The notes beneath the pieces were generated by a model. It did not search any database and was not told where the DNA came from. It saw only the letters and a list, made by a program, of their open reading frames with translations. Source: Zingiber officinale (lineage: Eukaryota > Streptophyta > Magnoliopsida > Zingiberales > Zingiberaceae). From it: a stretch of 64,000 bases of DNA. A program made the position numbers and the translations under genes. Below, in pieces: positions 1-64,000 of this stretch. The first letter of the stretch is position 1, and every line of letters starts with the position of its first letter. The stretch covers positions 92,346,984 to 92,410,983 of the forward strand of contig NC_056005.1 in assembly GCF_018446385.1 (NCBI RefSeq), given 5' to 3'.

Positions 1-485
1 TAGAATTTTTTTTTAAAAAAAATCTAAGATGAAAAAAAATTCTAAGTTATTTTAAAAAAAATAATCTTCTAAGTTAAATTTTTGAATTTTCTGAAAAAAA
101 ATTTCTAGGGAAAAAAAAAATTTCTCAGTCAAATTGAATTTTTCTACAAAAAAAATTTTAAGTCAAATTTTTGAATTTCTAGAAAAAAATTTCTAAGTCA
201 ATAAAAATTTCCAAGTCAATAAATATTTTTTTTTTTAATTTTCACAATCTGACATTTTAGAATTTTTAAAAAAATTTAAAAACTTTTAAAGCATTATTTG
301 ATTCTAGTTTAATGCTTTTTCAAAAACGTTAATTAAACATTTTCTTCCAATATTTTAGCTTCCAGGTCGTGGCGAGGCACTAGGCCTTCTTGGTTATTAG
401 AGCAACAACCACTTCCTAAGACAAAGCTTCCGTAAAGAATTTCAATGTTTAATTCTCTCACTATAAGCTTTTAATTTTTGAAAAA
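1..485. other. AT-rich sequence left of copia gag
   Basis: Positions 1-350 are runs of A and T with short imperfect repeats around the words TCTAAGTCAA and TTTTTGAATTT; no coding potential is visible. A block at about 366-460 (GTGGCGAGGCACTAGGCCTT) resembles 10961-11030 inside the 2.4-kb solo LTR described below, so the copia element is probably interrupted here by a piece of that LTR family. No boundary could be placed. Confidence 0.4.
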
Positions 486-1940
486 TTAATTAAGCACTGA
501 TTTTGGAACCCAATAGAGGTTCCTTCCTACAGGATTATTCAAAAATCTAAGGGGTACATAGTTTCTTGGTATTTTTCTAAGTTGACCTTGATGTTTCCTT
601 ATATACCAATTTAATTTACCATAAGTCCTAATTTTTGACTTTGGAAATTTCTTTAAGTATGCATCATTTTTCAATTTTTCAATTTCTAATTTTAAATTTT
701 CATTTTCTGATTTTAGATGATCATACATTTCTAACGGGCATGCTCTTGCTAAGTTCAATTTTAGTTCAGCATTCTCTTTTTCTAATTGATCTAACTCTTT
801 AGAAAGAGATTTGATAAATTTGAAAAATTGAGTTGGGGTTAGATTGCGTACCTTACTTACCTGGTCTGGTGACTCTCCCTCTTCACTGCTGCTTTCTTCT
901 TCTGATGTTCCTCCCCCTTCATCGATGCTCATCTCTGAGCTGGACGTTTCTTCTATCTGATGGTTGGCCATCAGTGCTAGTCCCGAGAATTCTTCGACTT
1001 CCGATTCGGAGGATGACGAATCTAACCAAGTAGCCTTCAGATTCTTGTGCTTGGAGGGTTCTGGTTTCTTGTATTTTGGCTTTGCCTTTTCTTTCTCCTG
1101 TCTCTTTAGCTTTGGACAGTCATCTTTGATGTGTCCCTCTTCGTTGCAGTTGTAGCAGCGAACCGTCCTCTTTTTTCGATCATGCCTCTGCGATTTAAAT
1201 TTATTAGTACTAAAAAATTTATTGAAGCGCTTTACCAGTAGTGCCGCTTCTGATTCGTCGACTGAGGCTTCAGAGTCAGAACTGTTTATTTTTGCCTTTA
1301 GGGCAATGTTCTGACTTGTCTTCTTTGCTTCGTTGGGTTCTGAAACTCGAGATTCGTGAAGTTCAAAAGTAGAAAATAATTGTTCTAAAGTACTTACCTC
1401 GAGATCCTTAGAGATGTAATACGCATCTACTAAGGAAGCCCACTCTGGAGTTCTAGGGAAGGCGTTGAGCGCGTACCGGATGGAGTCCCGGTTGGTTACC
1501 TCTTCTCCAAGGTTCGTTAGTTACATTATTAGCTCCTTGATTCTCGCTTGGAGTTGCGCTACCTTCTCGCCTTGGTTCATCCGGAGGTTCGTTAACTGGT
1601 TCCGGAGGATGTCGCACTTCGCTAGCTTTGCTTCGGAAGTACCTTCGTGTAGTTCCAGGAATTTTTCCCAGAGATCTTTCGCTGAGACGTAGCTTCCGAT
1701 CCGATTTACTTCTTGTGGTGGCAGCACGCTAAGCAGGTGGAACTCCGCCTTTCCGTTGGCGACGAAATCGGCTTGCTCCTTCTTGCTCCATGTGTTTTCT
1801 TCTTTGTCTTTCGGCGCTGCAAAATCATATTTCATTGTAATAAGAATATCAAAATCCGTTTTGAAAAATACCTCCATTTTGCGCTTCCAGGTGGCGAAGT
1901 CTCCGTCAAACTTCGGAGGATGGATGTTTGCTCCGGCCAT
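486..1940 (-). pseudogene. Ty1/copia gag polyprotein, frameshifted
   Basis: This is the capsid gene of a copia-type retrotransposon. The N-terminal part (1940 down to 1521) starts MAGANIHPPKFDGDFATWKR and has the WEKFLELHEGTSEAKLAKCD core usual in copia gag (UBN2/DUF4219 type). A zinc knuckle of C-x2-C-x4-H-x4-C form (CYNCNEEGHIKDDC) is read at about 1116-1157. An acidic Ser/Glu-rich tract and a Leu/Lys/Glu coiled coil follow in the reading frame 971-486. The N-terminal frame ends at 1521 and the knuckle is in another frame, so at least one frameshift lies between them and the gene is dead as read. No protease, integrase or RT follows before the window edge. The element is minus-strand, with its 5' LTR at 2006-2934. 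Confidence 0.75.
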
Positions 1941-1990
1941 CGTCTTGATCGTAGTGCTTCAGTTGGCGGTTAGTCCTTCTGAGGCGATTA

Positions 1991-2003
1991 GGCTCTGATA
2001 CCA
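1991..2003 (-). promoter_or_regulatory. Primer binding site of the copia element
   Basis: The minus strand reads TGGTATCAGAGCC, the standard Ty1/copia primer site complementary to the initiator methionine tRNA 3' end. It lies two bases from the LTR edge at 2006 and about 50 bases upstream of the gag start, which fixes the orientation as minus. Confidence 0.85.
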
Positions 2004-2005
2004 CT

Positions 2006-2934
2006 TGTTGGTGCAGTGGAGACCGGCAAGAGGGGGGGGTGAATTGCTGAAAACAAAAACAAACTATACCCTCCTCGGATTTCAACTCAGAATTTAAATC
2101 AGCAACTAAATTAGTGAAATAGAAAAAGAAACCCGAATGGAAAAGACTCAGAGATTTAACCTGGTTACAACCAAGGAGGTTGTTAATCCAGGACAGTAGA
2201 AAAGCGTAGTAAGAAAAATCTCCTTCTCTGAAGGCGGAGAAGCCTTTTACACTTTTGAAGCTCACTAGTTGCTTAGGAATTGCTAACAGATTGATTGCTT
2301 GAGTTGTTTTCTAATTCCTAGCTCCAGGGGCCTTTAAATAGCCTCTGGAAATTCTATCCCGAGGGTCCAAGGCGCCTCCAACAAGGTTCAAGGCGCCTCC
2401 ACAGCTCGGTCAGCGGATAGAACTCTATCCGAACGTAAACGGTCATTTTGACATGTTGAAGGCGCCTCCAATTAGGCTGAAGGCGCCTCTAGCCTGGCTG
2501 AAGGCGCCTTCAACCTGGTTGAAGGCGCCTTCAAGCTGGAGGCCCCTCCAAGCTGGCAGCTCAGCTCCTTTGAGTTCGTTTCCAGCTTGTTGCGACTTCC
2601 GATGCTCCGATCTTTTGGGTGATTGTGGCCAACCGAAATAGGGCTCACCCGAACCCAGTTTCCGGCCTTCCTCGAGCAGCCTTCCGTCCCGGCTTAACGT
2701 CCCTCGAACGTCGCGCACGCTCTTCACGCCCACCGGAGTACTCTTCCGCAGCTTTCTCGTCCTTCGGACGCACCGAGCCCGTCGGCTCCCTTCCCGTGTC
2801 GTCCTTCTCGCTAGCTGCGTCTTCCGCTCGACTTCCTGTGTTCCTAAGCTCCTGCACACTCAGACACAGGGATCAAACACAGCAGGACCTAACTAACTTG
2901 GTTGATCACATCAAAACTACCACGGGGTCCAACA
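2006..2934 (-). repeat. 5' LTR of the copia element (LTR1)
   Basis: The plus strand begins TGTTGG and ends CCAACA, a matched LTR terminus pair, 929 bases. It starts two bases from the primer site. A TATA-like CTATTTAAAGG on the minus strand lies at about 2333-2343. Just upstream of it in transcription direction (2365-2535) is a cluster of palindromes built on AGGCGCCT, including a perfect 16-bp palindrome at 2519-2534. The right edge runs into LTR-like sequence of a related element, so this copy appears to be inserted inside another copia LTR; the 5-bp duplication would be ACGTT at 2935-2939, with its partner outside the window. Confidence 0.7.
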
Positions 2935-3845
2935 ACGTTGTTTAACGTGGTTCGGAGATGAAGCTCCTACTCCACGACTTTCCATAAGGTGGACGATCTC
3001 GATCTGTCGGTGGATGACTCTCCGAAAAACCTCCGGCTAGCTCGTGTAGCTCCTTGTGGGTGGAGAAACCTCGCCACAAACTCTCACCAAGGACTCTTGA
3101 GAAGCTAGGGCACTGGTAGACTACTAATAGGGGTTAACCACCTCTATTTCGTCAACCTTAACCAAGCTTCCAATGCTTGGTTATATAGGCCACAAGTTAG
3201 AAAACCCCACCTACCAATCGACTGCCAAAACATGCAGTCGACTGCCCTTCGTGGAAATTCGATCGTTGCAGCCCAATGGCTCGATACCAACTCTCTGTTC
3301 TCTCCCAGTCGACTGCACCAGTCGACTGATAAAACTATCAGTCGACTGTTACAGTACTGCTACAGTAACGCTACAGTACTGCTACAACAACGCTACAGTA
3401 CTGCTACAATAAACCCTAATTCTAGGATTTTACCCCGAGTACATTCACTCAACACTCGTTCTCGCTCGACCAACCTAGACCTAGCCTTCTAGCCTCCTTT
3501 ATCAGCCTTGCGTCCCTCGGATGTCTCCCCATCCTTCACGTCTTGCCTTCTGGAGCTTCCATCGGTCTTGTCATTGTTGTCGGGTCTTCCTTTGCCAAGA
3601 GGTCGTGCCTCCGGGACTTTATCCATTGCCAAGTCACACTTGGACTTACGTTGCCAAGACTACATGCTTGGACTTACACCACCAAGACTCATCCTTGGAC
3701 TTTCCTCCTTTGCCAAGATCACACTTGGACTTTCCTTGTTGTACCTGTATCCTGCACACTCACAATGCATATCAAATACAACAATAATCCTAACTTAAAC
3801 CTTTGCCCAAACATCAAAACTTAGAGTACCCAGATTGCTCCAACA
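2935..3845 (-). repeat. Truncated copia-type LTR (LTR2) hosting LTR1
   Basis: The end, 3753-3845, is related to the end of LTR1 (both have TGCACACTCA, then ATCAAA, and finish CCAACA). The other end is replaced by LTR1. A minus-strand TATA candidate (CCTATATAACC, about 3180-3190) is followed upstream by CAGTCGACTG palindromes (3226-3346) and CTACAGTA repeats (3350-3410). Farther upstream are four CCAAG...CTTGG inverted repeats (3629-3728). The right edge abuts the 3' LTR remnant of a gypsy element. Confidence 0.6.
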
Positions 3846-3908
3846 GATCCTAACCTTCCACGTGGCCATGACCTTCTCCTGGGCAGGCCCCACCTTACCA
3901 CCGGATCA
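3846..3908 (-). repeat. Remnant of gypsy 3' LTR
   Basis: These 63 bases match the last part of the right LTR (16746-16810): both contain CTTCCACGTGGCCATGACCT and end CCACCGGATCA. The rest of this LTR is displaced by the copia LTR ending at 3845. Confidence 0.7.
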
Positions 3909-3912
3909 CATG

Positions 3913-3922
3913 CTTTTCCCTC
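3913..3922 (-). promoter_or_regulatory. Polypurine tract of the gypsy element
   Basis: The minus strand reads GAGGGAAAAG four bases from the 3' LTR edge, the expected place for the plus-strand primer of reverse transcription. The same relative position in the related element at 36437-43029 has a similar purine run. Confidence 0.5.
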
Positions 3923-4604
3923 AAGTCTAGTCGAAGGAGGATGTCAGTCTGACTAACTGGACAAGTAGTCTGGTATCCGATTGGCCAGTATACTGGTTGG
4001 ATCCCGATCGGCCCTTGTATGACTGATCTTCCTGTGCCGATCAGTGCTCTGAGCATTTGTACTTGGAGATTTTTCCCTCAGCATTCCCGGAGGGACGCGA
4101 GCCGAGCGGTCAATGCTGATGTCGCCCGAATCACCTCGAAATCCATTCAAATCATCCTCATTAAGGCTGAGCACATGGCCGCGTCCGGTAAGGGTGCTCA
4201 TTAAATGCCTTCCTATAAGCAAACGCCACGTGGCACTACCACCGTCACCGCACGATTGAAGAGACAGGGGTGATGTGACGTTCGGCGGTTTAAATTCAAC
4301 GGTTGGATCTGTACTTTAGATTCTGTGCCCTAGATCGGAAGGCTCTGGTCAGCCGAACCCCATCTTTATAAAGCTGTAGTGTCGGCTTCTGTTCTATCAC
4401 TGGCGTCTTCTTCGTGTGCTCCGGCGATACTGCTCGTGTCCGGTGCTTCGGTGAACCTCGACTTCTCCCCTCAGCGATCCCCTTCTGTAAGCTCTTCGAT
4501 CTTACACCTTCTTGGTTCTTTTCCTTCTGCTACTTTCCCGCTTCTGCTTTGGTGTTTCCCCCTCCCCTTTTCCATCCATCTCCCTTTTATCTTGCTTTCC
4601 GACG

Positions 4605-6840
4605 ATGTCTAGTTCATCGCAGTCGTCGGACCCTGCTCCCGGCCTATGGTACACCACCATGGAAACTCGGTTTGATGCGGGTGATGCAGCGAGCCTCATA
4701 AATGCCTGCGTCATTCCCTCTGACCACGAAATTATCTTGGTTTCTCCGTCCGATCGACCGAACGACCTGCCGATCGGCACGATCTGCCTGTTCAGAGATC
4801 AATTCGTGGCGGTCTTCGATTTCCGATCCACCCCATTCATAACAGAAGTTTGTAATTATTTCTGTGTCCCACTCCCCCAGCTCATTCCTAACTCCTTCCG
4901 TCTTCTGTGTGGTGTTTTCGTTTTGTTCCGGTTGCACGACATCCCGCTTACTCCACAAGTGTTTCATTATTTCTATTATCCCAAGCAGTCCGAACTGGGC
5001 ACCTACCTCTTCCAGTCTCGAGTCAACCTGGTCTTTTTTGACAATATGTCTACTTCTAATAAACACTGGAAGGAGTACTTCTTTTTCCTGAGACTCCCCG
5101 AGCGGCCGAGCTTTCGCACAACTTGGCAGGTCAGGCTTCCATCTCAGCCAGATTTGAAGAAGTACAAGACCTGACCTGAATACCTACATGTGGCGAACAT
5201 GCTGTCCAGCCAGAAATTTTACATCAACAAGCTGTTGCCGGAGAGTGTTATGTACATGTTTGGGTTGAGCCCAATCAGAGCGAAGCTCCCAAGCTGCCTA
5301 GGTATGAAATTTCTCGACATTCTTCCCTTGAGTCTAACTGATTCTTTCCTTCTTTTGCAGCCGACATCATGATACGTGCTCGGGTGGCCGTTTTGATGAA
5401 GCTCAAGCAGGTTGAGATCGAGGTAGTTGCGGCAAATGAGATGGCGAGCCTTGGCCTGACTCCGGTCGGCTCGCATGAAGGTGAGAGCGAGGCGATGCCA
5501 ACTGAAGTAGAAGGCGTTGCCGATCGGACGCCCCACACTGAACCGACTATGGACCCAATCCCTCCTGAGTCGCAGCCTGCCACCCAAGTCAAAGGCTCGG
5601 GGTCCTCTGGTGAGGTTCCTCTATCCAAGCGCAAGAGATGTCACATGACCACCCCGTCCCGTTCAGCTACTTCAGTGGTGCGTTCTCCCGAGCGGGGTGG
5701 CACCTCCTCTCCGGTCGTTCTCGAGACAGTCGAAGCCATTTCCTCCGATCGGACCCCCCTCGTTGCCGATCTACCGCCTGAACCAATCGCAGTCCAACCA
5801 CTCGCCTCTCTTCCTCCGGCTCGACGGAGGGTCTTACGATCCGGCATCCTTTCGGCCTCGACCTCCCAAGCTTCTGGCCCCGCGGCTTCTTCTCAGTTAG
5901 CGTCGGCCGGTCGGCGCTCCATAACGGCAATCCTCCACCTCCCGACGGAGGAGTATTTGGCGGCCGATGATCAATCGCAAACTTCAGAACATCAGATACT
6001 CATCCGCGAGCCGCTTGCCAAGGTTTGGGAGGAGGCCCGAGCACGCGCTGCAACCATACCTCTAGGGCTTCTCGTCGATAGCCATCTGCAAATGCCCACC
6101 GGGGTATATATGCAATTATCTATTCATGATTTTACCTCCGCTCAGCCTTAACATTCTTCGGTTCTGTGGCAGTAGTGGGTGGAGAGTGTGGCGATGTGTC
6201 AATGTCTAGCACTTGTGGAGGATGAGCTCAAGAAGCTCAAGATTTCTGGTGGAGCATCCTTATCCCAAGGGCCCTCGACTGCCGAACTTCAGGCCGACCT
6301 GGCCAAAACCAGCAAACTTTTGGAGGTTGAGCGGAAGAAGCCCGCCGATTAGGTCATTATGTTGGGTCGGCTTGAGTCCCAAATAAAAACTTACGACCAC
6401 AAGATCGAGCGGGCCACCAACAGGAAGAACCGAGCTATAGTCGATCTGGAACTGAAAACCAAGATGCTCGGAATCTAGCTCAGAAGCTCAAGGGGGTTGA
6501 AGACAACCTAGTCACCGAACGGGACGACCAAAGTGACTTCTCTCCATGGTCAGCTAAAGACTCTCGAAGAAGCTCTGGAGACTGCCCGCTCTTCTCTGGT
6601 AACTTACCAGGCAGACGAGTCGAACAGCTTCGAGACCATGAAGCGGACCTACCTCCTCTCGGACTAGTTCCTTGACAGGGCAGTCAAACGGATCGTCCGA
6701 TCGTTTGAGCTGGTCATTGACGGGATGATTAGCCAGCTGAGGACGAACGACCACCTCTCCGAAGCCCTGTCCAATGGTGTCATTAATCGCGTCCAGCTCC
6801 TCGACTCTAGTCCCAACGAAGCTTTTGAGTACATTGAGTG
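4605..6840 (+). pseudogene. Antisense extra ORF of the gypsy element (PF04195-like)
   Basis: The start chosen is the ATG at 4605 (MSSSSQSSDPAPGLWYTTME). The first reading frame runs to a stop at 5172-5174 and resembles the family named 'putative gypsy type transposon' (PF04195), which is not a true transposase. A probable intron lies at about 5302-5360 (GTATGAAA to TTTTGCAG). A second open stretch (5369-6151) is Pro/Ser/Thr-rich, and decayed coiled-coil sequence reaches about 6840 with stops and frameshifts. It lies on the strand opposite to gag-pol, between integrase and the 3' LTR, as seen for antisense extra ORFs of Tat elements. Function unknown. The stop at 5172 suggests this copy is dead. 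Confidence 0.6.
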
Positions 6841-7076
6841 AGCAAGGAGTTTGTAGAGAAAAATTTTTGTGCAAGTCTTGAATGTATCCCCGTCGTTCGG
6901 CGGTGCTCTTTCTGCAAATGAAATGCATGCTCGCTTGTTGTAGCGATGCTTCCCTTTTCCATGTTTGCGCACAGTCTTCCCGACCGGGGGTAGTCATTAG
7001 TTATATAATCCTGAACGGATGACCCCTTCGCGGGTTTGAGAAGCCATTCGGCCTCGAGAATTTATCAGGTTTTATC

Positions 7077-7590
7077 TTTGGGGTTTAAAGTCGTCGCTCG
7101 ACCGTCGATAGAGAGCTGAGTTTAACGTCGTCGCTCGACGATTTGACGAAGACTCGGGTTTAAGGTCGTCGTTCGACCGCCGATGGAGACCTGGGTCTAA
7201 CATCGCTGCTCAACGATCGGTGAAGACTCGGGTTTAAGGTCGCCGCTCGACCATCGATGGAGACCTGGGTCTAACGTCGCCACTCGACGGTCGGTGAAGA
7301 CTCAAGTTTAAGGTCGCCGCTCGATCGCCGGTGGAGGCCTGGGTTTAACGTCGCGGCTTGACGGTCGGTGAAGACTCGGGTTCAAGGTCGCCACTCGACC
7401 GCCGGTGGAGACATGGGTTTAATATCGCCGCTCGACGGTCGGTGAAGACTCGGGTTTAAGTTCGTCGCTCGACCGCCGGTGAAGACCTGGGTTTAACGTC
7501 GTCACTCGACGATCGGTGAAGACTCGGGTTTAAGGTCGCCGCTCGACCGCCGATGGAGACCTGGGTTTAACGTCGCCGTTCAACGGTTTG
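7077..7590. repeat. Tandem repeat in gypsy 3' region, about 74-bp period
   Basis: About seven imperfect copies of a dimeric unit built from GAAGACTCGGGTTTAAGGTCG and GGAGACCTGGGTTTAACGTCG, each half followed by a CGCTCGAC-type word. The half-unit is about 37 bases and the full unit about 74. It lies just beyond the integrase gene, the hypervariable 3' region where Tat elements often carry tandem repeats. Confidence 0.8.
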
Positions 7591-7715
7591 AGTTGTCATT
7601 CAGCAAAGAATTTGTCAGACATTTGCTTTTTATTTCAGTCCTGTACTTCAAAGGGCGCAGCGATATAGAAAATACATTAATTACATCAGCGCACCTCTCA
7701 TCCAGCTCAGTATGA

Positions 7716-9033
7716 CTAGAGATCGTTCGCGCTCCATGGACATTTGAGTCGTCTTCCGTCCTCATCCTCCAAGTAATAGACACCCGAGTGGAGCTTCTCC
7801 ACGACCTTGAAGGGTCTGGCCCACGTGGCTTCTAGCTTGGTGACGTCGCCGACCGGCTTTACCTTCTTCCACACAAAGTTGTCGACCTGAAATGATTTGG
7901 GATCACCCTTCAATTGTAGCTCTGCCACATCCTCTGTCGGTAGGCCATCAGCTGGACGACGGCTTTAGCACGTTCTTTGTCCACCAAGTCCAGCTCTAGG
8001 AGTCTCCGTTCGGCGTTGTCTTCATCATAGTGTTGTATCCGGTCGGACTCTACTCCAAGTTCAACGGGGGCGACCGCTTCGCCGCCGTACACCAAGTGAA
8101 AGGGAGTTACTCCCGTTCCTTCTTCGGGGGTCGTGCGGATCGCCCACAGCACGTTGGGGAGTTTATCTACCTAACTCCCTCCCATATGGTCGAGCCGCAT
8201 GCGTAGGATCCACAATATCTCCCGATTGACGACTTCTGCCTGCCCATTATTCTGAGGATATGCTATCGAGGTGAAGGTCTGCTGGATGTCATACCCCTCG
8301 CACCATTCCCTAAGTTCATGACCAATGAACTGTCTCCCGTTGCCCAAGATGAGCCGGCGAGGGACGCCGAATCGGTAAATGATGTGTTTCCAGATGAACT
8401 TCTTAACCATCGTTCGGTTATCCTGGCCAACGGCTCGGCTTCAACCCACTTGGAGAAATAGTTGATCGCGATGAGCAGGAACTTCCGCTGGCCTGTCACC
8501 ATTGGGAAGGGTCTCATGATATCCATGCCCCATTGGTCGAACGGCCAAGACACAGTAGACGCCTTCATCTCCTTGGTCAGCCGATGCGAGAATGTATGAT
8601 ACTTCTGACAGGACAAGCAGGTGGTGACCGTCTGAGCGGCGTCCTCCTGGAGGGTCGGCCAAAAGTATCCGACCAAGAGGATCTTCCTTGCTAATGAACG
8701 GTCGCCCGGATGTCCTCCACACGAGCCTTGATGTACTTCTTGCAGTATGTAGTCAGCGTCTTCTGACCCGACGCACTTGAGCAAAGGTCGGGAGAAAGCC
8801 TTCTTGTAGAGCTGGTCCCCGGTCAGGGTGAATCGACTAGCTCTTTTCCTTAGCAGCCGGGCTTCCTCCCGATCGGATGGTGTAGCTCCCGATCGCAAAA
8901 ATTCTATCAACGTAGTCCTCCAGTCGCTCGGGAAGGTGAGTGCCTCCATCTGATCGATGTGCACCACCAAAGATACCTGCTCGGTCGGCTGTGCTAATAC
9001 GATCAGTGAGAGTGAGCTCGCTATCTTGGCCAA
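7716..9033 (-). pseudogene. Gypsy integrase, frameshifted, catalytic Asp lost
   Basis: The enzyme inserts retrotransposon cDNA. From 9033 downward the zinc-binding HHCC part is visible (EVHQGSCGGHPGDRS then CLSCQKY). The catalytic core begins WGMDIMRPFP with the first Asp. A frameshift near 8410 moves the frame; the second block reads LGNGRQFIGHELREWC, where the family normally has DNGRQF, so the second catalytic Asp is Gly here. The Glu block (NNGQAEVVNREI) is present. A stop near 8170 and further frame changes precede the C-terminal parts (8152-7910 and 7928-7716, ending near CPWSANDL). No chromodomain was seen. The loss of a DDE residue plus frameshifts means no active product. Confidence 0.8.
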
Positions 9034-9400
9034 TTCGTCCGCCGCTTGATTCTCGGCTCGGGGAATCTTCTATATGGTTACCTCCCGGAAGTTGGCCTTC
9101 AATTTTTCGAAGGCTTCGACGTAGAGCCTGAGACGCGTGTTGCTTATCTCAAATGTTCCGGTCAGTTGCTGAGCGGCCAACTGCGAATCTGAGTATATGA
9201 TGACTCGGATAGCTCCAACGTGCCGAGTGGCCGTAGGCCAGCTATGAGCGCTTCGTACTCGGCTTCATTATTGGTCGTCCGGTAGTCTAGTCGAACGAAC
9301 AGCTGAATCCGCTCTTCTTGTGGGGAGATCAGTAGTATTCTAATTCCACTCCCCTATCGAGTGGCCGACCCATCTACATATATCTTCCAGACAGCCTAAG
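9030..9400 (-). pseudogene. Second (plant-type) RNase H of the gypsy pol
   Basis: Read from 9400 downward on the minus strand: VWKIYVDGSATR, then a TNNEAEYEALIAGL-like block, then VIIYSDSQLAAQQL, and finally ADELAKIASSLS at the join to integrase. The Asp, Glu and Asp of the RNase H active site are recognisable. This extra RNase H after the normal one is a mark of Tat-lineage elements. It is not one open frame; small frame changes are present. Confidence 0.65.
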
Positions 9401-9470
9401 GTTCAAGATTCTGCACCTCCATGATGAAATCCGCTAAGGACTGTGCTTTGATGGCCGTTCAGGGCTAATA

Positions 9471-10690
9471 CTAGATGTCGAACTCGCTGATCTCTGTTGT
9501 CCATTTGATCAACTGGTCGAACGCCTCTGGGTTAAGAAGGACTCTTCCCAAAGGGCTATTGGTTATTACAATGATTATGTGCGTGAGGAAGTATGGACGG
9601 AGCCTCCGAGTGGCGAGCACCAGTGCATTGGCCAATTTCTCAAGACCGGTGTAGTGAGACTCAGTGTCCTTTAATATATGGCTCAGAAAGTACACGGGCT
9701 ACTCATTACCATTTTGCCTAACTAATGCCGAACCGAACGCATGCTCGGTTGAGGACAAATAAATACGAAGCGGCTCGCGCGGCAACAGGTTTAGCGAGTA
9801 CGGGTAACGAGTTGAGGTACTCTTTAAGATCTCCGAATGCTCGATCGCACGCCTCGTCCCACCGAAACTTGGTGGCTTGACGCAGTATCTTGAAAAATGG
9901 CAAACTTCGATTGGACGACTTGGAGATGAACTGCGATAGGACAGTTATCCACCCAGTGATACGCTGAGCTTCCTTCAGATTTCTTGACGGTGGCATGTCT
10001 TGCAGTGCCTTCACTTTGCTCGGGTTCACTTCAATGCCCCGCTCGGTAACTATGTAGCCCAGGAAACGTCCTCTCCTCGTGCCAAACAGACACTTGTTCG
10101 GATTTAACTTGATTCCATATGCCCTCAGCGTCTGGCATGTCTCCTTGATATCAATGCAGAGATCAGCCGCTCGGAGGGATTTGATCAGAATGTCATCGAT
10201 GTATACCTCCATGTTGCGGTCGATTGACCACCGAAAGACTTTGTTCATTAGTCTCTGATAGGTAGCGCCGGCGTTCTTCAGTTCGAACGGCATGACGTTG
10301 TAGCAGTAGGTTCCATCAGTCGTGATGAATCTGACCTTCTCCTTATCTTCTTGGGCGAGCGGCACTTGATAATACCTTCGGTAAGCATCCAGCATACATA
10401 TCAACTCGCACCCGGCAGTTGAATCTACCATTTGATCGATCCGGGGTAGAGGATAAAAGTCCTTCGGGCACGCCTTATTGAGGTCTCTAAAGTCAATGCA
10501 GACTCTCCACTTATTCCCGGGCTTGGAGACCAACACCACATTTGCGAGCTAGCTCGGGAATTGAACCTCCCGGACGTGGCCAACCTCCAGGAGCATTTCT
10601 ATCTCTGCTCAGATGATTACATTCTGTTCGACACTGAAGTCTCTCTTCCTTTGCTTCACCGGTCGAGCGTCCGGTCGGACATGGAGTTCG
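9471..10690 (-). pseudogene. Gypsy reverse transcriptase and first RNase H
   Basis: The longest frame runs from 10539 to 9718 and contains FRDLNKACPKDFYPLPRID, the substrate block MPFELKNAGATYQRL, and the catalytic YIDD box at about 10192-10203 (EVYIDDILIKS). The connection and RNase H part continue in another frame to 9471 (HILKDTESHYTGLEKLANAL). Upstream of 10539 the frame continues to the solo LTR edge with HVRPDARPVKQRKRDFS, interrupted by stops. YIDD replaces the commoner YVDD, a conservative change. The sequence is Tat-like. Confidence 0.8.
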
Positions 10691-10691
10691 T

Positions 10692-13090
10692 TGTTGGTTG
10701 CTACTCGGAAAACCTAGAGGTTCCACTGTACAAAAATTTTGTACAAAGGTCTGAACCTTTTCCTAGCTACCATGTGTTCTTTTAAATTAAATTTTGGATC
10801 GCCTGCGGAACTTAACACGTTTGATCCAAAACTTAATCTATTTGTTCTTTTAGGTTTTGACTTGGATCTCCTGCGGAACTTAACACGTTCGACCCAAGTC
10901 TCCTTAAGTTATTAATTCCATTAAATATTAATTTCCATAAAAGGTTCCCAGTACTGACGTGGCGAGGCACATGGCCTTCTTGGATATGGGAGCAACCACC
11001 ACCGACTAGACAAAACCTTTAATAGAAAGCTAATATTTAATTTCCTAAAATAACTTTAGGTTAACCAAAGAGAACAATCAAATCACAAGGAAAAGAAAGA
11101 AAACAAAAGAACACAACTTCGAAAAACATATTCGAAATACTAGAACGTAAGCCTCTTGTATTTGGTATTATTTCCATAAATAACTAGTATGATGCGGAAA
11201 GAAAAATTACTAGTTATACCTTGTAGAAAAACCTCTTGATCTTCTACCGTATTCCTCTTCTAACCTCGGACGTTGTGTGGGCAACGATCTTCCGAGATGA
11301 GAAACCACCAAGCACCTTCTTCTCCTCCTAGCTAGGTTCGGCCAAAACAAGAAAGCTCCACCAAGGAAGAAGAAAAACACCAACCAAGCTCTAAGAGATG
11401 CAAGCTTCCTCTCCTTCTTCTTCTTCTTCTCCAAGTAGTATCCGGCCTCCACAAGACCTCCAAGCAATAGAGAGTTTCGGCCACCACAAAGAGGAAGAAG
11501 AGAAGAGATGATGGCCGGCCACAACACCAAGGAAAAGAGGGAGAGAAAACAATAGAGGTTGTATCTCATAAAGGCACCCTCACCCCTTCTTTTATATTCC
11601 TTGGTTTAGGCAAATTAGGAAATTTAATTACAATAAAATTTCCTCAATTTCCTTGACATGATTTAATTTAGAAAAATAAAACAAATTTTCCAAATTAAAC
11701 TTCAATGGCCGACCACATCATTGGAGAGCAAATTGGACAAGTTTTAATCAACAATTAAAACTTCCTAATTTGTTTCCGGAAATTTTAAAAATAAAATTTC
11801 TCTTTAAAAATCTCTTCATGGTTGATAAAAGGAAATTTCTATAATTTTAATTTTATCAACATGTGGATAATTTTTAAAGAGAAAATAAAATAACTCTCCA
11901 ATCTACAAATAAGGAAAGAGATCTAATCTCTTTCTTTAATCTTTTGTAGATCTTTTACAAGAGAGATATTTTAATTTTAATTCTCTTTAATAAATTATTT
12001 CTTCCACATAATAAAAACTAAAATTAAAATCCCTTTTAAATTTAATTTGGCCGGCCCCCACTAGCTTGGGTTCAAGCTAGGGCCGACCACCCAATTGGCC
12101 CTAGCTTGTTCCCAAGCTAGCTTGGCCGACCCCTATTGTGTGGGTATAGAAGGTGGGTATAGGTGGGTATAGAACCCTATAAATAAGAGGCTACGATAGG
12201 GACCGAGAGGAGGAATTGGTTTTGGTCTCCCGATAAAATTAAGCATCCCGTGTTCGCCCCGAACACACAACTTAATTTTATCAATAATAATTCATTCCAC
12301 TAGAGAATTATTATTGAACTACGCAATCCCAAATTACATTTTGGGCTCCTTCTTATTATGAGTGTGTTAGTCTCCCTGTGTTTAAGATATCGAATGTCCA
12401 CTAATTAAGTGAGTTACTGACAACTCATTTAATTAATATCTTAGTCCAAGAGTAGTACCACTCAACCTTATCATCATGTCGGACTAGGTCCACCTGCAGG
12501 GTTTAACATGACAATCCTTATGAGCTCCTCTTGAGGACATTATCAACCTAGTATCTCTAGGACACAGTTTCCTTCTATAATCAACAACACACACTATAAG
12601 TGATACTATTTCCCAACTTATCGGGCTTTTTTGATTCATCGAACTAAATCTCACCCATTGATAAATTAAAGAAATAAATATCAAATATATGTGCTTGTTA
12701 TTATATTAGGATTAAGAGCACACACTTCCATAATAACCGAGGTCTTTGTTTCTTTATAAAATCAGTATAAAAGAAACGACCTCAAATGGTCCTACTCAAT
12801 ACACTCTAAGTGTACTAGTGTAATTATACAGTCAAAATAAACTGATACCTAATTACACTACGACCTTCTAATGGTTTGTTCCTTTCCATTTTGGTCGTGA
12901 GCTACTGTTTATAATTTATAAGGTACTGATAACATGATCCTCTGTGTGTGACACCACACACCATGTTATCTACAATATAAATTAATTGAACAACTACATT
13001 TATCATAAATGTAGACATTTGACCAATGTGATTCTTATTACTAAATAAATGTTTATACCAAAAGCTAGGCATTTAGTATACACCCTAACA
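10692..13090 (-). mobile_element. Solo LTR, 2.4 kb, family 2, TSD TTCGT
   Basis: The plus strand begins TGTTGGTTGC and ends CACCCTAACA, and is flanked by TTCGT on both sides (10687-10691 and 13091-13095). It splits the gypsy polyprotein between protease and RT; the amino-acid context on the two sides is continuous (VAQHE then LHVRPDARPVKQ). No internal region is present, so it is a solo LTR left by LTR-LTR recombination. Orientation minus is inferred from the related copies at 43441-45189 and 62477-64000, which read the other way. A near-terminal 19-bp inverted repeat TGTACAAAAATTTTGTACA lies at 10727-10745. Small ORFs inside show no recognised domain. Confidence 0.9.
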
Positions 13091-13975
13091 TTCGTGCTGT
13101 GCAACTTTGGGAGAGATCCCAGGGAGCTTGTGTGTCGACCACGTGAAGACATCGTGGTTCCGCCGGAGACACTCAATCAGCTCGGCTTTCTGCTTTGCTT
13201 TTAGATTGGCAGCTATGAAGGTAGTAGCTTCCGCTCGGCTTAGGTGGATCTGCACCTCTTCCTTCTCTTCGTAAATCAAAGTAGGAGATTTTTCAGTTAT
13301 GGTGCTAGCCTCTAGCCGAGGAGTTTTCCGGACGGACTTAGCTTCCGTCTTGACCATCTCGACGTAGTATCGTCGAGCGGCCAACTGATCACCCTTTACC
13401 TCTCCTACCCGATCTTCTACCGAGAACTTGATTTTCTGGCAGAAGGTCGAGATGACCGCTCTAAATTCATTGAGGGTCAGTCGACCCAAATGACGTTATA
13501 GGTTGAGGCGGTGTTTACCACGATGAAGTTCGTGGCCCTCGTCCTTCAGAGTGACTCCTCCCCAAGCGATATGGCTAGCTTGATTTGGCCGATCGGCTGG
13601 ACCTCATTGCTCGTGAACCCGTACAGTGGGGTCATCATTGGCAGCAGCTCGCCCCGATCGATTTGGAGTTGGTCAAACACCTTCTTGAAGATGATATTGA
13701 CCGAGTTGCCCGTGTCAACGAATACACGGTGAATGGTATAGTTTGCAATTACCGCTCAGATAATGAGGGCGTCGTTGTGCGACACTTCAACTCCTTCGAG
13801 GTCTCTAGGACCGAAGCTGATCTCGGGCTCGATCGCATTCTCCTGGATGCAACCAACGACGTGGATCTCCGGGCGCCGAGCGTATGATTTTCAGGCTCGG
13901 TTGGAGTCTCCGCTGGTCGGTCCACAAGCTATAATGTTGATCTCACCTCGCGCCATGTTGCTCCTGTTCTCCTCC
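13091..13975 (-). pseudogene. Gypsy aspartic protease and linker to RT
   Basis: On the minus strand the protease active site reads VFVDTGNSVNIIFKKVF with the DTG at about 13709-13717. The following linker is open from 13489 to the solo LTR (MGRLTLNEFRAVISTFCQKI, later LPGISPKVAQHE). The protease is preceded by an ARKSYARRPEIHVV-like stretch. The enzyme would release the mature gag and pol proteins. The frame changes near 13490-13560. Confidence 0.7.
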
Positions 13976-15324
13976 TCATGAGCAAACGGTCTGCTTCGCT
14001 CGCGTGTGGCTCAGTCGAGATCGGTGTTTCTTCGATGGGGCTGCTGCGATGATCTCCTTGCTTCCTTTCGCAGTTCGGCCCCATGGTGCCCGTGTCGCCG
14101 GTCAGGAGAGGGAGATCGACGGTGATAACTTCTGGGCGTTGGTTGGGTGACTGAGTTGAATCCGCGACAGTCGCGGGTATTGTGTGTTGCGGGGCTGATG
14201 GAAGGAACAGAACATAGGGGTCCATACCTTTCCTTTCGATTTTGGGCGTTTGGCGGCCAAGTGTTGAACTGCATGAGGCCTTGCTTCCTGGTGTAGCCAT
14301 GTCCCTTCGGCTCAGGGCCCGCGTGGTGGCTGATGGCTGATCGACGACCTTCGTTCGATCGCCACTAGCGGCTCGGATGGCGTTTCCTTTCTTCTTGCTG
14401 CCTGGGCCTCTTCCACGTTTATGTATTCCCGGGCCTTCTTCATCATGTGGTCGTAGTCCCGAGGTGGTTTTCGGATGAGAGACCGGAAGAAATCTCCGTC
14501 CACGAGCCCTTGGGTGAACAAATTTATCATGGTCTCGGACGAGACCGATGGGATGTCCATGGTCACCTGATTGAAGTGTTGGATGTACGCTCGGAGGAAC
14601 TCTTTGAGGCCCTGCTTCATGGAGAACAAGCTGATGCTCATCTTCTGGTATCATCTGCTGCTTGCGAAGTGGTGCAAGAAGGTCGTTCAGAAGTCCTTGA
14701 AGCTTTGGATGGACCCGTCCAGCAGCCTTCTGAACCATCGTTGTGCCGAGTCAGAGAGTGTGGTAAGGAAGACTCGGCACTTGACTCCCTCTATGTACTG
14801 GTGAAGAGTAGCAGCCTTATCGAACTTACCAAGATGGTCGTCCGGGTCGGTCGACCCGTTATATTCTCCGATCGCCAAGGGAGTGTAGTGTCTTGGCAGC
14901 GGATCTTGTAGGATTGCCTCGGAGAATTGGAGGTTCATCTGCTTGGGCGACGAATCAACTTGTGGCGTCTTGCCTTTTCTTGCGTCCCGCACAGGTGCTT
15001 CATCTGAGGAAGAGTCCCTTCCTTGATTGGCTTGAGCAATCTCGGAGGTCGTTTGAAAGAAGGCCCGGTGGAACAGAATAGACGCAGGCGGAGCCTCCCC
15101 TGAGTGTCGGTCGGCCCCTTATTCTGCCCCCAGATGGACAATTGCTCCGGTCGGTCTTCATGGATCGCTCGACCTCTCAAGGCCGATGTTGCTTGTTGAG
15201 CCAGCCGATCGGCTAGCACTCTTTGTTGCTGCTGCTCGACTAATTTTGCTGCTCGCGATTGTACAAGTGTGTCGAGCTCCTCTTGGGTGAGCGTCACCGT
15301 GTGAAGTCGTCCAGCTTCTTCCAT
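13976..15324 (-). pseudogene. Gypsy gag, frameshifted
   Basis: The start chosen is the ATG at 15324 (MEEAGRLHTVTLTQEELDTL), which opens with a Gln-rich helix. The capsid core is read in another frame from 14992 to 14687 (LPRHYTPLAIGEYNGSTDPD, AQRWFRRLLDGSIQSF) and continues in a third from 14641 to 14312 (FSMKQGLKEFLRAYIQHFNQ, INLFTQGLVDG). The nucleocapsid zone has a worn zinc knuckle (CSVPSISPATHNTRDC). At least two frameshifts separate the pieces. Confidence 0.75.
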
Positions 15325-15355
15325 CCTCTCGGTGGACGCTGGGGAGTGACACTCT

Positions 15356-16810
15356 TGTTGACCGTGAGTGGACCTCCAACGAGACTAGCCTGCAAGTACA
15401 AAAGCGTCAATGCAGGGCCAGGGAGTGGTTCTCCGGCGATGACCCTCTGGCGTTTAATGCAGATCTCCCGCGAAGCAGCAAGCAAGTAGGGGTGGGCATC
15501 GGTCGGTTCGGTTTGGATTGCTCTACTACGGTTCGGTTTTTCGGTTTTCAATTTGAAAATATTTAGTCCAAAATTGAACTATTTTTTATTACGATTCGGT
15601 TCATTTTTTATAATACAACCCACTTTTTCGATGATTATATACAACTATAATACTTAATTAAATTATTCCTCATTTGATTAATGTAATACAAAATATAGAC
15701 TCAAGTCACTCAACGACAATAAAATATAAATTGTTCTAATATCAAAGAAGTAATTCTAATAATTAAATAAAATAACTTGTTACTACTAAATATAAAAAGA
15801 ACATTAAAGGCTTAAATGTATAGTCTATAGTTCATAAAATATGAATAAATTATTAAAGACCTAAATATATGCCAATATTTCAAAAAGAGTGAAAACAGTA
15901 TTGGAAAATTTGATCGAAAAATATCGAAAAGAAAGTTTCTTTGGTTTTTTTGGCCGGTACGATTTTTTCGGTTTGGTCGATTTTTTCAGTGAGGTCGGTT
16001 TATGCCCACCCCTACAAGCAGGCAAGCAAAGAAATGAAAGTGACAGCGTAACTATAGCTACAGTAAAATGAACATATCTCCGTCGAAGCCCTTGGGGTCC
16101 TTATATATGGCTCCTAGGAGACGCGTGCACGCTTCCCAAGGTATGCACACTCCTCAAAATATACCTTGAAAGGGCGTGTCAGAAAAGCATGTCTGACGCC
16201 ATACCTTAACAGCCCGAGCATATCCCTGACGTGATAGTGGAAGCTTCCACCGTACAATTCTCTGTCTGACCATGCTGCCAGCCGTGCCGCCTATCGGCGA
16301 CACTGGTTCCTAGGAAGATATTCCCAGCTACTCCCTTTGTCCATTACTGGTCCGAGCAGGAGAGTGTCGAGCGGGAGAGTCGCTAAGCCGATCCGTGTCC
16401 GTCAGATGGCTACTCTTCATGGGGGCTAAGTGGAAGAGCCACTCGACTAACCGTCGATGTCCTAGCGTTGCCGTCTATAGGGTCGAGCGGGAGGAACGCT
16501 CGGTCGCTATTTGACTGATCTGACCCCTATTGCCGAACTAGGGAGTCGTGTCTCTGCGTTGCCGGATTCGGGACCTTGTGAGAGTCCGAGCGAGACGGCC
16601 GCTTGGCACACGCTTCGGCGATGAACTCTGAGCGTTGGAAGCTCGGTACCTGGCCGAACCGTAGTGATGTTGGTTTGGCAATTCCTTGACTCGACCGGAC
16701 GAGTAGGGCGTCCGGTTGGACGATGATCCAGGAACATTGACTGCCTTGATCCTGACCTTCCACGTGGCCATGACCTTTTCCCGAGCGGGCCCCACCTTAC
16801 CACCGGATCA
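15356..16810 (-). repeat. 5' LTR of the gypsy element, interrupted by a MITE
   Basis: The right end CCACCGGATCA at 16810 matches the left LTR remnant. The left edge is uncertain; TGTTGACCG at 15358 is a candidate but no clean primer site was found beside it. A minus-strand TATA-like CCATATATAA lies at 16101-16110. Without the MITE the LTR would be about 0.9 kb. Confidence 0.5.
15487..16014. mobile_element. hAT-type MITE, 528 bp, in the gypsy LTR
   Basis: Ends are TAGGGGTGGGCAT and its inverted copy ATGCCCACCCCTA. Flanks are CAAGCAAG (15479-15486) and CAAGCAGG (16015-16022), an 8-bp duplication with one mismatch. Eight-base duplications are typical of the hAT superfamily. The sub-terminal parts hold repeated GGTTCGGTTT words; the middle is AT-rich and non-coding. 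Confidence 0.75.
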
Positions 16811-17338
16811 TTTACTAAACACTATAACTCAATTGGGAAGTCTGAACTCTAAGGTAAAATCTTAAAAAAAAAATAGCTTAAAAATTATAATCCAATTGGG
16901 AAGCATGAATCCTAAAATTAAAATATTAAAATATATTTTAATTTATTTTTTTTAAAATAAAATAAATAAAAAAATCTATTATTTTTTTAGATTTTGAATT
17001 TAAAAATTAATATTCCCTTATATAAATCCCTAATATTTTAATATATTCCCTAAACACATTACAATTCTCCGTAAATACTTAAATTTATTTTATTTTTATT
17101 TTTTTTATTAAACGCTATAATCCAATTGAGAAGCCTAAATCCTAAAGGTAAAATTTAAAAAAAAAATAGCTTGAAAATTATAAGCGAATTAGGAAGCATG
17201 AATCCTAAAAATAAAATCTTAAAAAAATATTTTAATTATTTTTTAATTCAAAATTTTAAAAATAATTATATATATATATATATATAAAAGATAACTTTAT
17301 TTACTTATGCATATAAGTTAACTTTATTTACTTCAACT

Positions 17339-17387
<49 letters not shown>

Positions 17388-17539
17388 TTAACTTTATTTA
17401 CTTTAACTATATATATATATATATATATATAACTTTATTTACTTATGCATATAAGTTAACTTTATTTACTTCAACTTCTTTTATATATATAAAAGTTAAC
17501 TTTATTTACTTATATATATAAGTTAACTTTATTTACTTT

Positions 17540-17570
<31 letters not shown>

Positions 17571-17616
17571 AACTTTATTTACTTATGCATATAAGTTAAC
17601 TTTATTTACTTCAACT

Positions 17617-17657
<41 letters not shown>

Positions 17658-18650
17658 TTAACTTTATTTACTTATATATATAAGTTAACTTTATTTACTT
17701 CAACTTCTTGTCCCGTAATATTCCCAGCATAGTTATCACCATGATACTGATATTTATTTATTTAAAGAAAAAACTTTCAAATGAAAATAATAATAATGCC
17801 TCTTTCTAAATTTTACTCTGTAATTATTATCCTTTTATTATTTTTATATAAAAAATATTTAATTAAAATAAATATATTTTATTTTATTTAGATTAAAAAT
17901 AATTATTAAAAATATAAATAAATAAGTATCCCTTGGTGAGTAAATCGACGACTTAATTGACTATGCATTGAGAAAAAAAAGTTTTTGTGACAGAAAGTCC
18001 GTTTCCTTAATTCCTGTCACCATTAATTATTCGTATATTATCATAATTAATGCAATCATTATCATCGTCCTATAACATCAATTAAATATCTATTATTTTC
18101 CCTGGGGGGCACAGCACGACAACCCTCATATATCATGAAATAAGGATTCAAATTTCTCATAATAAGGACCGACTCAAAAAATCTATGTCGGACACTTTTA
18201 TTAGATTCTTCAAATTATATGTATTGAATAAAATATAATTATTAATTTATTTTAAAAATAGGAGTTTGACATATAAATATTTAAAATTATCGATAATTTT
18301 AATTTTTCAATAATCAAAATTAAGTTTGATTGATAAGTTTTAACTTTTTGAGATCAAAATTAAATTTGAGTGATAATTTTTAAATTTTTAAAAGCTGTTT
18401 GATAAAATTTTTTGATTAGTTATATTTGACATGTAATTTTAAATTTTTTTAATAATTAAAATTAGGCTTATATATAATTTTTAACTTTTTACTAAAGATA
18501 GATTTCACCAATAATTTTAATTTTTTTAAATTTGTCGTAATTTATTATTTGGCTAAAATTTTAATGTAATTTTTTATTGATTAAAATTTAATTTACAAGC
18601 CAAAGTTAAGATCTTGAATATTTTTTTGTCTAGAGTCTCAAAATTACTGA
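16811..18650. other. AT-rich intergenic sequence
   Basis: No gene is visible. It contains a duplicated phrase (about 16815-16900 and 17105-17215) around AACTATAATCCAATTGGGAAG-like text, a large AT microsatellite complex, and further A/T-rich sequence with dispersed GATAATTTTAA-like words. Confidence 0.6.
17261..17720. repeat. Compound AT microsatellite with ordered spacers
   Basis: Runs of (TA)n alternate with the words AAGTTAACTTTATTTACTT and TATGCATATAAGTTAAC plus ACTTCAACTTCTTTTATA. The spacers recur six or more times in nearly the same order, so the array seems to have grown by duplication of (TA)n plus spacer, not only by TA slippage. Confidence 0.8.
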
Positions 18651-18904
18651 GGCAGCTTTGCTTGTAAGGTGTATCATAAGTCTAAGTCTACGGTATTCGA
18701 ATCACTTGTGATAATAAACTATTTGTTAGGATCCATTTATATTTCTTAAATTTATTCTATTGACTGATAAAAAAGTTTTATAAGTTAAAGGGATCATCTT
18801 TAGAATTAGTCGATTCAAAAAATTATATACTAGATTAACTAAAAAACAAATTATGTATCTATTGTTAGTCATCCATAATTCAAGCTCAAATATCTCCCGC
18901 ATAA

Positions 18905-19120
18905 TTAAATGAGGCACCCAGGCAGCTACGGTTCGAGCCCTAGCTATGATGAATTTACAGATTTTTTTTTTCTAAATGAGGCACGTAACTAAAGGATGTT
19001 GGACTCCTGGGCTGTCCACTGCGAACGCTTCCTAATTTACCCTAGTGATCGATGGAAAACTTTCATATGATCAAATTGATCATCTTAGATTCGACATTAC
19101 CCAACCTGATTAATCATTTT
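18905..19120 (+). mobile_element. SINE-like repeat, copy 1
   Basis: A B-box-like GGTTCGAGCC lies at 18930-18939, followed by a body (CTCCTGGGCTGTCCACTGCG, then GATCGATGGAAAACTTTC) shared with the copies at 20914-21190 and 21221-21420. The upstream A-box is unclear. Confidence 0.45.
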
Positions 19121-19875
19121 CAAATCTCTCCCGCAAAATTAAAATTTTATTTGAATTTTCTTATTTGTTCATTTTTAGTAAAGAACAAAAGCACTTGGTC
19201 AACGAGATGGGAAAAAGCGAAATATCATCTGGCTTGCAAACCAATAACTCTCTACCCTTTCGTTGTCATTATATTCAAATATTCTCATTAATATTAAATT
19301 TGAACATATAATTGAAGACTATTTAACAAGGTCGGTAGCATTTCATTGTCACCGAGGGACTTGTGAACAAGCTTGTTCGATAAAATTTATACATTATTTA
19401 ATTAGTTTGATGGAGAAATAAAATATTTGTAATGTGAGTTTCAAATGTCTACAAAACACCTTTTTTTTAAAAAAAAAATACATCAAATTCATTTGTATAT
19501 TCAATTTGTATACGTATGTGATGTGTGTTGGCAACTCTAGAGGGAACGCATTGATTGGCCATGGAAATTTCCTCATAATTCAAATTGTGAGGTAGAAGAA
19601 GAGATCCGAGGAATGTGCCCAAGAATATGCTCGATCAATTTGGCCTCTAGCTCGAGCCGAGTATGAGACTTCCGCGCGCTACAGGCTCATGTTGGCTTAG
19701 GGTTCAGGAGCTCGTGTCATGCCCAACACGACAAAAGCAAATGTTGAAGTTTGATTTGTAAGTATGTGCCGTCTTCAATAATTTAGTTATACTTAACTAG
19801 TACACAAACAATAAAACAAGGAAAGAAATTAAAAAATATATTAACTATCTATGTACTCGTGGTTTGAGCTCAACT

Positions 19876-20903
19876 AGGGGTGTAGCCACCTTAAGGAGAG
19901 GGGGTGCGACCGCCTCCTCTCACATTTTATTAAAAAATTATATATATATATATATAATCACTTTGAGACTTTGAGTAGTTAATTCATCATTATTCAATGT
20001 CAAAAATTAAAATTGATCACATATTTGGAAAGTTCATGATTTAAATTATCCATTAGTACCACTTCTACAAGGAAATATCATGATTTGAAATGTTAAGTAT
20101 TAAATTTTAAAAATAAAATATATAATAATAAATGGATGAACTAAATCGTAAGGCACAAAGTAAGGAAGCTAAATTAAAATTGAATCGAGTTTGAACTAAA
20201 TTCAACGAGTAGATATGGAGATAAGTATTATGTTAGTTCAAATTGGAATTGATTTAAAGTTGAGTTATGACTGAATCAAGTTTAATGTTTAAACAAGTTC
20301 AAACGATTTAAAAAGAATTAGAGTATTTTGGACGAAACCTTTCATTTTTTTTCTCTCCCTCTTCTCCCTATACATGTTACATCCTAACTATACCGTATGT
20401 CACCCCTTCGCCCATTCCTCTCATTTATTTTTTCCTCTTCTTCCTCGTTTGCTTCTTCTCCTTCTCTTCTCCAACATTAGAAAATTTACAATTTTTTCCT
20501 CTCCTCTTCTAAAGCACAAGAGCTTTTTTCTTCTCCTTTCTCTTCTCTAGCAAGCAAGAAATGTAACATTAGTTGCTGCCCTCTTCTAGCAACAAGATCA
20601 AGCATCCATCAAACCCCCTATCTTCTTTCTCTTCTGGTATTTTTTAGGATTTTATTGGCACGACAAAATAGTCATGTCTTGTCTTACCTTACTCTCTTTG
20701 TATTATTGCCGAGCTCATCAAAACTAGTCAAGGTTGCTAACAAAGAAAGTAAAGTTCTTCTTTTTTTTACTTCTTCCTCTCTATTTTATCTTCTCTATTT
20801 TTCTCCAAATCAATGATCTTCCAAGAGTTGTAAGTTATTCCTTCATCGTTTCATGAATTTTTGAAAATTGCCCCTCCTAATCGAAAATCCTGGCTACGCC
20901 CCT
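19876..20903. mobile_element. TIR element, 1028 bp, with 10-bp duplication
   Basis: Left end AGGGGTGTAGCCA and right end TGGCTACGCCCCT are inverted repeats with one mismatch. Both sides carry GAGCTCAACT (19866-19875 and 20904-20913). A 9-10 bp duplication fits the Mutator superfamily best. The interior is pyrimidine-rich with no transposase ORF, so it is non-autonomous. It sits inside a SINE-like repeat whose two halves join cleanly when it is removed. Confidence 0.75.
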
Positions 20904-21190
20904 GAGCTCAACTATGGTGAATTTGTAAAAAAAAATTCTCCAAATGAGGCACGCAATTAACGGATGTTGAGCTCCTGGGCTGTCCATTATGAGTGTTTCC
21001 CGATTTACCATGGTGGTCGGTGGAAAACTTCCGTGGGACCGGTTCAAATGGGGCACACAACTAAAGGATGGTGGACTCCTGGGCTGCCCGCTACGAGCAC
21101 TTTCCGATTTACTCTCGTAGTCAGTGGGAAACTTCCGTGGGACAGGACCGGTTATCCCAAGCTCGACATTACCCAGTCTGATTAACCATT
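20904..21190 (+). mobile_element. SINE-like repeat, copy 2 (split), with repeated body
   Basis: The B-box-like GGTTTGAGCT at 19861-19870 lies left of the TIR element; the body resumes here. It has two body units in tandem (about 20945-21040 and 21045-21150), each with CTCCTGGGCTG followed by a CGATTTAC word and AACTTCCGTGGGA. Confidence 0.5.
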
Positions 21191-21220
21191 TTTTTTTATT
21201 TAGTACTTATTTATGTTCCC

Positions 21221-21540
21221 GGGGGTACAATATTGTGGTAAGATATCTAAGTTATCACCCAAATATCGGTGGTTCGAACCTTAGCTATAATATATTTGCA
21301 GGAATTTTTCCTCTAAATGGAGGATGTAATCAGAAAATGCTGGACTTCTAGGGCCCTAGGTTGGCCGTCAACTTCCCGATTTATCCCCCAGCTATAACTA
21401 TTTGTAGAAAATTTTCCAATAAATGAAGGGCGTAATTAAAAAATATTAGATTTCTAGGTTGACTGCTACGTACGATTTATCTTAATAATGAGTAGAAAAA
21501 TTTAATGAGACTGGATCCATCATCTTAAAAATAGTCAATA
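21221..21540 (+). mobile_element. tRNA-derived SINE, copy 3
   Basis: An A-box-like TGTGGTAAGAT at 21234-21244 and a B-box GGTTCGAACC at 21271-21280 have tRNA-like spacing. The body (GATGTAATCAGAAAATGCTGG, trimmed here, then CTTCTAGGGCC and CCGATTTATCC) is related to copies 1 and 2, and a second, weaker body unit follows to about 21540. Confidence 0.55.
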
Positions 21541-21761
21541 AAATTAACTAAAATTATTATTATTATTTTAATACTTATTTATTTTTCTTCAGCTCACTAC
21601 CCACGAGGAGCGCGGTATCACATTTTTAAAATAAAAAGTAGGAGAAACTAGCCTTACTCCTAAGTAACAATTTTGTTTGTTATATCTAATTTATTTATTG
21701 ATTTATGAATTACACCCATTATTCTTCAAGGGATTGTATTCTTAGGTGAACAAATAGGTGA

Positions 21762-21805
<44 letters not shown>

Positions 21806-22570
21806 GTTTTAGTTGACATCATGTATTTAATTTTATGTCGAGGATGATCGATCTGATCTCATCAAAATTTTTTATTAGTCATCTGAGTAAATCAGAAAAT
21901 ACTTATAGTCGATAATTCATCAGCCCAATATTCTTAAGTCAATCGTCCATTAATAGAAATTTATCTATTAATTCGTAGAATTTGAGATTCGATTATTAAA
22001 TGCTTAAAAAATTGAGAAGACACCATGCTACTACACCATTGTCAATTTGTCATGGGAGAAAAAAAAATACCACACTTAGGAGTAGGATAATAAAAAAAAT
22101 CAAATCGAGTCTAATAATATAAAAATATTAATATTTGGGTTTGAGCTAAAAAATATATATAATATTCAAAACTCAAAAACATAAATAATTTTGGCTCGAG
22201 TTCGATTCAAAATAAAATTTGAGCTCGAGTTCCATTTGAATTGTTCCAACCTTCATTCAATCAGATTTAATTATAATTCGAAATGATTTAAATTTGAAAT
22301 CGGTTTAAATTAATTTGAATATATTTAAATTAAAATGGTGTAGAAATAAATAGAAATTCTATTTGAGTTCAGTCCGTGATGAATTTATGAAGAATCAAAT
22401 AAAATATGATGAGTTTGAATTCAACTCGAAAAATTATCAAATATATTTAAGTTAAAGAATTCGATAATTTTAAATACAAATTAAATATTTTTCAAAGAAG
22501 TTCGAAAAACTCACGAACCGATTCGATTTATTTGCACCCATCCATAGGAGCACAAAAAAGTGATGTAGTC
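21541..22570. repeat. AT-rich stretch with an ATT microsatellite
   Basis: No gene is visible. A (TTA)n run of about thirteen units lies at 21767-21805. The rest is degenerate A/T-rich text with repeated GAGCTCGAGTT-like and AAATTTGAA-like words. Confidence 0.6.
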
Positions 22571-22574
22571 CCCT

Positions 22575-22690
22575 CGGAAGTCGGGACGGTCTAGTGGCTA
22601 ATACATGAGGTGTTGCTACCATGAGGTATGAGGTTCGAATCTTTTCAAAGTCGAGGTAAATATCTCCTTTATATGCTAGTCATTATTCCA
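22575..22690 (+). mobile_element. SINE head of a second family
   Basis: GACGGTCTAGTGGCTAATAC carries an A-box-like motif at about 22586-22605, and a B-box GGTTCGAATC lies at 22632-22641. This is tRNA-like promoter spacing; the body differs from the copies at 18.9-21.5 kb. Confidence 0.5.
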
Positions 22691-23650
22691 AAGGCTAAGG
22701 ATGTGTTTGGTTGGGGGTTATTCTTGATAACCTTGGTTATCCATTCAAGGTTATCAACAAAAATTCTATTTGGTTTAGGTAATCGATATTCCCGAATAAT
22801 GTTCTATGTCCGACAGGTCAGCAAAAGGGGCATGCAACCAGGAATCGAAAAATCTTGGAAAACTGAGGTTTTTCTTGATTCTGGAGTTAACGGATTTTTT
22901 TTATCTAAAATACCCTTGGATAAGATAAAAATGTGATAAAAAAGGGAAATGTAAAGGAAAATAAAAGAAAAATGTAAAAAATAAAATTAAAAAATTTAAA
23001 AATAAAAAAACGTAAAAAAAATAAAAACCCATGAAAAAAATACAAAATTGTAAAAAACTTTTAAAAATTAAAGAAATAGAAAAAACATAAAAAATTTTAA
23101 AAAATAAAAAAAAACATAAAAAATTAAAAAAAAGTAAAAAAAATTTAAAAAGGTAAAAAATAATAAAAAATGTTAAAAAGATAAAAAAAATAGAAAAACG
23201 TAAAAAAAACATAAAAATTTTTAAAAAAATAAAAAAATTTAAAAAACTTAAAATCATAAAAAAAATAAAAATAAAGAAATAGAAAAACATAAAAAAATTT
23301 AAAAAATAGAAAAAAAAACATAAAAAATTGAAAAAACGTAAAAAAAAAATAAAAAAGTAAAAAATAATTAAAATGTTAAAAAGATAAAAAAAATAGAAAA
23401 ACGTAAAAAAACATAAAAAAATAAAAAAAAAATAAATTTTTTTAAAAAAACTTAAAATCATAAAAAAAATAAAAAAATATAAAAATAAAGAAAAATGTTC
23501 AAATTAAAATTTTTATTCTTTTTCAAACTTCTTCCGAATAAATAAATAAAGAGTTTAACGTATGAGCGGCTAAATCTGAGTAAAGTGATAATAATAAAAT
23601 TATGGGAGTTCATGTAGGAAAACTAATAAAAATTTAGGGTAAAATAAAAT
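22691..23650. repeat. A-rich low-complexity tract
   Basis: From about 22920 to 23490 the plus strand is an irregular run of A's broken by TAAA, GTAAA and CGTAAA words, with internal duplication of 150-200 bases (compare 23040-23230 with 23275-23460). A long minus-strand frame rich in Phe results only from composition. Confidence 0.75.
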
Positions 23651-23794
23651 ATTTTGTTAATTTATCCCTGCTTGCTTCGTTTCTGGCAGAAGCGAAGGCG
23701 TGCAGTAATTTAAGAACAGTGATGAACGGTCAACAGAATCGTTAGACGAAGATTTTTGTAGTTTGATATCTCACTCTTGGTCAAGTTCCGTTAG

Positions 23795-23802
23795 CTATAA
23801 AG
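23795..23802 (+). promoter_or_regulatory. Candidate TATA box of the kinase/U-box gene
   Basis: CTATAAAG lies about 450 bases upstream of the ATG at 24247. It would leave a long leader with several upstream ATGs. No transcript evidence is available, so this is a guess from motif and position. Confidence 0.3.
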
Positions 23803-24246
23803 CCTCTGATGTTGTGTATATGGTCACGGAAGAGGCAGGGAAGAGAGCTGCAGCCTGCAGAAGTTGACGCAGAAGAGAATATCCATCAGTCGATATCAGT
23901 TTGACAGATGATCCCTTCGATTCTTCGTTTCCAAGTTCCATATGGTGATGTGGGGAGTCATTTTCTCCTTACAAATCACCAAAAACTGCAGCTGGAGATG
24001 TTGCGCAAGAAGCTTCAAGGAAGAAGTGCACAAAAGGTAGACGACAAAGCTGAGAACGGAAGCTAGAAAAGGAGGAGCGGTACGGACAGCGAGTTCAGAG
24101 CAGAATATCGTAGAAAAGGCCCTCCTTTTTCAGTTTGTCTCCCAAAAGCGAAGTAGGGGGCAGAAAAGCGGAGGGGAGAGAGAAAAAGGTACTAGGTTGT
24201 CTCTCGCTGTGGTTCAATCATGTCTTGACCTTGGCGGATTAGGGCG

Positions 24247-27200
24247 ATGGAGCGTAGGCGGAGCGGCCATCCGTCGTCGCGCGGAAGCTTGAGGGAGATA
24301 GTGGAGGAACCGAGGGAGTCGCCTCTGCCGGCGGAGGAGGAGGCGGTGTACGTGGCGGTGGAGAAGGAGTTCCGAGAATGGAGTGATAATTTCCTGTGGG
24401 TGCTCCGGAACACCTCCAAGGAGAAGAAGATCGTCATTGTGCACGTCCACCGCCCGGCGCACAGAATCCCCACCGGTATGCAATTCCTCCTCCCTCTCCG
24501 CTTCAAATTCCAAGAGCCGATTTGTCCACTGTGTTAGCTTTTGCTTCCTGCTCCAATCCCTAAATTGCAGGGATAGAATCGATATCGTTTTATGGATTGT
24601 TCAAGCAAACTTGCCCCTTCCTTTGTGAACTAGCCAAAATTAAATGCCATGAAGAAGGGTTCTTGATTTGGGGCCTGTTGTTTGTGAAAAGAAGAGCATT
24701 TTTTTTTGTTTGATTCAATTTATTACATATCTCAGATTTTGTGGGGGCATTCTGGTTGATGTCGACATTATCTTCTTGTTCCACTTGCAGAATTGGGATG
24801 GCTTCCTGCAAACCAGCTGAAGGAGAAGGAGGTCAGTGCCTACAGAGACGACGAAAGGGAAAAGATGAATCAATGCTTAGATGAGTATGTGAATCTTTGC
24901 TCTCGTGTAAAGGTACAAAATACAACTGTTTGTAGCTGTAAATGAATCTATGAAACTATATCCTCGAGTATGTTGTAGATTCAGTCCTGTTTTTCCAATT
25001 TTATAGGTACATAAAGCTGAGACACTAGTGATCGAGAAGGATAATGTTGGAAAAGGATTGCTAGAGCTTGTTGCTAATCGTGGGATCACCAAGCTTGTAA
25101 TGGGAGCAGCAGCAGATAGAAACTATTCAAGGTTTGCCCTGTGAATGTGAAATCTTGCTTTTTTGTGTGTGTTTAGTAAAGGATTATACGTTTGGATTAG
25201 TACAAGAATTTTGTTTTGTTTGCATCTTCAATGAACTCAATTGTGTTCATTTATACATGGCAATAGTTTAGGTTGGGCATTTCAATTGACTTTGACATAA
25301 ATAAAGTTTATATCTCAATCGGTTACAATCTAGTAAGTCAAAACTGATTTCTTCTGTTGAAGTTGTATGATTCTTGGTTAAAATGAGACATACAAGGTGA
25401 TCTGAAGCAACTTATAAATTCATGTGAATGTTGTTGCTACTTGTAAGTTTCCCTAAAACCCTACAGTAGTCATAAAAAAATTCCTTGTCAAACCAAGAAC
25501 ACCTCTCTCAAGATGCAAAGCTTCTTTACTATCTGCTGCGCACTAATCTATGACCGGTTGACTTTTTGTTCTTAGTGTAAGCTCATGAAATTGTCAACTC
25601 CTAACTGAAGGATAGTATCGTAGGAAAATGAGGGCTCCAAAGTCGAAGACAGCTCTTTCTTTGCAACAGCAGGCTGATCCATCATGCAAGATTTGGTTTG
25701 TCTGCAAAGGAAATCTAATCTGTCCCAGGTAAATCCCAACTTCTCCACTTATTAAAAAAATTATAATTAAATTAACTTTCAATCCACTAATTGGACTAAT
25801 TGGCATACCATTCTATATGCTTGAGAAACATTTGTATGAACTCATCATCCCAATTTCCAGATGATTTAAACTGAAAACTAATTTCTTGGATTATGATTTA
25901 AGTTTTTGATCTGTAAATAATAGTGTTCTTTGCACTGGATGATGTATCTTTGCTTTATCCTTGAACCTACTGCTTCTTTTCATCTCTACTGTTGTGATCA
26001 TAGCATATTTCACTGATGATATTAAGTGAAAATTTGATCATTATACATCTTAAGTGATATGGCACCTATAATCAACACATGCATGGTCGCACAGTCTTTC
26101 TTTCGGTAAACTTTTGCCAAAGATGTCTCAAAATTGTTCAGGTGTTGACTAAATGTGAAAGTTTTAGATAACGAAGTTACTATCTACAGTGAATGCATGC
26201 TTCTTCGTGATCATTCTTGTACCTTTGTTAAATTTGTCACCTCCTTTGTATCATTTCGCAAGCTATTTGAAATGAGTAAAAAACTTGGTGTTTAGTTTTT
26301 TTTTTGTTTTTGCTAAAGAAACTATCATAGCTTTACTGCCACTGTCAAAAGATTTTCTCCTACCTTTATTGTGTTCCAACAAAAATTGATTTGATTGCTC
26401 AGCTCGGAAAATAATCTGTAGAGGATAGAGAATCTATATATCTGATTTGATTTCTAGGATGCTTGCATAGTCTCTAGACAATAACCTTTTATTGTCAAAT
26501 TTTTTTTTATCTTATTCACAGGGATGCTTGTCTTGATGAACCTATTATTCCAAAGTCACTTGTGGAAAGCCCAAATTCAGTATCCAACCTACCTGAAGTA
26601 CGAAGAAGAACAATGTCATTATCTCAAGTGCAGGGCGACCTCACAAACTTTTCAAATCTTACGACACAAGATATATTTACACCAAGGTCAAAATCTGTGA
26701 ATTTTGCTACTTACACAGAGTTGACACTGGCATCTTTGTCTAATGAAGGACCAGCAAGGTCACCAATGTCTGGAGGCAGAGAATGCAATAATTTTGATAA
26801 CTGGGCTACTATTTTGAGAGGTTCAGATGGTTCAATATGCGATGATGACGTACAAATGATGCCCAAGGATGTGTGCAGGGATGATGAATCAATCGTTTTA
26901 CCCTTGATGCATGATGCCGAAGAGGATTGCCCGGTTCAGTCTCCACAACATGAGTTGGTATAGTTTGTCTTTTTTACATTGACTCTACTTTGGCAGAGTA
27001 ACTATATGGTTAACAATCAGGCTTTCAAGGACCTAATTCATTACAAACTAGTTATATATCAGTATATAGATGAGAAATTATGATAGGCTTTTCTTATTGA
27101 AAAATGAAAAGACAATCAACATCGACGTTGTTGTATTCTAGTTCATAATAAGGTAGTGGGATTGTCATTCTAAGCTCATTGTATGTTGCAGCAAGATCTT

Positions 27201-29124
27201 GATGTCGATGATGCTGTGTATAAAAAGTTGCAAGCGGCAATTAGTGAAGTAGAAAATTCCAAACGTGAGGCTTACGAAGAGTTCTACAAGCGACAAAAGG
27301 CTGAAAAAGATCTAGCCGAGGCAATGAGAAAGGTGAGATCTAGTTGTTCAAAAATTGTGATATGTAGATCCAAACTGAATATTGAATACGTTGTTTGTTT
27401 TGCATCAAATAATCATCTTCGAATTGCTCGTGTATGTTTCAGTAATTGAAGTTCTTACCATCTAACACAACACAATTGTGCAGGTCAAAGTAGCTGAGAC
27501 TTTGTACACTAGAGAGGCCAAACTGCGAAAAGAAATTGAAGAAGCACTAGAAAAAGGAAAAGGGGAATTATCATCTCTTAAACAACAACAAGATGAAGTT
27601 CATGAAGAACTACGACAAGTACGTGAAAAGATGGAAGGGATTCAGTACCAAAAATCTGAATCTGACCAAACTCTCAATGATACTAAGGGGAAATTGTCTG
27701 AGGCATATGCTTACATCGATTCAATCCGGCAAGAGCATGAAGTATTGCGTCAAGAGATAGACAATGCCATTAGAGAGAATGAAGAACTGAGCCTGAAGAA
27801 AGGAGATGTAACAATCAGCTCGTATGGAGCGGAAGCCTTCTCTCATTTCTCCCTTTCGGAGCTGGAGCAAGCAGCTGACAACTTTCATTTATCATCAAAG
27901 ATCGGTGAGGGTGGATATGGATGTGTTTATAAAGGATTCCTTCGCCATACAAAAGTAGCAATAAAGAGATTACATCCTGAAGGAATGCAAGGAAAATCGG
28001 AATTCCAGAGAGAGGTAAACCTTTATATCCATGTTTTCATACTTTTAATATCACTTTTAAATCGATGCTATTGTAACTTTGTTTTTTCAGATTGAAGTTT
28101 TGAGTAAAGTAAGGCATCCAAACCTTGTCACTCTAATAGGAGCATGCCCAGAAGCATGGACTCTTGTTTACGAGTTTCTTCCTAATGGAAGCTTGGAAGA
28201 CAGACTAACCTGTGCTGACAATACTCCACCGCTCACCTGGCAGGCTCGCGTGCGCATTGCTTCTGAGATTTGCTTAGCTCTCATCTTCCTGCACTCGTGC
28301 AAACCTCTCGGTGTAGTCCATGGTGACCTTAAGCCAGCAAACATTCTTCTTGATGCAAACTTAGTCAGCAAGCTTGGCGACTTTGGTATTTGTCGTCTGC
28401 TCGACCAGTCTATCAATAGCACCACCCTGTTTCATTGCACGCGCCAACCCAAAGGAACATTCGCCTACATGGACCCTGAATTGCTTTCGTATGGAGAAAT
28501 CACCACCAAATCTGATATTTATTCATTCGGAGTAATACTACTAAGGCTCCTGACTGGAAGGCCTGCATTTGCGATTAGCAAAGTGGTACAAGATGCATTA
28601 GATAAGAAATCTTCACATGAGATATTCGATCGTTCGGCAGGAGATTGGCCTTATGTCCAGGCGACGAAGCTGGTGAAATTGGGATTAAAGTGTTGTGAAA
28701 TGAATAGGAAGAACAGGCCAGATACAAAGGAGGCATGGGAGATACTTGAGCCCTTTGCGAAGTACGTCTCGTTCGAGAGATCATCGACTTCATTCAGATC
28801 GATTACAGAAGACATTCCCTCATACTTCAAATGCCCAATAGTTAAGGTAACTTGTTCGACACTAAATGCATATGAACATTGTCTTCCACCTGCAACAAGT
28901 GCCATGTGTTTCAACTTCTATGACTAAAACTGCAGGAGCTTATGAAAGATCCACAAGTAGCAGCTGATGGCTTCACCTATGAAGCTAAGGCTATTCGAGG
29001 ATGGCTTCATAGCGGTCGCGGCACTTCTCCCATAACTAACGTCGAGCTCTCTCACCATGAGCTAACACCCAATCATGCTCTTCGTTATGCGATTCAAGGA
29101 TGGCTTCAACAGTTTCAGAAATAA
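24247..29124 (+). CDS. USP-kinase-U-box protein (plant PUB class), 9 exons
   Basis: Probable E3 ubiquitin ligase fused to a protein kinase, of the plant class with USP, kinase and U-box. Exons inferred from GT-AG borders and frame: 24247-24475, 24791-24912, 25007-25131, 25624-25728, 26522-26957, 27192-27332, 27484-28014, 28091-28846 and 28936-29124. The sum is 2634 bases, 877 residues, with no internal stop. The order is a USP-like fold (about 17-190), a Ser-rich linker in exon 5, a coiled coil (about 340-490), then the kinase with GEGGYG loop (527-532), VAIK lysine 547, HGDLKPAN aspartate 642 and DFG 660. The U-box runs from about 807 to the end (YFKCPIV, then MKDPQVAADGFTYE). The catalytic loop has HGD instead of HRD, so the kinase is non-RD, usual for this class. 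The ATG at 24247 is the first with a USP start (EEEAVYVAVEKEF). Substrate unknown. Confidence 0.9.
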
Positions 29125-29860
29125 AGACTGCAAAAGCAAAAGAAGAAGAAGAATTACTAGTAGAATTGAATCTTTTGTTTGCATAATCTTATTGTTCATG
29201 TAAAAAGTATATGAAAATGTTAGATTGTGATGTATATTAAGTATAGTCTTTTGTTTGGATCCTTGATGTTTCATGTATATTCATTCCATCATTGTTTGAT
29301 ATTGGACACAGGAGAATGAGAATGCCATCTATCACTTTTTATTTTTATTTTAAAAATATATATTATGAAATTTTATGTATCCGAATTTTATGATGTTTTT
29401 ATTTTTTAAAAAAACTTAATTTTACAAAATTTAAACTGTATTTTAATGAACAATGCAAGCAAATTTATATAAAAGGACAGTTTGATGCACAAATCTCTCG
29501 CTATACGGAGTTTCGAGGAAGGATCTAGTCTTATTTTATTTTTGCAAGAGATTATTTTTAAGATTCGAATCCATAATCTTTTGATCATAAAATAATAATT
29601 TTATTGTTACACCGAGCTCCTTTATATAAGCAAATTTACATATTATCTAAATTAATATCCAAATGACGTTACCATATTTTTAAAATAGTTCATCAGTTTC
29701 GGATTTTAAAATCAATCTACTCCTAAAATTCTCTTCTGATTTTGATAATGTACATAGAAAGTAATGATTTTTTTAATTTAAACAAGCTTGATAACATTTA
29801 TCACAAGTTATTATAAGACATAACACAATAATATTCACTAACTAATATCACTACTTAGGC
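29125..29860. other. 3' flank of the kinase/U-box gene
   Basis: The sequence after the stop codon is AT-rich with no ORF of note. It presumably holds the 3' UTR and terminator, with AATAAA-like words close to the stop, but no poly(A) site can be fixed. Confidence 0.4.
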
Positions 29861-30081
29861 AAGACCTTAGGCCAGGTTCGAACTGGACCCAGCCTAGACC
29901 TAGAACTGAATTAACTGATTGGATACTTATTTGACTGGATCCAATCCGATTCTGGTTCAAAAATTGGAATCGCCCCTTTAGAAACCACCCATCGATGGTT
30001 AATTGCCTCAAACCGGTGGTTCAATTTTTTTATTGGACAGTTGGCCGACGGTTCACGACCGTTGGAATTGCTAGCCGTTGA

Positions 30082-30549
30082 TAGGGATGACAATGAGGCG
30101 GGGCGGAGATGGATTTGCCATTTTCATCTTCATCCCCGAATTTCATCCCCATCTCCATCCCCACTTTTTCGGGTTCAGAGAATCCTCGAATCTGAACCAT
30201 CGGAGATCAAATCTCTATCTCGGCCCCATCCCCACTTTCATCCCCAAATTAATTTAATATTATTATTATTTTACTATTAATATTAATATTAATATTAATA
30301 TCAGTATTAATAATAATTTTATTATTACAATTTAAAAATTTTCAATATTAATATTACTATCAATATTATTATTAATATTTTTAAAATTATTATTATTATT
30401 ATTATTTTCGGGGCGGGTTCGGGGATGGGGACAATATCCCCCGTACCCATCCCGAACCCGTCCCCATCCTCGAATAAATCGGGGATCCCCGTCCCCATTT
30501 CGGGTTTTCCCGCGGGACGCCGAACCCACGAGGAAAATTACCATCCCTA
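30082..30549. mobile_element. hAT-type MITE 1, 468 bp
   Basis: It begins TAGGGATGACAAT and ends ATTACCATCCCTA. Flanks are GCCGTTGA (30074-30081) and GCCGTTGG (30550-30557), an 8-bp duplication with one mismatch; the uninterrupted site GCTAGCTGTTGGGATG is seen in the right hAT copy at about 46153. The interior has GGGGATGGGG-like words at both ends and an ATT-rich centre. Non-coding. Confidence 0.8.
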
Positions 30550-30823
30550 GCCGTTGGGATGAGAAAATAAGGTTTTTTTTTATATTTTTTTTCAACGGTT
30601 TAGATTATTTGACCATTTTTTAATCAATAGCTATGAGTTCATGGTGGATAATATGCAAACTTTAATTTATAAATAGAGAGTTCATTTCATTATTTTCATA
30701 TACTTCTTTTCTACTCTCATTCTCAATTCTGTAATCTCTACACGCTTTCAACTCCAATTCTCCTCACTTTCGACTTTCTCTTCTTAGTTTCAACTACAAT
30801 AGACGGAGGTTGAGGCCAAGGAG

Positions 30824-31036
30824 TAGGGATGACAATTTCACCCGAACCTGATGGAGGATCCGACATCCGACCCGAATGGAGGAGGGTATGGAGGGACTAT
30901 CAATACCCGATACCCGACTTGAATACCCGATTAAATAATATATATACATATATTAAAGAAAATTTTCTTTTTCTAAAATCAACTTACTATTTTTGTTGAT
31001 ATTAGGAGGAGACTATATAGATGTTTAATCTATTTT

Positions 31037-31129
<93 letters not shown>

Positions 31130-31312
31130 TTGTTAATTTTAATATATTTTTGTTGAATAATAATAGTTGGATAGAAAGAAGAAAAATTATAACTATAGAA
31201 GATATCCGATCATTTAATGGGTATGGGTATACCCATCGGAGATCCTATACCCGATGGGTATGGGGATGGAGGATATAGAATCCGACCCGAACCCGACCCA
31301 TTGTCATCCCTA
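30824..31312. mobile_element. hAT-type MITE 2, 489 bp
   Basis: It begins TAGGGATGACAAT and ends ATTGTCATCCCTA, a perfect 13-bp inverted terminal repeat, with perfect 8-bp duplications CCAAGGAG (30816-30823 and 31313-31320). The interior holds GACCCGA and ATACCCGA words plus a long (AT)n at 31042-31127. Non-coding. Termini match MITE 1, while interiors differ. Confidence 0.85.
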
Positions 31313-33930
31313 CCAAGGAGGCTGAAGGCGAGGAGCTTCATCATCTCGATCTTGAAGGGACAAGGAAATAGCAAATCTAAACATTCAATTCACCGATGAT
31401 AAGACTAAGTAACTTTCGAATCCGACTTCGACATCCGAAATACAAGGAAGTATCGATACAATTACTTCTAAGGTTCGAGAAGTTCCTCCTTTAAAATCTT
31501 CTATTTTTACTAAATATTTTGATAATGTCACTCTTCCGTTGGGAGAATTGCGTGCAAAATGTAAGCACTGCAATACTTCCTAAAAATTCCAAGCCGGATG
31601 TGGCTATGGGTCGTTGAAACAACACTTAGAAGTGAAGCACCCGACAAAATTTGGAATTGACCATGCTTAATTTTTTTGGACCATCGGTTGATGATTCACG
31701 ATCATTGGAGCTATTAGCCATTGGGATAACAAGGATTTTTTTTATATTTTTTTCAACGGTTAAGATCATTTGATCATTTCTTAATCGATGGCTACGATTT
31801 AGTATCTATTACTCTACAAACTTTATAAATAGAGTTTATTTCATTATTTTCACATACCTCTTTTCTACTCTCATTCTCAATTCCGCAATCTCTACCGGCT
31901 TTTGACTTCAATTCTCCACACTTTCGGCTTCCTCTTCTGAGTTTCGACTACAATGGAAGGAGACCGAGGGCAAGAAGGAGGCCGAGGGCGACGAGGTTCA
32001 TCGTCTCAATCTTGAAGGGGCAAGGAAATAGCGAATCCGAACATTCATCCACTAATGATAAGATCGAGCAACATCCGAATCGACTTCAATACCCGAAACA
32101 CAAGGAAGTATAGATGTAATTACTTCTAAGGTTTGAGAAGTTTCTCCTTTAAAATCTTTTATTTTTACTAAATATTTTGATAAAGTCACTCTTCCATCGG
32201 GAGAATTGCTTGAAAAATGTAAACACTGCAACACTTCCTATAAATTTTAGGTCGGCGATAGCTATGGGTCGTTGAAACGACACGTAGAAGTGATGTACTC
32301 AATGAAATTTGCAATTGACCGTGCTCAAGCACAACAATTTAGATTTTCTTCTAGTAAAGTAGTGATTCTAGTTTATTTTTATATTCTGATAATAAATTAA
32401 GAGAATTATTAGCTAGATTTATTTTTGTAGAACATCTTTCATTTAGTTTTGGATCTAAATACACTTTTGAATATTTTTATAAATAATCTCTTAGCCCATC
32501 TGCTAAACGTGTTCCTAGAACTATACTTACAAAAATAATTAAATGATTAATAAAATAAGGGGGAAAAATAACCAAAGAATTTAGTAAATTAAATAATAAA
32601 ATTTCTTTATATTCCGATATTTGGAGTGATCATTGACAAACACATTCATATATAGGTGTGACTTGCTATTAGATCGATAGCTCCTGGAATATCCAAAAAA
32701 AATTGTTAGCTTATAAAGTTTTTGATGAATCACATAATGCTCACAATATCTTATAATTATTATGTTAAATTTTAGAATATGGATTAACTCATAAAAATAT
32801 TTTTAATATCATTTGATAATTCTAGTTCTAATACTACTAGTATTGAAGAATTATATGTCAATCTGTTCTTGATTAAGAATTTTAGTAAATCATATTGAAC
32901 CAATTAGAAACGTCATTTTCTATTTATGGTCACATTCATATATAATGAAATAATGAGGTAAATTTTATAAAATTAATAGAATGAAACCTAAAAAATTTCT
33001 ACATGATGTACTAATACGTTGAAATTTAACATATCAATTGTTACACGATTCGTTTCAATATAGAAAATTATTATGCTCATTTTTACACAAAATATTAATA
33101 ATGCTAATATATATTTATTTTTATAATAATAGAATATTTGTGAAAATTTAAAATTATTTAACGATGCAACTAAATAATTTTCCTGTTTTTATTATCCTAC
33201 TTCTCATTTAGTTTTAGAAAATGTTTCAATATATTATTAGTTTTAAATGAAAATAATACTAATGAATTTTTATCTTCTTGTATATTAACAAATGAAAATG
33301 AAATGAGAAAAATTATTTTTTCATATTAATGAAATTTATATAGTTATATTTATTTTAGACCATAGATATAAGTAGAAATTTTACAAGAAATGTTACATGT
33401 CGTTTTAATTCTTATCCAAATAATATTATATATAATATTAGAAATTATTTATATAATATTTATAAAAAATATAATATAAAATATAGAATACAACTTAGTA
33501 TTTCTGAAATATAAAATACTAGTAGTATAATTTAAAACTTATCAAAACATAAATTTTATTAAAAGAATGGACGAAATATACACAAGAATTCTCAATTTCC
33601 AATAGGAATTTAGAATTATTTTAAGACTTCTTTTGATTTTAATTAGCAGTTGTTGTGTAACAAATATTTAGTGTCGACGGTAACATATTGGATAAATGAC
33701 AATCGACTTTATCTCCTGATTTATTGGAAACCCAAGTATTATTTGACGATTAGACCAGAGTTGAAAAAAGAATTCAAGGAATGCAACTTTTAGATGACGA
33801 AATTGAAGAATTTGATACCGAAAGAATAATATTACACGAACGGGAAATGAAAGTGAGTAACAACACCACTTCATAAAGTAAAATCATAAAATGGTAAGAC
33901 AAGTATGTTGACTTTGATTCTCCTATATTT

Positions 33931-36436
33931 TAAGGGATACGTAGACAATTTAAATAAGTGTAATTTTTTTTTTAATGAATTTACAATTTTTTAATATAAT
34001 AATCTTGAACTGTGATAAACCATACACGAACCGTAACCCATGACGAATCGTTCTGAACCGTGAACCAGTAGTTCTGAACTATAAACTGTAACTATCTTGA
34101 ATAGTTAAGGTTAAAGATCGACCTCTCAGAAATAGTTGAATTGACAATTCCAAATTGTTTAATCGTCGATTTCAAATGGGGTGATATCTACCACCAATGA
34201 GATCCTAGAACCTCTTAACTCAAAAAAATATCAAAATTTTAAATTTTTTAATAATACAGGACAGTTTCGTCCAAAATTAATTTATAAACTCTGAATTATT
34301 TTAAATTAAAATTAATATACTTTTAACATATTTATATGTTATCTGTATTTAATAATACAATTCAAAGTTCTCTAAATTTGAGACGAAATTGACTTCTGAA
34401 CTTAGAAGAGGGTATTTTGAGAATATAATATGATTTGAATATAGATTTGGATGATACCGAAAATTACATACGCGGTTTTGTAGAATACTGAAATCTGAAT
34501 ATAAAAAAAATGTACATACAATAATCAATTGTTCTCTCAATATCCAACGATTCAACGGCTGGAATTCTCCTGCTAGTCAAACAAACGTGAGTCACGTGAC
34601 CAACTCAGATTCAAATCCTGCTATATTTTTGTTTTGTTTTGTTTGCAGTTTGATTTATTGATATTATATATTAGATTCCATGGCCAATATAATTAATTGC
34701 CATATACTTTATTTTAATTATTTTTACATAGTTCAAAAGTATATTAAAAATTAGTTTAAATATATTTCGGAATAAATGAAAACGACCCTCTTTATTTTCT
34801 TTTGCATGAAAAGAATGTCGGTGTTAAAAATATATATATATATATATATATATATCAAAAAAGTATCCGTATTATTATTTTCATCCCAAAATATCTTATT
34901 CCAAAATTGTTATAATAATTTTAACTAAATTAAAAATTACTTAAATATTAATTAAATTTATTTTAATATTAATTAAAATTAATTTAGTTTAATTAAAATT
35001 GATCTAACTTGGACAACGTAAATCCAATATTATTACAATAGTTATAAATCATAGAAAAAATTGACCTTTTACTCTATTGTTAAAAATTACGACTTTCTAA
35101 TTAAATTATGATTTTTTAATTAACTGAGCAGGGACAGTAAAAATATTACAATTATATTATATAATAGTAGTTTTAATGAAAGCCACTATAATAGACCAAA
35201 AAGTTATTTAGGTATAAAAGATTTGATAAAAGACTATTCTAATAATTTTTCTTCCATAATAATAAAAATTAAAAGACATTGGGTTTTGCAAAATATTAAA
35301 TATATTTTTCTAAGAGCATAAATTAAAGAGACACTTCTAATGCGACATTTCTTCTTTTTTTTAAAAGAAAAAAGGGCCCCCGTCATATTTTTGATATAAA
35401 AAATATATTTATTTTATTGTTGTAACAAATAGGAAGTAGTTGCTAAAAAAAATAAATTAATTCAATTTAGTCAAAAAACTTATACATAAAATATTTTTTA
35501 ATATTTTTTTTATAATTTGGTTAAAAATATTCAAACATTATTAAAATCATTTTAAAATAATCAAAATTAAAAATATTCTAGTAACCTTTTAAATTAGTAC
35601 TAGAAGTCTAGAATATTGTAATATTATATCAACCAATTAATAAATACAATACTATTAGACATAATCATTAAATAATTAATTAATATATTATTATAGTGGT
35701 CATTTAGATGGCTGCTGTAATTGTAGCCGCCCTTAAATAACCATTAAATATTATATTTTTATTATAATAATTTTTAACTATGTTGAAGTTATTTTAATTA
35801 TGTTTATTTTTTACTTAAAATGATAAAAAAATTAATCTAAAAATGTTCTTTTGTATTGATATTTAATTTAATTAAATCAATTTATTTTTATAATTATAGT
35901 AACATAAAATAATAATATTTTTAGAATATGACTATTTTATTAAGACTAACTAATTTTAGTAAAATTTAAAATAAAATTACATTAATGTAATTTTTTTACA
36001 GCAAAAATAATTTTAAACTTTATTAGTAATTTTTAAAAATATATTAGGGATCAAGTTAGACTCAGTTATGATATATTATTGAGAGTTTTTTTTATTAATA
36101 TAATTTAGAGTTGGAGACTAGAGTATTATTAGAATTTTTTACTGAATGAATAAGTTACTATAAATATCTTGGACCGAACAAATTAAAAAATATATTTTTC
36201 TTGATTTTTTAATTAATATTAAATATGATGTTAAATTAATTTTTTATAATGTATAGTTCTAATTTGCTATTAGGATTTTCGAATGTATCCTAGTATTGCA
36301 AAACGTGTGCACGTTTTTTTTATTTTTTATTTTTTTAAAAAAAACACGCTTTTCACAAAAATGATGATTGAAAATACCTTTTTATATATATATATATATA
36401 TATATTTTGTGAAAATACCTTTATATATATATATAT
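33931..36436. repeat. AT-rich spacer, left copy of segmental duplication
   Basis: No gene is seen. It parallels 50151-52690 along its length; a shared landmark is CAAACAAACGTGAGTCACGT at about 34577 and 50755. It ends in (AT)n and the phrase GATGATTGAAAATACCTTT, where a large LTR element is inserted. Confidence 0.8.
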
Positions 36437-37799
36437 TGTTCGTGTCTGGAAGCTGAGAAAACGAACCTGCCGGTGTGACGTGTCTGGAAGGTTGACCGCA
36501 TCCCCATGACCCGGTCGATGAGCTGTCCTCTATGTTGACCAGATCGTCAGAAGTCCTCCTCCGGTCAACTGTACCTGTATCCAGCGACTGGGTTCCCCCG
36601 GTCTCTGGTACCTCGGTGCTCGAGGCGAATCCCACATACATATGAGTATCCCAATAATAATAGAAGAGTGCAACAAATGCAAGAAGAACGAGCACGATGA
36701 TGTACCCTGGCCCAGGGGGGCGCCCTCGGATAAATAGATAAGCTGATCGAGATACTGACCGGGTCGTCGCGACCCTAAATAGTAGACGAACGTCCGCCTG
36801 GTGAGTAGCTAGCTCCAGTGGCTCGGAGCCGAACACGATATGGACCCGTAGGATGATGCACTATCCGACTACAACCTCGGCTCGCAGGCCGAAATACAAC
36901 AACGGCACGAAGGCAGGGCACTCTCTCGGCTCGCAGGCCGGAATATAAGCATAATATGATACCTGAACCCTCGGACGGCGGCTGCTCGGAGGGTGACAGT
37001 GGCGGTCGCTGGGGGGCGGCGCCCGCCGGGGGCAGTGCTGTCGCTGGGGACAGCGGGGATGGCTGCCGGAGGCGGCGCTAGCTGCCAACGGCGGCTGCTG
37101 CAGTGGTCGCCCCAGGGCGGCTGCGCTGGTCGCCGGATACGGCTGCTACAGGAAGCGGCGGTGGCGGCGGGAGACGCCGTCAACCGCTAGAGGGAGGCGG
37201 CGCTAGCTGGAAGAGGCGATATCAGCCACTGTAGGTAGAGATGATCTCCCTCGATGGCGTTCGCGTCGGTGCGAGGAGGAAATGGCAGCTATCCCGTGCC
37301 ACCGAGGGTGGCCAACGCCGGAGACAAAGAAGGAGGGCTGTGTAAAGGATGAGGTCGGCGAAAAGAAGGGGAAGATGCCCGCCGACTTGCGCGTTCCCTG
37401 GTGACGGCGCCCGAAAGCAAGAAAAGCCACCTCAGCCCTTTCCCGGAGGTGCGGCGGTAGCTATTGCTAAGGGGCGGAGGAAGTAGCAACCGGCGTAAGG
37501 GGAAGACGAGGCGGTGATCACCACGAGGGAGAGAGGAGAGGTGGAATAGCTGCAGGCCTTGGCTATTGATCTCCGGCGGAGGCTGCGGCAACGGTCGGCG
37601 GGGAGAAGCTCGTGTGCGAGCCTGGTGGCGGAGGAAGAAACCGCGCCCCTTAGCGGCGGCGGAACCCAAAAACGCGAGCCCCTTCTCTTTTCACGAACCG
37701 GCTCCCAAATGCCCCCCTAACCCTTCACCTCCTAAATGACGCATATGCCCCCTCTCTTCTCCCTAATCCCCTCTATGCCCTCTCCTGTGATCCGGATCA
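36437..37799 (-). repeat. 3' LTR of the minisatellite element
   Basis: 1363 bases, begins TGTTCGTGTCTGG and ends GTGATCCGGATCA. It includes GC-rich sequence at 36960-37680. A minus-strand frame near 36466-36836 with one hydrophobic segment is conserved in the other LTR. Confidence 0.9.
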
Positions 37800-37803
37800 C
37801 AAG

Positions 37804-37813
37804 CCTCCCCCTC
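37804..37813 (-). promoter_or_regulatory. Polypurine tract of the minisatellite element
   Basis: The minus strand reads GAGGGGGAGG, four bases from the 3' LTR edge. Confidence 0.6.
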
Positions 37814-38279
37814 AAGTCCAGTCGAAGGAGGCGTGAGTCCGACTGACTGGACAGTCAATCGCAAAGAGCTGAACCACTCTCGATGTCAAAGCCGAATCGC
37901 TGAACCGATAATATAATGTCACTCGAGCGGTCGCTATGATAATAGTGTCGCATGAGATGATAAACGTGCCGAGCGGACTAGGTCAATAATCGCACTGATG
38001 TTGAATGCGCAGCCGCGAAGATACTGACCGGACGATCGAAGTGATGTCGATCGGGTGGATAGACGATCAAGCGTGTGGCCGAACGGACGATCGGAAAGAT
38101 GTCGATCGAGTGAGTAGATGGCGAGCGGACAATGCCGAACGGGCGACAGAGAAAATGACGATCAGTCGATCATGAAATGCTGGTCCGACGCACTGAATGA
38201 GCCGCACCGAGAATGGTCAGCGAGCGAACATAAAATGCTGTTCTGGCAATCGAGTAGCGATGAGTGGGCAATGCTGAAC

Positions 38280-38990
38280 GAGCGATCGGACTGATGCCGA
38301 TCGGATGGATAGATGTCGGGCGGACTATGCCGCTCGTGCGACCGGAATGACGTCGATCGGTCGGATAGATGCCGGGCGGACGATACCGCGCGTGCGACCA
38401 GAATGATGTCGATCGATCGGATAAATGCCTGGCGGACGATACCGCGCGTGCGACCGGAATGACGTCGATCGGTCGGATAGATGCCGAGCGGACGATACCG
38501 CGCGTGCGACCGGAATGATGTCGATCGATCGGATAAATGCCAGGCGGACGATACCGCGCGTGCGACCGGAATGATGTCGATCGATCGGATAAATGCCAGG
38601 CGGACGATACCGCGCGTGCGACCGGAATGACGTCGATCGGTCGGATAGATGCCGGGCGGACGATACCGCGCGTGCTACCGGAATGACGTCGATCGATCGG
38701 ATAAATGCCAGGCGGACGATACCGCGCGTGCGACCGGAATGATGTCGATCGATCGGATAAATGCCAGGCGGACGATACCGCGCGTGCGACCGGAATGATG
38801 TCGATCGATCGGATAAATGCCAGGCGGACGATACCGCGCGTGCGACCGGAATGACGTCGATCGGTCGGATAGATGCCGGGCGGACGATACCGCGCGTGCG
38901 ACCGGAATGATGTCGATCGATCGGATAAATGCCAGGCGGACGATACCGCGCGTGCGACCGGAATGACGTCGATCGGAAGAATAGATACCT
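38280..38990. repeat. Minisatellite A, 56-bp unit
   Basis: About twelve copies built on GATCGATCGGATAAATGCC, GGCGGACGATACCGCG and TGCGACCGGAATGATGTC. Two sub-types alternate (GATCGATCGGATAAATG versus GATCGGTCGGATAGATG). Because 56 is not a multiple of three, the long minus-strand frame across it cycles through three reading frames; it is a by-product, not a gene. Confidence 0.9.
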
Positions 38991-39149
38991 GGCCGCGACG
39001 ACTGCTCGACCCCGAACGGGGGAGATAGATGATCATGAATCTGGTCCGTGACCAGTGAAGGCCGCTCAACCCCGAACGGGGGATATAGACATATGATGTG
39101 CTGGTCCGCTGAACTGGTCCGAAACCGGTGATGATCGCTTGAATATAAT

Positions 39150-39615
39150 CCTCCCGGCCGATCGGCTCAGGGGTCTTCGCCATCGAGCCCCTGGCTCGTA
39201 TATAATCCTCCCGGCTGCTCGGCTCGGGGGTCTTCGCCATCGAGCCCGTAGCAGCTACGGGCTCGTATATAATCCTCCCGGCCGAACGGCTCGGGGGTCT
39301 TCGCCATCGAGCCCCTGGCTCGTATATAATCCTCCCGGCTGCTCGGCTCGGGGGTCTTCGCCATCGAGCCCCTGGCTCGTATATAATCCTCCCGGCTGCT
39401 CGGCTCGGGGGTCTTCGCCATTGAGCCCGTAGCAGCTACGAGCTCGTATATAATCCTCCCGGCCGAACGGCTCGGGGGTCTTCGCCATCGAGCCCCTGGC
39501 TCGTATATAATCCTCCCGGCTGCTCGGCTCGGGGGTCTTCGCCATCGAGCCCGTAGCAGCTACGGGCTCGTATATAATCCTCCCGGCTGCTCGGCTCGGG
39601 GGTCTTCGCCATCGA
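39150..39615. repeat. Minisatellite B, 57-bp unit with a 10-bp variant
   Basis: Units carry CTCGTATATAATCCTCCCGG, CTCGGGGGTCTTCGCCATCG and AGCCCCTGG. Some units have a longer end containing GTAGCAGCTACGGG, giving 67 bases. The middle alternates GCCGAACGG, GCCGATCGG and GCTGCTCGG. Confidence 0.9.
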
Positions 39616-40810
39616 ACCAGTGACTCGGATATAAACCTCCCGGCCGATCGGCACGGGGGCCTTCGTCTTCGAGCCTGTGGCTCGGATATAAACCTCCCGG
39701 CTGAGCGTCTTCGAGCCTGTGGCTCGGATATAACCTCCCGGCCGATCGGCTCTTCGTCTTTGAGCCTGTGGCTCGGATATAAACCTCCGGCCCTCGGGGG
39801 CCTTTCGCTTCGAGCCCGTGGCTCGGATATAAACCTCCCGGCCGATCGGCACGGGGGTCTTGAGCACGTGGCTCGGATATAAACCTCCCCGAACGGCTCG
39901 GGGCTTCGTCGTCGAGCCCGTGGCTCGGATATAAACCTCCGGCGAACGGCTCGGGCTTTGCCTCGATCTGGCTCTAATACACCCACCCGGCCGAACGGCA
40001 CGTGGCTCGGATATAAACCTCCGGCCGATCGGCACGGGGCCTTCGTCTCGAGCTCGTGGCTCGGATATAAACCTCCTACCGAACGGCTCGGGGCCTTCGC
40101 TTCGAGCACGTGGCTCGGATATAAACCTCCGGCCGATCGGCACGGGGCCTTCGAGCACGTGGCTCGGATATAAACCTCCTGGCCGGGGGCCTTCGCCTTC
40201 GAGCCCGTGGCTCGGATATAAACCTCCGGCCGATCGGCACGGGGCCTTCTTGAGCCTGTGGCTCGGATATAAACCTCCGGCCGAACGGCTCGGGGTTCTT
40301 CGAGCCTGTGGCTCGGATATAAACCTCCTACCGAACGGCTCGGGGCCGCCTTGAGCCCCTGGCTCGGATATAAACCTCCCGGCCGATCGGCACGGGGGCC
40401 TTCGTCTTCGAGCCTGTGGCTCGGATATAAACCTCCCGGCCGAACGGCTCGGGGGCCTTCGTCTTCGAGCCTGTGGCTCGGATATAAACCTCCCGGCCGA
40501 TCGGCACGGGGGCCTTCGTCTTCGAGCCTGTGGCTCGGATATAAACCTCCCGGCCGAACGGCTCGGGGGCCTTCGGCATCGAGCCTGTGGCTCGGATATA
40601 AACCTCCCGGCCGAACGGCTCGGGGGCCTTCGTCTTCGAGCCTGTGGCTCGGATATAAACCTCCCGGCCGAACGGCTCGGGGGCCTTCGTCTTCGAGCCT
40701 GTGGCTCGGATATAAACCTCCCGGCCGATCGGCACGGGGGCCTTCGTCTTCGAGCCTGTGGCTCGAATATAAACCTCCCGGCCGAACGGCTCGGGGGCCT
40801 TCAATGATAA
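39616..40810. repeat. Minisatellite C, 57-bp unit, about 20 copies
   Basis: Units carry GGATATAAACCTCCCGGCCG, an (A/T)-varying ACGGCTCGG or TCGGCACGG centre, and CCTTCGTCTTCGAGCCTGTG. Copies from 39660 to 40330 are ragged and shortened; those from 40370 to 40800 are regular. 57 bases equals 19 codons, so frames stay open on both strands. Confidence 0.9.
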
Positions 40811-40867
40811 CTCGACCCCGAACAGGGGAGAGAATATATGATATGCTGGTCCGTGCAGAGGTCTTCA

Positions 40868-41060
40868 GCCCGGGAGGTTTATAGTCGCCGGCCCGACTGC
40901 GTCCCGACTCTTGGTCGGTCGCCCGGGAGGTTTATAGTCGCCGGCCCGACTGCGTCCCGACTCTTGGTCGGTCGCCCGGGAGGTTTATAGTCGCCGGCCC
41001 GACTGCGTCCCGACTCTTGGTCGGTCGCCCGGGAGGTTTATAGTCGCCGGCCCGACTCTC
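40868..41060. repeat. Minisatellite D, 53-bp unit
   Basis: Three full copies and a partial one, starting at 40868, 40921 and 40974, with GCCCGGGAGGTTTATAGTCG and CCGACTCTTGGTCGGTC. The GGGAGGTTTATA word is the reverse complement of TATAAACCTCCC in minisatellite C, so D contains an inverted piece of C. Confidence 0.85.
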
Positions 41061-41214
41061 GATTTTTAACGACGGTGCTCGTCGGTCTCCAAGTGAGACT
41101 ACACACCCGGCCGAACGGCTCAGGCCTTCGTCGTCGAGCGCTTGGCTCGGAAAACCATATACCCGGCCGACCGGCTCGGGCCTTCACATCGAGCGCTTGG
41201 CTCGTATATAATCC

Positions 41215-41480
41215 TCCCCGAGGTAGTCTCGGCTAAAATGTACCTGGCCGAACGGCTCAGGCCTTCGCTCCCTGAGGTAGAGTACTCAGCTATAATGTAC
41301 CTGGCCGAGCGGCTCAGGCCTTCGCTCCCTGAGGTAGTACTCAGCTATAATGTACCTGGCCGAGTGGCTCAGGCCTTCGCTCCCTGAGGTAGTACTCAGC
41401 TATAATGTACCTGGCCGAGTGGCTCAGGCCTTCGCTCCCTGAGATAGTACTCAACTATAATGTACCTGGCCGAGCGGCTC
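41215..41480. repeat. Minisatellite E, 54-bp unit
   Basis: About five copies with CTCAGCTATAATGTACCTGG, CCGAGCGGCTCAGGCCTTCG and CTCCCTGAGGTAGTA. It shares the GGCCGA-CGGCTC centre with B and C. Two C-type units follow at 41490-41600. Confidence 0.85.
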
Positions 41481-41716
41481 AGGCCTTCGGGTTCGAGCCC
41501 CTGGCTCGGATATAAACCTCCCGGCCGATCGGCTCGGGGGCTTTCGTCTTCGAGCCCGTGGCTCGGATATAAACCTCCCGGCCGATCGGCTCGAGGGCCT
41601 TCGGGACTAGTACAGATCATATAACTGACAGAACAAATAACAGAAAAACTGACCGTGGTCATGGGGATGGCAGAACTATCCGGCGTCGTTCATCTTCACG
41701 TTCCAGATCAGGCGCG

Positions 41717-41734
41717 TTCCCACAGACGGCGCCA
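41717..41734 (-). promoter_or_regulatory. Primer binding site of the minisatellite element
   Basis: The minus strand reads TGGCGCCGTCTGTGGGAA, a common plant Ty3/gypsy primer site, three bases from the LTR edge at 41738. Confidence 0.85.
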
Positions 41735-41737
41735 ATT

Positions 41738-43029
41738 TGTTCCTGTCTGGAAGCTGAGAAAACGAACCTGCCGGTGTGACGTGTCTGGAAGGTTGACCGC
41801 ATCCCCATGACCCGGTCGATGAGCTGTCCTCTATGTTGACCAGATCGTCAGAAGTCCTCCTCCGGTCAACTGTACCTGTATCCAGCGACCGGGTTCCCCC
41901 GGTCTCTGGTACCTCGGTGCTCGAGGCGAATCCCACAGACATATGAGTATCCCAATAATAATAGAAGAGTGCAACAAATGCAAGAAGAACGAGCACGATG
42001 ACGTACCCTGGCCCAGGGGGGCGCCCTCGGATAAATAGATAAGCTGATCGAGATATTGACCGGGTCGTCGCGACCCTAAATAGTAGACGAACGTCCGCCT
42101 GGTGAGTAGCTAGCTCCAGTGGCTCGGAGCCGAACACGATATGGACCCGTAGGATGATGCACTATCCGACTACAACCTCGGCTCGCAAGCCGAAATACAA
42201 CAACGGCACGAAGGCAGGGCACTCTCTCGGCTCGCAGGCCGGAATATAAGCATAATATGATACCTGAACCCTCGGACGGCGGCTGCTCGGAGGGTGACGG
42301 TGGCGGTCGCTGGGGGGCGGCGCCCGCCGGGGGCAGTCGCCCCAGGGCGGCTGCGCTGGTCGCCGGATACGGCTGCTACAGGAAGCGGCGGTGGCGGCGG
42401 GAGACGCCGTCAACCGCTAGAGGGAGGCAGCGCTAGCTGGAAGAGGCGATATCAGCCACTGTAGGTAGAGATGATCTCCCTCGATGGCGTTCGCGTCGGT
42501 GCGAGGAGGAAATGGCAGCTATCCCGTGCCACCGAGGGTGGCCAACGCCGGAGACAAAGAAGGAGGGCTGTGTAAAGGATGAGGTCGGCGAAAAGAAGGG
42601 GAAGATGCCCGCCGACTTGCGCGTTCCCTGGTGACGGCGCCCGAAAGCAAGAAAAGCCACCTCAGCCCTTTCCCGGAGGTGCGGCGGTAGCTATTGCTAA
42701 GGGGCGGAGGAAGTAGCAACCGGCGTAAGGGGAAGACGAGGCGGTGATCACCACGAGGGAGAGAGGAGAGGTGGAATAGCTGCAGGCCTTGGCTATTGAT
42801 CTCCGGCGGAGGCTGCGGCAACGGTCGGCGGGGAGAAGCTCGTGTGCGAGCCTGGTGGTGGAGGAAGAAACCGCGCCCCTTAGCGGCGGCGGAACCCAAA
42901 AACGCGAGCCCCTTCTCTTTTCACGAACCGGCTCCCAAATGCCCCCCTAACCCTTCACCTCCTAAATGACGCATATGCCCCCTCTCTTCTCCCTAATCCC
43001 CTCTATGCCCTCTCCTGTGATCCGGATCC
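41738..43029 (-). repeat. 5' LTR of the minisatellite element
   Basis: 1292 bases, near-identical to 36437-37799 except for one 71-bp deletion corresponding to 37037-37107 and about ten substitutions. The last base differs (GGATCC here, GGATCA in the other). Confidence 0.9.
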
Positions 43030-43100
43030 TATATATATATATATATTTTGTGATGATTGAAAATACCTTTATTTATATATATATATATATATATTAATTA

Positions 43101-43140
<40 letters not shown>

Positions 43141-43176
43141 TACTGATTAATTGACGAAATTTAAATATTCAGTAAT

Positions 43177-43440
43177 TATAAAGGTTTGTGGATAGGTAGT
43201 TGAGGGTCCAGTGCTCAACAACACGTCTCTCCCACTGATCGGAGCGAAGACACAAAGAAACAAAAAATAAATAAATATCCCTTTTTTATTTTGTCCTTTC
43301 ATAAATAATCGATCGAGCTCAAGAATTCCTCCTCAATTTCTCGATTTGGAGTCCGGAGATCGATAAGAGGTAGCGGCGGCTGCTGCTCTCTTCCTGTAAT
43401 GGAGGAGAAGGTTCAGATGAGTGAGGTGCTCGAGGCCCTC
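43177..43440 (+). pseudogene. Promoter and first 14 codons of a second ARM gene copy
   Basis: 43030-43440 matches 52690-53014 nearly base for base. The TATA-like TATAAAGG at 43177-43184, the leader and the ATG at 43399 are retained, then the coding frame MEEKVQMSEVLEAL ends at 43440, where LTR sequence begins. The intact gene continues with KKASKDIEANPG at the same point (53015). The copy could still be transcribed into the LTR, but no protein like the parent can result. Confidence 0.85.
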
Positions 43441-45189
43441 GTGATAAAAAGAGTCCATATAGTAATATAGGATTGATACAGTAGTTCAATAATAATTCTT
43501 TAGTGATATGAGTTATTATTGATAAACTCGAGTTAGGTGTTTGGGACGAACACGGGAAACTCAAGTTCATCGGGAGACCAAAATCAATTCCTCCTCTCGA
43601 TCTCTGTCGTAACCTTTTATTTATAAAGTTTTATACCCACCTTCTTACCCATCCTTAGGTGGCCGACCAAGCCTAGCTTGGAGCCCAAGCTAGGGCCGGC
43701 CAAACTAAGGCTTGATGGGTAAAGTGGTGGCCGACACTAGCTTGAACCCAAGCTTAGGTGACCGGCCACAATAAAATAAAAGTGGAGTTTATTTTAAATC
43801 TTTCCTAATGTGGAAGGCATGATTTTAAAGGAGAGTTTTAAAATTAAATATTTCCTTTTATAGTTTCTACAAAAGATTAAGAGAAAGATTTGATATCTTT
43901 CCTTATTTGTAGATTAAAAGGAAGATTTTAATTTTGGAGAAAACTTTCCTTTTTTTTTGTAATCATTCACATGTTTTAAAAGAGAGATTTTAATTTACAA
44001 AAGTTTCCTTTTATAACCAACCAAGAAGGGAATTTTTAAAAGAGAAATTTTATGTTAAAAATTTTCGAAAACAAATTAGGAAGTTTTAAATTTGTATTTA
44101 AAACTTTCCTTAATTGGAGGACTTGTAGGGGCCGGCCATGTAAGGATGAAAAAGGAAGTTTTAATTTTTTGTTTTAAAACTTTTCCTTTTAGTCATTGGC
44201 AAGGAATATAAGGAAGTTTTAATTATGTTTAAAACTTTCCTTATTTGCCAAGACCAAGGAATATAAAAGAGAGGGTAGAGGTGTCTCACCTCACAATATA
44301 TCATCTATTATTCCTCTCTTCTCTTCCTTGGTGGTGGCCGACCCTCATCCTTTCTCCTTCTCCTATTCTTCTTCCTTAGTGGCCGGCGGCATCTCATCTC
44401 AAAGAGCTTGGTGGTGGTCGGATCTTGTTAGAGGAAGAAGGAGAGATATGAGGCATTGTTTCTTAGCATCTCTTGGAGCTTGGTTGGTGGCCGAAAGTTC
44501 ATTATCTCTTGTAGATTGTTGGTGGTCGAAACTTGCTTGGAGAAGAAGGAAACTTGGGTGGCTTCTCATCTTGGTAGATCATCGCCCACACAACGTCCGA
44601 GATAAGAAGAGGAATACGACAGAAGATCGTGAGGTCTATAAGTTATAAAAGGTATAACTAGTTATTAGTTTTCGCATCATAACTAGTTCATCTTTTTGTT
44701 TAAATCTTGAAATACCAAACATAAGAGGCTAATGGTTCTGGGTTTCAGATTTGTGATTCAAATTTGTGTTTCTTTTGTTTTTTCGATTTTGTGATTCGAT
44801 TGTTCTTTTTGATTAAACCTAGGGTTACTATAAGGAGATTAAATATTGAATTTCGTTGAAAGGCTTTGTCTAGGAAGTGGTGGATGATCCTATACCCAAG
44901 AAGGCCTAGTGCGTCGCCATGTTTAATCTAGAAGCCGATCTTTGAAATAAATATGTAATCAAATTTGTAACATGGGTGGATTTGGATCAATAATGTTAAG
45001 CATCGTTAGCGATCCAAGTTTAAACCTCTAAGAACAGATAAGTTAAATTTAGAATCAATAATGTTAAGTTCTGTTTGCGATTCCAAATTTAATTTCTATA
45101 GAACACAATAGGTTGTTAGGAAAGGTTCAGGACTTGTACAAAATTTTTGTACAGGGAAACCGGTACGATATTCCGAGTAGCAACCAACA
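43441..45189 (+). mobile_element. 5'-truncated family-2 LTR
   Basis: It matches the LTR at 62477-64000 from its interior (compare 43441-43560 with 63205-63330) and ends CAACCAACA as the solo LTR at 10692 does in reverse. The first part of the LTR is missing. A TATA-like TTTATAAAG lies at about 43620. The 19-bp near-terminal inverted repeat is present with a change near 45135-45153. The left edge coincides with the break in the ARM gene copy. Confidence 0.8.
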
Positions 45190-46729
45190 GAGACTGAGTA
45201 ACTTCCGAATCCGACTTCGACACCCGAAACACAAGAAGTACCGGTGCAATTACTTCTAAGGTTCAGAAAATTCCTCCTTTAAAATCTTCTATGTTTACTA
45301 AACATTTTGATAATATCACTCTTCCATCGGGAGAATTGGATGGAAAATGTAAGCACTGCAATGCTTTCTAAAAATTCCAAGCTGGCGGTGGTTATGGATC
45401 ATTGAAACGACACATAGAAGTGATGCACTCGACGAAATTTGGAATTGACCATGCTTAATTTTTTTTTTGGACCGTTGGCCGATGGTTCACGATCATTGGA
45501 GCCGCTAGACATTGAGATTAAAAAACAAAGGTTTTTTTTTATATTTTTTTCAATGGTCAAGATCATTTGACCATTTCTTGATCGATGGCTACGATTTAGT
45601 ATCCATTACTTTACAAACTTTATAAAGAGAGTTTATTTCATTATTTTCACATACCTCTTCTTTACTCTCATTCTCAATTTCGCAATCTCTACACGTTTTC
45701 GACTCCATTTCTCCACACTTTTGGTTTCCTCTTTCGAGTTTCGACTACAATAGAAGGAGGCCGAGGGCGAGGAGGTTCATCATCTTGATCTTGAAGGGGC
45801 AAGGAAATAGCAAATCCGAACATTCATCCACTGATGATGAGACCGAGCAACTTTCGAATCCACCTTCAACACCTGAAATACAAGGAAGTATCAATGTAAT
45901 TACTTATAAGGTTCGGGAAGTTCCTCTTTTAAAATCTTTTATTTTTACTAAATATTTTGATAAGGTCCATCTTCCTTCGGGAGAATTGTGTGTAAAATGT
46001 AAGTATTGTAATTCTTCCTACAAATTTCAAGACGGCGGTGGCTATGGGTCGTTGAAATGACATGTAGAAGTGAAGCACTCGATGAAATTTGGAATTGATC
46101 GTGCTCAATTTTTTTTGGGACCACTGGCCGATGGTTGAGGCCCATTGGAACCGCTAGCTGTTGGGATGAAAAAACTGTTAGGACCAAAAGTAGCTAGAGG
46201 GGGGGGGGGGTGAATAGCTCGTCGCGTTCGCTCGGTGCTCGGCGTTGCTTGTTTCTTCAAGAATATGCAGCGGAAAATACAGAAACAAATACAACAACGC
46301 TAACACGGTTGGTTTACCTGGTATCCACCTCACAAGAGGTGACTAGTCCAAGGATCCACACCACGCACGCACCCTCCACTATGAAAGCACTCCTTTTCGG
46401 TAACTACCGAGGGCGGAGAAGCCCTACAATACTCAATACAAGAAGAGAGGGAAAGGATACAAGAAATACAAGCTTACAAGCTTACAATGAGTACAAAACC
46501 CTAACCCTAGCTTCTCTTCTTGGCTTTGATCTGCCTCTTGACTTGGAGAGCTTCCAAGATCCTTCAAGAACTGGCGATCTGAGCTTTGTGAGCGCTGTGG
46601 AGGAGTTGGTGAGAGCTCTGGAATGAATCGGTGAAGTTCTTCCGCAGCCATCGAACGCCTGTAGCTATAAACGATGTCAACGGTCGGATCCCGATCGATT
46701 CGAATGTTCCCAATCGATCGGGGAGGCTT

Positions 46730-46954
46730 TGGATCGATCCACGGATCGATCCAGAGCGCCTCTGTGCTCTGGAAACGCGCCTGGATCGATCCACGGATCG
46801 ATCCAGCGCTTATCGCGCGAAGCAGCCGCGTCCCAATCGATCCACTGATCGATTGGGACCTCTGGATCGATCCACGGATCGATCCAGAAGCTCTCTGTTC
46901 GCTGGAGAAGTCTGGATCGATCCAGAGCCTGGATCGATCCACTGATCGATCCAG
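46730..46954. repeat. Five dyads on GGATCGATCC / AATCGATTGG
   Basis: Perfect inverted repeats at 46730-46753, 46781-46806, 46832-46857, 46861-46888 and 46929-46954. Four have arms containing TGGATCGATCC; the third has CCCAATCGATC with matching GATCGATTGGG. Loops are AC or CACT. Arm changes are matched on the other arm. Confidence 0.9.
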
Positions 46955-46995
46955 CACTTGGTTTTTGTCCAAAACCAAGTCCTAAACCTCCCAAA

Positions 46996-47641
46996 CCAAC
47001 ATCCGGTCAACCTTGACCTGTTGGTATGTCATGCCTAGCATCTAGTCACTCCCTTGACCTGCTAGGACTCCCTTACCAAGTGTCCGGTCAATCCCTTTGA
47101 CCCACTTGGACTTTTCTCTGTGCCAAGTATCCGGTCAATCCCTTTGACCTACTTGGACTTCCCAGCACCAGATGTCCGATCATCCTTGATCCATCTGGAT
47201 TTTCCCTTGCCTGGCTTCACTCACCAGGGCTTTCACCTAGCTTCACTCACTAGGGTTTTCCATCTGCCTAGCTTCACTCACTAGGACTTTCACCTAGCTT
47301 CACTCACTAGGGTTTTCCCTCTGCCTAGCTTCACTCACTAGGACTTTCACCTGGCTTCACTCACCAGGATTTCCATCTGCCTAGCTTCACTCACTAGGAC
47401 TTTCACCTGGCTTCACTCACCAGGATTTCCATCTGCCTAGCTTCACTTACTAGGACTTCCTTCTGCCTGGCTTCACTCACCAGGACTTTCACCTGGCTTC
47501 ACTCACCAGGATTTCCATCTGCCTAGCTTCACTTACTAGGACTTCCTTCTGCCTGGCTTCACTCACCAGGACTTTCATTTTGCCTAACATCCCAGTTAGG
47601 ACTTCCCAGTCAAGTATCCAGTCAACCTTGACCTACTTGAC
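46996..47641. repeat. Chain of about 20 short inverted repeats
   Basis: Long units: 46996-47024 (arms CCAACA), 47034-47066 (CCTAGCA), 47076-47109 (CCAAGTG), 47123-47156 (CCAAGTA), 47168-47198 (CCAGATG). They are followed by thirteen units CCTRGCTTCACTCACYAGG (47210 to about 47570; two have TTAC for TCAC). A CCTAAC/GTTAGG unit (about 47583-47600) and a TCAAGTA/TACTTGA unit (47610-47640) close the chain. Each is followed by ACTT or a similar spacer. Confidence 0.9.
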
Positions 47642-50150
47642 TCTTCTTCAATCAATATCTTATTGTCAAACATCTAAACCCAAACCAAGACTCAGCTTGG
47701 TTACCCAGGTCAACCTTGACCTGAGGGATATTGCACCAACAAAAACAAGGTTTTTTTTTTTGTATTTTTTCAATGGTTGAAATCATTTGATCATTTTTTG
47801 ATTGATAACTCTGATTTAGTATCTGTTACTCTACAAACTTTATAAATAGAGAGTTCATTTCATTATTTTTCACATACCTCTTCTCTATTCTCATTCTCAA
47901 TTCCGTAATCTCTATACGCTTTCGACTCCAATTCTCCACACTTTTGACTTCCTCTTTCGAGTTTCGACTACAATGGAAGGAGGTCGAGCGCAAGAAGGAG
48001 GTCGAGGGCGAGGAGGTTCATCATCTTGATCTTGAAGGGGCAAGGAAATAGTGAATTCGAACATTCAATCCACTAATGATGAGATCGATCAACTTTCGAA
48101 TCCGACTTCGACACCTGAAACACAAGGAAGTACTGATGCAATTATTTCTAAGGTTCGGGAAGTTCCTTCTTTAAAATCTTTTATTTTTACTAAACATTTT
48201 GATAAAGTCATTTTTTCGTCGGGAGAATTGCGTGGAAAATATAAGCACTGCAATGCTTCCTATAAATTTCAAACTGGTGATGGCTATGGGTCATTGAAAC
48301 TACACATATAAGTGAAGTACTCGATGAAATTTGGAATTAACCGTGCTCAAACACAATTATCTAGATTTTCTTCTAGTGAAAGTAGTGATTCTAGTTTATT
48401 TTATATTCTAATAATAAATTAGAGAATCATTAGCTAGATTTATTTTTGAAGAACATCTTTCATTTAGTTTTGGATCTAAATGCACTTTTGAATATTTTTG
48501 TAAAGAATCTCTTAGTCCATCTGCTAAACGTGTTTCTAGAACTACACATACAAAAATAATTAAAAGATTAATAAAACAAGGGAAAAAATAACTAAAGAAT
48601 TTAGTAAATTAAATAATAAAATTTCTTTATATTCCGATATTTGGAGTGATCATTGACAAACAAATTTATATATAGGTGTAACTTTGCTATTAGATTGATA
48701 GCTCCTGGAATATCCAAAAAAAATTATTAGCTTATAAAATTTCTGATAAATCACATAATGCTTACGATATCTTATAATTATTATGTTTAATTTTAGAAGA
48801 ATATAGATTAACTCATAAAATATTTTCAATATCATTTGATAATTCTAATTTTAATACTGTTAGTATTAAAGAACTTAAATTTATATGTTAATCTATTATT
48901 AGTGGTTTATTTTTTCATATTCGTTGCATTTGTCATGCTTTAAATTTATGTGTTCAGGATGGATTAAGAATTTTAGCAAATTATATTGAACCAATTAGAA
49001 ATATCATTTCCTATTTATGGTTACATCCATATATAATGAAACAATGAGGTAAATTTTATAAAATTAAAAGAATGAAAACTAAAAAATTTCTACATAATAT
49101 ACCAATACGTTGGAATTCAACATATCAATTGTTATATGATTAGTTTCAATATAGAGAATTATTATGCTCATTTTTGCACAAAATATTAATAATGCTAATA
49201 TATATTTATTTTAACAACAATAGAATATTTGTGATAGTATTTGTAAAATTTTAAAAGTATTTAATGATGCACTGAATAACTTTCCAATTTTTATTATCGT
49301 ACTTCTCATTTATTTGTAGGAAATTTTTGTAATATATTATTAGTTTTAAATGAAAATAGTATTAATGAATTTTTATCTTATTGTATATTAACAATGAAAA
49401 CGAAATGAGAAAAATTATTTTTTCATATTCATGAAATTTATATAGTTGTATTTGTTTTAGACCCTAAATATAAATTAGAAGTTTTACAAAAAAATATAAG
49501 GTTTATAGTATGATGCTTTAATTCTATTTAAAGATTCTTCTTATGCTGATCCAAATAATAGTATATATAATATTAGAAATTATTTATACGATATTTATAA
49601 AGAATATAGTATAAAATTTGGAATACAACTTAATATTTCTTAAATATAAAATACTTGTAGTAGTAATTTAAAATTTATAGAAGTACAAATTTTATTAAAA
49701 GAATGGACGAAATACCCATGATGATCCTCAAGTTCCATGAGGAGCTTGAAAATTATTTTATGACTTCTTTTGATTTTAATGAAATAGATTTTGATGTCAT
49801 AAAGTGGTGGTTATAGAAGAGGTTTAAAACTTTCTCGTCCTCTCCATGATCGCCAAAGAAATTTTAGTTTATCTAATGTCAATAGTTGCTGTGGAACAAA
49901 TGTTTAGTGTCGGCGGTAATATATTGGATGAACAACAATCGACATTGTCTTTCGATTTGTTGGAAACCCAAGTATTACTTGACGATTGAACCATAGTCGA
50001 AAAAAGAATTCACAACTTTCAGATAGCGAAGTTGAAGAATTTGATATCGAAGGAATAAATACTACAAGAATGGGAAATGGAAGTGAATAACAACGCCACT
50101 TCATAAGGCAAAATGATGAAAAGATAAGAGAATTACATTGACTTTGATTC

Positions 50151-52690
50151 CCCTATACTTTAACGGATACATAAACAATTTAAATAAGTGCAAATCTTTT
50201 ATTTATAATGAACTTGTAATTTTTTTAATATAATAATCTTAAATCATGATGAACCATGCACGAACCGTGAACCATGATGAATCGTTGTGAACCGTGCATG
50301 AACTGTGAACCGTAACTATATTGAACAGTTAAAGTTAAGAGTTGACCGTCCAAGAATCGTTGAACCGACGGTTCTAAACCATTGAATTGTCGGACTATCA
50401 ATTTCAAATAGATCATATCTACCACTAGTGAGTTCCTAGAACCTCCTAACTCAAAAAATATCAAAATTTTAAATGTTTGAATGATATAAGGCAGTTTCAT
50501 CCGAAATTAGTTTATAAATTCTGAATTGTTTTAAATTAAAATTAATATATTTTTGAAAGTCTCTTGATATATTTATGTCTTTTATCTGCATTTGATAATC
50601 TAATTCAAAGTCCTCTCAATTTCAGACGAAATTGATTCGTGAACTTAGGGCAAAAAGGAGGGGTATTTTGAATATAAAAACAAAATGTACATACAGCAAG
50701 CAATTGTTCTCTCAACATCCAACGATTCAACGGCTGGTATTCTCCTTCTAGTCAAACAAACGTGAGTCACGTGACCAACTCCGATTCAAATCCTGCTATT
50801 TTTTTTTTTTTTGTTTTTAGCTGATTTATCGATATTATATATTAGATTCCGTGGTCAACATAAATAATTACTACATATTTTATTTTTCAGCAATGTTTTC
50901 TTTCAATTGTTCAAAAGTATATTAAAAATTAGTTTAAATATATTTCGGAATTAATGAAAACGACCCTCTTTATTTTCTTTTTCATGGAAAGAGAGTCGCT
51001 GTTAAATATATATATATTTCAAAAAAGCACCCATATTATTATTATTCATCCCAAAATATCTTAGTCCAAAATTGTTATACTAATTTTAACTAAATTAAGA
51101 TTTACTTAAATATTAATTAAATTTATTTTTATATTAATTAAAATTGCTCTAACTTAAACAACATTAATCCAATATTATTACAATAGTTATATCACAATTT
51201 GTGATAAAAGGTTAAACCAATCGGTCTCATACTATTTAGAAGGAAGTAAATCATATAAAAAAAATGATCTTTTACTCTATTGTTAAAAATTACTACTTTC
51301 TAATTAAACTATGATTTTCTAATTAATTAAGTATTATTGGACAGTAAAAATATTACAATTATATTATATAATAGCAGTTTTAATGAAAGCTACTATAATA
51401 GACCAAAAAGTTATTTAGGTATGAAATATTTGATAAAAGAGTATTCTAATACTTTTTCTTCCATAATAATAAAAATTAAAAGACAATGTTTTTCTTTGCA
51501 AAATATTAAATATATTTGTTTAAGAGTATAAATTAAAGAGACACTTCTAATGCGACATTTCTGTTTTTTTTTTTAAAAAGGGCCCCATCATATTTTTGAT
51601 ATAAAAAATATATTTATTTTATTATTGTAACAAATAGGAAGTAGTTGTTAAAATATGTAAAAATAAATTTATTCAATTTAGTAAAAAAAATTATACATAA
51701 AATATTTTTATATATTTTTTTATAATTTGGTTAAAAGTATTCAAACATTATCAAAATTATTTTAAAATAATCAAAATAACCATAAAAATATTCTAGTAAC
51801 CTTTTTAATTACTACTATAATATTGCAGCAATCAATTAATAAATTAGTATAATAATTAATTAATTAATATATTATTATAGTGGTCATTTATATGGTTGCC
51901 GTAATTGTAGCCGCCGTTAAATAACCATTAAATATTATATTTTTATTATAATAATTTTTAACTATGTTAAAGTTATTTTAATTATGTTTAATTGTTTAAT
52001 TAAATTGATAAAAAAATAATCTAAAAATGATCTTTTGTTTTGATATTTTAATTTAATTTAATTTAATTTATTTATTTTTTATAATTATAGTATATGAAAT
52101 AATAATATTTTGAGAATATAATTATTTTATTAAGAATGTATCCTTTTTACTAACTAATTAGTAAAATCTAAAATAACATTATGTTAATGTTATTTTTTTT
52201 TCATATCAGAAATAATTTTATTTTTTATTAGTAACTAGTGATTACGTGCATAGGTTGCGTAGCTAGTCCTCTTATATAAGATGGGCTGATGTAGGATGAG
52301 ATTTGGGGAAGAATAATTGACTATAAAAAATAATTTTAATTTATAGTCAACTATGATGTATTATTAAAAAATTTTTTATTAATCAATCAGTAATTTATAG
52401 TTCAAAATTCAATTATGATTATAGCATATTATTAAATGTTTTTTTTTCAGTCTTATATCTTAAAATTAACAACGTGGTTCAAAAAAGTTACTATAAACAT
52501 CTTAGATCGATTATGTTACAAATTATTTTTTTCTCTTAATTTTTTTTAGTTAAAATTAAATATAACATTAAATTAATTTTTTATAACGTGGAGTCCTAGC
52601 TTGCTAAAGGGATATTCGAATGTTATCCTAACACTACAACGCGTGTGTACGCTTTTCACAAAAATGATAATTAAAAATACTTTTTTTAAT
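50151..52690. repeat. AT-rich spacer, right copy of segmental duplication
   Basis: No gene is seen. It parallels 33931-36436 in order and content, including the phrases AAGCTACTATAATAGACCAA at about 51388 and GACACTTCTAATGCGACATT at about 51539. It ends in (AT)n next to the ARM promoter. Confidence 0.8.
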
Positions 52691-52750
52691 ATATATATAT
52701 ATATATATATTAATTACTGATTAATTGACGAAATTTAAATATTCAGGAAT

Positions 52751-52757
52751 TATAAAG
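52751..52757 (+). promoter_or_regulatory. Candidate TATA box of the ARM-repeat gene
   Basis: TATAAAG lies 222 bases upstream of the ATG and is conserved in the left duplicate at 43177. A G-poor leader follows. Inference from motif and position. Confidence 0.45.
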
Positions 52758-52972
52758 GTTTGTGGACAGGTAGTTGAGGGTCTAGTGCCCAACAACACGT
52801 CTCTCCCACTGATCGGAGCGAAGACACAAAGAAACAAAAAATAAATAAAAATCCCTTTTTTATTTTGTTCTTTCAGAGATAATCGATCGAGCTCAAGAAT
52901 TCCTCCTCAATTTCTCGATTTGGAGTCCGGAGATCGAGAAGAGGTAGCGGCGGCTGCTGCTCTCTTCCTGTA

Positions 52973-54202
52973 ATGGAGGAGAAGGTTCAGATGAGTGAGG
53001 TGCTCGAGGCCCTCAAGAAGGCTTCCAAGGACATTGAGGCCAACCCCGGCAAGGGCGGCGGCGGCGGCGGTAGTGATTTTGCTTCTCCTTCCATGAAAGT
53101 TCTCCTCGAGCTTTCTACTGGCTCTGACGATCTCCTCTCCGGTGATCCCCGTCTCTCCACCCTCTCTGACCTCCTTTCCAGCTTCAAGTCGCTCGTTTTT
53201 TCCCTGAAGTCTGGTTCGTGCCAGAAGGGTAAAGGTGGGATTTTGGGATCGATCCTCCGCCGGCGATCGAGCAAGAGCGACGAGATATCGAGGGTGGCCG
53301 GATCCATCGGCGCCGAAATCCAGTCGTGGATCTATCGGGTCAACGCGGATCGACTCGTCTCCGCTCTGCTGTCCGCCGAGAAACGCGACGAGGAGGAGCA
53401 AGCGCTGCTGCTTCGCGCCATGGAGTTGCGCGTCTCCCAGGGATTTGACCGCGGCCTGCAGGAGGTGCTCCTCCGTTACGGCGTCTTCGCCGCCGTGGAG
53501 TCCGCTCTCGCCGACGCCCTGGCGCCGAAGCTGGTCCGGGAGCGAGCGGCCGCGGCGGTGCTCGCTCTGGTCCGCTTCAACAAGGCCGTCTTCGTGGGCC
53601 CTGTTCTGATGGGCCCCACGGTGGACGCGCTCGTCTCCATGTCCTCTACCTCCGCCGCCGCGCTACGCGCTCTGAACGGGCTCATCGCGGCCATACGGAG
53701 CCCGCTGGTGGACGAGATCCAAGCCCGAAGGGCGATTCCGCGGTTGGTCGCCCTCCTCGCCAGCGGGGAGGGCGGCGCGGTCAGCATGGAGGTGCGCGTG
53801 CTGGCGCTCGACTGCGTTCTGGAGATCGGCTATTTCGGCCGGAAGGAGTCCAACGACGCGATGCTCGCCCAAGGGCTGATCAAGCGCCTGGCGGCGCTCC
53901 AAAGGTCGGACCTTGGCGGCACCCTGCTCGAGATAGACGCAAGCGGAGGCTGCGGGGTGCCCGTCGGGTGGCTGTGGCACGGACGGGCCGGAGCAGACGA
54001 GCGGCGGTTCCTGGAGACCCGTCCGTTCGCCAGCTGCGTCGCGCGCTGGGCGGTGCAGGTAGAGGTCGGCGAGGGGCTGCGGCAGCGGGAGAAGCGGGAG
54101 ATAAAGCGGCAGGTGGTGGAGAGGGTGAAGGAGGCCGCCGCCTCCGAGGCGGAGTCGGCCACATTGCTGGCGGAGGTGCTGTGGGGTTCCACCATATGGT
54201 AA
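52973..54202 (+). CDS. ARM-repeat protein, single exon, 409 residues
   Basis: The gene is GC-rich with no intron and an ATG preceded by CCTGTA. The N-terminus (MEEKVQMSEVLEALKKASKD) is followed by a Gly-run (about 28-33), a basic patch (RRRSSKS) and helical repeats of armadillo type from about 125 to 330 (for example LALDCVLEIGYFGRKESNDA). The C-terminal third has FLETRPFASCVARWAVQVEV and a Glu/Arg helix, ending EVLWGSTIW. It looks like the ARM half of plant U-box proteins, but no U-box is visible. Such proteins are usually scaffolds for protein contacts; the partner is unknown. A duplicate start exists at 43399. The stop is TAA at 54200-54202. Confidence 0.8.
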   Translation: MEEKVQMSEVLEALKKASKDIEANPGKGGGGGGSDFASPSMKVLLELSTGSDDLLSGDPRLSTLSDLLSSFKSLVFSLKSGSCQKGKGGILGSILRRRSSKSDEISRVAGSIGAEIQSWIYRVNADRLVSALLSAEKRDEEEQALLLRAMELRVSQGFDRGLQEVLLRYGVFAAVESALADALAPKLVRERAAAAVLALVRFNKAVFVGPVLMGPTVDALVSMSSTSAAALRALNGLIAAIRSPLVDEIQARRAIPRLVALLASGEGGAVSMEVRVLALDCVLEIGYFGRKESNDAMLAQGLIKRLAALQRSDLGGTLLEIDASGGCGVPVGWLWHGRAGADERRFLETRPFASCVARWAVQVEVGEGLRQREKREIKRQVVERVKEAAASEAESATLLAEVLWGSTIW

Positions 54203-55890
54203 ACAACAAAGCACATCACATTGCACCTGTAGAAATGGCGGTAGGGTTTGATTTCTCTTCCATGATCTTGGCTTCTTCCTTAATTAGCTGAGTGGATCGA
54301 ACCCAATGGCGTAGAAAAATCGACAAATGGGATAAAGATTTGATTGTTGTTGTTGTTGTAGGCACAAGCAGAAAGCTCGAGGATCATAATAAGCTCAAGG
54401 ATTGGAAGATAGACTAGTACAAGTTTTTGCTCTCAGAATTTCCTTTTTGATCAGCCATCTCCCATGACATCAACATTAAGATCTCTGTCAAACTCTCTCA
54501 GCCCTAATTTAGGGTTTCAGTAGAACAGATGGGGTTTACATCCACCATGAGAATCCAGAAAGCTACCAGTCATGTGCTAGGCTCTTCCTATCTCATCTTG
54601 AAGCTTGCACTTGCCATTGTTGAGTTGGCAAATTGCTAAAGAGCGGCACAGGGAAAATTCGAAAGAACTGTCTTTGTCGACGGCATGACAACGGTTGGCC
54701 CATTGCCGGATTCAAAGTGAAGCATTGCATTTGATGAAAAACTCTTGCACAAGTATGAATCCAATGACTATGTCTGTATCATAACCTGTCAGTTTTGGGC
54801 CCTTGTAATGTTGTTCTTCATTATTCTATGTTTTCTTCGTTTCAGAAACATGATCAGTGTAGTCATACAAATATGAATCCGATCATGTACACTTACCAAT
54901 TATGTGCAGTTTTTGTTCTCCAGATTGGATCAGTGTGGACTTTTTATGATTTCGGAAGAGTGACCTTAAACTTTGCATCTTCAGTTCACTGAATGAAACA
55001 TGCATCAGTTTATATGATGTATCCTCAGTTCTATCATTTTGGGAAAGTTGCATCGAATGGTTCTCAGTTTTAAGGTCATCGTCTTGTCGTGCCATTTCCT
55101 TATCACGAGCATATGTGAAGGTTAGATCTGTTTTATGAGCGAAGGGCAATTGAAACATGGATTATACTGAATGCCGGTGCGCAGAATTAGTATGAAGGAG
55201 ATCTTCACACTCTTTTTATGCGAAGAGCTGAGTAGAATTGTTGAATTGTGTTGAAAGAAACTTCATGCATTTGAATGTGAAGACTTCTTTTGCCCTAATT
55301 TTATGAGGAAAATGTCCGGCATGGATAGTAATCTTTGAAACTTGATCTAAACACCATTCGATCTTATTGTAATAGTATGTGTTGAAGCCATTTATCTATA
55401 ATACGAATGAAAACCTTGCTTTACTTGATTTTTTCATCTCTAGTGGTTGCCTCTATTCTTCCTTTACTCAAACCTAAAATGAAGGGATTTTGAGCTCTCG
55501 GTCGGGTTATTCGGATAGAGCTCATGCTCATTGGATCCTCTCCTATGTTTCATCTATTTATACTTTGTAACTTTTTTAATGTTTGTAGATTAAAAAATCT
55601 TTATAAAATAGATGATTACTTAGATCTAATCGAACGTTAGTGATCTAGATAAGGTCATAATCTCAATTTCAAATGGAATAAATATTTGATAGGTGAATTT
55701 AATTGATTCAATTCTCTAAAAATTTATAAAATAATTAATTTTATAATTTTTATATGAGACCCAATGATATGATTAACTTTTAATGTTATTCTTAAAGAAT
55801 ATTTACTATTTTATCTAAATTTATTTGCATTGTAGCTGCAATATCATTTATGCACCCAATAGTCGATATCGGGTCGGATCTATTTACCCG
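54203..55890. other. Intergenic sequence between ARM and TOM9-2 genes
   Basis: The first 1.2 kb has mixed base composition and probably contains the ARM 3' UTR. The region from 55550 to 55840 is AT-rich. Short frames are present but none has a recognisable domain. Confidence 0.5.
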
Positions 55891-55898
55891 TTATGAGA

Positions 55899-55906
55899 TT
55901 ATAAAT
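55899..55906 (+). promoter_or_regulatory. Candidate TATA box of the TOM9-2 gene
   Basis: TTATAAAT lies 92 bases upstream of the ATG at 55991, giving a plausible leader of about 60 bases. Confidence 0.5.
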
Positions 55907-55990
55907 CCGCCTATTTTGAGGGCATACCTGGCTTCTACCTCCCTCCTTGCACCGAGAGCCGAGCCGCCTCTTCCTTTCTCACTCGCAAAA

Positions 55991-56332
55991 ATGTCGTCTT
56001 CCTCCTCGAGCCGAAAGGGTTCGCTCCCGGGACGGGGCGACGGCGGCGGTGGAGGCGAGGGCGTGCTGTCCCGCGTTTCAAGCTCCGTATCCCAGTCTGC
56101 GATCGTCGCGCGGGGCAGGATCGCCGCCGCCGAGGCTGCCACCGTGACTAAGAAGCTCCTTCGTAGCACCGGGAAGGCCGCGTGGATCGCCGGCACCACC
56201 TTTCTCATCCTCATCGTCCCGCTTATCATCGAGATGGACCGTGAACAACAGCTCAACGAGTTGGAGATGCAGCAGTCCGCCCTCCTCGGCGCCCCCCCGC
56301 CGCCGCTGCCGCCCCAAACGCGGCACGCCTGA
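55991..56332 (+). CDS. Mitochondrial import receptor subunit TOM9-2 (TOM22-type)
   Basis: This is the small plant counterpart of TOM22, a core subunit of the outer-membrane protein translocase that joins TOM40 pores and receives precursors. It has 113 residues. It begins MSSSSSSRKGSLPGRGDG; an amphipathic stretch VLSRVSSSVSQSAIVARGRI is followed by KLLRSTGKAAWIAG and a membrane span at about 63-80 (AAWIAGTTFLILIVPLII). The short intermembrane tail is EMDREQQLNELEMQQSALLG plus a Pro-rich end. As in other plant forms, the long acidic cytosolic domain of fungal TOM22 is absent. The open frame extends upstream to 55850, but this ATG is chosen because family proteins start here and a TATA box lies close by. 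No intron. Confidence 0.9.
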   Translation: MSSSSSSRKGSLPGRGDGGGGGEGVLSRVSSSVSQSAIVARGRIAAAEAATVTKKLLRSTGKAAWIAGTTFLILIVPLIIEMDREQQLNELEMQQSALLGAPPPPLPPQTRHA

Positions 56333-59300
56333 GAGAGAAGCGATCCGATCCCGTGCTTAGATCGGTGGTAGTGGTAATTCCTATTAGGCAGCCGCATTTA
56401 ATTTGATGACTAGAACTGCTTTGGTGTTCTTGTTGAACTAAATTTTAGATTTCATGAGGATGATGGAGGATTATTCTATTTGGTTGTTTTCAGTGATTCC
56501 TTCTGATGAAGGTAGAAATAGTGTCCAAGAATCAAGATGAGATATTTCATTGCATAAATGATTGACTATGGTTGTTAATCTCTTAACAATTCTGTAGTTT
56601 GTGGTAGGATATGTGTTGTGTTTTCTTTTACTTTTCACATCTTTTGGTGATGGAAGATAGGTGCTTAAATGTTCGTAACTACTGATATTCCAAGTTGGCA
56701 TTGGCCTTCTAACCGTAGTATTTTGAAAAAAAAGTCCGGTATTGCAATTCTAATTGCTTAGATTGATTGACAATCACTTCTTTTAACATATGCAACCTAC
56801 AACTTTGCCCTGTTTTTCTCTTGATTTACTAGTTTTTATTTTGTACCCTATTGCGGATATATTATATCAAGCTTGATAATATTGCTTCTTTAGATTGACA
56901 CATCATGCATTAATCCCGATAAGAAGCAATTTATATATATTTTTTTTTGGGCACATATCTTCCATTGTGCATTTTATGCCTCTCTTAAAGTTGACTTAAA
57001 ACGTCTCATGTAGCTCTTCTTATAAAGTTCCTCTTAACTGATTTGTTGCGAGTGAATAGGTTAAGTTGACTTAATCCTGTTCATACAATGATTGGTTTAC
57101 ATTTTTTTGGATCAAATCCTTTGGTGTCAGAACACTATCCTTTCTGAATAGTTAGTCTGAGTTTCTTTAGCATACATGGAAGCCTCTTTACCAATATTTT
57201 GAATTTTCAGTTCTAGGTTTCTTCTCTCGTCCTCTACTATTGCATGATTGTCGAGTGAATTGTCAGATGAAATGCAATGTTTTTTTACTTAAACTTTGAA
57301 CAATAATAGACTATACTTTGTTAGAAAATAACATCATCGACAAGCCTATGGAATTACCAGTATTGTAAATGTATATTATTCCCAATCTGATTTGGTGAAA
57401 GATCCTGTTTAGAAGCTGAGGGATGGTCTTTTTTCTAGCTCATATTCCTCATGTTCATTCCATTGTGGTGAACAATTAATCAAATTACACATACAATCTC
57501 ATATTATATAGGACATCGACCATAATGTATTGATTATGCTGCTTTTGCCAGAAAGTATTTGGAAACATGCAAGTAGCTGAAGAGTAGAGACCAATTCCTG
57601 CACTCTTTGATTGTATGTTCATTAACTGGAAGTGACTATTTGCCATTATAGATTTATGTGAATGATATTCTCTAAACATATGGACAAAGAACATCAAGAA
57701 ACGTATCAGGTACCTGGAATATGAACAAAAGAAACTGAAAAAAAATAATCAATCCAGTCATTCAGAAATTTTTCTTCTTATGTTAATTACTGTATTTAAT
57801 AACTATGCTTCCAGTTTGATGCCCATAGTTGCTAGCTGTTTCATCCACAAAAGATTATGTTTAATGAGCATGCTTTCAGTTTGATTCCCATAGTTGCTAC
57901 AATAGTTGCTTCATCCACAAAAGGTTGTGCAATAGCTAGAAACACCTGTGCGTTCTATTTAGACCATCAACAGAGCAATTCCATTCTATTTTTCACATAT
58001 CCAGACATCAACATATCTTCAGCATCTGAATTAATTATATGTTATCAGAGACCACGGTTTTAGATTAGTTGTGCTTGAGAAATATACCAAGGATCTCTTT
58101 GTTACTATGGAACAAAAGGCCTATTAAAATTAGTATTTTTGCTATTTTCCTAGCTTCCCATTCTGTTCAGTTCAGTGTATTCATTAATCCATTTCTGATG
58201 CATTGGTATACATTTATCATACTTATCTCTTGTACAAATGTACTTATGGCATTATTTTTTCTATTGAATTTGTTATTTTCATTTTTGATCTTCTGGCATT
58301 TGTTATTTTATTCATGTATTGCTTAGAATTTGTGGATGAAATTATTAAATTTTAGATTATTTCAACTGAATATTGAAAGTATTAGCTTGTAATGGTGATA
58401 CTTAGCAAAGCAATTTTTTCATCTAACAAGTAGATGATTAGGTTAAAATTTAAATGAATATAAAAATAGAAATGATCGAATGCTAAGCAGCTTTTCAGCA
58501 TAAAAATTAAACATATAAAAAATGAAATTTAAACAAATAAAAAATGGAGATGCAGCGTAATGTATAAGACATCCCCATAGCTCTAGCGATAAAAAATATA
58601 GCATCTAGTAATTATAAATGTTCAAAATAGAGCAACAAAGAAAAAAAATCACTTTGTGTTGAATTGGGACAACAAAGGAAGCTAAAAATTGTGTGATCGC
58701 AATCAATTTAAATCATCAATTAATTAAGAGGATTAAAAGTTGAATCCCATTAGGAAGGAATATTCTAGGTATTGTCTTTGTTTACCTAATATTAAAAAAC
58801 AATTTGATGTAATCAACATTTTGATGGCGAAACCTTATCTCGTTCTCATGTAATGACTCTGAGTATTATGTTAAATAAATTGAATGGATATAAAGTTGAT
58901 TATTTTGGTAATTGACTTACTGTGTTCGATTTGTGGACGATTGCGTCAAGATTACAAAGAAAGCTGTCATAAATTTGGATCATTGAGCCTAATCTATTAG
59001 TTGACTGTGAATGGTTTGAGTTTTTTTGTAAAAAATTAATTTGGTTTAATTGAATTTAAATAATAAAAATAATCATTTTAAAAAATAATTTTAAATTAAT
59101 CAAATCCAATTTTTAAATTAAATTAATTTTGATTGATTATTTTAATTTAATCAAGATTTTGTTCTTTTGAGTATCTTGAAAGGAAAATTTTTAGAATAAT
59201 GTTCTCTTATTTGACATGATGAGAGATGATGATATTGGGATGAACGTAATTAATTTTTATTAAATAAAAATGTAAGATTTTTGAAGAGGAATATGAAATT

Positions 59301-59960
59301 AAAAATATGAAAAAAATACGAAGAATTATTTCAAATATATATATTTTTTTCAATCGAAATTAACTATATGAGCGGAGCTAAGTAGATTTCTCCGTGTCAC
59401 ATTAATAATAAAAAACTTATTTAGTGTTCTGACCATTGAAATGCAAGTCAGGTTGGTGCGTCATCTCACGGCTATCCTTATTCTGGACGTGGACAGCTAA
59501 AATCCACCAACACGTTACTACTCGTCCCTCCCACTAGATAAAATCTCTTACTGTGTCTGGAGCAGAGTTATGGAGAAAATATCAAAACCTATGATATATT
59601 GTATATATAATATTGATATATACTATTTATACTAAATTTTTTTGAAATCGGTATAAAAGTTATCATTTTTTAATATTTTTTTTATATATATCAAAATATT
59701 GTATAAATTATTTTTTATAATTAGGATTTTAAATTTTAATAAATTTTAATTTATTTTAATTTTCTTTTTCCCAACCGCATTCAACGTCTCCCCTCTCCAC
59801 CAAATTTGTTCTTAGATTTTGATAAAAAAAAAGCCAAAGGTTTAATTTCCCTTATAACTCTTTAATTTTTAAACTTTCCTCTCTTGTTTTTGCTTTTTTT
59901 TTGGATTTAACATTGTATTTATAAGCTATATTTCCGATCGTATAATAAATCATATGAATT
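56333..59960. other. Intergenic sequence after TOM9-2
   Basis: No gene is recognised. 56333 to about 57000 probably includes the 3' UTR. The remainder is AT-rich. An imperfect direct duplication of about 65-75 bases lies at 57805-57935 (CAGTTTGATGCCCATAGTTG and CAGTTTGATTCCCATAGTTG). A T-rich tract is at 58110-58320. Confidence 0.5.
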
Positions 59961-59974
59961 ATTATCATTTTTCA

Positions 59975-60425
59975 AGATGGAGTTTAATACACTGCCAAGT
60001 TCATCTTAGACATCAAACACAATAGAATCTGAATCACGAGAGTCTACGGGTTGGAATCGATTAAGCAAATCTTCAAAATTAAAGCTTCCTATAACTCCTA
60101 AACAGCTCAGAAATACATTTTGGAAGCATTGTGAAAAGGAAAAAAGAAAGTTATGTGATGAAAGCGAACAACAAATATGGATATGCAAATATTGCAAATT
60201 GAGATCCCAATAGTTTACAGAAATACCAGTGGGTTAAAAAATCACTTAATAAAGAGATGAAGCCAAGTCCGCTCTACAAAGTGAAAATGATAAAAGTCAA
60301 CCTACATTGATGAATGAGATTATGGGGCACTGAAATGCCTTAGTTCCTCGTACATTTAATCAAAAAATATGTAAACTAAAATTAGCAAGTTATGTGATTC
60401 TTGATGAAGTGTCTTTTAGAAAAAA
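59975..60425 (+). pseudogene. hAT transposase fragment of a different family
   Basis: A decayed BED-finger region reads FWKHCEKEKRKLCDESEQQI, then WICKYCK. Farther on comes NQKICKLKLASYVILDEVSF, similar to the hAT block before the transposase core. Several stops separate the parts. The fragment ends where LTR-like sequence begins near 60430. Confidence 0.5.
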
Positions 60426-60429
60426 CAAT

Positions 60430-61377
60430 GCAGATCCGCTATATTAATGACCTCCTAGTGTCGGTCATATGAATATGGAGGGAGGTAAATATAGATATAC
60501 ATGCGTTAGGCGCATGGTGGGATAAATTCCAGGTTATCAGTTCTTGAGAATTGACTGATCCTATTTGAAAGTGGGGAAGATGGTAAGCTGGGGATGTGGC
60601 TGGAAGGTTGATGAGGCAATGACTCCACACGATTCTGCAGTGCAAAGAATGTTAGTGGCGGGCCGAGAAGAGGTTCTCGGTGTCAGTCTTTTGACGCTCA
60701 AGTCAGTGATCCACTCAAATGAAGTAGTAGAAAACTGTAGTTAGAGCATGTGAAATAACGAAATTACGCATACCTCCGCCTGTAGATGGGAACCCCTTTT
60801 ATAGTGTAACTGTAGTGTTTGTGCACACCTCTCTAAGTGCATACACATTTCCCAAAGCATCTTAGGAAAAGACAAGTCAAAAGTGTCTCTGACAAGCTGG
60901 ATCTTTCCTTAAGCAAGCATGCAAATCTTTGATGTGACAAGCTGGATGCTTCTAAAGTACGATTTACCTGCGGAACATGCTCTGTTGTCAGTGGCATAAA
61001 CCTATAAAAAGGTACGATGAGATACGTAGGTGGGCGAATAATGGCCAATCGGGCCCCGCTTGGATTGGCTGTTCTCGTCCTGCTGTGCCACTAGGAGCTG
61101 CTGGCTTGTCCTCTTCTCCACTTACCAGCTGTCAATGGCTACCTTCGTCTGACCGGCCATGCAGCCCGATCGATGAGGACTGGAAGCTCATTGCTTACCG
61201 CTTACCTCTTAAATCTAGTTGTCGCTACTAGAGGGTGGTCGTTCGGCAGCCTAGCCCGGTTAACTGGGGCTCTCGCTTGTCCGGTCCGGTCGGCCGCCCA
61301 GGGCATTTGACCATTTTTGACCTTGACCTCCATGTTAGTAGGCATTTTTGTAGGTCCTTGGTCGACCGGCAAAAGGA
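60430..61377 (-). repeat. Tat-like LTR fragment
   Basis: It resembles the gypsy 5' LTR at 15356-16810 in order of landmarks: a GACGCTCAAGTCAGT-type word (60700), then CATACCTCCG, a TATA box on the minus strand (CTATAAAAGGGG, 60793-60804), GTGCACACCT, and a CGGTCGGCCG end. Boundaries are not fixed. Confidence 0.5.
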
Positions 61378-61816
61378 GGTTAATTACCTGAAATTGAAAA
61401 CAAACCCTTTTTCAATCTTTGAACTAAGTTAGATAAACACTTGTTTATAAACTGAAAGTAAATGCATAAAATAAAGACAGAGGCAAGAAATATTTACTTG
61501 GTTTGCAATCAGAGAATTGTTAATCCAAGGTAAATGTGGCGCACTAAAATCTTCTTCTTCCAAAGGCGGAGTAGTCTCTTACAATGTTGAAAGCATAGAA
61601 AAGTCAAGAACATAACTAGAAGTTGAAGCACAGAATTCGTTTACAAGTGTTGTTCTAAACTACTAAGACCATATCTTTATTTATAGTCTGTTGGTCGAAT
61701 CTAACCGTTTGTTGACGTGGCAGCTTCGGGCGCCTGGGTGTGGATTAAACTTTATCCACGTTGCAACAGCTTGACAAACATAAAATTTATCTGGTCCGGG
61801 CGCCCAGATGCCTACG
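61378..61816 (-). repeat. Copia-type LTR fragment (LTR4)
   Basis: It parallels LTR1 from about 2070 (GTTAATCC, CTTCTTCCAAAGGCGGAGTA, then the TATA-like TTTATTTATAG near 61680). It holds GGGCGCC words including a GGGCGCCC palindrome near 61798. It is cut on the right by LTR3 at 61817. Confidence 0.55.
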
Positions 61817-62476
61817 TGTTGGATCGAGAAGCGCTAGAGGGGGGGGGGTGAATAGCGCTCGTGGCTAATTCGTCTACGATTTAAGACTATATCAAAGGAA
61901 CGCAGCGGAATAAAATAAAAGCCAAACACAGAAAAACACAGGCTATTTATTTGATTCGGAGCCTGTGGCGACTCCTACTCCAAGGCCCACGCTCGTTGAG
62001 CATTTACGTTGGGCAACAACTATAATTTCGTTAAAGTGTTTACAAAATGAAGTACAATAATCAAAAGAACAACTAAATATACCAACGACAATAGAAAATT
62101 GAAGATTCTGAGCTCCGGGTCGTCAGCGTCAAGTTGTGGCTTCGTCAGAATGTCTCGTTAGCAGCTCGTTGCACAAGGATTGCTTAGAAGATTGTGTCTC
62201 TAGTTGCTGGTCGAAGTCCCCTTAATAGCTAGTTGAGGGTGCCTCCAATGCCCCATGGAGGCGCCTCAAACCCAACTTTTATCCTGACTTCATCGCTGTC
62301 GATAAGCCTCTATAGCCGCAACTTATCCGCCTGAGGGCGCCTCCAATGTCCCATGGAGGCGCCTCCAAGAAGTAGTCCAAGGCGCCTCCAAGCTCTATGG
62401 AGGCGCCTCCAGCTCCTCTGCCCAGACAACTCATCTTTGCACCCGAGGTGCCTCCAAGCTCCATGGAGGCGCCTCG
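61817..62476 (-). repeat. Copia-type LTR fragment (LTR3)
   Basis: It begins TGTTGGATCG, has a G-run plus GTGAATAGCG, and a GATTCGGAGCCTG block matching LTR2. Its U3 side holds four inverted repeats with GCCTCCA...TGGAGGC arms (62241-62262, 62336-62363, 62381-62407, 62449-62473). It is cut by a family-2 LTR at 62477. Confidence 0.65.
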
Positions 62477-64000
62477 TGTTAGAGTGTATACTAAAACTCT
62501 AGCTTTTTGTAAACATTTATTTTGAAATAAAGAATCACATTGGTCAAATGTCTACATTTATATGCTAAGTGTAGTTGCTCAATTAATTTATATTGTAGAT
62601 AACATGGTGTGTGGTGTTACATACAGAAGATCATGTTATCAGTTCCTTATAAATTATAAACAATAGCTCACGACTAAGATGGATAAGAACAAACCATTGA
62701 AATAGTCGTAGTATAATTTGGTATTAGTTTATCTTGACTGTAAAATTACACTAGTACACTCTGAGTGTATTGAACCAGATCATTTAAGGTAAGTTCTTTT
62801 TATACTGACTGCATAAAAGAACAAGACCTCTGTTATTATGGAAGTTTGTGCTCTTAATCATGATATAATAACAAGCACATATACTCAATATTCATTTCTT
62901 TAATTTATCAAAGGGTGCGATTTAGTTCAATAAATCAATAGGTCCGATAAGTTGGGAAATGATATTATTTATATGGTGTGCTGTTGATTATAGAATGAAA
63001 CAGTGTCCTAGTAATCTAGGTTGATGATGCCCCCAAGAGGAGCTCATAAGGATTGTCATGTAAACCCTGCAGGTGGACTTAGTCCGACATGACGATGAAG
63101 TTGAGTGGTACTACTCTTGGAGCTAGATATTAATTAAGTGAGTTGTCAAAAACTTATTTAATTAGTGGACATTCTATATCTTAAACATAGGGAGACTAAG
63201 ACACTCATGATAAGAAGGAGCCCATATAGTAATATGGGATTGGTGTGGTAGTGCAATAATAACTCTTTAGTGGAATGAGATATTATTAATGAACTCAAGA
63301 TGGGTGTTCGTTGCGAACACAGGAAGCTCAAGTTCATCGGGAGATCAAAACTAATTCCTCCTCTCAGTCCTTGTCGTAGCTTCTTATTTATAAAGTCTTA
63401 TACCCACTTATACCCAACTTCTTACCCACCTTAAGGTGGTCGGCCAAGCCTAGCTTGGAGCCCAAGCTAGGGCCGGCCAAACAAAGGCATGATGGGTCAA
63501 GTTGTTGCCGACCCTAGCTTGAACCCAAGCTTAGGTGACCAGCCAAAATAAAATAAAAAAGGAGTTTAAATTTAAATCTTTCCTTATGTGGAAGCCATGG
63601 TTTTAAAAGAGAGTTTAAAATTTAAATATTTCCTTTTATAGCTTTCTACGAAAGATTAAGGGAAATGTTTGATATCTTTCCTTATTTGTAGTTAAAAGAA
63701 AGATTTTAATTTTTGATAAAACTTTTCTTTTTTGTAACCATCCTCATGATTTTAAAAGAGAGTTTAAAATTTAAATCTTTCGTTTTATAGTTTTCTACAA
63801 AATATTAAGATAAAGGTTTGATATCTTTCCTTATTTGTAGTTAAAAGGAAGATTTTAATTTTTGATAAAACTTTTCTTTTTGTAACCATCCTCATGATTT
63901 TAAAAGAGAGTTTTAAAAATTAAATCTTTTCTTTTATAGCTTTCTATAAAATATTAAGAGAAAGATTTCAAATCTTTCCTTATTTGTAGTTAAAAGGAAG
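62477..64000 (+). mobile_element. Family-2 LTR, incomplete at window edge
   Basis: It begins TGTTAGAGTGTATACT, the reverse of the right end of the solo LTR at 10692-13090, and runs past the window end. A TATA-like TTTATAAAG lies near 63388. From about 63546 three tandem units of about 146-152 bases occur, each with TTTTAAAAGAGAGTTTAAAA and TTTCCTTATTTGTAGTTAAA. Whether it is solo or part of a full element cannot be told. Confidence 0.8.

Follow-up and report, generated by a model that had tools for sequence, protein, structure and literature searches.

What keeps the two arms of a hairpin matched while the letters of the arms themselves change? The question is raised by a chain of dyads in the genome of Zingiber officinale, within a stretch of 64,000 nucleotides that was analysed as a whole and is referred to here as the window. 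The original prediction, made from the letters of this stretch, held that the arms vary in step and suggested that selection, or a copying process, maintains the dyad itself. Read directly in the window, 46996-47640 comprises 20 dyads whose outer arms are all complementary, arranged as five long units, thirteen 19-bp units and two further units (Table 1). Eight outer-arm types occur in this single array, with loops of about 4-9 nt and a 3-nt bulge in the long units.

The description of the array itself was confirmed. A search for the 19-bp unit allowing up to three mismatches gives 13 matches, against 0.02 expected by chance, and all thirteen predicted units are among them; the variable letters R and Y, which form pair 4 of the stem, covary as described, with no mixed combination. 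Eleven of the 13 agree exactly with CCTRGCTTCACTCACYAGG, the other two carry CTTCACTTA in the loop, and the spacers between units measure 7, 11 or 12 bp. The seven longer units that had been noted around them, five before and two after, all show exact complementarity of their outer arms.

Table 1. Features of the hairpin array and of the element that contains it (window coordinates; ".", no strand).
Feature	Position	Strand	Basis
Target-site duplication AAAAC, low side	46171..46175	.	Flank letters
Solo LTR, 1,566 bp, TG...CA, array in its upstream (sense) part	46176..47741	-	Homology edges to relatives, ends, target-site duplication
Poly-C tract, 12 C on sense strand, 23 bp from LTR end	46199..46210	-	Resembles Sirevirus integrase signal as described in PMC2829016
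TATA-like TTATAG, sense LTR position about 1,071	46665..46670	-	Motif only
GATCGATC / CGATCG palindromic box cluster, between hairpin array and TATA-like motif	46692..46951	-	Window letters
Long unit "slot 1", arms CCAACA/TGTTGG	46996..47024	-	Window letters; two paired states in genome
Long unit "slot 2", arms CCTAGCA/TGCTAGG	47034..47066	-	Window letters; two paired states in genome
Long unit "slot 3", arms CCAAGTG/CACTTGG	47076..47109	-	Window letters; two paired states in genome
Long unit, arms CCAAGTA/TACTTGG	47123..47156	-	Read in window
Long unit, arms CCAGATG/CATCTGG, inner stem GATCA/TGATC	47168..47198	-	Read in window
Thirteen 19-bp units, arms CCTGG/CCAGG (R/Y = G/C, 6) or CCTAG/CTAGG (R/Y = A/T, 7)	47210..47570	-	Motif search and window letters
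Short unit, arms CCTAAC/GTTAGG, 6-nt loop	47583..47600	-	Read in window
Long unit, outer arms TCAAGTA/TACTTGA	47610..47640	-	Read in window
Additional dyad CAGGTCAACCTTGACCTG close to LTR start, beyond the originally predicted array	47706..47723	-	Read directly
Target-site duplication AAAAC, high side	47742..47746	.	Flank letters

The array lies in an LTR whose 5-bp duplication is perfect on both flanks, and its family was surveyed in 86 regions (85 fetched from the genome plus the window), 73 of which have a recognisable LTR start. In relatives this start, TG, is preceded by AGGGGGAG and then AT; they carry a Sirevirus-type PPT exactly 10 bp upstream of the 3' LTR with an AT/TG attachment site, the window copy being a solo LTR. 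The exact AGGGGGAGAT/TG junction was found in 18 of the 73 regions and a version with one or two mismatches in 7 more, as expected of 3' LTRs. A poly-C-like motif is present in 34 of the 86 regions, some of which stop short of the LTR end. Internal pieces of one relative gave a zinc knuckle above the cut-off and a Retrotran_gag_2 (copia-type gag) match below it (E 1.6e-4); the four pieces scanned yielded no pol domain. Palindromic repeated motifs, a feature of Sirevirus LTRs, are supplied by the array itself. On this evidence, we call the element Sirevirus-like. Judged from its sequence, the array is the palindrome-rich upstream or control region of the LTR of a very abundant Sirevirus-like Ty1-copia retrotransposon, here a solo LTR.

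Several other features of the window and of the family were observed alongside. The flanks of the solo LTR, 45522-46108 and 47742-48350, share about 84% identity along roughly 600 bp; the LTR therefore adjoins repeated sequence. An assignment of these flanks to a hAT transposon was abandoned after two frames gave no Pfam match. Three other tandem arrays (38282-38975, 39143-40802 and 41214-41603), built of units of roughly 55-57 bp, are perhaps LTR arrays of another family, and 7081-7585 holds 6.8 tandem copies of a 74-bp unit. The members of several LTR pairs in regions L068-L107 of contig C1 are separated by only about 5.1-6.1 kb, which is short by comparison with the 9-14 kb of the Sireviruses tabulated in PMC2829016; these may be non-autonomous derivatives. 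At C1:1628800-1643130, spacing and strand suggest an element nested in another of the same family, with arrays in both.

With R and Y left free, the 3.09-Gb genome holds 222,737 copies of the 19-bp unit. Pair 4 of the unit is G-C in 110,714 copies, A-T in 99,394 (by subtraction), A-C in 7,846 and G-T in 4,783, so that 12,629 of the 222,737 are mixed and 94.3% are Watson-Crick, with an odds ratio of about 293. The distribution of the two paired types was followed in a set that we treat as unbiased, consisting of the window and 40 regions within the initial 2.2 Mb of contig C1, picked because the unit was listed there (two of them, L089 and L102, came from the mixed-state list only); the other 45 regions came solely from mixed-state search loci and are biased for pair 4. 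Both types occur together in 37 of these 41 regions, the remaining 4 having G-C units only. The G-C and A-T units are two old lineages, and most copies inherited their matched arms rather than evolving them anew. The R/Y correlation among the thirteen window units was read too strongly in the original prediction: it is mainly a consequence of the copying of two old lineages rather than of thirteen independent compensations. The original prediction named recent duplication of all units from only two master units as one case against it, and the thirteen 19-bp units come close to that.

The coexistence of the two lineages in 37 of 41 regions is what would be expected if a few paired-arm unit types arose long ago and have simply been copied since, pairing being no longer maintained. 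Pair 5 of the G-C type unit points in the same direction. Genome-wide, its single-arm states (8,123 + 1,673, or 9,796) outnumber the 374 doubles 26 to 1, and here the other finding named in advance as adverse, single-arm changes as common as paired ones, does obtain. The odds ratio of 3.05 approximately matches the background measured between left-arm and right-arm positions that do not pair (2.7 for 272 units and 3.0 for 715) and leaves the doubles without excess, so compensation at pair 5 was dropped. Pooling the four pairs other than pair 4 gives 34 doubles against 8.8 expected in 715 sampled units, 27 of them Watson-Crick, with an odds ratio of 6.0 versus 3.0 for unpaired positions; in 272 units there are 11 doubles, 7 of them Watson-Crick, and the odds ratio is 11.9. 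Doubles summed across all element comparisons (5,603 versus 19,217 singles at 80-90% identity) were set aside as a test because the events are non-independent.

The longer hairpins tell against copying from a few founders as the whole explanation. Long units were chosen on the core plus one arm, picked at random, that differs by no more than 2 letters from one of ten known arms. Of the 508 obtained, 272 pair at every one of the 7 outer positions, compared with a mean of 41.3 and a maximum of 55 in 500 shuffles. They include 12 distinct fully paired arm types, the core being shared by many arm sets. When arm columns are ranked by association, five of the seven true pairs stand in the top eight of 91, the top-ranked pair being one that is not a base pair. 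Each of three long units also shows two paired states at a single pair. Counted by eye in the first 100 genome matches listed for each, slot 1 (10,941 matches) has C-G in 55, T-A in 40 and mixed states in 5; slot 2 (3,772 matches) has 15, 77 and 8; and slot 3 (11,396 matches) has 82, 15 and 3. The GATCG[x]TC...GA[y]CGATC boxes, with all other box letters required exact, are A-T in 162, G-C in 85 and otherwise in 14, hence paired in 247 of 261.

The three long hairpins and the GATCG-box class are accordingly 92-97% paired, with two states each, and together with pair 4 of the 19-bp unit they make five hairpin types with two paired states. LTRs differ in the combination of slot states that they carry, which points to separate events. 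Several hairpin types show two paired states and few intermediates, combined in ways that vary among LTRs, and this fits poorly with inheritance from a few founders; the origin of the paired states would still need a cause; taken alone, we consider such inheritance rather unlikely. The same data bear on the possibility that transcription factors bind the dyads as dimers in double-stranded DNA, as has been suggested for enhancer boxes of retrotransposons. Like Sirevirus repeated motifs, the array does lie upstream of a TATA-like motif in the LTR; however, a single binding specificity is at odds with 12 fully paired arm types on one core and with the eight arm types of the window LTR, which makes this an improbable account of the array.

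The two-state changes counted inside a slot are all C-G to T-A transitions. Since one arm repeats the sequence of the other on the opposite strand, the same methylated-cytosine hotspot could mutate in both, and parallel changes of this kind would look like compensation. Hotspot mutation is nevertheless very unlikely to account for the pairing: pair 4 has an odds ratio of about 293, against about 3 for unpaired arm positions, and double changes are nearly absent where the two LTRs of one element are compared. These LTR pairs, which were assigned from spacing, strand and identity with their target-site duplications unchecked (1 of 20 presumed pairs was dropped for its short alignment), show what happens to the dyads after insertion. 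In the 19 pairs retained, arm pairs have changed singly in 71 and doubly in 2 of 1,941 column pairs, both doubles being in units that differ elsewhere too and are possibly different units. Restricting the count to the 12 pairs whose two LTRs both belong to the unbiased set gives 33 single changes and 1 double of 1,177. Therefore, the dyads persist in the transposing lineage, with no sign of repair in resident DNA.

This result also weighs on the idea that one arm serves as the template for the other during reverse transcription or replication, so that both change in one step and selection plays no part. Double states with few intermediates, and differing paired arms on the same loop or core, are what such copying would leave behind. 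Against it, exact 19-bp units in both orientations within one region were found in 0 of the 86 regions, and resident copies show 71 single changes and at most 2 doubles, these in otherwise differing units, an observation that bears on resident DNA and not on reverse transcription. Templated copying of arms thus seems hardly likely. Of the two processes that the original prediction offered for keeping the dyad, copying in resident DNA is disfavoured by the LTR pairs, while the dyads have indeed been kept over the history of the family, as the 272 of 508 paired long units and the five two-state hairpin types attest.

In line with the LTR pairs, the single-arm states are largely decay of resident copies. 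Of 43 arrays with paired G-C units, 30 have an array in the same state on the same strand at a distance of 3.5-13.5 kb, and for the single-arm states a same-state neighbour was found in 26/92, 16/92, 13/99, 10/91, 30/89 and 10/81; the lists differ in density and the paired unit is far commoner, making chance neighbours likelier for it, so these counts are a rough guide. Places on contig C2 were left out, namely 1 of 100 in the pair-5 list drawn from 1,673 occurrences and 16 of 100 in the pair-3 list drawn from 1,242.

The contrast between conserved loops and drifting arms, another part of the original prediction, applies to the 19-bp units, where divergence between elements 85-90% identical is 0.044 in loops and 0.103 in arms, but fails for the longer classes, whose loops diverge faster than their arms between elements (0.154 versus 0.092); classes were recognised from the loop motif together with partial pairing in one copy, a procedure that brings both figures down. 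Arm and spacer divergence in the longer classes is 0.013 and 0.023 within LTR pairs, and 0.044 and 0.094, or 0.092 and 0.139, between elements, so that the ratio within pairs is close to the one between elements. Purifying selection on the arms was not retained as a conclusion from these ratios, given that arms diverge less than spacers between elements but in LTR pairs too.

If pairing matters, it may do so in DNA or in RNA. Both strands were folded, as had been proposed, and each folds better than its 20 dinucleotide shuffles, none of which is as good; the z value is -8.9 for the LTR sense strand (minus in the window) and -6.1 for the other. An RNA hairpin would tolerate a sense U.G pair, and in the 19-bp unit genome-wide such singles exceed sense mismatches at pair 3 (G-C type only; 8,858 versus 1,242), pair 4 (7,846 versus 4,783) and pair 5 (G-C type only; 8,123 versus 1,673). 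At pair 3 the U.G state is commoner with a same-state neighbour (30/89 versus 10/81 for the mismatch) and is therefore transmitted. At pair 5 the singles are mostly private to one LTR in both classes (10/91 and 13/99 with a neighbour), and the U.G ratio there may thus reflect mutation supply. Within LTR pairs, sense U.G and mismatch singles number 38 and 24. Among the first 100 matches listed for each slot, singles are even at slot 1 (3 versus 2), 3 versus 0 at slot 3, and reversed at slot 2, with 1 sense U.G and 7 C.A. The idea that G.U is tolerated on one strand specifically was therefore not adopted: the 19-bp unit is suggestive, but slot 2 contradicts it and the changes at pair 5 are mostly private. 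Overall, RNA is weakly favoured over DNA as the level at which pairing acts.

Taken together, our findings probably describe the palindrome region of a Sirevirus-like LTR in which the hairpins are inherited with both arms and pairing-capable units are favoured in the copies that transpose. Selection for pairing in the transposing lineage is the best single reading of the whole hairpin set, albeit an unproven one. Master copies have passed on a chain of several hairpin types together with both arms, and we propose that pairing-capable units would be favoured among the copies still transposing. The U3 of the 3' LTR, as part of the element RNA, may fold into stem-loops, which is the most likely reason for such favouring, and new arm types could spread through transposition together with unit duplication inside the array. 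The more specific claim, that about 20 predicted stem-loops are selected for pairing in the sense RNA of the element while their stem letters turn over, is put forward tentatively and is open to considerable doubt. If true, it would make this an unusually abundant structured-RNA array, with more than 210,000 paired copies of one unit in a single genome, and effectively an RNA hairpin put through a mutational scan by nature.

Sirevirus LTR palindromes are thought to be regulatory and to be targets of host small RNAs, selection on pairing itself being unsettled in the literature covered. Our search of that literature, which reached the 2016 study in Genome Res 26:226 through PMC10760457 and PMC5311732 rather than through its own text, found no report that deals with the units described here or with covarying arms in Sirevirus LTRs; a term search of PMC2829016 gave no mention of compensation, and two-state pairing was measured here in the present family. 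With hundreds of thousands of unit copies and with LTR pairs as a built-in neutral control, selection on pairing can therefore be tested by dated compensatory changes.

As described in PMC2829016, Sirevirus LTRs carry palindromic repeated motif (RM) boxes, which have a CGG-CCG core and precede the TATA box, and Sirevirus hallmarks include the AGGGGGAG PPT with its AT/TG junction and a poly-C signal for the integrase lying about 21 bp from the end of the LTR. The ginger family resembles these elements in its high-copy LTR palindromes, PPT, AT/TG junction and poly-C signal. In relatives of the window LTR, moreover, GATCGGTC...GACCGATC boxes stand besides the GATCGATC boxes in the cluster that corresponds to 46692-46951, next to the hairpin array, and these hold the CGG-CCG core. 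Several of the listed RMs have GGTC...GACC in common with the inner stem of the long units, GGTCA/TGACC. The RM table of PMC2829016 gives one consensus per element, with the CGG-CCG core in all but one; in contrast, the window LTR has eight arm types and a 3-nt bulge in its long units, and by reading its 20 units lack the full CGG-CCG dyad.

The palindrome-rich LTR region is reported to be a small-RNA hotspot in maize Sireviruses. The 2016 study (Genome Res 26:226) reportedly dealt, like ours, with palindrome clusters of predicted secondary structure in the LTR regulatory region; small-RNA mapping was its subject, whereas the present family was analysed from sequence. The ginger array is therefore a region of a kind already known, the palindrome-rich LTR of Sireviruses, in a richer form with eight unit types and a two-state pairing that can be measured.
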